DNA of 64,000 nt from Lachnospiraceae bacterium (lineage in GTDB: Bacteria; Bacillota; Clostridia; Lachnospirales; Lachnospiraceae): positions 1-64,000 of the forward strand of contig SVFQ01000006.1 of NCBI GenBank assembly GCA_015056765.1, in the 5' to 3' direction. The notes under the pieces were generated by a model, which worked only from the letters and a program-made list of their open reading frames with translations, did not search any database and was not told the DNA's origin. Numbering within the stretch: the stretch's first letter is position 1; each line of letters starts with the position of its first letter. Shown here in pieces: positions 1 to 64,000 of the stretch. Both the position numbers and the translations under genes were made by a program.

Positions 1-2
1 AT

Positions 3-1124
3 GACGGCTTTTGCTTATGGCCTAGTGCCTACACGAATTATAGTGTGAAATCTTCCCCGTGGAAAAATGGCGAAGGAGACGTAGTCCGGGAAGTGGCAGA
101 TGCTTGTAGAGCAGAGAATATGAAGTTCGGTATCTATGTATCGCCTTGGGATCGGCATGAAAAGTGCTACGGTACCGGAGAAGAGTATAATGACTATTTC
201 TGCCATCAACTTGGGGAACTGCTGACCGGATATGGGGAACTATTCTGCGTTTGGTTTGATGGCGCTTGTGGCGAAGGTCCAAATGGCAAACGACAAGAAT
301 ACGATTGGGAGCGCTACTATGAGCTCATCAGAAAGTACCAGCCAAAAGCAGTCATCAGCGTCTGCGGCCCGGATGTGAGATGGTGTGGCAATGAAGGCGG
401 ATTTGTAAGACCTGCAGAGTGGAGCGTGGTACCAAAGCGCTGTGCCGATACGGAAAAAGTAGCTGCGAAAAGTCAGCAGACTGACGACGCAGAGTTTAGA
501 CAGCGGAAGATATCTGCCATGGATCAGGACTTGGGAAGTAGAGAAATTCTGCAGGATGAGGAAGACCTAATCTGGTATCCGGCGGAAGTGAATGTGTCCA
601 TCAGACCCGGCTGGTTCTATCATCCGGAGGAAGATAGCCAGGTTCGCACGGTAGAAAATCTGGAAGATATCTACTTAGGCGCTGTAGGCGGTAATGCCAA
701 CTTCCTGCTGAATGTACCGCCAAATCAGGAGGGCCTTTTGGCAGAAGAAGATGTAGAAGTCCTGACAAAGCTGGGAGAGAAACTAAGGGCTGATTTTGCG
801 CATAATATAGCAGAATCCAGAACATACGAAACCATCAAAAATGTAACAAGTTTGGAAATACCATTTGCATGGGATGAGCCGAAGAATGTTACTTTTGTAG
901 AAATCTGTGAAGACATTACAAAGAGCCAGCGCATCGAGAAGGTGGAAATTCTAATCAAAAAGAAGGAAACCTGGGAGAGAGCAGGTCTGGCTGAAGCAGT
1001 AGGCCATAAAAAGATTTTCAAGATACAGGAAAAGGGTATACAAGGATTGAAAGTCAGAGTATTGGAAGCTAGAGAATCTATCCATATCAAAAATATTGCT
1101 ATTTATGAGGAAAACGGGGAGTAA
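3..1124 (+). CDS. Alpha-L-fucosidase, GH29 family (5' truncated by window start)
   Basis: Frame is open from base 3 (DGFCLWPSAYTNYSVKSSPWKNGEGDVVREVADACRAENMKFGIYVSPWDRHE); GH29-like 'YGELFCVWFDGACGEGPNG' and 'NANFLLNVPPNQEGLL' motifs. Confidence 0.9.
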   Translation, partial: DGFCLWPSAYTNYSVKSSPWKNGEGDVVREVADACRAENMKFGIYVSPWDRHEKCYGTGEEYNDYFCHQLGELLTGYGELFCVWFDGACGEGPNGKRQEYDWERYYELIRKYQPKAVISVCGPDVRWCGNEGGFVRPAEWSVVPKRCADTEKVAAKSQQTDDAEFRQRKISAMDQDLGSREILQDEEDLIWYPAEVNVSIRPGWFYHPEEDSQVRTVENLEDIYLGAVGGNANFLLNVPPNQEGLLAEEDVEVLTKLGEKLRADFAHNIAESRTYETIKNVTSLEIPFAWDEPKNVTFVEICEDITKSQRIEKVEILIKKKETWERAGLAEAVGHKKIFKIQEKGIQGLKVRVLEARESIHIKNIAIYEENGE

Positions 1125-1128
1125 AGAA

Positions 1129-2442
1129 ATGCAAGTAACCAGAAACAAAGAAAAAGAGGACGCAATCAAAAAGGAAGTACAGAAGTTAAGCGTGGAATTG
1201 GCAGCAGAGTTGAAAGAAAAAGGCGCCAGTGAAAAGCTACAAGAAACTTTCAAAAAGTGCTTTGTAAATACTGCAGAGACCACCATGCAGTGCTTAGAGG
1301 ATGGAAGCATCTTCCTTATCACAGGTGATATCGAAGCTATGTGGCTGAGGGACAGTAGCGCCCAAGTATGTCATTACCTGCCATATATCAAAAAAAGACC
1401 ATTACTGGCTGAGATGGTAAAAGGACTGATTCAAAAACAGTTTGCTATGATTGCCATCGATCCTTATGCCAATGCTTTTAATATAGAGCCCAATGGCAGA
1501 TGCTGGGCAAAGGATCATACAGCGGACAATCCATGGGACTGGGAAAGAAAATATGAGTTAGACAGTTTGTGCTATCCCATCAGACTCCTGTATCAGTACA
1601 TTCAAATTACAGGTGATTGGGATATTATCGATGAGGATATCCTTAGTGCATTGCGTAGCATTCTGCAGATTATGACCATCGAACAGCATCACGAAGAGCG
1701 GTCTTCCTATTTCTTTGAAAGAGATAACTGCCCACCATCCGATACACTGCCAAATGAAGGCAAAGGCTCTCCGGTAGCCTATACCGGTATGATTTGGTCC
1801 GGATTTAGACCAAGCGATGATGCTTGTCAGTATGGGTACCTGATTCCGGCAAATCTTTTCGCTGCTACGGTACTGAATTATGTAGAGGAAATCGCATCTA
1901 AAATCGGCGATAATCAGATGCTTCAGAAGGCAGTGGAGATGCGTTGGCAGATTGTGGAAGGCATCGATAAATACGGCAAGATCACTCTGGAAAATGGAGA
2001 GACCGCCTATGTTTACGAGGTGGATGGCTTAGGCAATATCAACCGCATGGATGATGCCAATGTGCCAAGCCTTTTGTCTATCCCTTGGATTACCAATATC
2101 GGAAAGACAGCTTCACTGTATCTGGCTACCAGAGGAGATGTGCTCAGTAGTCACAATCCATACTATTATGAGGGTGCAGCGGCCAGTGGTATCGGCTCCC
2201 CTCATACACCAAAGGATTATATTTGGCATATTGCCCTTTCTATGCAGGGCCTTACCAGTGCAGATAAAGACGAACAGAAAGCATTAGTAGAAAAACTTCT
2301 TTCTACAGATGCCGGCACCGGCTACATGCATGAAGGATTCCATAAAGACAAACCGGAGGAGTTTACGAGAGAATGGTTCGCGTGGTCCAACTCTCTTTTC
2401 TCTCTCTTAGTAATAGAAGCATACGATTTGAAGGAGAACTAA
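1129..2442 (+). CDS. GH125 family metal-independent exo-alpha-1,6-mannosidase (DUF1237)
   Basis: 'ITGDIEAMWLRDSSAQVCHYLPYI', 'DPYANAFNIEPNGR', 'YELDSLCYPIRLLYQY', 'GMIWSGFRPSDDACQYGYLIPANLFA' are GH125 hallmarks; likely start is ATG 1129 rather than 1096. Confidence 0.9.
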   Translation: MQVTRNKEKEDAIKKEVQKLSVELAAELKEKGASEKLQETFKKCFVNTAETTMQCLEDGSIFLITGDIEAMWLRDSSAQVCHYLPYIKKRPLLAEMVKGLIQKQFAMIAIDPYANAFNIEPNGRCWAKDHTADNPWDWERKYELDSLCYPIRLLYQYIQITGDWDIIDEDILSALRSILQIMTIEQHHEERSSYFFERDNCPPSDTLPNEGKGSPVAYTGMIWSGFRPSDDACQYGYLIPANLFAATVLNYVEEIASKIGDNQMLQKAVEMRWQIVEGIDKYGKITLENGETAYVYEVDGLGNINRMDDANVPSLLSIPWITNIGKTASLYLATRGDVLSSHNPYYYEGAAASGIGSPHTPKDYIWHIALSMQGLTSADKDEQKALVEKLLSTDAGTGYMHEGFHKDKPEEFTREWFAWSNSLFSLLVIEAYDLKEN

Positions 2443-2443
2443 A

Positions 2444-3820
2444 ATGGCTGAAGAAATCAAAGATGACGTAGTAGTAAATGGTGTCCATAACTATAGTCAG
2501 GAGGACCAGTATGTATGGCCTACTGACCCGGAAGTAGTAAAGAAATTAGAGTGGTTTAGAGACCAGAAGTTTGCTCTGATGATGCACTGGGGTACTTACT
2601 CTCAGCTTGGTCTGGTAGAGTCCTGGGCGTTGTCTGATGAGGACGGAGACTGGTCCAGAAATGATATCGACTGGACTGACGATATGGAAGAATTTAAGAA
2701 GCAGTATTTTGACTTAAATAAGACCTTCAATCCGATTCGATTCCAGCCGGAGAAATGGGCAAAGGCTGCTAAAGAGGCAGGATTTAAATATTTCATCTTC
2801 ACCACCAAGCATCATGATGGATTCTGTATGTGGGATACCCAGTATACAGACTATAAGATTACAGGGGAGGATTGCCCTTTCCATACCAACAAGAATGCGG
2901 ATGTATGCAAGAAAATTTTCGATGCCATGAGAGCAGAGGGTATCGGTATCACCGCATACTTCTCCAAAGCAGACTGGCATTGCCCGGACTACTGGAATAG
3001 CAGCTATGAGCGCGGCACCAAGACTTGGCGTGGCCCAAGCTATGACCCGGAGAAATACCCGGAAGTATGGAAGAGATTCGAGACCTTCACTCACAATCAG
3101 GTAAATGAGTTGATGGACAATTATGGTCCAATTGATGCACTTTGGTTCGATGCAGGTTGGGTATGTAAAGAAGGCGGCCAGGATATCCATCTAGGTGACA
3201 TGATGGATAAGATTCGTGAAAAACACCCAGGGGTACTTAGTGTAGATCGTACCATCGGTGGTCCTTATGAGAACTATGTGACACCGGAACAGTGCGTGCC
3301 GGAAGAGCCTTTGAATATCCCTTGGGAAAGCTGTATCACCATGGGTACTTCCTTCTCCTTTGGCTATGAAGACAAGTACAAAACACCAAGAGAAATCATC
3401 ACCCTTTTGACCAATATCGTGGCAAAGGGTGGTAACCTGGCATTGAACGTAGGCCCTCAGCCTGACGGCCGTTTGCCAAAGGGTGCCTTGGAATCCATGA
3501 AAGGCATCGGCGCATGGCTTCAGAAGTATGGGGAAAGTATCTATGGCACCAGAGTATGTGCTCCTTATAAGCAGGATGGTATCTGCTTTACCCAGAAAGA
3601 AAAGGAACACGTGGTATATGCTCTGAAGCAGTATGAAGAAGAGGGCATGACCGTAGAGAAATCCTTTATCATACCGTTGGAAAAAAAGGTGAAACGTGCT
3701 GTAGATCTCTATACCGGCAAAGAAGTGAAAGTAAGTCAGGTGGCCGGAGGCTATCAGGTGGAGTTAGACGAAACAGAAGAAAATGCAATCGCAACTGTGA
3801 TTCGATTTGATGTGGAGTAG
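2444..3820 (+). CDS. Alpha-L-fucosidase, GH29 family (second copy)
   Basis: 'MMHWGTYSQLGLVESWALSDED', 'FTTKHHDGFCMWDTQYTDYKIT', 'YGPIDALWFDAGWV', 'KGGNLALNVGPQPDGRLP'. Confidence 0.93.
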   Translation: MAEEIKDDVVVNGVHNYSQEDQYVWPTDPEVVKKLEWFRDQKFALMMHWGTYSQLGLVESWALSDEDGDWSRNDIDWTDDMEEFKKQYFDLNKTFNPIRFQPEKWAKAAKEAGFKYFIFTTKHHDGFCMWDTQYTDYKITGEDCPFHTNKNADVCKKIFDAMRAEGIGITAYFSKADWHCPDYWNSSYERGTKTWRGPSYDPEKYPEVWKRFETFTHNQVNELMDNYGPIDALWFDAGWVCKEGGQDIHLGDMMDKIREKHPGVLSVDRTIGGPYENYVTPEQCVPEEPLNIPWESCITMGTSFSFGYEDKYKTPREIITLLTNIVAKGGNLALNVGPQPDGRLPKGALESMKGIGAWLQKYGESIYGTRVCAPYKQDGICFTQKEKEHVVYALKQYEEEGMTVEKSFIIPLEKKVKRAVDLYTGKEVKVSQVAGGYQVELDETEENAIATVIRFDVE

Positions 3821-3822
3821 AC

Positions 3823-6504
3823 GTGAAGACAGAACTTGTTGAACAGATTACAAAAACGTATCAGGACAGATGCGCTCTTTTTGGTAAACAAAAAGAGCGT
3901 ATTTGTAGTTCTATAGAAGAATTAAAAGGAGAAGAGAAGCTTTTTGCCATGGCTATTTATGCCATGCTCCCTTTAAGTGATATAGCAGATTATGACTTTG
4001 AACTGCTGAAAAGCTATGCAGTACATGGAGCTTTTCTGTATCAGAATGCTGCCTTTTGTAAAGGCTTGACGGATGAGCAGTTCTTAAATTATGTGCTGTG
4101 TCCTAGAATTAATACAGAGGATTTGACAGACTGCAGACCTTTCTTTTATGAGAAAGTGAAAGACCTGGTGGTGGAGGGAGACTTACCGGCGACAATCTAC
4201 GCCCTGAACTCCTGGTGCTATGAGCAGGCCACTTATCATTCTACCTCTGAGAGAACTGCCAGCCCTATGACAGTATATAAGGGTGGCTATGGCAGATGCG
4301 GCGAGGAGTCTACTTTCTTAGTGACAGTACTTCGAAGCGTAGGTATCGCCTGTCGCCAGGTGTATGTACCTAGATGGAGCCATAGCGATAGCAATCATGC
4401 ATGGGTGGAAATCCTTATGGATGGAAAGTGGGTGTATACCGGTGCTTGTGAACCAAAGCCTATCCTGAATTGTGGCTGGTTCCCTTATGCAGCAAGTCGC
4501 GCCATGCTGGTACATGCCAGATGCTTTGGGCCTTTTGTGGATGCTTCGGATGACCTTTTTGGCAGAGAAGACGCCGTGACCTATGTGAATGCATCTGCCA
4601 ATTATACCGTGCAAAAGAATCTGAGTATCAAAGTATTACAGGCGGATGGAATGCCGGCGGCAGGTGCTACCGTACAACTGGAAATCGTCAATAGTGCAGA
4701 GTGGTTCCCGGTGGCTACTGTATTTACAGATGCTGCCGGAGAGGCGAACTGCAAGTTAGGCCTGGGAAGCGTGAGAGTGTACGCATTTATGGCTGGAGAG
4801 TCAGGTGCAGATTCCGTTGATGCTGTTGCAAATATCTGTGGGAAGGTGCTTCGCAGTTGTGAGAAGATTGTAGATGTTGCAACAGAGGATAGCGTAGAAT
4901 TGACCCTTGCTACAGATTTCCGAAGAGATACAGAATCCTATGAGCTAATCGCTCCTATTTCTGCAGGTATGACCAACGTGGACCTGACAGAAGAAGAGGA
5001 CAAGATTCAGTGTGACAAAAATCAGGAAGCAGACAAGATTCGTAACGCAAGAATAGAAAGCTATTTGAATCCTGAGAGGATAGAGGCAGCGGAAAAGTAT
5101 CCGCAGATTAGTAGAGCGCTGACCTGTTCCAAAGGAAATGTGAAAGCGATAGAAGCTTTCCTTAGAACAGGATTTGATACCAGAAGAAAAGAGCGAGTTC
5201 TATCCAGCCTAACCCAGAAGGACTGCAGAGATGTGCAATTGGATGTGCTGGTGGATGCAGTGAAAGCCTATAAGTACGAAAAAAAATGGATGAATCAGCT
5301 AGGGGATATCAGCCATTTACAGGGAGGTTTTTTCATCGATAATGAATCCAAGCAGGATGCAGAGGACATGACCAGTGAGTTCTATCGTGCTCCGATGGAT
5401 TTCTTTACCGAATATGTGGCTAGCCCTCGTATCTTCATTGAGCATCTTTCTCCCTGGAGACAAGAGATTGCAGCATTCTTTGGAAAGAAAGTGCCTTTCG
5501 CCACTGCAGAAGAAATCGTAGCTTATGTAGAAAGCCATATTCAGGTGATAAATGAAGAAGAGTATCCGGCTTTACTGACTACCCCAAGAGGAACCTTAGA
5601 ACTTGGACGAGGAAGCGCGCTATCCATCGAAGTTTTAATCGTGGCTTTGTGCAGAACCTGTGGCATCCCGGCAAGACTGGATATGACCTATCGCAAAGCA
5701 CAGTACTTAGAGAATGGGGAGTTTGTCTTTGCACGTGAGAATCAGAACAGCTTTGGCACATTGGTGCTCTCCTATGAAGATGCGAAACTGCCGGAATATT
5801 ATCTGGACTATACTGTGGCATATCGCCAGGCAGATGGTGAGTTCTTGACTATCAATCGAGAGGAATTCTTTACCTACGAAGGGCTTTCCGACCAGCAGGA
5901 ACCAACTGGCGAAAAGGGTGAGAATAGCAGTCTCAAGTCAGGTAGAAAGTTGACATTGCAGCTCTGGCCGGGACAGTATCGTATCACCACATGCAACCGC
6001 ATGCTGTCAGGCAATATCAAAGGTAAGAATATTTACTTTGTAGTGGAAGCAGGAAAAGAAACCATCTGTCATGTGACTTGCAAAGAAGATGTACAGGAAC
6101 TGACGGAAGCACAGATACTGAAACTAAAAGTTGCCCAGTTGAGCATCTATGTAGATCCCGGCAAGGAGCCTACCGAACATGTGCTGGGTGAACTCCTGGA
6201 ACTGTATCGCATGGGCAAATCTTTCTCTATTCCGCTGCAATTCATCGTCACGGATGAAGCAAAGATGGATGATGCACTGTTACAAAAAGTGTTGGCAGAA
6301 CTGAAGGTGGAATCCGATGCCAGCGCTGGTGCTAATAGTGTGGTTCTACAGAAGGACGATGATGCATATTTATCAGATATGACACAAGCGGAACGAAGCA
6401 ACTACCCACACGTAAGATTGCATGTAGGAGATGAGACATTGTTCACAGCAAGTGGCTATCAAGTAGGTATCGTGGACAGATTCTATAGGCTCACTGAGTC
6501 ATAG
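3823..6504 (+). CDS. Large transglutaminase-like protein with two transglutaminase-core-like domains
   Basis: First domain has 'GYGRCGEESTFLVTVLRSVGIACRQVYVPRW...NHAWVEILMDGKWVYTGACEP' (Cys/His and acidic third residue); a second, degenerate copy is 'GRGSALSIEVLIVALCRTCGIPARLDMTYR'; GTG start just after the fucosidase stop. Confidence 0.8.
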   Translation: MKTELVEQITKTYQDRCALFGKQKERICSSIEELKGEEKLFAMAIYAMLPLSDIADYDFELLKSYAVHGAFLYQNAAFCKGLTDEQFLNYVLCPRINTEDLTDCRPFFYEKVKDLVVEGDLPATIYALNSWCYEQATYHSTSERTASPMTVYKGGYGRCGEESTFLVTVLRSVGIACRQVYVPRWSHSDSNHAWVEILMDGKWVYTGACEPKPILNCGWFPYAASRAMLVHARCFGPFVDASDDLFGREDAVTYVNASANYTVQKNLSIKVLQADGMPAAGATVQLEIVNSAEWFPVATVFTDAAGEANCKLGLGSVRVYAFMAGESGADSVDAVANICGKVLRSCEKIVDVATEDSVELTLATDFRRDTESYELIAPISAGMTNVDLTEEEDKIQCDKNQEADKIRNARIESYLNPERIEAAEKYPQISRALTCSKGNVKAIEAFLRTGFDTRRKERVLSSLTQKDCRDVQLDVLVDAVKAYKYEKKWMNQLGDISHLQGGFFIDNESKQDAEDMTSEFYRAPMDFFTEYVASPRIFIEHLSPWRQEIAAFFGKKVPFATAEEIVAYVESHIQVINEEEYPALLTTPRGTLELGRGSALSIEVLIVALCRTCGIPARLDMTYRKAQYLENGEFVFARENQNSFGTLVLSYEDAKLPEYYLDYTVAYRQADGEFLTINREEFFTYEGLSDQQEPTGEKGENSSLKSGRKLTLQLWPGQYRITTCNRMLSGNIKGKNIYFVVEAGKETICHVTCKEDVQELTEAQILKLKVAQLSIYVDPGKEPTEHVLGELLELYRMGKSFSIPLQFIVTDEAKMDDALLQKVLAELKVESDASAGANSVVLQKDDDAYLSDMTQAERSNYPHVRLHVGDETLFTASGYQVGIVDRFYRLTES

Positions 6505-6567
6505 AAGTTTGAGTTGCTGTTTGGGTGAGGGGTATCACATAACAACATGATAGGGAGATTATGAAAA

Positions 6568-7725
6568 ATGACAATAAAAGAGCAGCGTGAAAAAGTATGG
6601 CAAGAATATGTGGAACGTGAGAAACAGAATCCACAGCGCTTGCAGGAAATCAAAGAACAACAGATGACATTTGGCGAAGCTACCATGAAGTATGGCATTA
6701 AAGTCATCGGTGAGCCGGATGAGAATGGCTATCCATTATTCATCGCACTGCATGGTGGCGGCTATGGCGATACACCGGATGTAAATAACCAGCAGTGGGA
6801 GCATATGGGCGTCTTCTATGCAGAGGCAGTGAAGCAGGGCGTCTATGTAAACCCGCGTGGTGTCAGAGATACTTGGGATACTCACGCCAATCCGGAATCC
6901 TACCCGCTGTATGACAGACTGATTCAGAATATGATCCTCTTTTACAATGTGGATCCTAATCGTGTGTATATCATGGGCTACTCTGCAGGTGGTGACGGTG
7001 TGTATCTCATCGCACCTCGTATGGCAGACCGCTTCGCAGCTTGTAATATGTCCGCGGGACATCCTAATGGCATCAGCCTGGTGAACCTGTACAACGAACC
7101 TATCTGCTTGCAGGGGGGTATGTTGGATGATGCTTATGACAGACATAAAGTAACAGCAGAATACATTTTATATCTGGATAAACTTGCGAAAGAGAATCCT
7201 GGTGCCTATCCACACACAGGCTTTGTACATAAAGACAAAGGACATCACTTCTACGATCATGCAGAAGAAGAGCAGGAAGTGCTCAGCAACTTACAAGGCT
7301 TCATAGACAATGACGACGTGACCAGTCATAAGGCGGATGCCAACGCTATCCACTTCATGACAAAGTACGTCCGTACCCCACTTCCTGGAAAAGTGGTATG
7401 GGACTTATCTCTCCGTGCACCACTTCGCCAGACTACCAATTTCTACTGGCTGGATGCACCGAAGAACGTAGAGGCGGGCCTGGTAGTGGCTTCTATAGAT
7501 AAAGCAGAAAATGCGATCAGAGTCGAGAAACTGGAGGGCATAGCCGGACAGGTATCAGCACTGCTCAATGACGATATGCTCGACTTTGATAAGCCCGTCA
7601 ATGTCATCTATCCAGATGGCAAGACAGTGATTACTGAAGCACAAGTATCTGAAGAACTGCTTCGTGAATCTACTTTGAGAAGTGGCGATCAGAATTTGCA
7701 GTTCGTAGCAAGAATACAGTTATAG
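6568..7725 (+). CDS. Alpha/beta hydrolase (esterase/peptidase S9-like)
   Basis: 'PLFIALHGGGYGDTPD', nucleophile elbow 'YIMGYSAGGDGVY', C-terminal His region 'DKGHHFYDHAEEE'. Confidence 0.75.
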   Translation: MTIKEQREKVWQEYVEREKQNPQRLQEIKEQQMTFGEATMKYGIKVIGEPDENGYPLFIALHGGGYGDTPDVNNQQWEHMGVFYAEAVKQGVYVNPRGVRDTWDTHANPESYPLYDRLIQNMILFYNVDPNRVYIMGYSAGGDGVYLIAPRMADRFAACNMSAGHPNGISLVNLYNEPICLQGGMLDDAYDRHKVTAEYILYLDKLAKENPGAYPHTGFVHKDKGHHFYDHAEEEQEVLSNLQGFIDNDDVTSHKADANAIHFMTKYVRTPLPGKVVWDLSLRAPLRQTTNFYWLDAPKNVEAGLVVASIDKAENAIRVEKLEGIAGQVSALLNDDMLDFDKPVNVIYPDGKTVITEAQVSEELLRESTLRSGDQNLQFVARIQL

Positions 7726-7779
7726 AAAAAGGGAGAGACGGCTAAGAGAATCTTAGGAATCTTAGCTGCCTCTCTTGTT

Positions 7780-7803
7780 ACTATATCACTGTAGTGATAT
7801 AGT
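7780..7803. repeat. 11-bp perfect inverted repeat with 2-nt centre (ACTATATCACT-gt-AGTGATATAGT), candidate operator
   Basis: Direct reading; ends 20 bp upstream of the HTH gene start. Confidence 0.85.
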
Positions 7804-7823
7804 CTTATTAAGAAGAGAAGACG

Positions 7824-8486
7824 ATGAGAGAAATAAAAATGGAGATCCACGCTTACGATGATAGTTATGTAGAAAGCGCTCAGAATATACTGGGGCATAT
7901 GTTTGATTTTGGAATCAATGAAGTTGGACTTGAACCGCAGGAACTGGTAGAACGTTTTTTTGTGTCGGACTGTTCAAAACAATTTGAAATAGGAAATCCA
8001 CGCTTTGTGGCTGGTTTGACAGGACCGGAGTTGGCGAGAAAGGTGCTTGAGGAAACGGGCTACTTAAAAGAGATACCTGATGATGTGATGTATATAGATA
8101 GGAGTCCAGAGTATTGGGCTGGATGGGTTATGGCGTATCTGCAATGGTGCAAGGACGCCAGTTTTGCAAGTCTTTTTGAGGCAATGGACATCGAGTATGT
8201 TTTGAAACTATACCCGACTTATCATGAGATGGATATATCCAAATTCATTGATTTAGCCAAGGAAAGATATGTGGAGCGTTTCCCTAGCACGGCACTCAAG
8301 CGATATCGAGAATTGTTGCAGATGTCTCAAAGAGAACTGGCAAATGAGTCAGGGGTACCACTGCGACAAATCCAGATGTTTGAACAAAGACAGCGTGATA
8401 TTAATAAAACCAGCGCAGAAACTTTGCTTCGATTAAGCAAAGCGTTGCACATAAGTATGGAACATCTGATGGAAAAATTCACATAA
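7824..8486 (+). CDS. Helix-turn-helix (XRE-type C-terminal) regulator with uncharacterised N-terminal domain
   Basis: C-terminal 'ALKRYRELLQMSQRELANESGVPLRQIQMFEQRQRDINKTSAETLLRLSKALHISMEHLME' is a clear XRE HTH. Confidence 0.8.
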   Translation: MREIKMEIHAYDDSYVESAQNILGHMFDFGINEVGLEPQELVERFFVSDCSKQFEIGNPRFVAGLTGPELARKVLEETGYLKEIPDDVMYIDRSPEYWAGWVMAYLQWCKDASFASLFEAMDIEYVLKLYPTYHEMDISKFIDLAKERYVERFPSTALKRYRELLQMSQRELANESGVPLRQIQMFEQRQRDINKTSAETLLRLSKALHISMEHLMEKFT

Positions 8487-8488
8487 AG

Positions 8489-8526
8489 AAACGCAGGTTA
8501 AGAGTCTTCTTAACCTGCGTTTTTCT
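8489..8526 (+). terminator. Intrinsic terminator
   Basis: ACGCAGGTTAAGA-gtct-TCTTAACCTGCGT followed by TTTTTCT; 13-bp perfect stem. Confidence 0.9.
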
Positions 8527-8629
8527 ATTTATTCAGTTCTTCTTTTAGCTTTTCCGATGTATTGGTGGTTGAGACAGAACAAGCGAGGCTGAGATAAGGC
8601 AAGCGGCTGGGGAACAAGCGGCAGAAATA

Positions 8630-8638
8630 TGGTATAAT
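8630..8638 (+). promoter_or_regulatory. Extended -10 promoter element upstream of the TIR gene
   Basis: TGGTATAAT 35 bp before ATG 8674; no clear -35. Confidence 0.55.
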
Positions 8639-8673
8639 TGGGAGCGTATGATATGAAACTACGGGGGTAACAT

Positions 8674-11460
8674 ATGATTAAGCACTACAACGCATTTATA
8701 TCTTATAAGCATGCGGACCTGGATAATAAGGTGGCAGCCACCATCCAGAGAAGCTTAGAGCATTATAAGATTCCGCGAAAGCTGCAGAAGAAAACAGGGA
8801 AGAAGAGAATCGAAAGAGTCTTTCGCGATAAGGACGAATTGCCGATTACGTCCAACTTGAGCGATGATATCAGCTACGCATTAGAGCATGCAGATTATCT
8901 TATCGTCATCTGTTCTACAAATACCAGAAAGTCTATTTGGGTAGAACGTGAGATTCAGTTCTTTTTACAGAACCATTCCATGAATCAGATTCTCACAGTA
9001 TTAGCTGATGGTGAGCCGCAGGATGTGATTCCGGAGATTCTCCTCAGCGAAGAGAAAACCATCACAGATGAGGATGGCAATGAGCAGGTAGTCAGATTAC
9101 CGCTGGAACCTTTGTCTTGCGATTGGAGGCTGCCGGAGAGAAAAGCAAAGAGAGAAGAATTGCCTAGACTTGCAGCGACGCTGATTGGCTGCTCCTATGA
9201 CGAACTGATGAACAGACAGCGTCAGTATAAGATGCAGAGACTGACCGCTGTATTTGCCATGGTGATGGCCCTTGCCCTTGGCTTTGGCGCTTACATGGTC
9301 TATAGCAACATGCAGATCCACAAAAACTATCTGCAGGCACTTTATAATCAGTCTAAATACTTGGCGAATGCGTCTCGAAATCAGATGGAGAAGCAGCAAC
9401 GTATCACGGCGCTGTATTTGGCACTAGAAGCGCTACCGAAGGATGAGACAGATGAGAAACCTGTTACCACGGAAGCCATCCGTGCCATTTCGGATGCTAC
9501 ACTGGCGTATTGTCCTCAGTCAGGATCTGATATCAATCCTATTTGGAATTATTCCATGCCGGACCATGTCAGAACCTTTCATGTATCTGAGGATGGAAAA
9601 AGGCTGCTGGGTATCGACCGAGTAAAAAACATCATCGTATGGGATACGGATACTTGCGAACAGATTACGAAACTGGAAAATGTGGAGGATCTGGATACAG
9701 CAGATTTTATCGGACCGGATGCCTTTTTGGTAATGCAGGGCGAAGTGGCGACTGCATATGATTCCCATAACGGGGAGAAACTCTGGGAATACGAAAACGA
9801 TAATTATTTGAAAACAGATATCATTCCTACAGCGGATGATAAAAATGTCCTTCTATATGATTCGGAAAAGGTACTCTTTTTGGATGTGGCTACCGGCCAG
9901 GTTGTGAAATCCTGTGCAGTGGAGCTACCGGAGGAGGATGACGATTTGCTTATGCGCGTTACCCTATCACCAAACGCGAAAAAGATAGCGTATCGTCGTG
10001 GTTCTACGCTAGAGGATACCTATGCACTGGGCGTAATGGATTTGGAGAGTGGAGAGCGAAATGAAATCCTGCTTGAGGACAACATGTTTCGTTTTTGCTG
10101 GGCAGATGATGAGCATTTGGTAGCTTCTTTTGTATCACCCGGGTTGGAAAGCTCTTCAGCACTGGGCACATCAGTTATCCTGGCAAGCACCGAAACACCT
10201 ATCATCTGTTATGATGGCAATACGTTGCAGGAAATTTGGAATCAGACCTATGTGGGAACAGCAGTTGCTGTGAATACTGATTTCATGAGGATGCCTGCAG
10301 TGGACGCTATATCCTACTATTCCGGTAACATCTATGCCATGTATGATATAGCCACAGGTTCACTTTTACATAGCTATGATGTAGGGGATGCGATTATAAA
10401 CGTAAGCGATCCTAATGGAACCGGTTCTCCCAGTGTTTTGACTTGGAGCGGAAGAGTCGGAAGCCCCCTATCCGGATGGGAAAAAGATGCAATCGGTTTG
10501 CAAAAAATCATGACGGATTCTGTCATTGCCGGAGAAGTGAATCATGGTCTCTATGCCCAACAAGATGATGGCAATAACATCTTTTGTTACAGATCCGGTG
10601 TGTATGATAAGGATTATACCGCTATGGGAGATGGGCTGAAACTACAGGGAAGCGTTCTTTTCACCAATTACCTCATGAATGATGATTATCTGGTGATTTT
10701 GACAGATGAAGAGAAGGGAGCCACGATTAGTCTCTTTGATGTGAAAGAAGGAAAACTCCTACAGCAGATTCCTTTAGGTACCGCCGAAGATAAAAGCTAT
10801 CAGTATGAGCTTATGGAAATCAAAGAGGATAAGCTTTACCTATCTACTAAGGCGGATAGTATCGAGGTAACTGTAGATTTAAAAGACTATCATATAGAGA
10901 ACAGAGAACGTACCTATGAGGAGCAAGATGCGTTAAAGGCGGAAGAAGAAAAGAAGCTGGAAGAGGCAGCAGAAGAAAAAGAGTTTTACGAATCACTGAA
11001 TTTACGTGGTGCCAGTGAGCCTTTATACTACGAATATCACACCATGCCGGATGGTCAAAAGCTTTTCTTTGTGGTTTTTGCAGATGGTACCCTCAGTAGA
11101 TATGATGCAGATACAAAAGAGTTTATCGGCAAAACAGATATCATGATCAGTGGTGGCACAAAATATCGTGATCCTATCTTTACATGGGATGATGAGAAGC
11201 ACACATTATATCTTCAGTTGGATACGATTCTCAGCATCGTAGATACAGAAACCTGGATTACAGAATCTATTGTGTATCAGTGCCTGGGCTACCATGCCGG
11301 TAGTGATCGCTTCTACATCTACAGCAAAGGTGGAGAAGAAGGAAATGAAATAGGATATTATAAGCATTACACAGTAGAAGATTTGATACAAAAAGCAAAA
11401 GATATACTGCATGGAACGGAAATGAGTCCGGAAGAAAAAGCCATGTACGGAATTGAATAA
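8674..11460 (+). CDS. TIR domain protein with one TM segment and a C-terminal WD40/PQQ-like beta-propeller
   Basis: N-terminal 'HYNAFISYKHADLDNKVAATIQRSLEHYKIP...ISYALEHADYLIVICSTNTRKSIWVEREIQFFL' is TIR-like; TM 'LTAVFAMVMALALGFGAYMVYS'; C-terminal repeats such as 'DGKRLLGIDRVKNIIVWDTDTCEQITKLENVED'. Confidence 0.85.
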   Translation: MIKHYNAFISYKHADLDNKVAATIQRSLEHYKIPRKLQKKTGKKRIERVFRDKDELPITSNLSDDISYALEHADYLIVICSTNTRKSIWVEREIQFFLQNHSMNQILTVLADGEPQDVIPEILLSEEKTITDEDGNEQVVRLPLEPLSCDWRLPERKAKREELPRLAATLIGCSYDELMNRQRQYKMQRLTAVFAMVMALALGFGAYMVYSNMQIHKNYLQALYNQSKYLANASRNQMEKQQRITALYLALEALPKDETDEKPVTTEAIRAISDATLAYCPQSGSDINPIWNYSMPDHVRTFHVSEDGKRLLGIDRVKNIIVWDTDTCEQITKLENVEDLDTADFIGPDAFLVMQGEVATAYDSHNGEKLWEYENDNYLKTDIIPTADDKNVLLYDSEKVLFLDVATGQVVKSCAVELPEEDDDLLMRVTLSPNAKKIAYRRGSTLEDTYALGVMDLESGERNEILLEDNMFRFCWADDEHLVASFVSPGLESSSALGTSVILASTETPIICYDGNTLQEIWNQTYVGTAVAVNTDFMRMPAVDAISYYSGNIYAMYDIATGSLLHSYDVGDAIINVSDPNGTGSPSVLTWSGRVGSPLSGWEKDAIGLQKIMTDSVIAGEVNHGLYAQQDDGNNIFCYRSGVYDKDYTAMGDGLKLQGSVLFTNYLMNDDYLVILTDEEKGATISLFDVKEGKLLQQIPLGTAEDKSYQYELMEIKEDKLYLSTKADSIEVTVDLKDYHIENRERTYEEQDALKAEEEKKLEEAAEEKEFYESLNLRGASEPLYYEYHTMPDGQKLFFVVFADGTLSRYDADTKEFIGKTDIMISGGTKYRDPIFTWDDEKHTLYLQLDTILSIVDTETWITESIVYQCLGYHAGSDRFYIYSKGGEEGNEIGYYKHYTVEDLIQKAKDILHGTEMSPEEKAMYGIE

Positions 11461-11480
11461 GTTTTACAGAAAGATACAAG

Positions 11481-11508
11481 AAAGGCGCCGATATTGGCGC
11501 CTTTTTGT
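11481..11508. terminator. Bidirectional intrinsic terminator between convergent genes
   Basis: AAAGGCGCC-gatatt-GGCGCCTTTTTG. Confidence 0.85.
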
Positions 11509-11518
11509 GTGCTAAGAA

Positions 11519-13027
11519 TTACTGAGAGATGGGGTCATATAGCTGGTCAAATAGTCTGCCTTTGATGACATAGATATCGTGCGGATCATCCTCTCTGACG
11601 GCGATATAATCTCCCACATTTCCGGTATAGTATTTTTCTTCATCCCAGGCTGTGAAGACCTTTACACTATGGTCTAACGGTTTGGCATAGATGCCGGAGG
11701 TGTCTTTGCTGATGACGGTTATGGCGCTGTCCAGAACGGAACGTACTTCGCCAGTGGTGGCATTTTTAATGGTAGGGGAGTATTCGAACTCCTTATTTAG
11801 ACCGTCCTTTATGTAATCATAGCTACGCCTAAACTTTTCACTTTTGATGGGATAGATTTCACCTTCCACACCAATCATAAGATAGTGTTCGTCTTTGATG
11901 GTGACATTCACATCTCCTTCCAGGGTACGAATCAGTACGATGGTTCCCTCCGGGAATATGTCGGTGAGATGTACGGCACCGATTTCCTGCGGATGTTTTT
12001 TGTAATGCCCCATATCGGACAAATCCAGAAGGGTGTCTTTGGCGTAGATGATTTCGTATCTGTCAAAGTAGGCGGACATGCGCTGGTGTAGCAAGTCATG
12101 GGCTACGGAGCAGACAGTGGAGCCTTCCGGTATGTCTAATTTCTCAGGTCTGATGGAGCCACCGGCTTTGTAGATGTGGCCACCACCACCGCCGAATCCC
12201 TCGGATAAAAAGGCGGCTAACTCGTTGGCGTGTACCTCTTTGATACAGGATCGAACCGAAAACTTCACTTCCACACAGGATACGTAGTAGGCGAGACATA
12301 CGTCTACGGCAGCTGTTTCCAGAGCAAAGTCACTGATGACACCCAGGATATTAGGATCGCAAGGGTCTGCTTCGATTATCATGTAGTGATGATTCGGGAA
12401 GTATTCATTGGATAGGATGGCGCGTCCCGTAATCAAAAGCTCCTTCAAGGTGATGTTGGAATTACCCATTTCCGTGATGATACTACGATTGATGGTAAGA
12501 GCATCCAGCATGTCTCGGTCCAGAGGGTGAGATACCTCGGAAAGCTTATTGGTGTCTGTATATAAGCCATAATAAAGGGCTGTAGATAGGAAAAGTTGAT
12601 CCTTGGTGGATAGACCTTCTGCGCGAATCATATCCCACAGAATCGTGGAGCAACTACCTACACTACTACGGATTTCGGACAGGGCAGGTATCTCTACGGT
12701 TTGCTGATGATGGTCGATGACGGCGATGGTCTTGGCCGGCGTCATGGTGACATTGCGCTGCCCATACTGACAATCTACAGTGACCAGCAGGTCCGGCTCC
12801 CTATCAAAGTCCGGCGCATACTCTACCGGGATATGGAGCTTTTCTAACATAATCATCAGATTACTTTTTCGGATTTGATTTTGGCCACGATAGATGAATT
12901 GAGCCTTTTTGCCATTTTTATAAAAGTACCAATACAAAGCAAAGCCGGAAGCCAGCGCATCTGCGTCCGGATTGTCGTGACATTGGATGACGATATCCTC
13001 AAAGGCTAATAGTTCGTGTAGTTTCAT
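11519..13027 (-). CDS. DHH family phosphoesterase (DHH/DHHA1)
   Basis: 'CHDNPDADALASGFAL', 'LLVTVDCQYG', 'IAVIDHHQQ', C-terminal 'GFGGGGGHIYKAGGSI'. Confidence 0.88.
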   Translation of the reverse strand: MKLHELLAFEDIVIQCHDNPDADALASGFALYWYFYKNGKKAQFIYRGQNQIRKSNLMIMLEKLHIPVEYAPDFDREPDLLVTVDCQYGQRNVTMTPAKTIAVIDHHQQTVEIPALSEIRSSVGSCSTILWDMIRAEGLSTKDQLFLSTALYYGLYTDTNKLSEVSHPLDRDMLDALTINRSIITEMGNSNITLKELLITGRAILSNEYFPNHHYMIIEADPCDPNILGVISDFALETAAVDVCLAYYVSCVEVKFSVRSCIKEVHANELAAFLSEGFGGGGGHIYKAGGSIRPEKLDIPEGSTVCSVAHDLLHQRMSAYFDRYEIIYAKDTLLDLSDMGHYKKHPQEIGAVHLTDIFPEGTIVLIRTLEGDVNVTIKDEHYLMIGVEGEIYPIKSEKFRRSYDYIKDGLNKEFEYSPTIKNATTGEVRSVLDSAITVISKDTSGIYAKPLDHSVKVFTAWDEEKYYTGNVGDYIAVREDDPHDIYVIKGRLFDQLYDPISQ

Positions 13028-13064
13028 AGAAATCCCCCCATAGAAGTATGACAGTGTAGTCTAC

Positions 13065-14339
13065 TTAAAGCACGTTTTTATCGATGTAATTGCTCTTATA
13101 TTTGCTGTATACGATTTTTTGACTTTTATAAAGTCCGGAGTAACCGGATACCCAATAGCTGAAGGCGATGGCCAATAGGAAATATGGCATGGCATCGTAG
13201 CCGAAGAGCTCGAAGCAAATCAGCAAGCTGGAGATAGGACAGTTGGTTACACCACAGAATAAGGCACCCATACCTACCGCAGCCATAAGAGCCGGAGAGA
13301 AGCCGATGAGTCCACCTACGGCAGCACCGAAGGTGGCACCGATGAAGAGCGTGGGCACAATCTCGCCGCCCTTGTATCCGCAGGAAAGGGTCAGGGTGGT
13401 AAATATCATTTTCAGTAAAAAGGCACCAAGACTAATGGAAGCGCCGGTAAAGCAAGATGCAATCACAGCAGAACCGGTACTGTTGTAGGTCTGGGAACCT
13501 ACGATAAGGGTCAGCACTAAAACGCTGGTACCGCCTACGATAGCCTTGATGTATGGGTTCTGCACCTTACGACTTAAGAAGCCTTCATAATGATGCAGCA
13601 TGGTGCAAAACAGAATAGAAGCCAGTCCGCAAAGAATGGCAAAAATACTGATAAGCAGGGCGTTTTTTAAAGAAAACTTTGGAATCACATCGATGAGGTA
13701 TTCCTCTGCATGAAGCCCAAAGTAGCTGGCAATATATCTGGCTACCAGGGAAGAGATGACACATGGAACCAGTGCTGCATAATGCATGATCCCTACGGAG
13801 ATGACTTCCATGGAAAAGATGGCAGCCGCCATAGGAGTACCAAAAAGCGCAGAAAAGGCAGCGCTCATGCCACACATAATCATGGTCTTTTTATTGGTTT
13901 GATTCAGATGTAAAGCGCGACCTACACCGTTACCGATAGCACCACCCATCTGCAGAGCGGCTCCTTCTCGTCCTGCAGATCCACCGATGAGGTGTGTCAG
14001 ACAGGTTGCCACAAAGATAAGGGGAGCTAAACGGAAAGGCAGTTTAGTATCAGACTGAATGGCGGCGATGACGGTATTGGTGCCGCTGTCTTTTTGTTTC
14101 AAAATGGTTTTGTATAGGAAGGTAATGAGAACTGCACCTACCGGCAGGAAATAGATGAGCCACGGGTGACTCTCTCTGGTTTGAATGGCGTAGCGCATGG
14201 TGATGCCAAATGCAGTAGAAAAAAGACCTACTACTGTGCCGATAAAAATAGCACCAATGGTCCAGGCCAGCACGGAACGCGCACGCTCACTGTTGTGTTT
14301 GATTTTATGTTTCAGATAAGATTTGGTATCTTCCTTCAT
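13065..14339 (-). CDS. ClC family chloride channel/antiporter
   Basis: 'GGSAGREGAALQMGGAIGNGVGR' (ClC GREGP-like motif), 'GGEIVPTLFIGATFGAAVGGLIG', multiple TM segments. Confidence 0.88.
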   Translation of the reverse strand: MKEDTKSYLKHKIKHNSERARSVLAWTIGAIFIGTVVGLFSTAFGITMRYAIQTRESHPWLIYFLPVGAVLITFLYKTILKQKDSGTNTVIAAIQSDTKLPFRLAPLIFVATCLTHLIGGSAGREGAALQMGGAIGNGVGRALHLNQTNKKTMIMCGMSAAFSALFGTPMAAAIFSMEVISVGIMHYAALVPCVISSLVARYIASYFGLHAEEYLIDVIPKFSLKNALLISIFAILCGLASILFCTMLHHYEGFLSRKVQNPYIKAIVGGTSVLVLTLIVGSQTYNSTGSAVIASCFTGASISLGAFLLKMIFTTLTLSCGYKGGEIVPTLFIGATFGAAVGGLIGFSPALMAAVGMGALFCGVTNCPISSLLICFELFGYDAMPYFLLAIAFSYWVSGYSGLYKSQKIVYSKYKSNYIDKNVL

Positions 14340-14356
14340 GTTTACGCCCTCAATCT

Positions 14357-15313
14357 CTATCCTACCACAAAAAGAGGGTATTCAAAAGTTGAGGGAACGG
14401 TTTTTTCTGACATGGCCAGAATGGTAGATGCATACTCTGATGGACTCATGCCACATTTCTTTTTGAATTGCCTGGAAAAGTACCCAACAGAAGAGTAGCC
14501 AAGGGCATCTGAAATCTCTGAAATATTCAAATGTCTGTCTCGAATCATCTGCTGCGCCGTCTGGATTTTCAGCATAGCAAAGTATTCCATGAGACTACAG
14601 TGATGATATTTTTGGTACAGGGTTTTTAATCTGGAGTAACCTACGAAATTGTCTTTGCAAATCATTTTGATGGAAAGGGTTCTGGCGATATTTGCTTCGA
14701 AATAGCGGTCCAGCTTTTGCAGTAGCAAAGCGTCGTCATTTTCGTGGTTGGTCATCCCCAACACATAAGACTGGGAAAAAGTCTCCTTCGTGGCTTCTCG
14801 GATCAACTGAATCATGAGGCACTCTAAGGAGGAGCGGATGAACTGGGCGCAGCCAAAGGAAGCATGCTTGGCAGGAATCATCTGCTCGGTAGAGGGATCG
14901 TTTAAAGGATTTGCAAAGTATTCTCTGGATTCCGCGATGATAGATCGCAGAAAGGAACAGTCCACGTCGGAAACGGGAAGGGTCTTTCCTTCGAAGAACT
15001 TCATGGCTTTGGATTTACAGATAAAGGCCACCACCACCAGATTGGGGGCTTTTTCGCCGGTTGCCTTCAGGGCATGGAATTCGTTTGGCTTGTGAAAATG
15101 AATCTGTCCCTTGCTTAATGTCGACCATACGCCGTCACTGCATATCTGAATTTCCCCGTGGTCTACGTAGACAAACTCCCAGAAGTCGTGAGTCTCCCCC
15201 GGAAAGGAGAAATTGCTGGCATAGGAAAAATAGTGGATGGTGACCACATTAGAAATGACGATATCGGTAGATAAAGGCGTCGCTATATAAGCCATGGTTT
15301 CTCCTTTCTGCAT
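14357..15313 (-). CDS. AraC family transcriptional regulator (cupin-like N-terminus)
   Basis: C-terminal 'NISEISDALGYSSVGYFSRQFKKKCGMSPSEYAST'; N-terminal 'HDFWEFVYVDHGEIQICSDG'. Confidence 0.92.
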   Translation of the reverse strand: MQKGETMAYIATPLSTDIVISNVVTIHYFSYASNFSFPGETHDFWEFVYVDHGEIQICSDGVWSTLSKGQIHFHKPNEFHALKATGEKAPNLVVVAFICKSKAMKFFEGKTLPVSDVDCSFLRSIIAESREYFANPLNDPSTEQMIPAKHASFGCAQFIRSSLECLMIQLIREATKETFSQSYVLGMTNHENDDALLLQKLDRYFEANIARTLSIKMICKDNFVGYSRLKTLYQKYHHCSLMEYFAMLKIQTAQQMIRDRHLNISEISDALGYSSVGYFSRQFKKKCGMSPSEYASTILAMSEKTVPSTFEYPLFVVG

Positions 15314-15345
15314 AGCATAGGGTAAACAAAAAGTAAGTACGTATA

Positions 15346-16359
15346 TCAGATAGAAGCTCGTTGCACCACATGAAGCGGTAAAAATATAGTTCGAGGTAAC
15401 ATGTCATATCCTTCCATACGCTGCTTTAAAGTATCGAAAGCAAGGATACCCATCTGGGTGGTAGGAATGTGGATGGTGGTCAAAGGTGGATTGGAGAATC
15501 TGGACATCTCGATATCGGAGATCCCCATGACTGCCACTTCCTCCGGTACCTTTACATGCAAATCATACAGGGCACGTAGCACTGCCATAGCCATCAAATC
15601 GCTGGCTACGACAAAGGCTTCCGGTAACGCGTTTTGCTTATGTAGTTTCTTTACGGCGTCTACGCAGAGTTTTTCCTGCCAATGACAATCTATCGTATCT
15701 TTTTCTTCAACATGCAGTCCGTGAGAATGCATGGCACTGAAATATCCACGATAACGCTTCCCTTCTTCGAACTTCGAGCCGATGGGAGAAGAACCGATAA
15801 AGCCGATTCTTTTGTATCCCTTGGCTACAAGGGTATCTACAGCCAGACTCGCCGCAGCATAGTGGTCATAGATGATGTTGTCGATGTCGGTGTGAGCGGT
15901 ATCGATGCCTACGATGGTGGGTACGTGTTCTTTGAGACTGGCATAGACAGTTTCGCTTAGGGTGTTCATGAGAATGATACCGTCTAAATGTTCTGCAGAT
16001 GCAGGGGCACGGTAGCCGGAGTCCTCCAGTTCTTTTGAGGTGACTACAAAGGGAATGCTGCATCCGTTCTTTCTGGCATGTTCCTCGATGGCAGAAAGAA
16101 TACTTAAATAATAAGGATCGCTGTATTTATCCTTATCGGTACTGATGACACATCCTATACAAAGGGGGGTGTCATTTTTACTGCTGGTTTTCTTTTTCAC
16201 GCTGCCTGCGGGAGCTTTGTAGTTTAAATCCGCGATAGCAGCCCATACTCTAGCCTTTGTTTCTTCGGTCATACGTCCCTGGGTATCGTGATTGATCACC
16301 CTGGAGACTGTGGCGGTGGATACACCTGCAGCTTTCGCTACATCTCTAATATTGCTCAT
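15346..16359 (-). CDS. LacI family transcriptional regulator
   Basis: 'MSNIRDVAKAAGVSTATVSRVINHD' HTH; periplasmic-binding-like C-terminal domain. Confidence 0.95.
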   Translation of the reverse strand: MSNIRDVAKAAGVSTATVSRVINHDTQGRMTEETKARVWAAIADLNYKAPAGSVKKKTSSKNDTPLCIGCVISTDKDKYSDPYYLSILSAIEEHARKNGCSIPFVVTSKELEDSGYRAPASAEHLDGIILMNTLSETVYASLKEHVPTIVGIDTAHTDIDNIIYDHYAAASLAVDTLVAKGYKRIGFIGSSPIGSKFEEGKRYRGYFSAMHSHGLHVEEKDTIDCHWQEKLCVDAVKKLHKQNALPEAFVVASDLMAMAVLRALYDLHVKVPEEVAVMGISDIEMSRFSNPPLTTIHIPTTQMGILAFDTLKQRMEGYDMLPRTIFLPLHVVQRASI

Positions 16360-16380
16360 TTTTTACCTCGCCTGTGAAAT

Positions 16381-16393
16381 AGTTAACAAGAGA
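16381..16393. repeat. Direct repeat AGTTAACAAGAGA copy 1, candidate LacI-family operator
   Basis: Identical 13-mer recurs at 16546-16558; sits in the lacI-type gene leader. Confidence 0.6.
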
Positions 16394-16425
16394 CCTGTTT
16401 AGTAAACAAAGTAATCTTATCTTGC

Positions 16426-16454
16426 ATTATAGGATTTCTATAGGAAACTGTCAA
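16426..16454 (-). promoter_or_regulatory. Sigma-A promoter of the LacI-family gene
   Basis: Minus strand TTGACA-17 bp-TATAAT (plus strand TGTCAA 16449-16454, ATTATA 16426-16431). Confidence 0.85.
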
Positions 16455-16514
16455 CGGATAATAGAACTCTCCAGATTGTGCAAATAAACCGACAGATAGT
16501 GCAAGGGCAAGGTA

Positions 16515-16543
16515 TTTACACACAAAAGCAGGCAAACTATAAT
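16515..16543 (+). promoter_or_regulatory. Sigma-A promoter of the Gfo/Idh-ABC operon
   Basis: TTTACA-17 bp-TATAAT. Confidence 0.85.
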
Positions 16544-16545
16544 GA

Positions 16546-16558
16546 AGTTAACAAGAGA
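16546..16558. repeat. Direct repeat AGTTAACAAGAGA copy 2, candidate operator overlapping the predicted TSS
   Basis: Identical to 16381-16393; begins 3 bp after the -10 box. Confidence 0.65.
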
Positions 16559-16597
16559 AAAACCAAGGTAACAAAGAAGGTAACAATTGGGACTGAT

Positions 16598-17854
16598 ATG
16601 GGAAACAAAGAATTGACAAAGCTTGCACTCATTGGCGCCGGTCAGAGAGGCAGAATATACGCAGATTATGCTTTTACACATAAGAGAGCGGAGATTCGCT
16701 ATCTCGTAGAGCCGGATTCAAAGAGAATGCAAGAAGCAAAAGAAAAATATGGGCTGGATGATGCACATGTATTCTCAGATCCTGCAGAATTCTATAAATT
16801 AGGTAAGGTCTGTGATGCCGTGATCATCGCCACCATGGACAGACAGCATTATGAACATACCATGGGTGCCTTACAGCTGGGCTATGACATCTTATTAGAA
16901 AAGCCGATTTCACCGGATTTGCAGGAGTGCCTGGACATCCGAAATCTGGCTATGGAAAATGGATGCCGCATTATGGTGTGCCACGTGCTTCGTTACACCG
17001 GCTTCTGGGCTTCCATTAAGAAACTGGTAGATTCCGGAGAACTGGGAAAGGTCATCGATATTCAGCATAACGAGAATATCGGGAATTTCCACATTGCCCA
17101 CTCCTTTGTAAGGGGTAACTGGAGAAACAGCGACATCGCAAGTTCCTTAATTATGCAGAAGTCTTGCCATGATATGGATTTACTCACCTGGATTGTAGGA
17201 AGCAAAGCAAAGTCTGTGTCTTCTTTCGGGGATTTAACTTATTTTAAAGCGGAAAATGCGCCGGAAGGTAGTGCAGACAGATGTGTGAACTGCAAAGCGA
17301 AAGATTGCAGATTTGATGCCAGAAAAGCCTACCTTCCAATCGCCGGTGACTGGCCGGCTACGGTACTTTCTGTGGACCAGAGCCAGGCAGGGCTGATGAA
17401 AGCCATCGAAGAAGGCCCTTATGGAAGGTGCGTATTCCATTGCGACAATAATGTATGCGATCATCAGGTGGCGGTATTTGAATTTGAAAATGGCGTGCAT
17501 GCTACCTTTAATTTAAGCGGATTTACCAATCGTATGTGTCGTACCATCAAGATTATGTGCGAGAACGGTGAGATTCGAGGGGATGATGGTCTGAACGAAA
17601 TCGAGGTGATTCGATTTGCTTCCAATTGGCAGACAGCACCTTATGTGAAAAAGTACCAGCCTGATTTGAGAGAAGGCTTCCATGGTGGCGGGGACTCCGG
17701 ACTAATGGAGCAGTTCTTGGATTTACTGGATGGCGATGACGTGGAAAATCTATCTGCAATCGATAAGTCCATTGAAAGTCACGTGATGGCAATCGCAGCA
17801 GAAAAAGCTAGAGTAGAACACAGGGTGATTGATTTACAGGAGTTACGTTCCTAA
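16598..17854 (+). CDS. Gfo/Idh/MocA family oxidoreductase with Cys-rich insertion
   Basis: 'LALIGAGQRGRIYADYAF' Rossmann, 'DILLEKPIS'; insertion 'DRCVNCKAKDCRFDA...GRCVFHCDNNVCDHQ'; start at ATG 16598 because the promoter lies at 16515-16543. Confidence 0.9.
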   Translation: MGNKELTKLALIGAGQRGRIYADYAFTHKRAEIRYLVEPDSKRMQEAKEKYGLDDAHVFSDPAEFYKLGKVCDAVIIATMDRQHYEHTMGALQLGYDILLEKPISPDLQECLDIRNLAMENGCRIMVCHVLRYTGFWASIKKLVDSGELGKVIDIQHNENIGNFHIAHSFVRGNWRNSDIASSLIMQKSCHDMDLLTWIVGSKAKSVSSFGDLTYFKAENAPEGSADRCVNCKAKDCRFDARKAYLPIAGDWPATVLSVDQSQAGLMKAIEEGPYGRCVFHCDNNVCDHQVAVFEFENGVHATFNLSGFTNRMCRTIKIMCENGEIRGDDGLNEIEVIRFASNWQTAPYVKKYQPDLREGFHGGGDSGLMEQFLDLLDGDDVENLSAIDKSIESHVMAIAAEKARVEHRVIDLQELRS

Positions 17855-17895
17855 ATAAACGACAGAAGAAATCCTGACATAAAGATGGGGTAGAT

Positions 17896-19263
17896 ATGGA
17901 AAAAACAGGATATCAAAACATAATAGAGCAACTAAGGCCTGAGAACATACCTGCAAAGTTCCAAGACGCCTATGAGAAATGGGATGGCAGCGGACACGTT
18001 GTGACAAGAGAGGAATTAAAAGGGTATTTGTCTCGCTACGAATTATCAGAGCAGGAGTTAGAGGGGCTTTTACAAATTGTGGATAGAATCCACGAAAACA
18101 AGACACTGTGTGAATACATTAGCTTTTTGGTATGGACTCAGTGTGAAATCAGAAGGTATGAGTATTGGTTTGAAGGGGATGTAAGCTTTAACTGTAAGGC
18201 TTTGCCGGATATCGGAGATGCAATCAATCTATACATGTGTCTGTCCTGCATTGAGTTTGCCAGACTGGATATGATTCACAGACAGATTCCGGAAGAGGTG
18301 TATGAGAAAATTCCATACCGTATGTTAGATGGTCAGATGGAAAAGTATCAGAAGACAGGAAGTCTCTTAGTAGATGACCTGCCTTGGAAAGTGAATTTTT
18401 ATTCCTTATCCATTTATTTGTTTGACAGATTTTTATTCTGCCCATGCGGCTTTGATGATCCGTATCGTTTCTATAGAAGTAAGAAGGATAAAGGGGAAGT
18501 CATCGGCATCGCAGAGGATGGCCTGAAAATCGATGCATACGGACAGCTCATCGATCCAAAGGAAATTACCTGCGAGGACATGGATTCGCTGGAGCTTTCC
18601 AAGAAAGATGGAAAGTGCTTTGGCAGATACACCTATAAAAGAAAACCAATCTTTGAGACAGCGTTGGCTGAAATCGGGGATGAAGTCCATGGAAATCGAA
18701 TCAGTCCTTGTGGCATTGTCACCAGGGAAAAGATTCGAATTTCCAAGGATGCTTATACGGAAATCTTAAGAAAAGGGGATTGGATGATAGGGTTTCATAT
18801 TCCGGCAGGAGAAGGATATACGCCGGAGAGAGTCAGAATATCCATGAAACTTGCATGGGATTTCTTTACAAAGTATTTTTCGGACTTACCGTTTAAGGGA
18901 TTTTGGTCCTCCAGTTGGTTATATGACGGCAGACTTTGTCTTTTCTTGGAGGAAGACAGCCGAATCGTTCAGGTACAGAGACAGTTCTTTAATTATTCCG
19001 GTGGCTGGAATGGAGAGAGTACCTACATCGAATTATTTGGGGACGAAGACCTGTCGATAGATGAAGTGCCACAGAAGTCATCCTTACAGAAAAAGGTGGT
19101 AGCTTACCTGAAACGAGGCGGTAAGCTGGCAGATACGGGGATGGTGTATTTCCCGGAGGAATTAGAAAAAGATTATCATAAGCCCATCTATATTACAGAT
19201 TGGGATTTGGCTTACCAAGAAGAAGTGCTGGAGTTGTGTAGACAGAAAGGGGGCAGATCATGA
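17896..19263 (+). CDS. Uncharacterised protein, possibly of the GNAT-like/acyltransferase-like DUF5596 type
   Basis: ORF overlaps the downstream permease start; 'RISMKLAWDFFTKYFSDLPFKGFWSSSWLYD' resembles this family from memory; not verified. Confidence 0.5.
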   Translation: MEKTGYQNIIEQLRPENIPAKFQDAYEKWDGSGHVVTREELKGYLSRYELSEQELEGLLQIVDRIHENKTLCEYISFLVWTQCEIRRYEYWFEGDVSFNCKALPDIGDAINLYMCLSCIEFARLDMIHRQIPEEVYEKIPYRMLDGQMEKYQKTGSLLVDDLPWKVNFYSLSIYLFDRFLFCPCGFDDPYRFYRSKKDKGEVIGIAEDGLKIDAYGQLIDPKEITCEDMDSLELSKKDGKCFGRYTYKRKPIFETALAEIGDEVHGNRISPCGIVTREKIRISKDAYTEILRKGDWMIGFHIPAGEGYTPERVRISMKLAWDFFTKYFSDLPFKGFWSSSWLYDGRLCLFLEEDSRIVQVQRQFFNYSGGWNGESTYIELFGDEDLSIDEVPQKSSLQKKVVAYLKRGGKLADTGMVYFPEELEKDYHKPIYITDWDLAYQEEVLELCRQKGGRS

Positions 19264-20165
19264 AAAAAGAGCTAAGAAAAAATTGGCAGCTTTACCTCAT
19301 GTGCCTACCTGCAATCGTCTACCTGGTGATGTTTTGCTACATCCCCTACGGCGGATTGTGGATGGCATTTACAGATTACAACCTGATGGATGGTATCTTC
19401 GGAAGCCCCTTTGTAGGATTACAGAACTTTAAGTATTTCTTTAGGGGCACCGGCATGGGGCCCAAGGTTATCGCCAATACTTTGATCATCAACTTTTGGG
19501 GGTTGATTTTTGGTACCACGATTCCTATCACCATCGCCATTTGCTTCAATGATATTCAACATAAGATTTACAAGAAGATTTCCCAAAGCATCATGTTCTT
19601 CCCGTACTTCTTATCCTGGGTTGTAGTAGGAGCTATCATCTATGCGTTCTTTTCCACCAGCACCGGTATTATCAACCAGTGGATTGCGGCAGCAGGAAAC
19701 GAAACCATCAGATGGTACGCAGAGCCGAAGTACTGGAAGCCCATCATTATCTTTGCAGATGTGTGGAAATGGTGCGGTTATAACTCCATCATCTATATGG
19801 CAGCCATGACCAGCTTCGACCAGTCCTTGTATGAGGCAGCAGAAGTGGATGGAGCAAACCGATTCAAACAGATTATTTATATCACATTGCCACTTTTGAA
19901 ACCTACAGTAGTCATTCTGGTACTGATGAGCATCGGACGTATTTTCTTCGGTGACTTCGGTATGATCTACGGTATTGTGGGCAATAACGCACTGCTCTAT
20001 GACGAAGTGGCAGTTATCGACACCTATGTATATTCAGCCATGAGGACCCTGGGATTCTCCTATACCACAGCCATAGGTTTGTTCCAGTCTGTAATGGGAC
20101 TTATTCTCATTACAATCTCTAATCACTTGGCGAAAAAGGTCAATGAAGGGGAGGGATTGTTCTAA
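19260..20165 (+). CDS. Sugar ABC transporter permease (LplB/CUT1 type)
   Basis: 'YIPYGGLWMAFTDYN', EAA-type loop 'SLYEAAEVDGANRFKQIIYITLPLLKPTVVIL'. Confidence 0.92.
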   Translation: MKKELRKNWQLYLMCLPAIVYLVMFCYIPYGGLWMAFTDYNLMDGIFGSPFVGLQNFKYFFRGTGMGPKVIANTLIINFWGLIFGTTIPITIAICFNDIQHKIYKKISQSIMFFPYFLSWVVVGAIIYAFFSTSTGIINQWIAAAGNETIRWYAEPKYWKPIIIFADVWKWCGYNSIIYMAAMTSFDQSLYEAAEVDGANRFKQIIYITLPLLKPTVVILVLMSIGRIFFGDFGMIYGIVGNNALLYDEVAVIDTYVYSAMRTLGFSYTTAIGLFQSVMGLILITISNHLAKKVNEGEGLF

Positions 20166-21079
20166 TGGCAGAGAAACAAAAAGCATTGAAAGTAAAAACA
20201 TCCAAAGGGGACAAAGCAGTCAAGATTTTTGCTTATGTATTTGTAAGTCTCATTGCGCTGATGTGCTTTATCCCGTTACTGATGGTGTTCTCGGTATCCT
20301 TTTCCGATAATACCGCAGTGGTACAGCGGGGGTATTCTATATTCCCAAGAAACTTCACCACAAATACGTACCTGTATCTTTTCGTACACAGTGGCAAGCG
20401 TATCTTGCGGGCTTATGGCGTGACCTTCTACATTACGGTAGTGGGAACCCTGCTGGCTATGCTGATTACCAGTATGTGCGCATTTGCACTTTCCATTAAG
20501 ACCTTAAAGTATAGAAATGTGATTTCCTACATTTGTAATTTCACCATCATCTTTTCCGCAGGTCTGATTCCTTGGTACTACGTATGCGTGAACTGGTATG
20601 GCTTTTCAAACAACTTTAGAGCCCTAATCGTACCGCAGCTTGTCAGCGTATTTAATATGTTCCTTTTGAGAACGTATTTCTCACAGATACCGATTTCGCT
20701 TTATGAGTCGGCTAGAATCGATGGCGCCAGCTACTTTAAAATCTGGTCCACCATTGCAGTGCCGCTGACCAAGACCGGTATGATGACGGTAGGTATGATG
20801 TTTGCACTTGGCTACTGGAATGATTGGTGGAATGCATTGATGTTCATTGATGACAGGGATTATTTCCCGCTTCAATACTACTTATATAACATTCTTTCCA
20901 ATGTAAACGCTATCAGCTCAGGACGTGTGCCGGCAGGCGCTGCGGCAGCCATTCAGCTACCGACGGAGACGGTAAAGATGGCAGTCACAATCGTTACTAT
21001 CGGCCCTATCATTTTCCTATATCCATTCATTCAGAAGTATTTCGTGGATGGTATTATGACAGGCGCCGTAAAAGAATAA
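20165..21079 (+). CDS. Carbohydrate ABC transporter permease (YtcP/CUT1 type)
   Basis: 'SLYESARIDGASYFKIWSTIAVPLTKTGMMTV', ends '...KYFVDGIMTGAVKE'. Confidence 0.92.
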   Translation: MAEKQKALKVKTSKGDKAVKIFAYVFVSLIALMCFIPLLMVFSVSFSDNTAVVQRGYSIFPRNFTTNTYLYLFVHSGKRILRAYGVTFYITVVGTLLAMLITSMCAFALSIKTLKYRNVISYICNFTIIFSAGLIPWYYVCVNWYGFSNNFRALIVPQLVSVFNMFLLRTYFSQIPISLYESARIDGASYFKIWSTIAVPLTKTGMMTVGMMFALGYWNDWWNALMFIDDRDYFPLQYYLYNILSNVNAISSGRVPAGAAAAIQLPTETVKMAVTIVTIGPIIFLYPFIQKYFVDGIMTGAVKE

Positions 21080-21110
21080 AGAAGGTATTTATTTAGTAAG
21101 GAGGGTTTTT

Positions 21111-22595
21111 ATGAAAAACAAAATGAGTAAAGCAGTCATAGGACTTCTGTCCGCTTCCATGCTTTTGGCTGGTTGTGGCGGATCCGCAAAGACAGCTGCT
21201 ACAGCAGAGGGTGGATTCCCGGCTGACAGTGGAAAGGTTCGCATTCTGTATCCTGGGGAGGAGACAGATGCCATGGCGAATTTCATCCAGAATGAACTGA
21301 ATCCTAAGTTAAAAGAAGAAATCGGTGAAGAAGTAGAACTGGTTTACAAAGGATGGGATCAGTACTGGGAACAGAAAGATATCATGCTTTCTGCCGGTGA
21401 GAAAATCGATTTGTACTGGGATGGTTTGGCAGATCTGGGTACCTTCGTCAATAAAAAACAGTGCCAGCCTTTGGATGAACTTCTGAATCAGTATGGTCAG
21501 GACTTAAAGAAGGTATATCCTGATTCTCAGTTAGCAGGTGGTGTGGTAGATGGCGTACAGTACGGTATTCCATCCGCATATGCTCCAAGTTCTGCCATGT
21601 TCCAGCTTGTTTGCGTAAGACAGGATTTACTGGAAGACGTAGGTATGAGCGAGATTAAGACAGCAGAAGATTTGGCTACTTTTGCAGAAAAAGTAAAAGA
21701 AGCACACCCGGAACTTTCCGGCCCTGCAGATATCGTTTACAAACCTCTTACCAGATACTTCCAGGATGAGCCACTGAACTGGTGTGGTGCCGGCGATGAA
21801 GTGGTATACGGCGAGAACAGCAAGAAAGTATATGACTACTTCGAAACAGAAACCTTTAAGAAAATCGCTAATTTCAACCATGAAATGTATGAAAAAGGCA
21901 TCTACAGAGATGAACTGACCACCAACTACAACGAGCGTGATAGCCGTATGCAACAGGGCACTTATCTTTGGGTAGAAGCTTCTATCGGTAAAGAAAACGA
22001 AATCATTTCTTCTGTACGTGCCAATGCACCTGATGCAGTATTAAAGAGCTATCTGCTTGCACCTGAACAGGACAAATACATCATCGCTTGTGGTGGTGAA
22101 GTACTTTGCATGCCATACTCCGCAGCAAACCCTGTAGGAGCTATGAAGTTCCTGAACTGGATTTACTCCAGCGAAGAAAACTACATGTTTGCTCTTTATG
22201 GACCGGAAGGTGAAAACTACACCATGAATGGTGACAGAATCGAATTAAAGGATCCTGCATTTGAAGGTTACTTCTATGAGTGGATGTTCCGTAACAAAAA
22301 CTTCCAGAAGTTTACTTCCGAAGTACCACAGGAATTCATCGATACCTATGAGAAATGGGATGATGGTGCAAAAGTATCTGACATCATCGCATTCCACTTC
22401 GATAACAGCAATGTAAAGAATGAGCAGACTGCTATCGGCGAAATCTGGAATAAGGAAATCATGCCTGTAATCTGCGGCTATGTAGCTTATGACGACGTAC
22501 ATGATAAGATTGCTCAGGAATTAAAGGATGCCGGCATGGAGAAGTATCTGCAGGAAGTACAGAGCCAGCTTGATGCTTATCAGTCCGGAAAATAG
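21111..22595 (+). CDS. Extracellular solute-binding lipoprotein (CUT1)
   Basis: Lipobox 'LLSASMLLAGCGGSA'; position after the two permeases; SBP-like sequence. Confidence 0.9.
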   Translation: MKNKMSKAVIGLLSASMLLAGCGGSAKTAATAEGGFPADSGKVRILYPGEETDAMANFIQNELNPKLKEEIGEEVELVYKGWDQYWEQKDIMLSAGEKIDLYWDGLADLGTFVNKKQCQPLDELLNQYGQDLKKVYPDSQLAGGVVDGVQYGIPSAYAPSSAMFQLVCVRQDLLEDVGMSEIKTAEDLATFAEKVKEAHPELSGPADIVYKPLTRYFQDEPLNWCGAGDEVVYGENSKKVYDYFETETFKKIANFNHEMYEKGIYRDELTTNYNERDSRMQQGTYLWVEASIGKENEIISSVRANAPDAVLKSYLLAPEQDKYIIACGGEVLCMPYSAANPVGAMKFLNWIYSSEENYMFALYGPEGENYTMNGDRIELKDPAFEGYFYEWMFRNKNFQKFTSEVPQEFIDTYEKWDDGAKVSDIIAFHFDNSNVKNEQTAIGEIWNKEIMPVICGYVAYDDVHDKIAQELKDAGMEKYLQEVQSQLDAYQSGK

Positions 22596-22604
22596 GATAA
22601 GGAT

Positions 22605-23708
22605 ATGAACAACGAAGAAATAGCAGCCATTGTAGAACAGTTTCAGTTAGATGGCGAATTCATATACGGTGAAAGCTACGGGTGTGGACACATCAATGAT
22701 ACCTATGCCGTATACTTCAGACGAGAAAGCGAACCTCCCATTCGCTATATCTTGCAACGAATCAACACCGCAATTTTCGAACCTGTGGGATTGATGCACA
22801 ATATCAGCCTGGTGACAGATTTTCTGAGAAAGCAAATTGTAAAAGAGGGGGGTGACCCGGATCGGGAAACCCTCCGTATCCTCCCAACAAAAGACGATGC
22901 TTCCTTTTACAAAGACGCTGACGGGAATTGCTGGAGAATGTACAAGTTCATAGAAAATACGGTGACATATCAGAGCGCAGCAACAGCTGTGGTATCCAGA
23001 AATGCAGGAAAAGCATTTGGACACTTCCAAAAGCAACTATCCGGTTTTGATGCTTCTCAGCTTGTGGAGATTATTCCGGATTTTCATAATACCAGAAAGC
23101 GTTTTGAGACTTTCAAAAAAGCTGTAGAGGAAGATGCTGTGGGCCGTGTGGCGTCTGCAAAAGATGCTATCGACTTTGTGTTGGCAAGAGAAAAGTATTG
23201 TGATACCGTTATCCGGGAATTGGGCAGTGATACGATTCCGCTGCGCGTCACACACAATGATACCAAGCTGAATAATATCCTGATGGATCCGGAGACCGGA
23301 GATAGCGTATGCATTGTAGATTTAGACACCATTATGCCGGGCTCCGTCCTCTATGACTTTGGCGATAGCAATCGTTTCGGTAGTAACACCGCAGTGGAGG
23401 ATGAGACGGACTTATCCAAGGTTACCTTTAGTCTTGAGATGTTTGGGGCTTATACGGAAGGCTTCTTGGAAGCAGCAGGAGATGCATTGACAGAACGTGA
23501 GATTGAACTTTTGCCCTTCTCCTGTATACAGATGACCTACGAGTGTGGCATGCGCTTCTTGACAGACTATCTACAGGGAGATACCTATTTTAAGGTAAGC
23601 CACGATACGCATAACTTAGAACGCGCCAGAAATCAGTTTAAACTTATTGAAGACATGGAATCCAAGTTAGATAAAATGTCTGCTATTGTGCAAAAGGCAA
23701 AGAAATAA
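22605..23708 (+). CDS. Phosphotransferase family kinase, N-acetylhexosamine 1-kinase-like
   Basis: 'YGCGHINDTYAV', 'RYILQRINTAIF', 'RVTHNDTKLNNILMD', 'CIVDLDTIMPGSVLYDFGDSNRFG' are NahK-like. Confidence 0.8.
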   Translation: MNNEEIAAIVEQFQLDGEFIYGESYGCGHINDTYAVYFRRESEPPIRYILQRINTAIFEPVGLMHNISLVTDFLRKQIVKEGGDPDRETLRILPTKDDASFYKDADGNCWRMYKFIENTVTYQSAATAVVSRNAGKAFGHFQKQLSGFDASQLVEIIPDFHNTRKRFETFKKAVEEDAVGRVASAKDAIDFVLAREKYCDTVIRELGSDTIPLRVTHNDTKLNNILMDPETGDSVCIVDLDTIMPGSVLYDFGDSNRFGSNTAVEDETDLSKVTFSLEMFGAYTEGFLEAAGDALTEREIELLPFSCIQMTYECGMRFLTDYLQGDTYFKVSHDTHNLERARNQFKLIEDMESKLDKMSAIVQKAKK

Positions 23709-23731
23709 CACTTTCATCATAAGAATCAAAG

Positions 23732-23763
23732 AGGGATGGTCTAACGACCATCCCTGATTTTTT
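23732..23763. terminator. Intrinsic terminator between convergent genes
   Basis: AGGGATGGTC-taac-GACCATCCCT followed by GATTTTTTC. Confidence 0.88.
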
Positions 23764-24253
23764 CTAACTTCTCTTTATCGATTTTGCCTTCGGCGATGGT
23801 GCTGCTTACCCAAAGCTTTAAGGCTTCTACAGTGGCACCGATGTGCTCTAACTGGTCCTGAATATTGACGAAGTCGTGAAGCTCATCATCGGATACGATT
23901 CCGTCTGCTGTGATTTCGATGAGGCGTTCCTTTTGCTTATCAAGAGCGTTGATGGAAGCCAGGATGCCCAGCACAATTTCTGATAGTGCGGAAGTCTTTA
24001 CTTCCGGCACATTGTCGCGACCGATGGCACATTCGTGTGTGCAGTAGTAATTGCAAAGTTCCGGCTTCTTATATGCTTTTGCCATGGCCACAACATCCTC
24101 AGGCTGGATGGCTGTCTTTTCGGTTTCAATTTTTTCCAGACGGCTTTCGGAGATGAATCCAAGAAGCTCGCTGGCTTCTGCTCTGGTCAGACCTGCATTA
24201 TGTCTGGTCTGGAAATAGATATTCATATCTTCTTTGGTTGATTTCTTGCCCAT
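23741..24253 (-). CDS. XRE-type helix-turn-helix regulator
   Basis: 'NAGLTRAEASELLGFISESRLEKIETEKTAIQPEDVVAMAKAYKKPEL'; likely start MGKKSTKEDM at 24253. Confidence 0.8.
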   Translation of the reverse strand: MGKKSTKEDMNIYFQTRHNAGLTRAEASELLGFISESRLEKIETEKTAIQPEDVVAMAKAYKKPELCNYYCTHECAIGRDNVPEVKTSALSEIVLGILASINALDKQKERLIEITADGIVSDDELHDFVNIQDQLEHIGATVEALKLWVSSTIAEGKIDKEKLEKIRDGR

Positions 24254-24493
24254 GATATATTCCCTTCTACGTCCTAAAGCGCCGAAGAGCCGCAATCAGG
24301 ACAGTTCTCATAGCCTTCAAGAATAAGTATAGTATAATTTGCGGAAAATGAAAATTAGGAAACGCTAATATTCGTAATTAAGTATGTCTTTTGAGGATAT
24401 AGGGCTATATAATAAGACTATCAAATAACAAAAGCGCATTTGAAGGCGCTGGATTCAAAGGGGAATTTAAGAATTCCAAACAGGAGAAAACAG

Positions 24494-24715
24494 ATGAAAA
24501 GATTGTATAAAGGTACAGATAAAAAACTTTGTGGTGTATGTTCCGGTATCGGTGAATACTTCAACATTGATCCAACTGTAATTCGTTTAGCATGGGTTAT
24601 CTTTTGTGTGCTGGGTGGCAGCGGTATCTTAGCTTACATCATCGCAGCAATTATTATGGAAGAGAATCCGGGCTACATCGAATCTAATGATTTTGAACAT
24701 CTTGATCAGCAGTAA
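24494..24715 (+). CDS. PspC domain protein
   Basis: 'MKRLYKGTDKKLCGVCSGIGEYFNIDPTVIRLAWVIFCVLGGSGILAYIIAAIIM'. Confidence 0.93.
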   Translation: MKRLYKGTDKKLCGVCSGIGEYFNIDPTVIRLAWVIFCVLGGSGILAYIIAAIIMEENPGYIESNDFEHLDQQ

Positions 24716-24757
24716 AGCACAGGCTGGTGACTACCAAAAGGAAAGGAGGTAGGCAGT

Positions 24758-24976
24758 ATGATAACATTATTTACGATTCTTATGTTTTATGTTTTTGGAC
24801 ATGTAATTTGGTTTGCACTAAAGGCATCTTGGGGGCTACTGAAGTTTTTCCTTTTTATCGTCTTCTTGCCTCTTATTCTGGTTGGCATGGTAATCAGTGG
24901 CCTGGTAGCTTTCGCAATACCGATTCTGGTAATCATAGGCATCTTTGCTTTAATCGGATGCTTTGCAAAAAACTAA
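24758..24976 (+). CDS. Small hydrophobic membrane protein (72 aa)
   Basis: Strongly hydrophobic ORF with SD AAAGGAGG upstream. Confidence 0.6.
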   Translation: MITLFTILMFYVFGHVIWFALKASWGLLKFFLFIVFLPLILVGMVISGLVAFAIPILVIIGIFALIGCFAKN

Positions 24977-25025
24977 CATATTTGCCAGCTACTTCATCAT
25001 AGAAATAACATATATATCCCCAACA

Positions 25026-25057
25026 GACCCAGGAGCAGGCACACCTGCTCCCGGGTT
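25026..25057 (+). terminator. Intrinsic terminator
   Basis: ACCCaGGAGCAGG-caca-CCTGCTCCcGGGTTT. Confidence 0.8.
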
Positions 25058-25168
25058 TCTCATGCCATTATGGCGTCCGGGCAGATCGCCCATCCTTCCT
25101 GTATGATAAACGGTATGTTAAGTAGCATCCACCTCGCGATAGTGATATTATGAATAGGAAAAGTATAG

Positions 25169-25193
25169 GGCAGTACCGTAGGTGCTGCCTTTT
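25169..25193 (+). terminator. Hairpin plus T-run immediately upstream of the CapA-like gene (terminator or attenuator)
   Basis: GGCAGtACC-gta-GGTgCTGCC-TTTT. Confidence 0.6.
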
Positions 25194-25211
25194 GAATAGT
25201 AGGGAATTGAT

Positions 25212-26390
25212 ATGAGTGTTAAGAATTCGTATAGAACGTTTGCTATTACAACTGCTATGATGGTATTAACTGGTTGTGGCCAACAGGCTGTAGATGTAGC
25301 GGTTGAGCCGCCAATGGCGGTAGAGACGGTAGCGGAGACTACCGCTGAGTATGCCAGTAGTGAAAGCGTAGAAACAGAGACTCTGCAGGATACTAAATTC
25401 GATATTACACTGGCTTTTGCCGGAGATATCAGTTTTGATGATAATAGTGCGGTGATGCAGAATTATTTTGCACAAGGGTCTGTATTATCTAACGTGATAG
25501 ATGCCAGATATATCGAAGAGATGAATCAAGCAGACTTAATGTGGATAAATAATGAGTTCTGCTATAGCCTGCGTGGAAATCCCTTGCCCAATAAGATGTA
25601 CACCTTTAGAGCGAATCCGGAGCATGTCGGCATGTTACAGGAAATGGGCGTAGACGTAGCGGGACTTGCTAATAACCATATTTATGATTTTGGGAAGGAT
25701 GCTTTTCTGGATACATTGGATACCTTGGATGGGGCTGGAATCCCCTATGTAGGCGCAGGACATGACTTGACGGAAGCTATGTCTCCGGTGTATTTGGAGG
25801 CAGATGGTGTGACGATTGCGTATGTGGCTGCCTGCAGAGCTGAAAAGTATAAGATGACACCACAGGCGACAGAGACAGAACCTGGCATCCTAAGGTGCTA
25901 TGATAACACTCTTTTCCTAAAGGAAATCAGGGAAGCAGACACAAAGGCAGACATCGTCGTTGCTCTTCCACATTGGGGCACGGAGTATTCTACGAAACTG
26001 GAGGAGGCCCAGACGGTAGGTGCAAAGCAATACATTGATGCAGGAGCAGATGCGGTTATCGGCGCTCATTCCCATTGCATTCAGGGTGTAGAACTCTATA
26101 ATGGAAAGCCTATCGTGTATAGCCTTGGTAATTTCTGGTTCAATGATAAATCTTTGGAAACCATGCTGGTGAAGCTTCATGTGAGTGGAGAGAAGGACCT
26201 AGGGGCTGACTTGCATAGCGCAGAAGATGATACGATTCAAGTAGAGGATATTCGGTTGGAAATCCTTCCGGGTATGCAGTCCGGATGTGCAACGGTCATG
26301 GCAGACGGGGCAGAGAAAGAACGGATTCTTCATTATATAGAGTCTATTTCTCCGGCGCCGATTGCGTTAGAATATACTAGTGACAAATAA
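25212..26390 (+). CDS. CapA family protein (metallophosphatase-like, lipoprotein)
   Basis: 'LAFAGDISFDDN', 'GLANNHIYDFGKDAFLDTLDTL', 'PHWGTEYS', 'GAHSHCIQGVELYNGKPIVYSLGNFWF'; lipobox 'MVLTGCGQ'. Confidence 0.92.
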   Translation: MSVKNSYRTFAITTAMMVLTGCGQQAVDVAVEPPMAVETVAETTAEYASSESVETETLQDTKFDITLAFAGDISFDDNSAVMQNYFAQGSVLSNVIDARYIEEMNQADLMWINNEFCYSLRGNPLPNKMYTFRANPEHVGMLQEMGVDVAGLANNHIYDFGKDAFLDTLDTLDGAGIPYVGAGHDLTEAMSPVYLEADGVTIAYVAACRAEKYKMTPQATETEPGILRCYDNTLFLKEIREADTKADIVVALPHWGTEYSTKLEEAQTVGAKQYIDAGADAVIGAHSHCIQGVELYNGKPIVYSLGNFWFNDKSLETMLVKLHVSGEKDLGADLHSAEDDTIQVEDIRLEILPGMQSGCATVMADGAEKERILHYIESISPAPIALEYTSDK

Positions 26391-26411
26391 AAGATAGAAT
26401 GGAAAGATAAG

Positions 26412-27056
26412 ATGAAATACAAAACACTTTTTTGGGACCTGGATGGCACTTTGACAGATTCCGGCCCGGGCATTATGAAGTCTGCAGCCTATGCTCTGGA
26501 TAAACTTGGCATAGAGCACGATGCCTGGGAAAAGATGCGCTATTTTGTGGGACCGCCTTTGGTGGTTTCTTTTGGCAAATTTGGCCTGGCCGGGGAAAAG
26601 AATGACGAAGCAATTCGCCTTTACAGAGAGCGGTATCATGAAACCGGTATGTGGGAAAATGAGCCTTATCCCGGAATAGAGGAGCTGCTTCAAAAGTGTG
26701 TGGATGCAGGTTTTCATATGTATGTGGCTACTTCGAAGCCGGAGAAGCTGTCCAAAGAGATTATCGCTAAGTTTGGATTGGATAAGTATTTTGATGAAAT
26801 CGCCGGGGCAACCATGGGTCATGAAAGAGAGACGAAGGAAGATGTACTTCGCTATCTCATGGACCAGATTCCGGAAAAGGATAGCATCGTCATGATAGGA
26901 GATACCATCTATGATGTAGAAGGTGCCAACAAAGTGGGCCTACCTACCATCGGTGTCAGATGGGGATACGGTATCGAAGAAGATATGGTACAGGCTGGCG
27001 TGAAAAAGATGGTGGATACTATGGATGAACTATATGGTTATTTAATGGGAAAATAA
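26412..27056 (+). CDS. HAD family hydrolase (phosphoglycolate phosphatase-like)
   Basis: 'FWDLDGTLTDSGPGIMKS', 'MIGDTIYDVEGANKVGLPTIGVRWGYG'. Confidence 0.9.
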   Translation: MKYKTLFWDLDGTLTDSGPGIMKSAAYALDKLGIEHDAWEKMRYFVGPPLVVSFGKFGLAGEKNDEAIRLYRERYHETGMWENEPYPGIEELLQKCVDAGFHMYVATSKPEKLSKEIIAKFGLDKYFDEIAGATMGHERETKEDVLRYLMDQIPEKDSIVMIGDTIYDVEGANKVGLPTIGVRWGYGIEEDMVQAGVKKMVDTMDELYGYLMGK

Positions 27057-27088
27057 CCTGGAGATAAGATAAAAAGGAGGAATGAGAT

Positions 27089-27391
27089 ATGGTAAAGCAC
27101 GTGATTCTATGGACTCTGAAAGATGAGTATTCAGGCGCCCAAATGGAACAAATCAAAGCAGATATTAAGTCCGGTCTGGAAGGACTCAAGGGACAAATCC
27201 CGGGGCTTGTTGATATTCAGGTAAATATCAATGGCTTATCTTCTTCTAACGCAGACTTGATGCTGGACTCTACTTTTGAAGATGAGGCAGCCTTGAAAGG
27301 GTATGCAGTACATCCCGCCCATGTGGCAGTTGCAGATGGCAAGGTAAGACCATTTACTGCCAGCAGAGTGTGCTTGGATTACGAGATCTAA
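27089..27391 (+). CDS. Dabb family (stress-responsive A/B barrel) protein
   Basis: 'MVKHVILWTLKDEY', 'LMLDSTFEDEAALKGYAVHPAHVAVADGKVRP'. Confidence 0.85.
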   Translation: MVKHVILWTLKDEYSGAQMEQIKADIKSGLEGLKGQIPGLVDIQVNINGLSSSNADLMLDSTFEDEAALKGYAVHPAHVAVADGKVRPFTASRVCLDYEI

Positions 27392-27429
27392 AGTGGACAT
27401 ATTTGAAATAAAATGATGGAATACATAAG

Positions 27430-27461
27430 GCTACAGGAGGTTAAGACTTCTGTAGCTTTTT
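27430..27461 (+). terminator. Intrinsic terminator
   Basis: GCTACAGgAG-gttaaga-CTtCTGTAGCTTTTTC. Confidence 0.8.
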
Positions 27462-27488
27462 CATTTGAAAAATTTTTTTGAGAAAGTT

Positions 27489-27517
27489 TGAAGATTTTTT
27501 GGGATGTGTTACGTTAT
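27489..27517 (+). promoter_or_regulatory. Candidate ECF-type autoregulatory promoter
   Basis: TGAAGA-17 bp-CGTTAT directly upstream of the sigma gene. Confidence 0.45.
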
Positions 27518-27548
27518 ATCTAGTGAAAGCAGAAAGGAGGCGGGAAAA

Positions 27549-28064
27549 ATCAATTCAAGAGAAAACTTTATAAGACTTGTAAATCAGTATCAGAATCTGG
27601 TTTTTTCCATCTGCTTGAAACACACCGGTGATTATTTTGTGGCGGAAGATTTGGCACAGGAGACGTTCCTGTCAGCTTACGCACACATGGAGGATTTTGA
27701 CGGAGAAGCAGAGAAAGCCTGGATCTGTCGAATCGCCAGTAACAAAGCTATCGACTACCTGAGACAGGCGGCCAGAAAGAGCATCCCGACGGCAGAAGAA
27801 GATATGCCGGAGGAAGCTACTGCTACAGAAAACGAGCCTTTACAAACCTATTTAAATAAAGAAGTTCTGGAGGAAGTGGAGAAAAAGTGTAATGCGCTTT
27901 CGGAGCCTTATAAAACCATTGCGGTGCAACACTTCTTACAGGGAAAGAAAGCAAATGAGATAGCAGATTTGCAAGGACAGAATCTGAAGACCATACAGAC
28001 GCAAATCTATAGGGCTAGAGAAATGCTACGAAAAACCATAAGAAAGGAGGACCTGACAGCATGA
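27549..28064 (+). CDS. ECF-like sigma-70 family RNA polymerase sigma factor (non-canonical ATC start proposed)
   Basis: 'YQNLVFSICLKHTGDYFVAEDLAQETFLSAY', 'LQGKKANEIADLQGQNLKTIQTQIYRAREMLRK'; SD AAAGGAGG at 27533-27540 is optimally placed only for ATC 27549; nearest upstream ATG is 27504. Confidence 0.8.
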   Translation: MNSRENFIRLVNQYQNLVFSICLKHTGDYFVAEDLAQETFLSAYAHMEDFDGEAEKAWICRIASNKAIDYLRQAARKSIPTAEEDMPEEATATENEPLQTYLNKEVLEEVEKKCNALSEPYKTIAVQHFLQGKKANEIADLQGQNLKTIQTQIYRAREMLRKTIRKEDLTA

Positions 28065-28468
28065 ATGAATTTGAATATTTAAGTGATGAAGAATTAGAAA
28101 AGTTCATAGCGGATGTGGAAACAGACCTAGTGCAGGCTCCTCCGGGACTATTGGATGGCATCATGGCTAAGGTGGATGCTGATAGCGAAAAAGCGAAACC
28201 ACCGATGAAGACAAAAGAAGAAAAGATTGTAGAGTATAGAAGATTTCGCAAACAGGTCATTGTATCCATGACAGCGTCTATAGCGGCCAGCTTACTTCTT
28301 CCTATAGCACTTTCCTATGTGCCGGAAATGCCTAGAAAGGAAAGACAGATTCCTACACGGGAAGAAATCGTAGGGACACAAGATACCATGACAAAAGAAG
28401 AGTTTTTGAATCGCAACAAGTTAAATTTGTTAGGAGGATGGAATGATGAAACAAAAGAGAAAGAATAG
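28061..28468 (+). CDS. Putative anti-sigma-like single-TM protein
   Basis: Overlaps the sigma gene stop (ATGA-type); TM 'VIVSMTASIAASLLLPIALSYV'. Confidence 0.55.
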   Translation: MNEFEYLSDEELEKFIADVETDLVQAPPGLLDGIMAKVDADSEKAKPPMKTKEEKIVEYRRFRKQVIVSMTASIAASLLLPIALSYVPEMPRKERQIPTREEIVGTQDTMTKEEFLNRNKLNLLGGWNDETKEKE

Positions 28469-28985
28469 AGCATTTGAATTTATATGCGCGTTTCTGCCGG
28501 GAGCAGCAGAATTATATGATGGATTTTTTAAATGCGGATTTAGCCTGATGGTGGTATTCTTTGCCTGCGTGTGGTTCGCCGGAGTATCCGAGACTATGGT
28601 GTCTGGATTGCTTATTGGGGCTATGTGGTTCTATGGCTTTTTCCATGCCAGAAATCTGGCTCACGCAACAGACGAAGAGTTTTATAATATGGAAGACAAG
28701 GCGATCTGGGAAGAAATCGCCGGATTCAGCTTCGGCCTTACGGGACGAAAAGTTCGAATTGGATTTTCCATTGCTTTGATTCTGATTGGCATCAGCATCT
28801 TATGGAACATGCTGATTGATACACTGGTTGCCTGGATTCCGGAAAAGCTTTGGGACTATCTGTATCCAATCCTACAGGATATCCCGAGATTCTTGATTGC
28901 TGTAGTCACCATTATGGTTGGCCTTCGCCTGATTAAAGGTAAAAAGGAGGAAGTATATGGAATCGAAGACAAACAGAATTCATAG
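28443..28985 (+). CDS. Uncharacterised polytopic membrane protein
   Basis: Hydrophobic, translationally overlapping with neighbours. Confidence 0.6.
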   Translation: MMKQKRKNRAFEFICAFLPGAAELYDGFFKCGFSLMVVFFACVWFAGVSETMVSGLLIGAMWFYGFFHARNLAHATDEEFYNMEDKAIWEEIAGFSFGLTGRKVRIGFSIALILIGISILWNMLIDTLVAWIPEKLWDYLYPILQDIPRFLIAVVTIMVGLRLIKGKKEEVYGIEDKQNS

Positions 28986-29265
28986 AGTAGGAACTCTTAC
29001 AGCCGGCCTTTCACTGGTTGGCTTTGGAGTATTATTCTTACTACATTTGTTTATAAACTTAAATTATGATTTTGTATTTCGACTTTGGCCGGTGGTTCTC
29101 ATCTGCATGGGCTTGGAAATGCTTCTGGCAAACCTGCGAGATCGGGAATACAAGTACGATACAGGATCAGTCATCCTTTTATTATGTCTGATGCTTTTTG
29201 CAACTTGCATGGCAGGAGCAGATATCTGTATTACAGAGTTGACGGAAATGATGTATCATATATAG
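28957..29265 (+). CDS. Small membrane protein (LiaF/LiaI N-terminal TM-like, DUF5668-like)
   Basis: 'VGTLTAGLSLVGFGVLFLLHLF...FRLWPVVLICMGLEMLLANLR'. Confidence 0.6.
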   Translation: MESKTNRIHRVGTLTAGLSLVGFGVLFLLHLFINLNYDFVFRLWPVVLICMGLEMLLANLRDREYKYDTGSVILLLCLMLFATCMAGADICITELTEMMYHI

Positions 29266-29290
29266 CAGGTGCGCTTAGCACCTGCTATTT
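29264..29290 (+). terminator. Intrinsic terminator
   Basis: AGCAGGTGC-gctta-GCACCTGCT-ATTTT. Confidence 0.75.
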
Positions 29291-29330
29291 TAATGTCCTG
29301 CGATAAAGGGACAAATTGAGGAGTATGATT

Positions 29331-30182
29331 ATGTTATATCTAGTGTTGGCAGTGGTCAGCAGCGTGCTGATTTCTGTATTGATGAGAGTATCGGAGAAAA
29401 GTGTGAAGAATCCGATGCTTTTATTTGTGGCAAATTATTTCGTTTGCATTCTGATTTCAATCGAATATATGGGACAGATTACGGTAGACTTACATGCGCC
29501 CAAAATCGGTACTGCGCTGGTTCTTGGCATCTGCAGTGGTATTTTATACCTACTTGGATTTGTGCTTTTGCAGTACAACATCCGTAAAAATGGTGTAGTA
29601 CTTTCTTCTACTTTTATGAGATTAGGTGTGCTGGTGCCTACTGCTATGGCAGTATTGGTATTTCATGAGAAACCAAACGTAACACAGCTCCTTGGCTTTC
29701 TGGTAGCGGTAGCAGCTATCTTGGTAATGAATTTGAAGATGGGGGAAGCGAAAGACCAGAAAGTTTCGGGGATTGTGTGGCTGATTATTCTCCTGCTTAC
29801 AGGAGGGTTTACAGATTCTCTGGCAAACGTATATGATAAAGCCGGTAACCCGGATTTGAAGAATCAGTATCTATTATTTATCTTCTTTGTGGCATTTGTT
29901 TGTAGCGTAATCGGTGCACTTATGCAGGTGAAGAAACAGAAACCTAACTACATGGACTTTGTTTGGGGATTCCTCATCGGTATCCCGAATTATTATTCTG
30001 CTAGATTCCTTCTTTTGTCATTAGGAAAACTACCGGCTATCCTGGTATATCCGGCTTTCAATGTGGCTACCATTTTAGTTGTGACGATTATTGGTGTGAT
30101 TGGCTTCAAGGAGAAACTGGAAAAAAATAAGGTCATTGCTTTGGGTATGATTCTTCTGGCATTGGTACTGTTGAATATCTAA
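29331..30182 (+). CDS. EamA/DMT family transporter
   Basis: About 10 TM segments; 'GVVLSSTFMRLGVLVPTAMAVLVFHEKPNVTQLLGFLVAVAAILVM'. Confidence 0.85.
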   Translation: MLYLVLAVVSSVLISVLMRVSEKSVKNPMLLFVANYFVCILISIEYMGQITVDLHAPKIGTALVLGICSGILYLLGFVLLQYNIRKNGVVLSSTFMRLGVLVPTAMAVLVFHEKPNVTQLLGFLVAVAAILVMNLKMGEAKDQKVSGIVWLIILLLTGGFTDSLANVYDKAGNPDLKNQYLLFIFFVAFVCSVIGALMQVKKQKPNYMDFVWGFLIGIPNYYSARFLLLSLGKLPAILVYPAFNVATILVVTIIGVIGFKEKLEKNKVIALGMILLALVLLNI

Positions 30183-30261
30183 TCCGACAGGTATCAGTCA
30201 AGTGATGGCCGATGGTGGAATCTTGAACGGGGTATTGTTACAATAGTAGTGGGGTAAAGAT

Positions 30262-31392
30262 ATGTTCAATAAACATGATATCAACAGAAATGAATGTATG
30301 CTTCGTGGCACTTTGAGAAAGAAAGGCTACGATTGGTGGTGGCATTCTTTTACCGGTAGAGATGTACAGACCGGAGAAGAGAAGCCCTTCTTTATTGAAT
30401 ATTTCCTGTGCAATCCTGCATTGGCGGAAGAAAAACCGATTTTTGGACAGCTTCCTGAGAACCAAAAGATTGGCAAGAGACCATCCTATGTCATGGTAAA
30501 AGCAGGATGCTGGGGTAAAGATGCCATGCAGCTCCATCGCTTTTTCTCATGGAAGGAGACTAGGGTACATTACAATGCACCCTATGAAGTGGAAGCAGGT
30601 GATTGCTACGCCAGCGAGACACATTTAAAAGGTAAAATCCAGATTAAACCAAGCGAAAGCCAGGCGCATCCTGAATGGATGAGTGACAGTGGTCGGATGT
30701 CTTGGGATATTAAGGTGGAAAAGCAGATTGCGTTTAACGTAGGATATGGGGCAAGCAAATTCTTCCGTAGAATCGAAGCCTTTGCTATGTTTTGGCATGC
30801 GGAAGGTATGAAGAGTACTTACAGTGGTATCATTACCTGCGATGGAAGAGATTATGAAGTACTGCCCTCCGGTAGCTATGGCTACGCGGATAAGAATTGG
30901 GGGAGAGATTTTACCAGCCCTTGGGTGTGGCTCACTTCTAATGATCTGGTAAGTAAGGTGACGGGAAAGCGTTTAGAGAATTCCGTCTTTGATATCGGCG
31001 GTGGCAGACCTAAGATTTATTTTTGCCCATTGAATCGTAAACTCCTGGGCGTTATGTACTATGAAGGACAGGAGTTTGACTATAACTTTTCTCACTTCTG
31101 GTTAAAAGTTAAAACGAGATTTGAATTTACAGAAGATGAAGAAATGGTGCATTGGCAGGTGGAACAGGAAAACAAAACATCTGTTATGAAAACAATTATC
31201 TCCTGTAAAAAGGCAGATATGCTTCTGGTGAACTATGAAGCGCCGGATGGAAAGAAGAGGCATAATAGGCTTTGGAATGGCGGCAACGGCAGAGGCACTG
31301 TGGAACTGTACCGCAAAACCAAGGATGGCCTTGAACTCATCGACGAATTGAAGGTGGGCCATGTGGGCTGCGAATATGGAGAATACTGTTAG
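30262..31392 (+). CDS. Tocopherol cyclase-like (lipocalin-fold) family protein
   Basis: 'WWWHSFTGRDVQTGEEKPFFIEYFLCNP', 'SGSYGYADKNWGRDFTSPWVWLTSNDL' resemble this family from memory. Confidence 0.55.
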   Translation: MFNKHDINRNECMLRGTLRKKGYDWWWHSFTGRDVQTGEEKPFFIEYFLCNPALAEEKPIFGQLPENQKIGKRPSYVMVKAGCWGKDAMQLHRFFSWKETRVHYNAPYEVEAGDCYASETHLKGKIQIKPSESQAHPEWMSDSGRMSWDIKVEKQIAFNVGYGASKFFRRIEAFAMFWHAEGMKSTYSGIITCDGRDYEVLPSGSYGYADKNWGRDFTSPWVWLTSNDLVSKVTGKRLENSVFDIGGGRPKIYFCPLNRKLLGVMYYEGQEFDYNFSHFWLKVKTRFEFTEDEEMVHWQVEQENKTSVMKTIISCKKADMLLVNYEAPDGKKRHNRLWNGGNGRGTVELYRKTKDGLELIDELKVGHVGCEYGEYC

Positions 31393-31421
31393 AAAAAAAT
31401 ATATTAGTTGGTAGGAAGTAA

Positions 31422-32078
31422 ATGAATTTATTTGACATCGTAGGACCTGTTATGGTAGGTCCCTCCAGCTCTCATACAGCGGGAGCAGTAAAAATCGGAT
31501 TAGTGGCACGGACTCTATTGGGAGAGGACGTAGCGAAAGCTGAGATTTTGTTCCATGGTTCTTTTCTGGCTACGGGTAAGGGCCATGGTACGGATAAAGC
31601 CATTGTAGCAGGGCTTCTTGGATATACGCCGGATGATAAGCGTATTCCAAATAGTCTGGAACTGGCAAAGCAGGCAGGGGTTAGCTGCGTCTTTGGCAGT
31701 ATAGACCTGGGAGACGCTCATCCAAATACGGTGAAGCTGCACCTGGTAGGTGTATCCGGGAAGATGATGGATATGATGGCGGCTTCAGTAGGCGGTGGTC
31801 GCATCAGTGTCAGTGAAATTGATGGCATGACGGCACACTTTAGCGCGGAGTATCCCACATTGATTGTAAGAAATGAGGATAAGCCCGGTCTGGTAGCCAA
31901 TGTAACTGCTTTATTACAGGAGTATCAAATTAACATTGCTACGATGCAACTTTATAGAAGTGGTAGGGGAGACCAGGCGGTCATGGTCATCGAGTGTGAT
32001 GAACAGGTGCCGGATTGTGTAGCAGTTGCGTTGAAGCAGTTGGATGGCGTGAGGGATTTGACCTATTACCCGGGATAA
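31422..32078 (+). CDS. sdaAB: L-serine ammonia-lyase, iron-sulfur-dependent, beta subunit
   Basis: 'DIVGPVMVGPSSSHTAGAVKIG', C-terminal ACT domain. Confidence 0.95.
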   Translation: MNLFDIVGPVMVGPSSSHTAGAVKIGLVARTLLGEDVAKAEILFHGSFLATGKGHGTDKAIVAGLLGYTPDDKRIPNSLELAKQAGVSCVFGSIDLGDAHPNTVKLHLVGVSGKMMDMMAASVGGGRISVSEIDGMTAHFSAEYPTLIVRNEDKPGLVANVTALLQEYQINIATMQLYRSGRGDQAVMVIECDEQVPDCVAVALKQLDGVRDLTYYPG

Positions 32079-32139
32079 TCTGAAAAATAGTAAGAAGAGT
32101 TTTCCTCCACGTAAGTGGAGGATAGAAAGATAGATATAT

Positions 32140-33006
32140 ATGTATAAATCATTAGAAGAAATAAGGGAAGCAATAGAGAAATCCGGTAAGCCTTTCTGGC
32201 AGGTGGTGCAGGAAGAGGACTGTAAAGAGTCCGGCATCACCATAGAGGAGTCTTTTGCTAAGATGCAGGCCATGTATCAAGCTATGAAGGATTCCAATGA
32301 AGAGTACGAAGATGGACTGAAGTCTGCCAGCGGGCTGGTAGGTACAGAAGGTGCCAAGATTCGTAAGGCAAGAGAAGCGGGAAAACTGACCTGTGGTGAT
32401 TTCGTGGCGGCGGTCATGGAAAAAGCACTTCGTATCAGTGAAAGCAATGCCTGTATGAAGCGAATTGTAGCAGCTCCTACAGCAGGATCCTGCGGCGTAG
32501 TACCGGCGGTGCTGTTAAGTATACAGGAAAAGAATGGCTATTCTGATGAGGAGATGACGAAGGCTTTGTATGTAGCTGCCGGTATCGGCGGCGTTATCGC
32601 TTACAGAGCAAGTCTTTCCGGGGCAGAAGGGGGATGCCAGGCAGAGATCGGTTCTGCGTCCTCTATGGCAGCAGGAAGTATGGCATACCTTTTGGGCGGA
32701 ACTGCAGAGCAAATCGGACATGCAGCAGCAATTGCCATGAAAGGCCTGTTGGGGCTGGTGTGTGATCCTGTGGCAGGCCTGGTAGAAGTGCCCTGCGTGA
32801 AGCGAAATGTCATCGGCTCTGTGAATGCAGTGACTTCTGCAGATATGGCCCTGGCCGGCATTGAAAGTCAGATTCCACCGGACCAGGTATTTGACGCTAT
32901 GAAGTGCGTAGGTAGGTGCTTAAATCCAGATTTAAGAGAAACGGGAAAGGGCGGACTTGCCGCAACTCCTGCAGGAATTGAAATCGCAAAGAGTATGAAG
33001 ATGTAA
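32140..33006 (+). CDS. sdaAA: L-serine ammonia-lyase, iron-sulfur-dependent, alpha subunit
   Basis: 'RIVAAPTAGSCGVVPAVLLSIQ', 'GAEGGCQAEIGSASSMAAG', 'CDPVAGLVEVPCVKRN'. Confidence 0.96.
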   Translation: MYKSLEEIREAIEKSGKPFWQVVQEEDCKESGITIEESFAKMQAMYQAMKDSNEEYEDGLKSASGLVGTEGAKIRKAREAGKLTCGDFVAAVMEKALRISESNACMKRIVAAPTAGSCGVVPAVLLSIQEKNGYSDEEMTKALYVAAGIGGVIAYRASLSGAEGGCQAEIGSASSMAAGSMAYLLGGTAEQIGHAAAIAMKGLLGLVCDPVAGLVEVPCVKRNVIGSVNAVTSADMALAGIESQIPPDQVFDAMKCVGRCLNPDLRETGKGGLAATPAGIEIAKSMKM

Positions 33007-33032
33007 CGGGAAAGGACAAGGAAAAAGAAAAC

Positions 33033-34826
33033 ATGCAAGAAAAGAAGACCAGGGGGGAAATGGGATTCTACGTAATACTTACAATCATTGGGCTGCTATC
33101 AGCGGTGGTATTTGAATTAAACAAAAACATGATACCGGGATGGATTTTGCTTATTTTTGTACTAATTGCTTTTGCCCTGATTTACCCAAAGGTAGCCAAG
33201 GCAAGCAGACTGCGTAAAACCTTAGCTTGGCTACTGCTTTTTGCCTGGATTATTGTATCTTTTTTGCTTTCCTGGCCTAGAGAGAAATGCAAACCGGCAG
33301 TGCTGAATCCAAATCCGGAAGTGACGGATGTAGTGACAATTTCACAAGGACAGCTTACCGGTGTCTATACAGAGGATAAGCAGGTGGAAGTCTATGCGGG
33401 CATTCCTTATGCGAAGCCACCAGTGGGAGAACTGCGCTGGAAAGAGCCGCAAGACCCGATCCCTTGGGCAGGTGTCTATGCAGCAGACCATTTTGCGCCT
33501 ATGTCTATGCAACCCAGGAACCTGCCTCTTTATGAGTCTTTGACACAGATTGTGGGATACCATGAATATCAGATTACCCCTAAGGATAATTATGTAGAGG
33601 CTATGAGCGAGGATTCCCTTTATCTGAATGTCTGGAAGCCGGCAGGGGAGCAGAAGGATTTGCCGGTAGTGGTATATATACACGGCGGTAGCCTTATGAC
33701 GGGACAGCCTTCCTATAGAGATTACAATGGAGAGGGCCTGGCAAAAGAAGGCTGCGTCGTAGTAAATATGGGATATCGTCTGGGCGTATTTGGCTTTTAT
33801 GCGGATGAAGCATTGGCAGAAGAGTCCTCGAATCATACCACGGGAAACTACGGTCTATTGGATCAGATCAAAGCCCTGGAATGGGTTCGTGATAATATCA
33901 GTGCTTTCGGTGGTAATCCGGAGAATGTAACTCTTGCAGGAGAATCTGCGGGTTCAGCCTGCGTGACGGCACTTTGCACTTCTCCATTGGCAAAGGGCTT
34001 ATTTAGAAGAGTGGTAGCAGAAAGCTCCACGGTCACTTATCAGGAGCCTACCCACTCCTTCAGAACTATGGAAGAAGCACTGGAAACAGGAAAAGAGCTA
34101 AAGGAAAAGACTGGGGCGAAGACCTTGGAGGAACTGCGTAAATTACCGGCAGAGGAAATCGTCTTTGCCACAGAGGACAATCATCATATGACGGTGGATG
34201 GCTATGTACTGCCGGAGACACCGGCAGAATCCTATGCAAAAGGCATCCACAATGAGGAGGCTTCTTTGCAAGGCTTTAATCAGCTGGAGGCCACGCCTTT
34301 CATCCTTTTCGAACAAGCGAATAAGAAGAATTACGAAGAAAAGGTCAGAGACTATTTTGGAGAAGAGGCAGATGCGCTTCTGGCTGCCAGACCAGGCAAT
34401 ACCAACGCAGAAGCAAAGGCAAACTGGACGGATATCTACTCTACCATTTTCTTTACCTATGGACATCATATATGGTCGAAGCAAGAGCAGGAACTTGGTA
34501 TTCCTACCTACCGCTATTATTTCACCAAGGATAACGGACGCCTCGGCACTTGGCATAGCGGTGAAGAAGTTTACTTGTATGGTAACGTGCCGGAGAAGGA
34601 CTCCCATTATGATGTGAGCGATAGAGTGCTCTCAAAGCTGTGGGTGAAGTACTTTGCCAACTTTGCAAGGACCGGAAATCCCAATGGAGAAGGACTTCCT
34701 ACCTGGGAAGCTGCTACGGATTTAGAAACCTTAATGGAAATGGGAACCCATGTAGGACCCGTAAAGGATCCTTTCCTGGATATCTATCCGGCAATGGATG
34801 GACTAAGAGAAAACGGGAAGGATTAG
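33033..34826 (+). CDS. Type-B carboxylesterase with N-terminal TM segments
   Basis: 'YAGIPYAKPPVGELRWKEPQ', 'VVVYIHGGSLMTG', 'NVTLAGESAGSACVTALCTSP', 'TYRYYFTKDNGRLGTWHSGEE'. Confidence 0.92.
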   Translation: MQEKKTRGEMGFYVILTIIGLLSAVVFELNKNMIPGWILLIFVLIAFALIYPKVAKASRLRKTLAWLLLFAWIIVSFLLSWPREKCKPAVLNPNPEVTDVVTISQGQLTGVYTEDKQVEVYAGIPYAKPPVGELRWKEPQDPIPWAGVYAADHFAPMSMQPRNLPLYESLTQIVGYHEYQITPKDNYVEAMSEDSLYLNVWKPAGEQKDLPVVVYIHGGSLMTGQPSYRDYNGEGLAKEGCVVVNMGYRLGVFGFYADEALAEESSNHTTGNYGLLDQIKALEWVRDNISAFGGNPENVTLAGESAGSACVTALCTSPLAKGLFRRVVAESSTVTYQEPTHSFRTMEEALETGKELKEKTGAKTLEELRKLPAEEIVFATEDNHHMTVDGYVLPETPAESYAKGIHNEEASLQGFNQLEATPFILFEQANKKNYEEKVRDYFGEEADALLAARPGNTNAEAKANWTDIYSTIFFTYGHHIWSKQEQELGIPTYRYYFTKDNGRLGTWHSGEEVYLYGNVPEKDSHYDVSDRVLSKLWVKYFANFARTGNPNGEGLPTWEAATDLETLMEMGTHVGPVKDPFLDIYPAMDGLRENGKD

Positions 34827-34837
34827 TATTTCAGATA

Positions 34838-34866
34838 TTGACATCACTCCAATCCTATGGTAATTT
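34838..34866 (+). promoter_or_regulatory. Sigma-A promoter for enolase
   Basis: TTGACA-17 bp-TAATTT. Confidence 0.75.
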
Positions 34867-34872
34867 GAATTC

Positions 34873-36329
<1,457 letters not shown>

Positions 36330-36377
36330 TCTGTTTTTGACAATTGCTTGTTTCATATACACATACATACTCTCAAA

Positions 36378-36414
36378 AAAACGCTCGGGGCCGCATGACG
36401 GTTCCGGGCGTTTT
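36378..36414 (+). terminator. Intrinsic terminator of enolase
   Basis: AACGCtCGGggCCG-catga-CGGttCCGgGCGTTTT. Confidence 0.8.
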
Positions 36415-36494
36415 GCGTGGGGAGAAGCCTAGACTATAGCATTTTCCTATGGAAGAAGGTAAAATGAAAAGAGTGAGTAATCTTAGGAGGCATT

Positions 36495-37082
36495 ATGTCA
36501 GACGAGAATTTGAAATGGGAACGGGTGAAAACAGAACACATCGTAAAAGATGAGTGGATTGATTTTAGACGTGTAGCTTACAAACTACCGGATGGAAATG
36601 TGTTTTCCCCTTTTTATAATTACAGCAGAAGAAACTATGTCATCGTAGTGGCATCTGATGAGCAGGGCAAATTTCTGTGTGTGAAGCAGTTCAGACACGG
36701 CATCGAAAAGGTGACTACAGAGTTCCCGGCGGGAGGTATCGAGCGCTCCGGAAAGCAGGAGTATGCAGATGGAGAAGAGGATAAGACTTCCGCAGAGGAT
36801 GCTCTGGTGGCTGCAAAGAGAGAGCTGATTGAAGAGACAGGGTATGAGTCTGACGAGTGGCAGCATCTCATCACCATCGCAAGTAATGCCACCATGGCAG
36901 ATAATTATGCTTATGTGTATCGCGCTAAGAATTGCCGCAAAATCTCCGGGCAGCATTTGGACGACACAGAGTTTTTAGGGGTAGAAAAGCATAGCGCAGA
37001 AGAAATCGAAGAGATGATTCGGACCGGTAACTTTGAACAGGCAGTACATGTTATGGCTTGGCTTTTGGCAGCTAGAGGATAA
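36495..37082 (+). CDS. NUDIX hydrolase (ADP-ribose pyrophosphatase-like)
   Basis: 'EFPAGGIE...AAKRELIEETGYESDEW' Nudix box. Confidence 0.92.
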   Translation: MSDENLKWERVKTEHIVKDEWIDFRRVAYKLPDGNVFSPFYNYSRRNYVIVVASDEQGKFLCVKQFRHGIEKVTTEFPAGGIERSGKQEYADGEEDKTSAEDALVAAKRELIEETGYESDEWQHLITIASNATMADNYAYVYRAKNCRKISGQHLDDTEFLGVEKHSAEEIEEMIRTGNFEQAVHVMAWLLAARG

Positions 37083-37087
37083 GTAGC

Positions 37088-38872
37088 ATGGTGAAGATGA
37101 AATGGACAAAAAGCAGTTATTTTATCCTTGGCCTCGTTTTGGTTTGCTTGTGGTCCTTATTGCCTTTTGGTTATCTCAGGGGGGATTCTCTTTTTACCAT
37201 CCATGATCAGTTGGATGGAGAGATTCTAAGCTATATATTGGCGGCGAGACACTGGGGGGAGCACCTGAGCGTGTACCCGGAATTGATGAATGGTCTTCCT
37301 GTGACAGGTCAGATTCCGCCGGCACTTTCTTTTGTGCTTTTTTACCGTTATTTCCCGGCTTTAGAAGCCATGACTTTTTCCCTTGTGCTTATTCGAGGCG
37401 TGGCATTTGCAGGCATGTTTTTGCTTCTTTGCGAGCTTTTTCAGGATAGACATGTATGGGTTTATTTTCTGGTAGGGTGTTTGTTTGCACTATTGCCTTA
37501 TTATCCGGTGTATGGTCTTTGCATTCCGGGACAGCCTTTCCTGGCCTTTACCATATTGATGGGGTGCAGAAGGAAACGCTGGATTCCGGTGGCAGGCGTC
37601 ACCGCAGTTCTATATGGCGTAAGTTCCTCCCTGGTTTTGGTAGGGTTTGCAGTGTGCTTTGCCATCCTAGTATTTACTATCCGTGAGTTTCGGCACAAAA
37701 ATCGAAAAGGTGTGACGACAGCTCTGGTAGCGCTGGTGACACTTACCCTAACATACGTGCTGACAAACCTGAGTTTGTTTGCACAAGTATTGCATCGGGA
37801 TAAAGCTTTTGTCAGTCATAAAAGCGAGTACGTACTAAACGGACTACCTTTTTTTGGAAGCCTAAAGGATGTGCTGGGAGACGGAATCTCCTATACCCAG
37901 ACCTTTGCGCAACCCTTGCTGATTGTGACCATGTGGGCTGCCGGACTTTTGATTTGGTATCAATATCGTCATATCAAAAAAAGAAGAGTGCGTATTCTGA
38001 TTTATGCGGATTTGAAAACTGCTTTTTGGATGAGTTTGTGGTCTATTGTGGCCATTTCTCTTTGGTATTGTATCTATCACAGCGGATTCGTATGTAACCT
38101 GCGAAACCGCAGTACCGGCGTGTTCCACGAGATGAATCTGGACCGTTTTGTATGGCTGATGCCTCTATGCTGGTGCATATTGGCCGTCAGCAGCGTAGAA
38201 TTGCTGTTTATCTTCCGCGACTATTTGGGCCGGAAAAAGAAACTCATCCGATGGGGTTATGCAGCGCTGCTTGTAGTACTGGGACTTTGGTGGACCGGTA
38301 CGGTACTTTGGCATACGGAAGAAAAGTATAACTATTCGAAAATCCTAAAGGGTAGGGAGACCTATCATGCTTTGGATTGGGACGGCTTTTGGGCAGAAGA
38401 TTTGTTTTCACAGATTAAGGCTTCCATAGGGAAAAATCCGGAGGACTACCGGGTAGTATCGTTGGGCATTTTTCCATCCGTATCCGTATACAATGGGCTG
38501 TATGCTTTAGATGCTTACACCAACAATTATGACGTGAATTATAAGCACCGGTTTCGGGAAGCTATAGCACCGGAACTGGCGCGGGATGAATATATCCAGC
38601 ATTATTTTGATGACTGGGGGAATCGCTGCTATCTTTTCACGAAGGAGCAGTCCAATTACTTTACTGTAGAAAAGACAGAAGACAGGAAACTGAAAGACCT
38701 GCAGATTGATTTTTCTGCATTGGCGAAGATGGGCTGCAACTATTTGATTAGCGCTTCGCCGGTAGAAAACTGTGAAGAGCTGGGACTGACAGAAATCGGT
38801 GGTTCTCCTTTTGAATCACAAAACAGCTGGTATCGACTATATGTATATGAATTGACAGGATTTGGTGCATGA
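37088..38872 (+). CDS. Polytopic membrane protein, DUF6044-like
   Basis: 'LRGDSLFTIHDQLDGEILSYILAARHWGEHLSVYPELMNGLP' and many TM segments. Confidence 0.7.
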   Translation: MVKMKWTKSSYFILGLVLVCLWSLLPFGYLRGDSLFTIHDQLDGEILSYILAARHWGEHLSVYPELMNGLPVTGQIPPALSFVLFYRYFPALEAMTFSLVLIRGVAFAGMFLLLCELFQDRHVWVYFLVGCLFALLPYYPVYGLCIPGQPFLAFTILMGCRRKRWIPVAGVTAVLYGVSSSLVLVGFAVCFAILVFTIREFRHKNRKGVTTALVALVTLTLTYVLTNLSLFAQVLHRDKAFVSHKSEYVLNGLPFFGSLKDVLGDGISYTQTFAQPLLIVTMWAAGLLIWYQYRHIKKRRVRILIYADLKTAFWMSLWSIVAISLWYCIYHSGFVCNLRNRSTGVFHEMNLDRFVWLMPLCWCILAVSSVELLFIFRDYLGRKKKLIRWGYAALLVVLGLWWTGTVLWHTEEKYNYSKILKGRETYHALDWDGFWAEDLFSQIKASIGKNPEDYRVVSLGIFPSVSVYNGLYALDAYTNNYDVNYKHRFREAIAPELARDEYIQHYFDDWGNRCYLFTKEQSNYFTVEKTEDRKLKDLQIDFSALAKMGCNYLISASPVENCEELGLTEIGGSPFESQNSWYRLYVYELTGFGA

Positions 38873-40434
38873 AGAAACTGCAAAGATTTGGCATAAAAAC
38901 AATAGATTTTTTAGCAGTACTGCTTTTTGGCATTCTGGGCATCATTAGCTTATTTGGGGCGGTGATGACGGAGGATGCCTATCATATCGAGCAAAGCTTT
39001 GTATGGCATAACCCACTGCTTAGTATTCTTTGGGTGGTTTTGCTGGCGCTTGTTTTAGTTGGGTTAAATGTCCTTTTTGGCCGCATGGGAAATGGGGAAA
39101 GAGTATTACTGATTCTCTCTTCCTTATGGATATTTGGCGTGGTTTTACTTTGGGCCTTTTTGACCAAGAATGGGCCAAACGCAGACGGCGCTTCCGTCTA
39201 TTATGCGGCGAAGAAGTTTGCCAGAGGAGATTTTAGCTCTCTATCTTACAGGGATTCCTATTTCTCCTGCTATCCATTCCAACTGGGACTGGCTTTTTTC
39301 TACTCCATTTTTTTGAGACTTTTGCGGAATGACAGCTTCCACATTTTGCAGGTGGTAAATGCGTTCTGTATGGTGATTTGCCTCCTGATGCAGTTTGAAC
39401 TATGCAAGGAGTTTATGAGAGGGCAAGACCAGCAGAAGCGGAGAAAGGTTCAGCGGTACTGCATGCTCTTATTGGATGTATCAGCGCCTTTTCTTATCTT
39501 TGGATCCTTCCTGTATGGAGAAGTGCCTTCCTTTGCTTTTTTGCTGACAGCCACGGTTCTGTTTATCCGGATGCTTCGTAAAAACAGCATCATCGCTACC
39601 ATTTTTGGCTTTATCAGTCTTGTGCTGGCGGTGATGGTGAGACTGAATACCTACATTTTCCTGGTGGCACTGGCTATTATTTTAATCCTGTTCTTCATGG
39701 TACAGGGTGGTAAGTACAGCAGTAGAAAAAAGATTTTATTCTTCTGTTATTTCTTAGGCGTCATTCTGGCATCTGTGCGGGTAGTGCCGGCTATTGAGGA
39801 TGCGTATGGGAGACGTTCCTACACGGAAATCAATGATGGCGTGCCTACAGGCTGCTATCTGGCCATGGGAATCATGGATTCGGAAGTGGGACCCGGTTGG
39901 TACAACGGGTATAATTTCGAGACCTTTACCATAGATGCGGATTACGATAGCAAAAAGGCTCAGGCCATCGGTATGATGAAATACCGTATCCTAAGCCGGG
40001 AACTTTGGCAGAATCCGGTACAGGCCCTTGGATTCTATGGAAGAAAAGTGGTGTATGAGTGGATTAACTGCGGCTGGTCTGTGTATTCCGGTACTTTTAT
40101 TTCCTTTGGAGAGCGTCATCCCTTGGTGGATAAGCTTTTTGAAAAAGGACCCTATAAGGCCATCAGCAGATATATGAATACCTACCAGAGCTTGCTTTAT
40201 CTCTTGGTGGCGGTAGGTGCGTTCGGATTATGGCGCCGAAAAGAAGAGGACGGATACAGTGCTTTTACCAGAATCTTTCTCTTGACTGCCTTTGGAGGCT
40301 TCCTTTTTTATCTGGCGTGGGAAGCCGGTGGCAGATATGTATTACCCTATGCATTCTTTGTTTTGCCAAATGCGGCGATGGGACTGGAAAGTATAGAAGA
40401 TTTCATTAGTAAAAAAAGGGAAACAAAAGTATGA
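38869..40434 (+). CDS. Polytopic membrane protein, GT39/GT-C-like glycosyltransferase
   Basis: 'KNGPNADGASVYYAAKKFARGDFSSL'; about 11 TM segments; start overlaps the previous stop. Confidence 0.6.
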   Translation: MKKLQRFGIKTIDFLAVLLFGILGIISLFGAVMTEDAYHIEQSFVWHNPLLSILWVVLLALVLVGLNVLFGRMGNGERVLLILSSLWIFGVVLLWAFLTKNGPNADGASVYYAAKKFARGDFSSLSYRDSYFSCYPFQLGLAFFYSIFLRLLRNDSFHILQVVNAFCMVICLLMQFELCKEFMRGQDQQKRRKVQRYCMLLLDVSAPFLIFGSFLYGEVPSFAFLLTATVLFIRMLRKNSIIATIFGFISLVLAVMVRLNTYIFLVALAIILILFFMVQGGKYSSRKKILFFCYFLGVILASVRVVPAIEDAYGRRSYTEINDGVPTGCYLAMGIMDSEVGPGWYNGYNFETFTIDADYDSKKAQAIGMMKYRILSRELWQNPVQALGFYGRKVVYEWINCGWSVYSGTFISFGERHPLVDKLFEKGPYKAISRYMNTYQSLLYLLVAVGAFGLWRRKEEDGYSAFTRIFLLTAFGGFLFYLAWEAGGRYVLPYAFFVLPNAAMGLESIEDFISKKRETKV

Positions 40435-42140
40435 ATCAAAAAAACGCAAAGTGGAAGAGCATAGGCGGGATACTAGCCGTAACAGCGCTACTACTGGCGT
40501 TTTTTTCGTGCTTTCATCCTATTTATGCCACAAATGATGATGTGTTCCTAGATATGCTGGCGGGCGGTGCCATGACCGGAAGACCGGAGTGGAGATTGCT
40601 TCACGTAGGTATCGTGACTTCTACTTTTTTACATGGCTTGTATCTAGCATTGCCGGCGGTGAATTGGTACGGGGCGTATCTTTTATTTGCGGTAAGCTTT
40701 TCTATAGCTGTTTTCTGCGTGGCAGTATGTAAGAGTGTTTTGTGCCTGAAGCAAGAAGTTGCCGCTGCGATTCTTTTGATGGTTGTGGCAGCGGTGTTTC
40801 CGCACGGGATCACTTTACAATACACTACGATCAGTGGCCTTTTAGGCGCAGCAGCCATAGGGCTTTTGTTCTTAGATGGCCCTACGGTTCTATTTTATGT
40901 ACTACTCTGTATGGGCATAAGTCTAAGAGCAAATGCCTGCATCATGTTGGTGCCGATAATCGGGTTTTATTTCCTGTGGCATCGCAAAGAATGGAAGAAG
41001 GGGATACTTACCCTGCTGGTGATACTATTTCCTTTGCTCCTAAATGCCTTGGCTTATAGCTCGGCACCTTGGACGGATTTTAAAACCTATAATACCAACA
41101 GGGAAACCGTCTACGATTATGGTGGATACCCTTCCTATGAAGAAAATGAAGACTTTTATCAGGGACTGGGACTTTCCAAGGCAGCTTATGAGGCTGCTTC
41201 TGAGAGGTATCAGCTTCTGCTGACAGAAGAAATCGATAAAGACGCTATGGTGTCCATAGCAGAGAAGGCAAAGGAACAGCGCCGGGCAGGCGGGACAAAA
41301 GGAATGGCCAAAGTATCCGGCATGATGTGGGCCTATGTGCAGCGGCATCTTTCCTACGGGGACAGACCTCTGGATATGCTGGTGCTGCTACTGTGGGTGC
41401 CGGCCTTGCTGGGCATGCTATGCTTGCCAAAAGAAAAGCGTAAAGCGTACCTACTGGGACTTGCTTCTCTTCTTACGGGAACTCTTATCATGTGGGGCTA
41501 TTTAACCTATGGGGAGCGTATGCCATCCAGAGTAACACAGATTATTTATCTGGTAGAGCTCTTTGGACTATTGGCTTGTATGATTAAGTGGGTTTTGCCG
41601 GAACTCATGGGTCAGGCAAAACAGGGAGGAAGGCTTTCCAAAGTTTTGCCATGTGGATATGAGGTGCTTATGCTTCTGGCTCTTCTTCTGGCCCTTCGTA
41701 ATGGAGTGGCCTATGGCAAGCAGGATTTGGCGGAAAATGCTGGAAGAATTGCCATGAGCGCGCAGCAGGCAGAACTGCAAAGCTATATGTCGCAGCACCA
41801 GGGTATCTATCTGTTGGATATGAATTCTTTTAGTGATTATACGAAACAGGCTTTACAGAAACCCGCACTACAGGCAGGAGATGCCACCTTTTTCTATATG
41901 GGTAGCTGGATGGTAAAAAGCCCTTGGTATGGGGAGAGCTTGAAGAAACTGGGGACGGATGTTGCCACATTAGAAAAAAGTGCGTATTATGTTTTTCGTG
42001 ACACCCCGCAAACTTCTTCTGATTATTTACAATCCTATATAAAGGCCGACTTAGGGGAAGATTTTGTGCTGGAACAGATGGATGCAATTTCATGTGGGGA
42101 CGGCATGCAGTTCCTTATCTATCACGTGAAAGAGAAATAA
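40431..42140 (+). CDS. Polytopic membrane protein of unknown function (GT-C-like)
   Basis: 'FHPIYATNDDVFLDMLAGGAMTGRPEWRLLHVG'; many TM segments; ATGA overlap. Confidence 0.55.
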   Translation: MNQKNAKWKSIGGILAVTALLLAFFSCFHPIYATNDDVFLDMLAGGAMTGRPEWRLLHVGIVTSTFLHGLYLALPAVNWYGAYLLFAVSFSIAVFCVAVCKSVLCLKQEVAAAILLMVVAAVFPHGITLQYTTISGLLGAAAIGLLFLDGPTVLFYVLLCMGISLRANACIMLVPIIGFYFLWHRKEWKKGILTLLVILFPLLLNALAYSSAPWTDFKTYNTNRETVYDYGGYPSYEENEDFYQGLGLSKAAYEAASERYQLLLTEEIDKDAMVSIAEKAKEQRRAGGTKGMAKVSGMMWAYVQRHLSYGDRPLDMLVLLLWVPALLGMLCLPKEKRKAYLLGLASLLTGTLIMWGYLTYGERMPSRVTQIIYLVELFGLLACMIKWVLPELMGQAKQGGRLSKVLPCGYEVLMLLALLLALRNGVAYGKQDLAENAGRIAMSAQQAELQSYMSQHQGIYLLDMNSFSDYTKQALQKPALQAGDATFFYMGSWMVKSPWYGESLKKLGTDVATLEKSAYYVFRDTPQTSSDYLQSYIKADLGEDFVLEQMDAISCGDGMQFLIYHVKEK

Positions 42141-42147
42141 CGGAAAT

Positions 42148-43611
42148 ATGAACAAAACGAAAACACAAGCAAAACTCATCAACTGTATAGCAATTGTATT
42201 TTTGGTATTACAGCTCATACCGATTCTATATTTGGCACAGTTCAATCATCCGGTAGGGGATGATTATAAGTATGGAACTGCAAGCCATGCAGTGTGGACA
42301 AGTACCGGCAATCTTTTCAAGGTAATCGGTGCAGCAGCTGCCGGGGTGAAGCAGGATTATGTGGAATGGCAGGGCACCTATAGCGCTCTGTTTCTCATGA
42401 GACTACAGCCGACAGTTTTTGCTGAATCTGCTTATGCCTTAGTGCCCTGGATGATGCTTGGGCTTTTGATTTGCAGCATGCTCTATCTTGTGAGAACGGT
42501 GTTTGCAGACTGGTGTAAGGTGGAGATGCCCTACTGGATTGCGGTGGCGGTGCTGCTTGCTACAATCTGTATTCAGTTAGCACCCAATGCTTCAGAGCAG
42601 TTTTTCTGGTACAACGGAGCTGTATATTACAACGGCTTCCAAGGCTTTATGCTTTTGTACATCGCCTGGATGTTGCGATTCCAAAATCGTCAAAAGATTC
42701 GTTATATGGTTTACTTAGGGCTGGCAGCGTTTGTCATTGCCGGCGGTAACTATATTACGGTACTGACTACCATGATTTTGACCTTCACCATGATTGTTTA
42801 TAGCCTGTGGAAGAAGAAATGGAAACATGTGGCGGTCTATGGCGGTAGCCTTTTGATTCTGCTCATTGGATTTGCCATTAGCGCCAAAGCTCCCGGAAAC
42901 GCAGTCCGTGCGGCTGGGCTTTTAGGCATGGGCCCGGTGGCAGCAGTAAAGGCCTCTATTATAAAAGGTGTGGATTATTACCTGGTATGGGCGGATAAGT
43001 GGTGGCTTCTGGTTTTGATGGCCCTTCTTCCGATGATGGTGTATGCGATTCATCGTATGACTTACCGATTCCCTTTGTCGGGACTGGTGCTGTTATACAG
43101 CTATCTGGTGTTCTGTGCCATGGGCACACCTACTTTTTATGCCATGGGTTCCACGGGACCAGGCCGAGTGGTAAATATCGTGTATGACGGATTTATTCTC
43201 ACAAGTTATTTCCAGGTTTTTTATCTTCTTGGATGGTACCTGAAGAAAAAGCAAACTTTTACGGAGGGAGAAGGCATCCTTACTGTGTGGAAAAAAGAGA
43301 CCTGGTTTGTATGGCTTGGGCTGGTGGGCTTTCTCTTGGTGGCATTCCTTTTGTCCGGCGGACATAAGGACAAAACTTCTGTAGTAGCAGCGAAAGTCTG
43401 GATCAGAGGCGATGGCAAGGTATACCAGCAGGAGTTTGAAGAAAGACTGAAGGTGCTGGAAGATGTCAGCGTAACAGACCCGGTATTCCATAGCTATAGC
43501 ATCAAACCGGATTTGGTCTTCGTAGCAGACGGCACAGATGACCCGAACTTCGTGAACAATACGGAGTGGGCAGAATTCTATGGCAAGAATTCTATTGTTG
43601 TGGTAGACTAG
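42148..43611 (+). CDS. DUF6056-like polytopic membrane protein
   Basis: 'FNHPVGDDYKYGTASHAVW...WQGTYSALFLMRLQPTVF', 'NASEQFFWYNGAVYYNGFQGFMLLY'. Confidence 0.7.
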   Translation: MNKTKTQAKLINCIAIVFLVLQLIPILYLAQFNHPVGDDYKYGTASHAVWTSTGNLFKVIGAAAAGVKQDYVEWQGTYSALFLMRLQPTVFAESAYALVPWMMLGLLICSMLYLVRTVFADWCKVEMPYWIAVAVLLATICIQLAPNASEQFFWYNGAVYYNGFQGFMLLYIAWMLRFQNRQKIRYMVYLGLAAFVIAGGNYITVLTTMILTFTMIVYSLWKKKWKHVAVYGGSLLILLIGFAISAKAPGNAVRAAGLLGMGPVAAVKASIIKGVDYYLVWADKWWLLVLMALLPMMVYAIHRMTYRFPLSGLVLLYSYLVFCAMGTPTFYAMGSTGPGRVVNIVYDGFILTSYFQVFYLLGWYLKKKQTFTEGEGILTVWKKETWFVWLGLVGFLLVAFLLSGGHKDKTSVVAAKVWIRGDGKVYQQEFEERLKVLEDVSVTDPVFHSYSIKPDLVFVADGTDDPNFVNNTEWAEFYGKNSIVVVD

Positions 43612-43676
43612 TTTTGTATGACCATAAGCCGTAAAGGCTTAGTATAGATTGAAAAGTAGAAAAGGTAGATAGAATC

Positions 43677-44678
43677 ATGATCGATAATGAAACCATATTA
43701 GTAACAGGTGGTACAGGTACATTCGGTAAGGCATTTACCCGTTATGTCTTGGAGCACTACAATCCTAAGAAAGTCATCATCTACAGCCGTGACGAATTCA
43801 AACAGTTCATTATGGCCAATGAGATGAAAGAATATGCAGACAAGCTTCGTTTCTTCATCGGTGATGTAAGAGATAAAGAACGCTTGAAAAGAGCTTTTGA
43901 AGGCGTAGATTATGTGGTACATGCAGCAGCTATGAAACAAGTTCCTGCTTGCGAGTACAACCCAAATGAAGCAATCAAGACCAATATCCACGGCGCACAG
44001 AATGTCATCGATGCAGCGCTGGATGCGAATGTAAAGAAAGTCGTAGCGCTTTCTACAGATAAAGCAGTTAACCCTGTAAACTTATACGGTGGTACCAAGC
44101 TGGTTAGTGATAAGCTTTTCATCGCTGCAAATGCTTATGTAGGCGACAAGCAGACCAACTTCTCCATTGTTAGATATGGTAATGTAGCAGGAAGCCGTGG
44201 TAGTGTTATTCCATTTTTCCAGAACATCATCAATCAGGGTAAGACAGAACTGCCTATTACAGACTATCGTATGACTCGTTTCTGGATCAGTATTACAGAA
44301 GGTGTAGAGCTGGTAATCAAAGCATTAAAAGAAGCAACCGGTGGTGAGACTTTCATCTCTAAGATTCCTTCTTTCAAGATTACTGATTTGGCACAGGCTA
44401 TGCAGCCTGGTTGCACTATGCCTGAAGTAGGTATCCGTGAAGGTGAGAAACTGCATGAAATCATGGTTACTGTAGAGGATGCACCTTTTACCTATGAGTA
44501 TGAGAAGCACTTCATCGTGTTCCCTCAGATGGTATGGAACAATCGCCAGAAAGCCAATGCAAATGGACTTGGCAAGAAAGTGGAGGAGGGATTCTCCTAT
44601 ACTTCCGGTAATAATACATGGTGGCTCACTGTAGAGGAGATTCAGGAGCGCCTTAAAACACTTGAACTTGAACATTAA
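43677..44678 (+). CDS. pseB: UDP-N-acetylglucosamine 4,6-dehydratase (inverting), pseudaminic acid pathway
   Basis: 'ILVTGGTGTFGKAFTRYVLEHY', 'HAAAMKQVPACEYNPNEAIKTNIHGAQNVIDAA', 'LSTDKAVNPVNLYGGTKLVSDKLF', 'VRYGNVAGSRGSVIPFF'. Confidence 0.9.
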   Translation: MIDNETILVTGGTGTFGKAFTRYVLEHYNPKKVIIYSRDEFKQFIMANEMKEYADKLRFFIGDVRDKERLKRAFEGVDYVVHAAAMKQVPACEYNPNEAIKTNIHGAQNVIDAALDANVKKVVALSTDKAVNPVNLYGGTKLVSDKLFIAANAYVGDKQTNFSIVRYGNVAGSRGSVIPFFQNIINQGKTELPITDYRMTRFWISITEGVELVIKALKEATGGETFISKIPSFKITDLAQAMQPGCTMPEVGIREGEKLHEIMVTVEDAPFTYEYEKHFIVFPQMVWNNRQKANANGLGKKVEEGFSYTSGNNTWWLTVEEIQERLKTLELEH

Positions 44679-44686
44679 TTCCTAGG

Positions 44687-44722
44687 CTACCGCCGAGGCT
44701 TTTGCCTGGCGGTAGTTTTTTT
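44687..44722 (+). terminator. Intrinsic terminator of pseB, forming the left tip of the inverted-repeat element
   Basis: CTACCGCCgAGGC-tttt-GCCTgGCGGTAG followed by TTTTTTTT. Confidence 0.8.
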
Positions 44723-44993
44723 TATATTGCAGGGAGGGCGTGGACTTCGGAGCATTTTTTTGGGGGGCCGGGCGTATATAGTTTACAACGCAGGCCGCTC
44801 TCGCTACGGTTTTCACGTAGCGGTACTAAGTTCGCCTCGCGTGGCGGGCTCACTAAGTACCGACGTGAAAAAGTGCCTGCTTTTGTAAACTATATACGCC
44901 CGGCCCACAGCAAGAACTATAGATTGCTCCGAAGTCCACGCCCCATAATATAGATTAAAGAGACTACCGCCAGGTAAAAGCCTCAGCGGTGGT
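44687..44993. repeat. Long (about 307 bp) nested inverted-repeat element; MITE-like or large structured RNA
   Basis: Arms: 44687-44716 with 44964-44993 (30 bp, 3 mismatches); 44736-44754 with 44925-44943 (19/19); 44765-44788 with 44883-44906 (24/24); further inner pairing TTTTCACGT/ACGTGAAAA and GGTACT/AGTACC. Confidence 0.92.
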
Positions 44994-45085
44994 GGGAGAT
45001 GGAGTAATGTATAGCCTGCGGCGCTAGAAATAAGCAGTATTGTGGGATATACTAGGGATAAAGTGATAAAAGAGAAAGAGAATAA

Positions 45086-46351
45086 GTGCTAATGGCAAGT
45101 GGTAATAGAGAACGTGAAAAATTGAAAATACGCTGGACGCTGCATAGTTTAAGGTTTGCAGCTGTTTTGTTTATTGTATATACGATTTTTAGCTTTGAGC
45201 TTTTTTACAATCAGGCGCATCATGATAGTTTTGAGAAGTTTCAGTGGTTTATGTCGGATATTGATGCGTATTTGGAGGAGATGCAGGGGATCGATAGTGG
45301 GTTTGATTTTCCGTATCCTATTTTCTTCATGCTGGGTAGGTTCTTCATGTTGTTTACAGATGTGGGGACGGCAGCAGCCATTGCCACGGTGGTACTTAAT
45401 TCCATTAGTGTGTTTGCCTTGCTGTATTTCTTTGAAGTCATTACCAGGAGGTTCTGGGGTGAGGGATATGAGGAGCTTCGACAGCATCTGGTGGTAGCGC
45501 TTAGTTTTGGTATTTTGATGGTGTCCATGCTGTATGCGCCAAAGGGTGTGTATTTGCCGGGTATGGATCATAAGTATTTGGGTGTTTTTTCACCAAATCC
45601 TTGGCATAATCATACGTATTTGGCGACTCGTGGGTTTGCCATCGTAGCTTTCTTTTTGCTGGCAGAGATTTTGGAGTATTACGAGAAAAAGGTAGATGTG
45701 AAGCAGTATGTGCTGTTTTCTATATTCCTTTTGTTGACGACTTTGGCGAAACCTAGTTTTACTCTGGTGCTGGGCAGTACCATGGTGGTGCTGATGCTGG
45801 TAAGGCTCATTGCACATAAGGGGCAGACATGGAAGCAGACGCTGTATTTGGGGATTTGTTTTATTCCCACGATACTGGATTTGCTGTATCAGTTTGGTGG
45901 TGTATTTGGTAGTAGAGGGCATGCCGGTGAAGACGGTGGTATTGGGTTTGGCATCGGTGCTGCTTGGTCGCAGTATACTCATAATATTCCGTTAGCGATT
46001 ATGCTGGCTTTTGCATTCCCCGGGTTTGTACTGCTACTGAATCTGAAATATCTTCTGACTGATGTAAGATTTCGATTTAGCTGGGAATTAGCGCTTGCAT
46101 CCCTACTGGAGTTTTTATTCCTGTTTGAAAAGGGTGATCGTTTTGTTCACACGAATTTCTCTTGGGGCTACATGCATGGCATCTTCTTTGCCTTTGTGGG
46201 CAGTACTTTGCTACTTTTGGAGAATACCAGAAAGAAACGGCAGCCTATATGGGTTTTGACATTGGAGTGGACACTGTTTATCTGGCATGTGCTGGCGGGT
46301 TTCCGTTTCTTTGCGTATATGTTTAGTGGACAGTTCTATTATAGTTTTTAG
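45086..46351 (+). CDS. Polytopic membrane protein of unknown function (paralog 1 of pair)
   Basis: Multiple TM; 'SPNPWHNHTYLATRGFAI', 'TTLAKPSFTLVLG', 'TNFSWGYMHGIFFAF'. Confidence 0.65.
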   Translation: MLMASGNREREKLKIRWTLHSLRFAAVLFIVYTIFSFELFYNQAHHDSFEKFQWFMSDIDAYLEEMQGIDSGFDFPYPIFFMLGRFFMLFTDVGTAAAIATVVLNSISVFALLYFFEVITRRFWGEGYEELRQHLVVALSFGILMVSMLYAPKGVYLPGMDHKYLGVFSPNPWHNHTYLATRGFAIVAFFLLAEILEYYEKKVDVKQYVLFSIFLLLTTLAKPSFTLVLGSTMVVLMLVRLIAHKGQTWKQTLYLGICFIPTILDLLYQFGGVFGSRGHAGEDGGIGFGIGAAWSQYTHNIPLAIMLAFAFPGFVLLLNLKYLLTDVRFRFSWELALASLLEFLFLFEKGDRFVHTNFSWGYMHGIFFAFVGSTLLLLENTRKKRQPIWVLTLEWTLFIWHVLAGFRFFAYMFSGQFYYSF

Positions 46352-46363
46352 TTAGCTTATATC

Positions 46364-47698
46364 GTGGATGAGCAACTGGATTCAGATTGCAATGGGTTTG
46401 GAGATATGGATTTGAACAATAAGAGACAGAATTTGAATGTAGAAGCAATTCTAGTACACTTGGCTATCATTTTTTATGGTTTATCTGCATGCTATCTGTA
46501 CTACCGCCAGACTTTGTGGACGGGAGGCGCAGTGTTTGAATCAGACCTCCCGGTGCATATTCGCATGGTGATTGTGGATGGTTGGTACTATTCCCTCACA
46601 GCACTTGTGTATAAGCTGTTGTATTTTTTGCCGGATGGAAATCTTGCCATTGCCATCTTTTTGGCGGGATGTACCATGGCATCGGTATATGTGACCACCG
46701 TACTTTTGCAGGTGTTGAGAGGATTCTTTGCCAATGAGGCAAAGGAAGAGCTTCAGCTTTTCATGAATGTGAGACGGCAGAATCTGTATCTGTTTGGTGG
46801 GCTTGCGTTGAATTTCGTGATGCCTTGCTATGTGACTGGTTTTTCTGATGGTAGATATATTGGTATGCAGTCAGCCAGTATTTGGCACAATTCGACCTAC
46901 ATCGTCATGAAGCCTTTGGCGATTATTTGTGTCATTTTGTATCTGAATCTGCTTTCTAAGATTCAGGAGCACTTTCAGGCAAAGGAGCTTCTTACTTTTG
47001 CCGGAATGCTGGCTTTGACTACGGCCGTGAAACCGAGCTTTCTTACGGTATTTGCGCCGGTGATGTTGATTTTCTTGATTGTGGACTTGGTGAAGAGGGT
47101 TCCTTTCCGGAGATTATTTGCCTTTGGATGTTGCGTATTGCCCTCCCTAGTGGTAATCCTGATTCAAAATGCAATTCTTTTTGGCGGCTCTACAGGAGAG
47201 GGGTGGATGATAGCACCGGGAGCCGTGCTTAGACAGCACAGTGGATATCCTGCAGTTGCAGCGGCACTTTCTGTATTCTTCCCGCTGCTTGTGGCTTTAT
47301 TCCACTGGAAAGATACCAGATACCGCGTGGTGCAGTTTGTATACTTGATGGGTATCGTGGGGTTTGCTGAGCTATTCCTCTTTAGTGAGACCGGCAAGAG
47401 AGCGCAGGATGGGAATTTCATGTGGGGTTATAGCTTTGCCCTGTTATTGGTATTTACTATGGCGCTTTTGACTTGGTGGAAATCCCTAAAGCAGTTGATC
47501 GGCTTGGTGGTTGGAAAGCCTGTAGGTGGCAGAGATTCTTCTGAGGCAAAAGCAAAGGTATCAGGTCAGTCCATACAGGCATGGACATTGGCCGGTGAAG
47601 TGATTGTTACGACGATTGTATTAGGATATCACTTGTACTGCGGCGTACTTTTCTACGGAAGACTTTTACAGGGTGTGTCCTATTATATGTGGACGTAG
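46364..47698 (+). CDS. Polytopic membrane protein of unknown function (paralog 2 of pair)
   Basis: 'SASIWHNSTYIVMKPLAI', 'TTAVKPSFLTVFAP', 'GNFMWGYSFALLLVF'; several start codons possible, e.g. 46406 for MDLNNKRQ. Confidence 0.65.
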   Translation: MDEQLDSDCNGFGDMDLNNKRQNLNVEAILVHLAIIFYGLSACYLYYRQTLWTGGAVFESDLPVHIRMVIVDGWYYSLTALVYKLLYFLPDGNLAIAIFLAGCTMASVYVTTVLLQVLRGFFANEAKEELQLFMNVRRQNLYLFGGLALNFVMPCYVTGFSDGRYIGMQSASIWHNSTYIVMKPLAIICVILYLNLLSKIQEHFQAKELLTFAGMLALTTAVKPSFLTVFAPVMLIFLIVDLVKRVPFRRLFAFGCCVLPSLVVILIQNAILFGGSTGEGWMIAPGAVLRQHSGYPAVAAALSVFFPLLVALFHWKDTRYRVVQFVYLMGIVGFAELFLFSETGKRAQDGNFMWGYSFALLLVFTMALLTWWKSLKQLIGLVVGKPVGGRDSSEAKAKVSGQSIQAWTLAGEVIVTTIVLGYHLYCGVLFYGRLLQGVSYYMWT

Positions 47699-47745
47699 TG
47701 ATACAATGAAAACAGCAATAGTGTAGTTTTGATTGAGGTCAAAGT

Positions 47746-48828
47746 ATGAGTAATGTTGTAGATTATGTAAAATGGCGTGGGGATTTACCATTCTCCAAGG
47801 TTCCGCTCAATGTGATCGACAACCTGGTTTTGGCACAATTATCCTATATCGATTTCAGAGGTGTCCTGACAGAGGATAATCAAATGACCTTTGCAGAGGC
47901 CTATGAGAAGTTGACGCAGCAGGGCGAAATCATTTTTACGCTGGTGGCAGCGGATAAAAAAGATTTGAACCTGGCAAAGGAATGCGCCGAATCGGTACGA
48001 TTTGGGCAGATGGTTTTGTCAGATTATGTGGATATTATCGATCAAAAGGTAGAAAAGCAGTTTTCGGCTGTGATTTTTCATCTGGATGATGGTAGTAAGT
48101 ACATCGGTTATCGTGGCACGGACAATAGCATCGTGGGCTGGAAAGAGGACTTCATGATTAGCTATACCAGAGTGGAGTCTCAACAGATGGCGCTTCGATA
48201 TGCCAAGGACCATATCGGCACCAATGAAAGTGTCTATATCGGTGGACACTCCAAGGGAGCCCATTTGGCACTGTATACAGCCACCTATCTACCACAGACC
48301 AAGAATAAGCAGGTAAAGCGGGTTTTCCTCAACGACGGTCCGGGACTGTGTCCGGATGTACAGGATGTGGCCAAGATGGAACGTATCGCAGGAAAGACAG
48401 TACGTGTGAAGCCGGTGACTTCTATCGTGGGACGTATCTTCGAGCCACAAATCGGTACGGAATATATCGTGAAGTCGGATGCTTTCCAGGTGATGCAGCA
48501 TAGCATCGTTAGCTGGCAGCTGGAGTATGGCAAGTTATCCCTGGTGGATGCCCATGATTCTACCAGCGATTTTATCAAAACCAATCTGGATAAGTTCATC
48601 GAAGGCAAGAATCTGCATGAGAGAGAGGAGTTTGTAGAGTCGCTGTTTGGCGGTCTATTAGAGGGTGGTGCAAAGACCTTGAAGGACTTTGTGAAAGAGG
48701 GACCTTCCGGTTTGGAGGCACTGTTCCGTAGCCTGAGTGCACCATCAAAGAAGGCCACTGCCAAGAAAAAGGCTGTAACGACCAAGAAGGTAGCAGCCAC
48801 GAAGAAAGTAGGAACGACGAAAAAGTAG
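47746..48828 (+). CDS. DUF2974 (Mbeg1-like) lipase/hydrolase with Lys/Ala/Thr-rich C-terminal tail
   Basis: 'GDLPFSKVPLNVIDNLVLAQLSYIDF', 'YIGGHSKGAHLALYTATYL'; tail 'KKATAKKKAVTTKKVAATKKVGTTKK'. Confidence 0.9.
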   Translation: MSNVVDYVKWRGDLPFSKVPLNVIDNLVLAQLSYIDFRGVLTEDNQMTFAEAYEKLTQQGEIIFTLVAADKKDLNLAKECAESVRFGQMVLSDYVDIIDQKVEKQFSAVIFHLDDGSKYIGYRGTDNSIVGWKEDFMISYTRVESQQMALRYAKDHIGTNESVYIGGHSKGAHLALYTATYLPQTKNKQVKRVFLNDGPGLCPDVQDVAKMERIAGKTVRVKPVTSIVGRIFEPQIGTEYIVKSDAFQVMQHSIVSWQLEYGKLSLVDAHDSTSDFIKTNLDKFIEGKNLHEREEFVESLFGGLLEGGAKTLKDFVKEGPSGLEALFRSLSAPSKKATAKKKAVTTKKVAATKKVGTTKK

Positions 48829-48855
48829 AACGCATTTTGAGAAAACCGCGTAAAT

Positions 48856-48891
48856 AAAAGGCTTCGAGAGATTACTCTCGAAGCCTTTTGC
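48856..48891. terminator. Bidirectional intrinsic terminator
   Basis: AAAAGGCTTCGAGAG-atta-CTCTCGAAGCCTTTT, 15-bp perfect stem between convergent genes. Confidence 0.92.
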
Positions 48892-48894
48892 GTT

Positions 48895-50040
48895 CTATTT
48901 TTTCTGGAACAGCGTCAAAGCCCGAATGACTTCGGCGGCAGTTGTGGCCAGGTGAATCTTGGCTTTCTCCGGGTTCATGGCATCCTTTAGGCTCATGGGC
49001 TTTGGCAGGATGGGGAAGAAAGCGTCGATACCGTATTCGTGGCAGCCTTCCCCGTCACCTTTGATAGAGCCAGCGATGGCTACTACAGGGATGCTGTAGG
49101 CCTTTGCTATTTTCGCGATGCCGTAAGGGACTTTTCCTCTGGCGGTTTGGCCGTCCAGGCAGCCTTCACCGGTGATGATCAGGTCAGCATCTTTGATGGC
49201 TTCCTCGAATTTGGTGGCTTCCAGAACGATTTTGATACCGGACTCCAGCTTGGACTGGAGGAATGCTTGGAAGGCGAAGCCTAATCCGCCGGCTGCACCG
49301 GCACCGGGCATTTCCGGATTTACATGGTCGTCTAATTCTTTGGCTAGCTCTGCATAGTGAGAGAGCCAGCCGTCCATTTCGTGGATGCTCATATCATCGG
49401 CACCCTTTTGAGGTCCGAAGACGAAACTGGCACCACGTTTGCCACATAGCGGATTGCTTACGTCACAGGCTACTCGGAAGTCACAATCTGAGAGGATAGG
49501 CAGGACATAAGTGGTATCGATGCGGGCTAAGTCTTTGAGACCGATGGCGCCACGACGGATGGGATTTCCGTCTGCATCCTGGAAGGAATACCCCAGGGCT
49601 TCTAACATACCTACGCCGCCGTCGTTGGTGGCGCTACCACCGATACCCATGATGAAGTGTCTGGCCCCCATTTTGATGGCGGCTTTGATCATTTCACCTA
49701 CACCGTAGGTGGTGGTGTACAGCGGATTTCGTTCTTTTTCTTTCAAAAGCGGGAGACCTGCGCAGCTTGCCATTTCCATGATGGCGGTTCTACTTTCCGG
49801 CAGATAGCCAAATCCTGCCTGCATAGGGCGCCCAAGTGGGTCTGATACTGTCACCAGATGCATTTCGCCATTCATGCAAGCGGTGAGGGCTTCTGTGGTG
49901 CCTTCGCCACCGTCTGCCATAGGAAAGACGATACATTCATGATTTTGCTTTGTAGATTCGATACCGGATGCCACAGCATTGCCGGCGTCTTTGGAACCCA
50001 GACTCCCTTTGAAAGAGTCCATAGCGATGATGATTTTCAT
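48895..50040 (-). CDS. Glycerate kinase (GlxK/GarK type)
   Basis: 'MKIIIAMDSFKGSLGSKDAGNAVASGIE', 'PMADGGEGTTEAL', 'GIGGSATNDGGVGML', 'ITGEGCLDGQTARGKVPYGIAKIA'. Confidence 0.95.
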   Translation of the reverse strand: MKIIIAMDSFKGSLGSKDAGNAVASGIESTKQNHECIVFPMADGGEGTTEALTACMNGEMHLVTVSDPLGRPMQAGFGYLPESRTAIMEMASCAGLPLLKEKERNPLYTTTYGVGEMIKAAIKMGARHFIMGIGGSATNDGGVGMLEALGYSFQDADGNPIRRGAIGLKDLARIDTTYVLPILSDCDFRVACDVSNPLCGKRGASFVFGPQKGADDMSIHEMDGWLSHYAELAKELDDHVNPEMPGAGAAGGLGFAFQAFLQSKLESGIKIVLEATKFEEAIKDADLIITGEGCLDGQTARGKVPYGIAKIAKAYSIPVVAIAGSIKGDGEGCHEYGIDAFFPILPKPMSLKDAMNPEKAKIHLATTAAEVIRALTLFQKK

Positions 50041-50083
50041 GTAGCGCCTCCCTTCTATACACGACTAACGGTTTCGCTTTTGA

Positions 50084-51325
50084 TTATTTGCTGTAATGTT
50101 GCAGTACTTTTTTGATTGCCAGGATGACTGTGTCCTGCTCCTCGTCGGAGAGAGAGTAGTACAGTGGCAAGGATAAGATTCTTTCATACAGGCGCTCCGC
50201 TTTCGGGCAGAGACCTTTTTTGTATCCCATCTTCTCATACTGAGGGAAGTAGTAAACCGGTATGTAGTGCACCTGGCAGATGATGTTTTCTGCCTTTAAG
50301 GCATCAAAGAATTCTCTTCTGGTGCAGGTGAGTTTCTCTAAGTCTAACTGTAGGATATACAGATGTCTGGTGGTTTCACTGTCAGGATTTGCAGCCTGTA
50401 GGATGACACCCGGCAGTTTCTTTAAGGCTTCGTTATAGCGTTTGGTCAGCTGGTCTCTTCGTTCGGAGAAAAGCTGTAGCTTGGACAGCTGGCTCTTTAA
50501 GAGGGCTGCCTGCATATCAGTCATGCGGTAGTTGTAGCCCATATCCACCATTTCATAGTACCAAGGGTCATCGGTAGGATGAGACATAAGAGCCTGGTCA
50601 TGGGTGATACCGTGGCTTCTGTAGAGCAGAAGCTTCTGGTAGAGGTCTTTGTCATTGGTGGTGACTGCGCCGCCTTCACCTGCTGTGCAGGTCTTTACCG
50701 GATGGAAAGAGAAGCAGGTCATGGAAGTGCCTGGCAGGGAGCCTATCGGGGTGCCTTTGTATTTGGTACCGATGGCATGAGCTGCATCCTCAATGAGAAT
50801 CAGGTCATGTTTCTCACAGATTTCGCGGATTCTGTCATAATCTACAGCCTGACCGGTATAGTGTACCGGGATGACTGCTTTTGTCTTTTCGGTGATACAT
50901 TTTTCGATGGAGTCCGGATCGATGGTATAAGTCTTTTCATCGATGTCGGCAAAAACCGGTCTGGCACCACAGTACAGCGCACAGTTGGCTGAAGCTGCAA
51001 AGGTGATAGGAGTGGTGATGACTTCATCTCCTTCTCCTATGCCTGCTGCCATACACGCGATGTGCAGCGCAGCTGTACAGTTGGAAGTTACCACAGCGTA
51101 TTTGGCGCCGGTGACTTCACAGATGGTCTTTTCTACTGCATCTACAGCAGGACCGCAGGTGAGATAGTCACTGCGAAGTACATCAGATACCGCTTTGATA
51201 TCTGCGTAGTCGATATATTGATGGCCATAAAAAATCTTATGGTCGCTGGCGGGGGTGCCACCTGCTATTGCGGCAGTCATATCTGCTGCGTTTTCTTTTA
51301 AGTTGGTATAGATCTTTTTACTCAT
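50084..51325 (-). CDS. pseC: UDP-4-amino-4,6-dideoxy-N-acetyl-beta-L-altrosamine transaminase (DegT/DnrJ/EryC1)
   Basis: 'YGHQYIDYADIKAVSDVLRSDYLTCGPAVDAVEKTICEVTGAKYAVVTSNCTAALHIAC', 'LIEDAAHAIGTKYKG', 'FSFHPVKTCTAGEGGAVTTND'; likely start ATG 51325. Confidence 0.9.
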   Translation of the reverse strand: MSKKIYTNLKENAADMTAAIAGGTPASDHKIFYGHQYIDYADIKAVSDVLRSDYLTCGPAVDAVEKTICEVTGAKYAVVTSNCTAALHIACMAAGIGEGDEVITTPITFAASANCALYCGARPVFADIDEKTYTIDPDSIEKCITEKTKAVIPVHYTGQAVDYDRIREICEKHDLILIEDAAHAIGTKYKGTPIGSLPGTSMTCFSFHPVKTCTAGEGGAVTTNDKDLYQKLLLYRSHGITHDQALMSHPTDDPWYYEMVDMGYNYRMTDMQAALLKSQLSKLQLFSERRDQLTKRYNEALKKLPGVILQAANPDSETTRHLYILQLDLEKLTCTRREFFDALKAENIICQVHYIPVYYFPQYEKMGYKKGLCPKAERLYERILSLPLYYSLSDEEQDTVILAIKKVLQHYSK

Positions 51326-51402
51326 GTATGATTCCTCTTGTGTAATCTGGCCCGAATTCCTTTGGGAAATAGGGCTTTTCCTTATAAATAGTGTAGCACG
51401 AT

Positions 51403-51458
51403 AGGGCAAAATTTGGTAGAATTATAGATTGAGTATAAGGGGTAATTTGCCCTTTTTT
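51403..51458 (+). promoter_or_regulatory. Inverted repeat plus T-run in the pseC/GT52 divergent intergenic region
   Basis: AGGGCAAA (51403-51410) with TTTGCCCT (51446-51453) followed by TTTTT. Confidence 0.4.
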
Positions 51459-51505
51459 GCAACACGGGTTACTTTACTAAAAAGATGATAGAAAGAAGAG
51501 AATAG

Positions 51506-52639
51506 TTGAAGTCGAAAAAAAGCGGCATCTATGTGTGCCATACCTTTTATCACGTATATATTGCATGCCTGAAAGAACTGGCATTAAAGGATTTTAGAGA
51601 GAAAAAGGGAAAAGCCTATCGTAAGGCTACGATTCTTTTATCTACCATGTCCAATGACTTTGGAGATTTAAAAGACAGACTGATGGCCAGCGGGCTTTTC
51701 GAAGATGTCATCATGTTTGAAGAAAAAAGGGAGGACTTTTTCCCGGAACTTGCCCAGTATCGTGTGGACCGGGGAAGCACTTGGAAGAACCTTTTGCAGC
51801 GCATGAAGTTTACGAAGCGCTATGCAGAACTGGAGGCCCCCTATGTGCCCGTAAACTTCAGGGATTACGAGCTGGTGCAGGTGTTCTGCGACTCGGATCC
51901 TATCGGTTATTATTTGAATCAAAACAGAATCCATTATCTGGCTTTGGAAGATGGGCTAAACTGCCTGGTACACTTTGATGCAGCCAGATATGACAATCGT
52001 GGTCATTTTGGCCTGAAAGCATTTATGTCCAAACGACTGAATCTTATCTTTGTGCAGAATGGCTATGGCAAGTACTGTCTGGGTATGGAGGTCAATGACA
52101 TCAAGGCCATCAGCATGCCATGCCCGTACTATGTAGAGCTTCCCCGTAAGAATCTGGTGGATCGACTGACAGCCCGGGATAAAGAGCTTTTGCTGCAGAT
52201 TTTTGTAAAGAATCTGGATGCGTTAAAGCAGGTGGTAGGTCAAAAACAGGAAGATAAGAAATCCATTTTGATTTTGACGGACCCTGTATGTGAGTTAGAC
52301 GTAAGGGAGCAGATTTTCAAAGACATCGTAGCAGAGTATAGCAAGAAGGGTGACATCATCATTAAGCCGCACCCAAGAGATGCGCTGGATTATCGAAAGG
52401 TATTTCCGGAGTATCCCATCATCGATCCTTCTGTGCCCATGGAAATGCTGAATTTCCTGGAAGAAGGCAAGTTCGACATGGTAGTGACGGTATTTACCGA
52501 CTTAAAGGGGGCGGATTTTGCCGAAGAAAAGGTGCGCCTTGGGGATACCTTTATGGATCAGTATGAGGACCCGACGAAACACAACCAAAATATCAGTATC
52601 GGCATCACTCCTATAGAGCCGGATGATGAAATGAAATAA
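51506..52639 (+). CDS. GT52/polysialyltransferase-like glycosyltransferase (candidate nonulosonate transferase)
   Basis: N-terminal 'GIYVCHTFYHVYIACLKEL', C-terminal 'IIIKPHPRDALDYRKVFPEYPIIDPSVPMEML' resemble GT52-type sialyltransferases; TTG start after AAGAAGAG. Confidence 0.65.
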   Translation: MKSKKSGIYVCHTFYHVYIACLKELALKDFREKKGKAYRKATILLSTMSNDFGDLKDRLMASGLFEDVIMFEEKREDFFPELAQYRVDRGSTWKNLLQRMKFTKRYAELEAPYVPVNFRDYELVQVFCDSDPIGYYLNQNRIHYLALEDGLNCLVHFDAARYDNRGHFGLKAFMSKRLNLIFVQNGYGKYCLGMEVNDIKAISMPCPYYVELPRKNLVDRLTARDKELLLQIFVKNLDALKQVVGQKQEDKKSILILTDPVCELDVREQIFKDIVAEYSKKGDIIIKPHPRDALDYRKVFPEYPIIDPSVPMEMLNFLEEGKFDMVVTVFTDLKGADFAEEKVRLGDTFMDQYEDPTKHNQNISIGITPIEPDDEMK

Positions 52640-52672
52640 TCCGGTAATACATCAGAAAGTAAAGATAGATTT

Positions 52673-54418
52673 ATGAATAAGATTCTCAAAAAACTCAATG
52701 TCCTGTTGGACAGTAAGCAAAAACGAACCATGGCACTTTTGGTGGTGACCATGATTATCGGCGCTCTCTTAGAAGCTTTCAGTATCGGATTTGTCATTCC
52801 GGTTATCGAGGTGGTCATCGATCCTACGGCTTTTGATAAGTATGCCATCATGCAGGAGGTTATGAATCTGCTGCATATGACCAATCGCACCCACTTCTCG
52901 GTGCTGATTCTCAGCTTTTTGATTCTGCTGTTTGTCATTAAGAACCTGTTTTTATACTGGCAGCAGAAATTCATGTACCGATTTGTGTATACCAATCAGT
53001 TCCGTACTTCAGAGCGTATGATGAAAAACTATCTGCGAAAAGGCTACGAATTCTATTTAAACGCAGATACGGCAGTAATCCAGCGTAATATCACTTCGGA
53101 TGTCAATAACATGTACGCGCTGATTTTATCCCTGTTGCAGCTTTGCTCAGAGTGCATCGTATTTACTTTCCTCATCGTGGTTTTGCTGGTGGCAGACTGG
53201 AAGATGACCGTCATGATGGCTTCCTTATTGATCATCACACTGCTGATCATCAAAAGAGTGGTAAAGCCTGTCATGAAGAAAGCCGGCGAAGACAATCAGG
53301 ACTACTACAGTGGTCTGTTTAAATGGATTTCCCAGACTGTTCAGGGAATCAAGGAAGTGAAGATTTCCGGTAGAGAGCAGTACTTTACAGACGAATATAT
53401 CAAATGCGGTAAGGGCTATGTAAACGCGGTGCAGAAGTATACCCTGTACAACAGCATTCCGAGATTGTTGATTGAGACCATTTGTATCAGTGCTATGGTG
53501 GCCTATATCATTGTGCTGGTGGTGACAGGCAAGGACTTCACGGAGATGATGCCGATCCTGACAGCCTTTGGCGTAGCGGCCATCAGACTTATGCCTAGTG
53601 CAAACCGTATCAATAATCAGCTGACCAGTATGGCTTTTTATGAGCCGTTCTTCCTGGGTGTGTCTGATAATCTGCAGGATGAGATTTCCGGCAAGAATAC
53701 CGACATGAGCTTTGCAGATATGTCTACAGCCAAGTTGCCGGTGCAGAAAGAAATCAAATTGGAGCATATTACCTATGCTTATCCAAATACAGACAAGCTG
53801 ATCTTTGATGATGCTACCATGTCCATTCCGGTGGGTAAGGCCGTAGGCATCGTTGGCACTTCCGGCGCAGGTAAGACTACCGTGGTAGATATCCTGTTGG
53901 GCCTTTTGGAAGTAAGAAGCGGTGATGTCTTAGCAGACGGTGTGAATGTAAAGGAAAACTACAGAGGATGGCTGAAGAATATCGGTTATATCCCACAGAT
54001 GATTTTCATGCTGGATGATACCATTCGTAAAAACGTGGCTTTCGGTATTCCGGAAGAGGAAATCGATGAGAAGCGTTTATGGGAAGTGTTAAAAGAGGCG
54101 CAACTGGATACCTTTATCAAATCTTTGCCGGAAGGCCTTGACACCAGCATCGGTGAAAGAGGTATCAGACTCTCCGGTGGTCAGCGTCAGCGTATCGGTA
54201 TTGCCAGAGCCCTTTATCATGACCCGGAAGTTTTGATTTTAGATGAGGCCACTTCTGCACTGGATAACGATACAGAGGCAGCCATTATGGACTCTATTAA
54301 CTCCTTGCATGGCAAGAAGACTTTGATCATCATTGCCCATAGACTTCAGACCATCGAGAAGTGCGATATCGTATATCGTGTAGAAGAAGGAAAAATCCAA
54401 AAGGAAAGAGAAGTATAA
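52673..54418 (+). CDS. ABC transporter, fused permease/ATPase (MsbA/PglK-like flippase)
   Basis: 'GIVGTSGAGKTTVVDILLGLL', 'GERGIRLSGGQRQRIGIARALYHDPEVLILDEATSALDNDTE'; N-terminal TM domain. Confidence 0.92.
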   Translation: MNKILKKLNVLLDSKQKRTMALLVVTMIIGALLEAFSIGFVIPVIEVVIDPTAFDKYAIMQEVMNLLHMTNRTHFSVLILSFLILLFVIKNLFLYWQQKFMYRFVYTNQFRTSERMMKNYLRKGYEFYLNADTAVIQRNITSDVNNMYALILSLLQLCSECIVFTFLIVVLLVADWKMTVMMASLLIITLLIIKRVVKPVMKKAGEDNQDYYSGLFKWISQTVQGIKEVKISGREQYFTDEYIKCGKGYVNAVQKYTLYNSIPRLLIETICISAMVAYIIVLVVTGKDFTEMMPILTAFGVAAIRLMPSANRINNQLTSMAFYEPFFLGVSDNLQDEISGKNTDMSFADMSTAKLPVQKEIKLEHITYAYPNTDKLIFDDATMSIPVGKAVGIVGTSGAGKTTVVDILLGLLEVRSGDVLADGVNVKENYRGWLKNIGYIPQMIFMLDDTIRKNVAFGIPEEEIDEKRLWEVLKEAQLDTFIKSLPEGLDTSIGERGIRLSGGQRQRIGIARALYHDPEVLILDEATSALDNDTEAAIMDSINSLHGKKTLIIIAHRLQTIEKCDIVYRVEEGKIQKEREV

Positions 54419-55441
54419 GTGAAACTTAGTGTCATAGTGCCGGTCTACAATATGGCGGCAGATGGAAAACTTCAATTTTGCTTAGACAGTATCCTAAAGC
54501 AAACCATGTCCGACTTGGAAATCATTGCAGTAGATGATGCGTCTACCGATGATTCTTATCAGGTGCTTTTAAGCTATGCAGATCGCTACCCGGAGAAGGT
54601 GAAGGTCTTCCGGAACAGTGAAAATAAGCGCCAGGGTGGCGCCAAAAACGAGGGCTTAAAGCATGCCGGTGGAGAGTGGATTGGCTTTGTAGACAGCGAT
54701 GACTTTTTAGACTCCAGGTATTATGAGAAACTCCTGCAAAAGGCAGAAGAAACCGGCGCAGATGTGGTGGGCACCGATTATACCCTGGTCTCCAAACAGG
54801 AATTTATGCCGGGCAAGACGGTAGCCAATAATAGCCTGCAGCAATGCGGCGTCTTAGACGAAGCAAAGCATAAAGACCTGGTGATGCGGCCGGGCAGTAT
54901 GGTTATCAAAATCTACCGGAGAGAGCTGATTTATGATAATCACCTGGATTTCCCGGAGCATATCTTCTATGAAGATAATTGTGCAGGCACCGTGTGGATG
55001 CTGTATGCAAAGCATTTTGAAAAGGTGGAAGAGCCGCTGTATTACTATTATCAGCATGACACTTCCACGGTACATACCATTACAGAAGAGCGTTGCAGAG
55101 ACCGCATGAAGGCAGGAGAACTACTTCTTTTAGAGACAAAGGCCAGAGGGTTCTATGATACCTATCGAGAGGAGATCGAGTTCCGTTTTATTGAGACTTA
55201 CTATGTGACTACTGTTTTTTCCTACTTAAGTGGAGCCAAAAGAATAAGTCTCAGCTTCTTAAATGAGCTTCGGATGGGGGCGAAAGCCTATGTACCGAAC
55301 TTTGAAGAAAATCCATATTATGTGAACCAAATTGGACCGGAAGAACGAAAACTCCTTCATATTCAACAGAAAAATAACACCTGTTTTTTGCTGTATTACC
55401 TAGGGCTGAAGTGGTATCGGAAGCTTCGGTATCGTAAATAA
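54419..55441 (+). CDS. GT2 family glycosyltransferase
   Basis: 'KLSVIVPVYNMA', 'DLEIIAVDDASTDDSYQVL', 'GGAKNEGLKHAGGEWIGFVDSDDFLDSRYYEKL'; GTG start. Confidence 0.9.
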   Translation: MKLSVIVPVYNMAADGKLQFCLDSILKQTMSDLEIIAVDDASTDDSYQVLLSYADRYPEKVKVFRNSENKRQGGAKNEGLKHAGGEWIGFVDSDDFLDSRYYEKLLQKAEETGADVVGTDYTLVSKQEFMPGKTVANNSLQQCGVLDEAKHKDLVMRPGSMVIKIYRRELIYDNHLDFPEHIFYEDNCAGTVWMLYAKHFEKVEEPLYYYYQHDTSTVHTITEERCRDRMKAGELLLLETKARGFYDTYREEIEFRFIETYYVTTVFSYLSGAKRISLSFLNELRMGAKAYVPNFEENPYYVNQIGPEERKLLHIQQKNNTCFLLYYLGLKWYRKLRYRK

Positions 55442-55502
55442 GCAAGAAATAATTTGGTAGACATAAAAAAGTTTTCTGCAGAGGCAGAAAGATAGGAAAA
55501 AC

Positions 55503-56195
55503 ATGAAAAGATTAGCAATTATCACAGCCAGAGGAGGGAGCAAACGTATCCCTCGAAAGAATATAAAACCATTTTTAGGGAAACCTATTTTAGCCTATTC
55601 TATCGAAGCGGCTTTGGATTCCGGACTTTTTGATGAAGTCATGGTTTCTACCGAAGATGAAGAAATAGCAGAAATCGCCAAAAAGTACGGTGCGAAGGTT
55701 CCTTTTTACCGCAGTGAGAAAACGGCGGGGGACTTTGCCACCACCAATGATGTGCTGCTGGAAGTACTGGAAGAGTATAAAAAGCTGGGACAGGAGTTTG
55801 ATGAAGCCTGCTGTATTTATCCTACGGCGCCTTTTGTTACCAGCAGTAAGTTAAAGAAGGCCATGGAGGAATTTGCAGTCAGTGATGCAGATACTTTGAT
55901 TCCGGTAGTGGCTTTCTCTTATCCGCCAAAGAGATCCTTGGTGATTCGGGAAGGCAGACTGGTCTTCCAGTATCCTGAGTTTATGGATTCCAGATCTCAG
56001 GATTTGGAAGCAGAGTATCACGACATTGGCCAGTTCTATCTTTTCCGTACAGAGGCATTTGAGAGAAATAAAAAGCTGATGATCGGGAATATCCTTCCTT
56101 TCGTGGTAGACGAAATGGAAGTACAGGATATCGATAATGAATCTGACTGGAAAATCGCAGAAATCAAGTACCAGACGATGCAAAATAAGAATTAG
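55503..56195 (+). CDS. pseF: Pseudaminic acid cytidylyltransferase
   Basis: 'RLAIITARGGSKRIPRKNIKPFLGKPILAYSIEAAL', 'STEDEEIAEIAKKYGAKVPFYRSEKTAGDFATT', 'CCIYPTAPFV'. Confidence 0.92.
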   Translation: MKRLAIITARGGSKRIPRKNIKPFLGKPILAYSIEAALDSGLFDEVMVSTEDEEIAEIAKKYGAKVPFYRSEKTAGDFATTNDVLLEVLEEYKKLGQEFDEACCIYPTAPFVTSSKLKKAMEEFAVSDADTLIPVVAFSYPPKRSLVIREGRLVFQYPEFMDSRSQDLEAEYHDIGQFYLFRTEAFERNKKLMIGNILPFVVDEMEVQDIDNESDWKIAEIKYQTMQNKN

Positions 56196-56233
56196 AATTG
56201 AAATTAGAAATAGGAGTAAAAGAGGAAAACAGA

Positions 56234-57175
56234 ATGACTATTTTATTGACAGCAATTGGTAAGCGTGTGGAGCTCATCACCCACCTAAAGACAAAGGCTA
56301 GAGTAGTGGGAGTGGATTGTAGTGAACTGAATGCTGCAAAACAGTTTGTAGATGCCTTTTATCTCATCCCGGCCATCAAAGCACCGGGATATGTGGAGAC
56401 TGTGCTGGAAGTATGCGAGAAGGAAGAAGTGGATTATTTGATTCCACTGTTTGAGCCGGAGTTTTTGATCCTGGATCAGCATAGAGATTCCTTTGAACAT
56501 ATCGGCACGAAGCTGCTTTTGGCAGATAAGCAGGTGCTGCAAATCTGTAACGATAAATACAGAACCGCAGATTTCTTTGAGAAATACAGCATTCCGGCAC
56601 CTACAACTTACCATCCATCTGAGTGGAAGGCAGCAAAGCGCATGCCTTATCCTTTGGTCATTAAGCCGGCAAGTGGTATGGGAAGTGCAGATGTGTATAT
56701 TGCGCAGGATATCGAAGACTTCCTATATTGCATTCACAAGGTGAAAAATCCTGTGGTGCAGGAACTGGTGAAAGGTATAGAGTACACCATGGATGTGCTT
56801 TGCGATGAAAGTGGCAACATCATCTACAATGTGCCCAGACAGAGACTGGAAGTACGAAGCGGAGAAGTCAATAAAAGTAAAGTAGACTTAAATCAGACAG
56901 TGATGGATCTTTCCGCGCAAGTTATGGAGGCACTGAACAAGGAAGGCGGGGTAAGAGGACCTTTTACACTGCAGTGCTTCTTAGATGCAGACGGAAAAGC
57001 CTGGATGCTGGAAATCAACCCACGCTTTGGCGGCGGCGTACCGCTAAGCTTTGCAGCAGGCGCTGACTATGCCTCTGCATTACAGGCTATGTGTGAGGGA
57101 AAACCGGTGACACCGGGAACCATTACCGAGAAAACCATGCTTCGCTATGATATGTCTGTATTTTTGGATGCCTAG
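56234..57175 (+). CDS. ATP-grasp domain protein embedded in the Pse cluster
   Basis: 'MTILLTAIGKRVELITHLK', 'YPLVIKPASGMGSADVYI', 'QELVKGIEYTMDVLCDESG', 'AWMLEINPRFGGGVPLSFAAG'; start MTILL preferred (56234) over 56198. Confidence 0.85.
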   Translation: MTILLTAIGKRVELITHLKTKARVVGVDCSELNAAKQFVDAFYLIPAIKAPGYVETVLEVCEKEEVDYLIPLFEPEFLILDQHRDSFEHIGTKLLLADKQVLQICNDKYRTADFFEKYSIPAPTTYHPSEWKAAKRMPYPLVIKPASGMGSADVYIAQDIEDFLYCIHKVKNPVVQELVKGIEYTMDVLCDESGNIIYNVPRQRLEVRSGEVNKSKVDLNQTVMDLSAQVMEALNKEGGVRGPFTLQCFLDADGKAWMLEINPRFGGGVPLSFAAGADYASALQAMCEGKPVTPGTITEKTMLRYDMSVFLDA

Positions 57176-57189
57176 TATCCGGGGGAAAA

Positions 57190-57873
57190 ATGAGACTGAC
57201 AGGAATTACAACCTATATATTTGATATGGACGATACCATGTATGAAGAGATGCAGTACGTGCGAGCTGCCATGGAGCATGTGGCGGAGTACGTGGAGCGG
57301 GAACATGGCATCGAAAAAGAGCGTATTTACCTATTTTGTATGGACTTAATGGAAGAACAGGGCAGAGGGGCCATCTTCGATATGATGATCGAAGAGTTCC
57401 ACCTAAAGGAGTCTGTAGAAAAACTGGTGGAGGTCTATCGAGATACCAGGCCCAGCCTGACACTATACGGAGATGCGGAAGCACTTCTGAAGGAAGTGGA
57501 AAGACAGGGATTGAAAACAGGCCTCATTACGGACGGAAATGCCAAGGTGCAGAAGGCAAAGGCAGAAGGTCTGAACCTGATGAACCGAATTCAGTCTGTA
57601 GTGCTTACAGATGCTATGGGTAAGAAGCCGGATGGCAGTGGATATCATAAGCCTGACCCGGAGGTCTATCTCAAGTGCCTGAAGGAACTGGGAGCAAATC
57701 CGGAAGATGCAGTATATATCGGGGATAATCCGGCCAAGGATTTCATTGGAGCCAGAAAACTGGGCATGAAAACAGTACAGGTATGCAGAAATAAGGGCAT
57801 GTTTATGGATCAAATGGTAAAGCCCGGCTATGAAGCAGATATGCAGGTAAGCCTTTTGACAGAGCTTTTATAA
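57190..57873 (+). CDS. HAD family hydrolase embedded in the Pse cluster
   Basis: 'YIFDMDDTMYEEMQYV', 'GLITDGNAKVQ', 'KPDPEVYLKCLKELGANPEDAVYIGDNPAKDFIGARKLGMKTVQV'. Confidence 0.9.
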   Translation: MRLTGITTYIFDMDDTMYEEMQYVRAAMEHVAEYVEREHGIEKERIYLFCMDLMEEQGRGAIFDMMIEEFHLKESVEKLVEVYRDTRPSLTLYGDAEALLKEVERQGLKTGLITDGNAKVQKAKAEGLNLMNRIQSVVLTDAMGKKPDGSGYHKPDPEVYLKCLKELGANPEDAVYIGDNPAKDFIGARKLGMKTVQVCRNKGMFMDQMVKPGYEADMQVSLLTELL

Positions 57874-57899
57874 GACGCAGAAAAAGAAAGAAGAGAACC

Positions 57900-59009
57900 A
57901 TGCAAAAAGAAATCATCATCGACGGACACAAAATCGGAGAAGGACATCCTACCTTCGTTATCGCTGAAATGTCCGCCAATCATAATATGGACTATAACCG
58001 CGCTATCGAGATTATGCATGCGGCCAAAGAAGCCGGCGCAGATGCGGTGAAAATACAGACCTATACGGCAGATACTATTACCATCGATTCCGACAAGCCG
58101 TATTTCCAGATTACCCAGGGGACTTTGTGGGATGGCAGAACCCTCCACAACCTGTATCAGGAAGCCTATACACCTTGGGAGTGGCAGGGAAGATTGATGG
58201 AGGAGGCTAAGAAAATAGGTATTACGCTGTTTTCTTCTCCTTTTGACCCTACTTCTGTAGATTTTCTGGAAACTTTGGATGTACCTTGCTATAAGATTGC
58301 ATCCTTTGAAATCACGGATATTCCGCTGATTCGTAAGATTGCAAAGTTAGGCAAACCTATGATTTTTGCTACAGGAATTGCCTATGAAGAGGATATTCAG
58401 CTGGCACTGCAGACCTGTAAGGAAGAAGGCAATGACCAGATTGCGCTTTTAAAGTGTACCTCCGCTTATCCTGCGCCTTATGAGGCTGTGAATCTGAATA
58501 TGATTCCACATTTGGCCAGCGAATTTGACTGTATCAGTGGTTTGTCAGACCATACCATGGGATATTCTGTAGCACTTGCGGCAGTAGCCAAAGGAGCCAA
58601 GGTCATCGAAAAGCACCTGACTCTTAGACGAGCAGATGGCGGGGCAGACTCTGCATTCTCCATGGAACCGGAAGAATGGAAAGAGATGTGCATCGGTATT
58701 CGTCAGGTAGAGAAAGCTTTAGGAAAGGTTACCTATGAGCTTTCCGAAAAACAGGTAAAAGAAAGAGAGCACACAAGAAGCCTCTTTGTATGTGAGAATA
58801 TAAAGAAGGGTGAAATCTTCACACCGGAAAACATGAGAAGCATTCGCCCGGGCTATGGATTACACACCAAGTATTTCGAGGAAATCCTTGGAAAACAGGC
58901 AACCATGGACTTGGAAAAGGGCACGCCTATGGCATGGAAATATGTGTCCGGCATGGAAGATAGAGTAACCCATGACTGCCCGGCAGGAGATAAGGAATGG
59001 TCTATGTAA
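57900..59009 (+). CDS. pseI: Pseudaminic acid synthase (NeuB-like plus SAF domain)
   Basis: 'TFVIAEMSANHNMDYNRAIEIMHAAKEAGADAVKIQTYTADTIT', 'FSSPFDPTSVDFLETLDVPCYKIASFEITDIPLIR', 'EKHLTLRRADGGADSAFSMEPEEW'. Confidence 0.95.
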   Translation: MQKEIIIDGHKIGEGHPTFVIAEMSANHNMDYNRAIEIMHAAKEAGADAVKIQTYTADTITIDSDKPYFQITQGTLWDGRTLHNLYQEAYTPWEWQGRLMEEAKKIGITLFSSPFDPTSVDFLETLDVPCYKIASFEITDIPLIRKIAKLGKPMIFATGIAYEEDIQLALQTCKEEGNDQIALLKCTSAYPAPYEAVNLNMIPHLASEFDCISGLSDHTMGYSVALAAVAKGAKVIEKHLTLRRADGGADSAFSMEPEEWKEMCIGIRQVEKALGKVTYELSEKQVKEREHTRSLFVCENIKKGEIFTPENMRSIRPGYGLHTKYFEEILGKQATMDLEKGTPMAWKYVSGMEDRVTHDCPAGDKEWSM

Positions 59010-60097
59010 GAGTGGACGGAAATGTCCAAATAGGCATGGGACATGTGATGCGTACCCTGTCTTTGGCAGATGCCATGAGAAAGGTGGGGCTTCCCATCTA
59101 CTTTTTGATGTCCAATCAGAAGGGAGAAGGGGAGACAGCAGCAGAGCTGGTGCGACAAAGGGGATTTGACGTGATAGAGATTCCCTACGCTTATCAGGAA
59201 AAAGATGGGGAGATTCCGTACCTGGCCAGAACCCTTGCGCAGTTTCCTACTGTCTTTTTGGTGGATAGTTATGCGGTGACACCGGAGTATCTTTCGGCTT
59301 TACGGGAACTGGGGAAAGTGGTTTACGTAGACGACTTGTGCGAAGAAATCTACCCGGTAGACGGCATCCTCAACTACAACATTTATGCAGAAAACCTTCC
59401 CTATCAGGAAAGGTATGCAGAGAATAAGAGCCTGCAGGAGAAAGCAACGAAGCTTTTTCTTGGACCACAGTATGCGCCTATCCGGGAGGCTTTTGTGGAG
59501 AGGCGCAGCGCAATGGAAAAAGAAGGAAAGCAGAAAAACGGCGGCCAACCTTTAAACGTGCTTTTTACCACCGGTGGCGGTGACTCTTTGCATATACTTC
59601 CTGCTATTGCAGAAGATTTAGATAAACTTTTAGATGGTGTAACGTATCATTTCCTATGTGGTCCACTCTCGGAGGATGGAGAGAAACTTACGTCCATGGC
59701 TCAAATGTATGGCCCGGAACGTATGGTGGTACACGGACCGCAAGAGAATATGGCATTGTTTTTAAACCGGTTTGATTTGGTAGTCAGTGCTGCCGGATCT
59801 ACTTTATATGAGCTGTGTACCTTAGGGATTGCCACCATCGGCTTTTCCTTTGTAGAGAATCAGGTGCAGAACCTGGCGGGATTTGCACAGCAAGTGGGAA
59901 TGCCCACTGCCGGAGCCTTTGATCAGGATATGGAAAAGGCAAAGGAAAAGGTCTTTATGCTGGTGAGAGAATATCTGCAAGAAGACGAAAAAAGACAGAA
60001 TCTGGCAAATCGGATGGCGAGTCTGGTGGATGGAATGGGAGCGATGCGATTTGCACAGGAGATGAAGCGAATACATGAAGAAACAAGACATTCCTAA
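58997..60097 (+). CDS. pseG: UDP-2,4-diacetamido-2,4,6-trideoxy-beta-L-altropyranose hydrolase
   Basis: 'VYVRVDGNVQIGMGHVMRTLSLADAMRK', 'VFLVDSYAVTPEYLSAL', 'VVSAAGSTLYELCTLGIATIGFSFVENQ'; overlaps the pseI end. Confidence 0.92.
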   Translation: MVYVRVDGNVQIGMGHVMRTLSLADAMRKVGLPIYFLMSNQKGEGETAAELVRQRGFDVIEIPYAYQEKDGEIPYLARTLAQFPTVFLVDSYAVTPEYLSALRELGKVVYVDDLCEEIYPVDGILNYNIYAENLPYQERYAENKSLQEKATKLFLGPQYAPIREAFVERRSAMEKEGKQKNGGQPLNVLFTTGGGDSLHILPAIAEDLDKLLDGVTYHFLCGPLSEDGEKLTSMAQMYGPERMVVHGPQENMALFLNRFDLVVSAAGSTLYELCTLGIATIGFSFVENQVQNLAGFAQQVGMPTAGAFDQDMEKAKEKVFMLVREYLQEDEKRQNLANRMASLVDGMGAMRFAQEMKRIHEETRHS

Positions 60098-60983
60098 CTG
60101 GATAGGGTTAGTCCTTGGCATTTTGGCGACATGCCTTTTATTAGGCTGGGCGGCCAGAACCCACATGCCAAAGGCTGATTATGGCGTTCCCGGAAGCGAA
60201 GGGGAAAGCGTGATGACCAATACCTCCCCGCAGATGCTGATTTTAGGTGACAGCGTCATCGGTAAGGAACGTAATGTGGATAGCGTGGCGCATTATTTGA
60301 TGAATGCCACAGGGCTTACGACTATGAATGGCGCCTTCGGCGGCACCAGTGCCAGAACCAATAATATCCACAATGAATACGCACATCACGAGTCCAGCCT
60401 GACGTTGGTGGAGTTAAAGGATGCCATCATTACAGGGGACTTTGGAGTGCAGCTGGCAGATTACCCATCGAACCAGTTTGGAAGCGAGTATTTCCCCTAT
60501 ACCTTAAGTCAAATGGCCAGGACGGACTACGAGAATTTGTCCGTTATCCTGTTAGGTTATGGTGTAAATGACTATTTGTCCGGAGAAGCTTGTGACAATC
60601 CGGAGAACCCATATGATGATGGCACTTATTTGGGAGCCATGCGCCTTAGCATCGAAGCTTTTCAAAAGCGTTTCCCGAAGGCACAGATTGTGCTAATTAC
60701 GCCGAACTATTGCTGGATCGGCACCGGGGAAGATGGGAATCACGTGGATTATGGATATGGCACATTGGAGGATTTCGCAGATGGCCTGATTGCGGTGGGA
60801 AAAGAGTACGACCTGCCGGTAATCGATATCTATCACTCCGGGGTATTTGGCCCGGAAAATAAAGAAATATACCTGGAAGATGGACTGCATTTAACCTGGG
60901 AAGGCAGAAAAGCCTACGGGGAATATGCAGCAGGAGAACTGACACGTATCTTAAGAGAAAAGGGCGTGCTTGCGTCGCTATAA
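60075..60983 (+). CDS. SGNH/GDSL-type hydrolase with N-terminal TM
   Basis: 'SPQMLILGDSVIGKER' block I, 'LLGYGVNDYLSGEACDN', 'EDGLHLTWEGRKAYGEY' (D-x-x-H block V). Confidence 0.85.
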   Translation: MKKQDIPNWIGLVLGILATCLLLGWAARTHMPKADYGVPGSEGESVMTNTSPQMLILGDSVIGKERNVDSVAHYLMNATGLTTMNGAFGGTSARTNNIHNEYAHHESSLTLVELKDAIITGDFGVQLADYPSNQFGSEYFPYTLSQMARTDYENLSVILLGYGVNDYLSGEACDNPENPYDDGTYLGAMRLSIEAFQKRFPKAQIVLITPNYCWIGTGEDGNHVDYGYGTLEDFADGLIAVGKEYDLPVIDIYHSGVFGPENKEIYLEDGLHLTWEGRKAYGEYAAGELTRILREKGVLASL

Positions 60984-60990
60984 TACATAA

Positions 60991-62499
60991 ATGAGAGGGA
61001 AAACCGTGATCGAGAAAATCCGGAATATCAAAACAGAATGGAAACTTGCCTGGGTGACTACGGTGGTGCTGGGACTTTTGATTCATATGCCGGTTCTGCT
61101 GGGGGATTATCCGAATCATGATGGACTGGCAAGTATGTATTTTGACCAGAATATGATTACTTCAGGCAGATGGTTTTTGACGGTGGCTTGTGGCTTTTCC
61201 AGTTACTTTACCTTGCCATGGCTTATTGGAATCTTATCTCTTTGCTTTTTGGGCGTGGGAGCAGCAGCGCTGGTGAGCTTTTTAGGAATTCAAAAAGAAA
61301 GCCACGTTGTTTTGGTGTCTGCTTTACTTGTGAGCTTCCCTGCACTGGCCTCTACCTATGCGTATATTTTTACTGCAGATGGTTATATGCTTGCCCTGGC
61401 CATGATATTGGTGGCTTTGTATGTGACCAAAACCTATCGATTTGGCTTTGTCTGGGGCGGTATCTTGATTGCCTTTAGCATGGGCTGCTATCAGTCCTAT
61501 CTGGCCTTTGCCATGATTCTTGCAATCTATGGTGTGTGGCAGATTTATTTAGAAGAAAAGAAGGGATTCTGGAAAGAATCCTTGCATTATGTATATATGG
61601 GGGTCCTTGGTGTAGCGCTTTACTATATTATCTTGCAGGTTTTGTTGTTCGTAGAAGGCAAGCAACTGTCTTCCTACCAAGGAATAGAGGATATGACAGA
61701 GACTGCAAAGGTAAGCTTTTCTCAGCAGCTTTTGCATATCTATAAAGACTTCCTGGGATTTGCAGGAAACGGTAGAGTATTGATGCAGAATCTTCTGGGG
61801 GCAGGCTGCATGCTTGTACTTTTGGGATTTGCCCTGTGGAGTCTTGGAAAAGCCGGTATGCTGAAAAAATGGCAGACTTACGTACTGACATTTGTGAGCA
61901 TTGTGGCCTTTCCGATTTGTGCCAATATGATTTTGTTGGTATCACCCGGGGTGACTTATCATCTCCTGATGCGTTATCAGTATGTGCTGATTCCCATTTT
62001 GCTGCTTGCACTAATCGACCGACAGGATATGGGGAAATGGCAAAGTATCGCCACTTTCATGGCTGGCATTCTGGTTCTGCAATACGCGGTGGCAGATAAT
62101 ATCGCCTATAGCAATTTACAAAAAAAATATGAGAAAACCTATGGCTACTGCCTAAGACTCTTAGATCGCATGGAACAGACGGAAGGCTATGAGACCGGCA
62201 TGCCGGTGGCCATGGTGGGCGTCATCAATACAGAGCATTATCCGAAGACGGACCTGACAGGCAAAGTGACGGATAGCATGATCGGCATGAACGGGGACTT
62301 TTTGGTTTATACCGATGACAATTACCAAAGCTTTTTTGCTAACTATCTGGGAGCAACCATAGAACTGGTGGATGATGAGAAGATGGAAGAAATCTATCAT
62401 TCTGTGATTTATCAGGCTATGCCTAGCTTCCCTGAAAATGGATGTACCCAGGTGGTGGACGGCATTTTATATGTGAAAACTGAGCCTTGTGCCAGATAA
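60991..62499 (+). CDS. GtrII-like glucosyltransferase domain membrane protein
   Basis: 'LLIHMPVLLGDYPNHDGLASMYFDQNMITSGRWFLTVACGFSSYFTLPWLIGILSL' is GtrII-family-like. Confidence 0.75.
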   Translation: MRGKTVIEKIRNIKTEWKLAWVTTVVLGLLIHMPVLLGDYPNHDGLASMYFDQNMITSGRWFLTVACGFSSYFTLPWLIGILSLCFLGVGAAALVSFLGIQKESHVVLVSALLVSFPALASTYAYIFTADGYMLALAMILVALYVTKTYRFGFVWGGILIAFSMGCYQSYLAFAMILAIYGVWQIYLEEKKGFWKESLHYVYMGVLGVALYYIILQVLLFVEGKQLSSYQGIEDMTETAKVSFSQQLLHIYKDFLGFAGNGRVLMQNLLGAGCMLVLLGFALWSLGKAGMLKKWQTYVLTFVSIVAFPICANMILLVSPGVTYHLLMRYQYVLIPILLLALIDRQDMGKWQSIATFMAGILVLQYAVADNIAYSNLQKKYEKTYGYCLRLLDRMEQTEGYETGMPVAMVGVINTEHYPKTDLTGKVTDSMIGMNGDFLVYTDDNYQSFFANYLGATIELVDDEKMEEIYHSVIYQAMPSFPENGCTQVVDGILYVKTEPCAR

Positions 62500-62509
62500 A
62501 GGAGACCCT

Positions 62510-63463
62510 ATGGAATCGATTTCCGTGATTTTACCTTCTTACAATGAAAAAGAAAATATCGCCAAAAGTGAGGCGGCTCTTCGCAAAGTCTTTGAAACCA
62601 TGGGCATGGACTATGAACTTTTCTATGTCAGCGACGGAAGTAAAGACGGCACCTTTGAAGAGATTAAGCGGGTAGCAAAAGAAAACAGTAACGTAAAGGG
62701 CGTTGAGTTCTCTCGCAATTTCGGAAAGGAAGCAGCTATTTTTGCAGGACTTTCTCTGGCAAGCGGAGACGCTGTCATCGTTATGGATTGCGACTTGCAG
62801 CACCCGCCGGAACTGATTCCACAGATGGTGGCTCTTTGGCAGGAAGGCTATGAAGTGGTGGAAGGTGTCAAAAGCGACAGAGGCACAGAAAGCATCTTCC
62901 ATCGATTTTTTGCCAATAGTTTCTATGGCATCATGAGCAAACTCATGCATATGGATATGAGAGCAAGCTCGGATTATAAACTGTTGGACCGTAAGGTGGT
63001 CAATATCCTTGCGGGCTTACAGGAACGTAACACCTTCTTTAGAGCGTTAAGCTTTTGGGCAGGCTTTAAGTCCACGAAGATTGAGTACGAAGTGCAGGAT
63101 AGAGAGTTCGGAGAGAGTAAATGGTCTTTCCGTTCCCTGGTGAGATATGCTATTTCCAACGTGACGGGATTTAGCACCGCCCCTTTGCATATCGTAACAG
63201 TAGGGGGGATGGTTTCCATCCTGTTTAGCATCGTGCTTGGCATTCAGACCTTGATTCGTTATATCATGCGGGATTCGGTGGAAGGCTTTACCACGGTTAT
63301 CCTTTTGATTTTGCTGATTGGCGGCATGATTATGCTGAGCCTTGGCATCATCGGACATTATATTGCGCGAATTTATGAGGAAGTGAAGGGCAGACCGAGA
63401 TTTATCATTCGCTCTTCTACGGAGAACTTATATGGCAACATCACCGGAGAATGGAAAAAGTAA
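62510..63463 (+). CDS. GT2 family, bactoprenol glucosyltransferase-like (GtrB/DPM-type)
   Basis: 'SISVILPSYNEKENIAKSEAALRKVFE', 'FSRNFGKEAAIFAGLSLASGDAVIVMDCDLQHPPELIPQM', C-terminal TM pair; start MESIS at 62510. Confidence 0.92.
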   Translation: MESISVILPSYNEKENIAKSEAALRKVFETMGMDYELFYVSDGSKDGTFEEIKRVAKENSNVKGVEFSRNFGKEAAIFAGLSLASGDAVIVMDCDLQHPPELIPQMVALWQEGYEVVEGVKSDRGTESIFHRFFANSFYGIMSKLMHMDMRASSDYKLLDRKVVNILAGLQERNTFFRALSFWAGFKSTKIEYEVQDREFGESKWSFRSLVRYAISNVTGFSTAPLHIVTVGGMVSILFSIVLGIQTLIRYIMRDSVEGFTTVILLILLIGGMIMLSLGIIGHYIARIYEEVKGRPRFIIRSSTENLYGNITGEWKK

Positions 63464-64000
63464 AAAAAGAGAAGCGAATATAGAACTTCTAAGGCTTCTT
63501 GCTATGGCTATGGTTGTGTCCTTGCACTATTTATCCAAAGGGGAACTTTTGGCAGATGCTACCAAGCCTATGGATGCCACAGGAATTACCAGCTGGCTTT
63601 TGGAAAGCTTTTCCATTGCCGCAGTAAATACCTATGTACTCATCAGCGGGTATTTCATGGTGCATTCGTCCTTTAAGCCTATGCGCCTTGTGAAATTATG
63701 GCTGCAGGTGTTGTTTTATACCATTTTGACACCGGTTGTACTGGGGCTTCTTGGATTTGTGGACTTGTCCCAGTATAGTACTTATGATTTCCTTCGAAAT
63801 TTGTTGCCGGTAAATATGCTGCAGTATTGGTTTATTTCCGCGTATTTCCTCATGGTTTTGGTATCTCCGCTTCTCAATGCAGCGGTGAAAAATCTGCCGC
63901 AAAAAGAACTGGGGCTTATTTTGCTCTTGCTCCTTGGTATGGAATCCCTTACCAAGACTGTGATCCCGGTTCGTTTGGAGTTAGATAATTTAGGCTATGA
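63432..64000 (+). CDS. Acyltransferase family 3 protein (3' truncated by window end; absent from the supplied ORF track)
   Basis: Open frame from ATG 63432 to the window end: MATSPENGKSKKREANIELLRLLAMAMVVSLHYLSKGELLADATKPMDATGITSWLLESFSIAAVNTYVLISGYFMVHSSFKP. Confidence 0.85.
   Translation, partial: MATSPENGKSKKREANIELLRLLAMAMVVSLHYLSKGELLADATKPMDATGITSWLLESFSIAAVNTYVLISGYFMVHSSFKPMRLVKLWLQVLFYTILTPVVLGLLGFVDLSQYSTYDFLRNLLPVNMLQYWFISAYFLMVLVSPLLNAAVKNLPQKELGLILLLLLGMESLTKTVIPVRLELDNLGY

Follow-up and report, generated by a model that had tools for sequence, protein, structure and literature searches.

In the window, i.e., the whole 64-kb stretch of DNA that was analyzed, a gene for a polysaccharide biosynthesis protein is followed on the same strand by a gene for a 421-aa protein without a Pfam match. 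The gap of ~400 bp between both genes holds a long palindrome that is composed of nested inverted arms around a conserved folded tip. The features are as follows:

43677..44678, plus strand: upstream gene, polysaccharide biosynthesis protein (Polysacc_synt_2; Pfam PF02719, E 1e-103)
44683..44997, no strand assigned: whole palindromic element, one giant hairpin (from the fold of 44680-45000 and the insertion relative to five relatives)
44689..44725 (plus) and 44954..44990 (minus): outer arm pair, 37 nt, 86% complementary
44954..44990: right outer arm, an inverted copy of the left one with loop AAAA in place of TTTT; not terminator-like
44736..44754 (plus) and 44925..44943 (minus): middle arm, perfect 19-nt inverted repeat (19/19)
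44765..44788 (plus) and 44883..44906 (minus): inner arm, perfect 24-nt inverted repeat (24/24)
44791..44879, plus strand: conserved folded tip (core) common to the whole family (covariance model R1, 73.7 bits, E 6e-17; covariation across 33 genomes)
44797..44804, plus strand: mini-hairpin GC-TCTC-GC in the 5' bulge of the tip (both pairs vary on both sides in the alignment)
44819..44821, plus strand: unpaired AGC opposite the lone unpaired purine, G44862 (41-element alignment)
45086..46351, plus strand: downstream gene, 421-aa protein, no Pfam match (its ortholog directly follows the upstream gene in five relatives)

The stretch 44680-45000 (321 bases), in which the predicted RNA hairpin covers 44680-44997, has an RNA minimum free energy of -202.3 kcal/mol compared to -105.7 kcal/mol for shuffled sequences (z -17.8), and a fold with DNA parameters gives z -19.2, which bears out the claim of an initial annotation of this DNA that the element folds end to end into one giant hairpin. 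The perfect 24/24 and 19/19 arms and the outer pair are present as described there, with the outer pair measuring 37 nt at 86% complementarity, and the apical sequence that was quoted (44824-44862) is correct. The palindrome is the sole case of perfect inverted arms of at least 17 nt (within 450 bp) in the window, and no perfect arms of at least 15 nt were found in Markov-shuffled windows. Terminators had been claimed at both outer tips, but only the left tip is terminator-like. Here, a hairpin (44686-44715, -23.7 kcal/mol) is followed by T8 (44716-44723) inside the left outer arm, whereas on the minus strand the right tip forms a weak hairpin (-12.8 kcal/mol) followed by TCTCTTTAA instead of a T-run.

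In five relatives (L006, L008, L009, L010, and L046) the orthologs of both flanking genes are only a few bases apart, with protein identities of 84-86% for the ortholog of the upstream gene and 46-49% for that of the downstream gene. The proposed comparison with the empty site in close relatives thus yielded five relatives in which the flanking genes abut, and the palindrome, including its terminator-like arm, was most likely added in the lineage of the window. A native terminator of the upstream gene is ruled out by the same five relatives, which have almost no intergenic space at this place. A further relative (L005) has a gap there that holds its own unrelated hairpin. Two relatives carry an element immediately upstream of the ortholog of the same polysaccharide gene (L013:2761-2847 and L059:2764-2876). 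No target-site duplication was seen at the window palindrome, in agreement with the initial annotation.

The conserved tip and its family

A blastn search in the genome of the window (G000) retrieved the window copy alone, apart from ~35 bp of its tip, and the closest matches of the tip (L003, L084, and L086) sit within other long hairpins with unrelated arms. The whole-element BLASTN that the initial annotation suggested therefore shows a single-copy palindrome of which only the tip recurs, and such a search would miss the family because only the tip is common to the copies. A covariance model from homologs, its second suggestion, was built on the tip (R1) and has matches in 122 of 299 Lachnospiraceae genomes and in about two fifths of the genera tested. 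This survey did not require the exact motif; 13 candidates were scored per genome, so that a count of 13 means at least 13.

From the foot inwards, the tip starts with a basal stem and a 5' bulge that contains a two-pair mini-hairpin. A variable stem then leads to an asymmetric loop, in which AGC faces a purine, and to the stem GGTACT/AGTRCC, which an A.A mismatch separates from a variable hairpin at the apex. In an alignment of 41 elements from 33 genomes, standard pairs occupy 94.3% of the cells, both partners vary in 20 of the 24 pairs, and the covariation score amounts to 0.559, with at most 0.151 for slid partners. The unpaired bases are near-invariant across the 41 elements. The loop of the mini-hairpin reads T-Y-N-C with an invariant T and C, and the unpaired AGC is conserved in 41/41 (A), 36/41 (G), and 39/41 (C) elements, opposite a purine in 41/41. 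The alignment was fitted to the model, and the conservation of the motif is somewhat inflated because most seed copies were chosen by exact motif. Near-invariant unpaired bases are beyond the reach of processes that match one arm to the other, and recognition is thus their simplest explanation. Two T.G wobble positions are found on the modeled strand only, which points to this strand as the folding one; after dropping these two columns, the strand asymmetry is small (19 vs. 11). The covariation of the tip is expected of a structured RNA, but also of a folded single-stranded DNA.

The family reaches high copy numbers. The motif CGYAGCGGTACTA has 202 exact copies in G018, a genome of the same bacterial family, vs. 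0 for a reversed control pattern. Model matches amount to 37 in G204, 43 in G206, 42 in G122, and 34 in G073, and 16 copies are present in G112. The assembly of G018 comprises 410 contigs, many of which have a copy of the motif right at their start (C11:1, C12:7, C49:7, C62:9, C83:8, C95:1, and C100:9); the repeat thus probably breaks short-read assemblies. In the genome of the window, a convergent pair with weaker ends (55 and 52 bits), 212 bp apart, lies at C19 (L189:4352-4761), and a solitary copy at C18:5903-6024. Two direct tandem arrays were also observed, one with four near-identical copies at a period of 164 bp and without payload (L171:7142-7720, corresponding to G136:C59:125141-125719) and one with two copies (L170:10736-10959).

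In a sample of the phylum, matches occur only in Lachnospiraceae and in one genome of another class (G689). The eight weaker matches of the latter (L304 and L309; 45-53 bits) may stem from horizontal transfer or belong to a more distant family branch. A search of phages and plasmids found no element, and one match in a viral contig, which lacks the fold, was judged to be chance. Rfam gives no match for the window at the gathering threshold, and at E <= 1 it covers no element in 12 related loci, so the family is apparently undescribed in Rfam and in the literature found.

Pairs, arms and in-place inversion

In several genomes, copies that lie close together mostly face each other. Among neighbors less than 1.5 kb apart in G018, 24/26 are convergent and none is divergent (p 7e-13 against 25%), and the same holds for 21/23 close neighbors in six other genomes (p 3e-11). 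Whole units of ~575-620 bp, composed of both ends and a spacer, are homologous at more than 10 loci of G073, in either orientation. In G112, G122, and G204 most ends are solitary, as is the window copy: with filters off, no partner end was found for it within the window, nor were weak partner ends found beside solitary copies. Some pairs in G018 enclose one gene, encoding acetyltransferases, Sir2, AsnA, a WYL regulator, a flavin reductase or proteins without a Pfam match, and these one-gene pairs are possible mobile gene cassettes. At L120, L125, L128, L132, L134, L137, and L138 of this genome, each convergent pair encloses exactly one gene of unrelated function.

The copies are intergenic and are flanked by ordinary genes, such as ArgJ with an amino-acid kinase, MnmE, SpoIVA, and pyruvate oxidoreductase. 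All orientations relative to genes occur in G018 without preference, and no conserved gene neighbor was found among the loci examined. A cis-regulatory RNA was rejected on account of this lack of orientation and gene preference. In G009, a T-box leader and a sub-threshold match to the Clostridiales-1 RNA (40.9 bits, gathering 48) adjoin an element (L091:876-1284).

In the genus of G112, seven species bear the element and two are free of it. Searches with joined flanks in sister species revealed clean empty sites (L225 in G326 and L254 in G325) as well as half-deleted elements. The empty state at L254 probably represents a loss, because G112 keeps a remnant with the same arm. Some absences are thus losses, and the chief arguments for mobility are copy number and loci that are not shared. 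The empty site at L225 contains neither arm, which rules out that the arms there are inverted duplications of the target. Target-site duplication would show as an excess of flank words in common, but none was found in the G018 units, the copies of the G112 group or the G073 ends; in old copies such a duplication may have been lost over time.

The arms span 20-100 nt across copies, their foot is variable, and most copies seen have no T-run there. Among 39 copies of three sister species (G112, G325, and G326), the identity between copies is 94.7% for the core, 70% for the adjoining 30-nt arms, and 60% for the outer arms, and the arms are inherited with the locus. The two arms of one copy match each other better than arms of different copies do (0.83 vs. 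0.67 for the adjoining arms; 0.79 vs. 0.58 for the outer arms). In the arms, G.T and A.C mismatches occur at about the same frequency (24 vs. 27 across genera, 59 vs. 52 in a larger set, and 17 vs. 34 in the G112 group), which gives no hint that an RNA stem is selected for on one of the strands.

Six of the ~14 loci shared among the three sister species are inverted in place relative to their flanks (L235/L260; L234/L248; L244 vs. L236 and L256b; L251 vs. L264 and L247; L239/L257; L256 vs. L229 and L240). At L235/L260, as judged by eye, the core has taken most of the arms along in its turn. Orthologs differ in a five-base variant of the core (GACGTTGTCATA / GACGCCCACATA) that recurs at many loci, a pattern suggestive of conversion among copies. 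Short inverted repeats are known to undergo template switching, which homogenizes their arms and inverts the spacer (PMC8604942). To judge from their pattern, both the matching of the arms and the flipping fit template switching during replication.

Interpretation and rival explanations

We propose that the window palindrome is, with good probability, one end of a small, non-coding, REPIN/MITE-like non-autonomous mobile element, present here as a solitary and overgrown copy. The full element would consist of two hairpin ends that face each other across a spacer. An enzyme supplied in trans would recognize the tip as a folded single strand, namely the modeled one, and would copy or move the unit, as REPs are thought to be moved by their transposase. 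Template switching of the DNA polymerase between the arms during replication would account for the matching and growth of the arms and for the inversions, while solitary copies, including that of the window, would be decayed or half units. The insertion in the window parts two genes that adjoin each other in relatives. It also brings in a predicted terminator-like hairpin and thus probably weakens read-through into the second gene.

The initial annotation had left a choice between a MITE-like or REP-like mobile element, a bidirectional terminator or insulator, and a structured RNA. The first option is the best of the three, being backed by a repeat family, covarying homologs, empty sites and presence/absence differences between sister species; the annotation had held that a lack of covarying homologs and of empty sites would count against a mobile element or structured RNA, and both were found. 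No autonomous copy was met among the loci read, and the sequence analysis found no transposition event or copying enzyme. It is possible, though we advance it tentatively and consider it rather unlikely, that the family is a new class of bacterial mobile element. Its folded ends of ~90 nt would be recognized as single-stranded hairpins by an enzyme unlike the REP transposase, sometimes with one passenger gene between them, and its arms would be remade locally by template switching, so that each insertion acquires its own arms and can flip.

The main rival, to which we give a clearly smaller chance, takes the tip as a structured non-coding RNA (a protein-binding RNA or a processing signal) with many paralogs, and the arms as a stem selected in the RNA. 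The strong covariation across genera, the near-invariant loop bases and the conservation of two T.G wobble positions on a single strand all agree with such an RNA, but its orientation to genes is unbiased in G018, frequent in-place inversion (six of ~14 shared loci) turns it around between sister species, G.T mismatches in the arms are no more favored than A.C, no gene neighbor is conserved, and 177 of the 299 genomes of the bacterial family lack the element at the threshold used. It is very improbable that the element is a transcription terminator or insulator kept between operons for that role. The left outer tip of the window copy with its T8 would suit this function, as would the intergenic position of the copies and the parting of two genes that adjoin in relatives; yet the right tip is not terminator-like, a T-run is missing from the foot of most copies, termination has no need of the conserved loop bases, and position and presence vary among sister species. 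A general role as a bidirectional terminator is not supported, given one terminator-like tip and no orientation preference in the family. An invertible switch, whose core would be flipped by a dedicated site-specific recombinase for the control of neighboring genes, would explain the six inverted loci but is the least credible, as arms that differ at every locus leave no common recombination site, inversion between short inverted repeats is known to proceed without a recombinase (PMC8604942), and no promoter-like match lies inside the window element, the sole one in 44500-45200 being outside (45025-45053).

About 40% of the sampled Lachnospiraceae genera carry the proposed mobile element, some of them in tens to ~200 copies. 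The conserved tip provides a concrete handle for finding its putative enzyme. The data also constitute a natural comparative record of arm homogenization and in-place inversion in bacteria.

Comparison with known systems

Integron attC sites are arranged in tandem, and an identity with them was considered and set aside for this reason. Mobile insertion cassettes are non-autonomous units with passenger genes, known from IS231 and similar elements. The G018 pairs that enclose a single gene of unrelated function resemble them, but within the tests made their ends do not qualify as IS ends.

REPs measure 20-40 bp and bear a GTAG or CGTC tag at one end, and REPINs are inverted REP doublets with a RAYT transposase (PMC3116915, PMC3733652). 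The present family shares with them that it is made up of non-coding, intergenic, high-copy palindromes without coding capacity (up to 202 motif copies here). As in REPINs, inverted doublets are the apparent mobile unit (convergent in 24/26 and 21/23 cases) and singlets are likely remnants. In contrast to a REP, the end has a structured tip of ~90 nt atop long arms whose sequence varies, and its foot is not conserved. The RAYT-containing transposase family, moreover, has no association with these elements: Y1 transposases (Pfam PF01797, including RAYT) occur in 66/122 genomes with the element and in 104/177 without it (p 0.48), and none was found in G112, with its 16 copies, or in the genome of the window. 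REP/RAYT mobilization was rejected for this lack of co-occurrence. The family is thus REPIN-like in distribution and pairing but is not classed as REPIN, since the palindrome type and the RAYT association fail.

MITEs (PMC10969869) are likewise small, non-coding, dispersed and presumably mobilized in trans, and the G073 units of ~600 bp with inverted ends at many loci are comparable to them, the window copy corresponding to a single end. The differences are that no target-site duplication and, among the loci read, no parent transposon was found, and that the ends are folded modules instead of short plain terminal repeats. Palindromic candidate structured RNAs of the human microbiome (PMC8040213) are similar in being intergenic and present on both strands; the examples in the main text of that study come from Bacteroidetes, and an unnamed entry of its supplement could be this family. 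Finally, the inversion of spacers and homogenization of arms described for short inverted repeats (PMC8604942) are mirrored here by arms that co-evolve within one copy around a center that flips. That case concerned yeast genes and spacers of a few bases, whereas the flipped part in these bacteria comprises ~90 nt or more.
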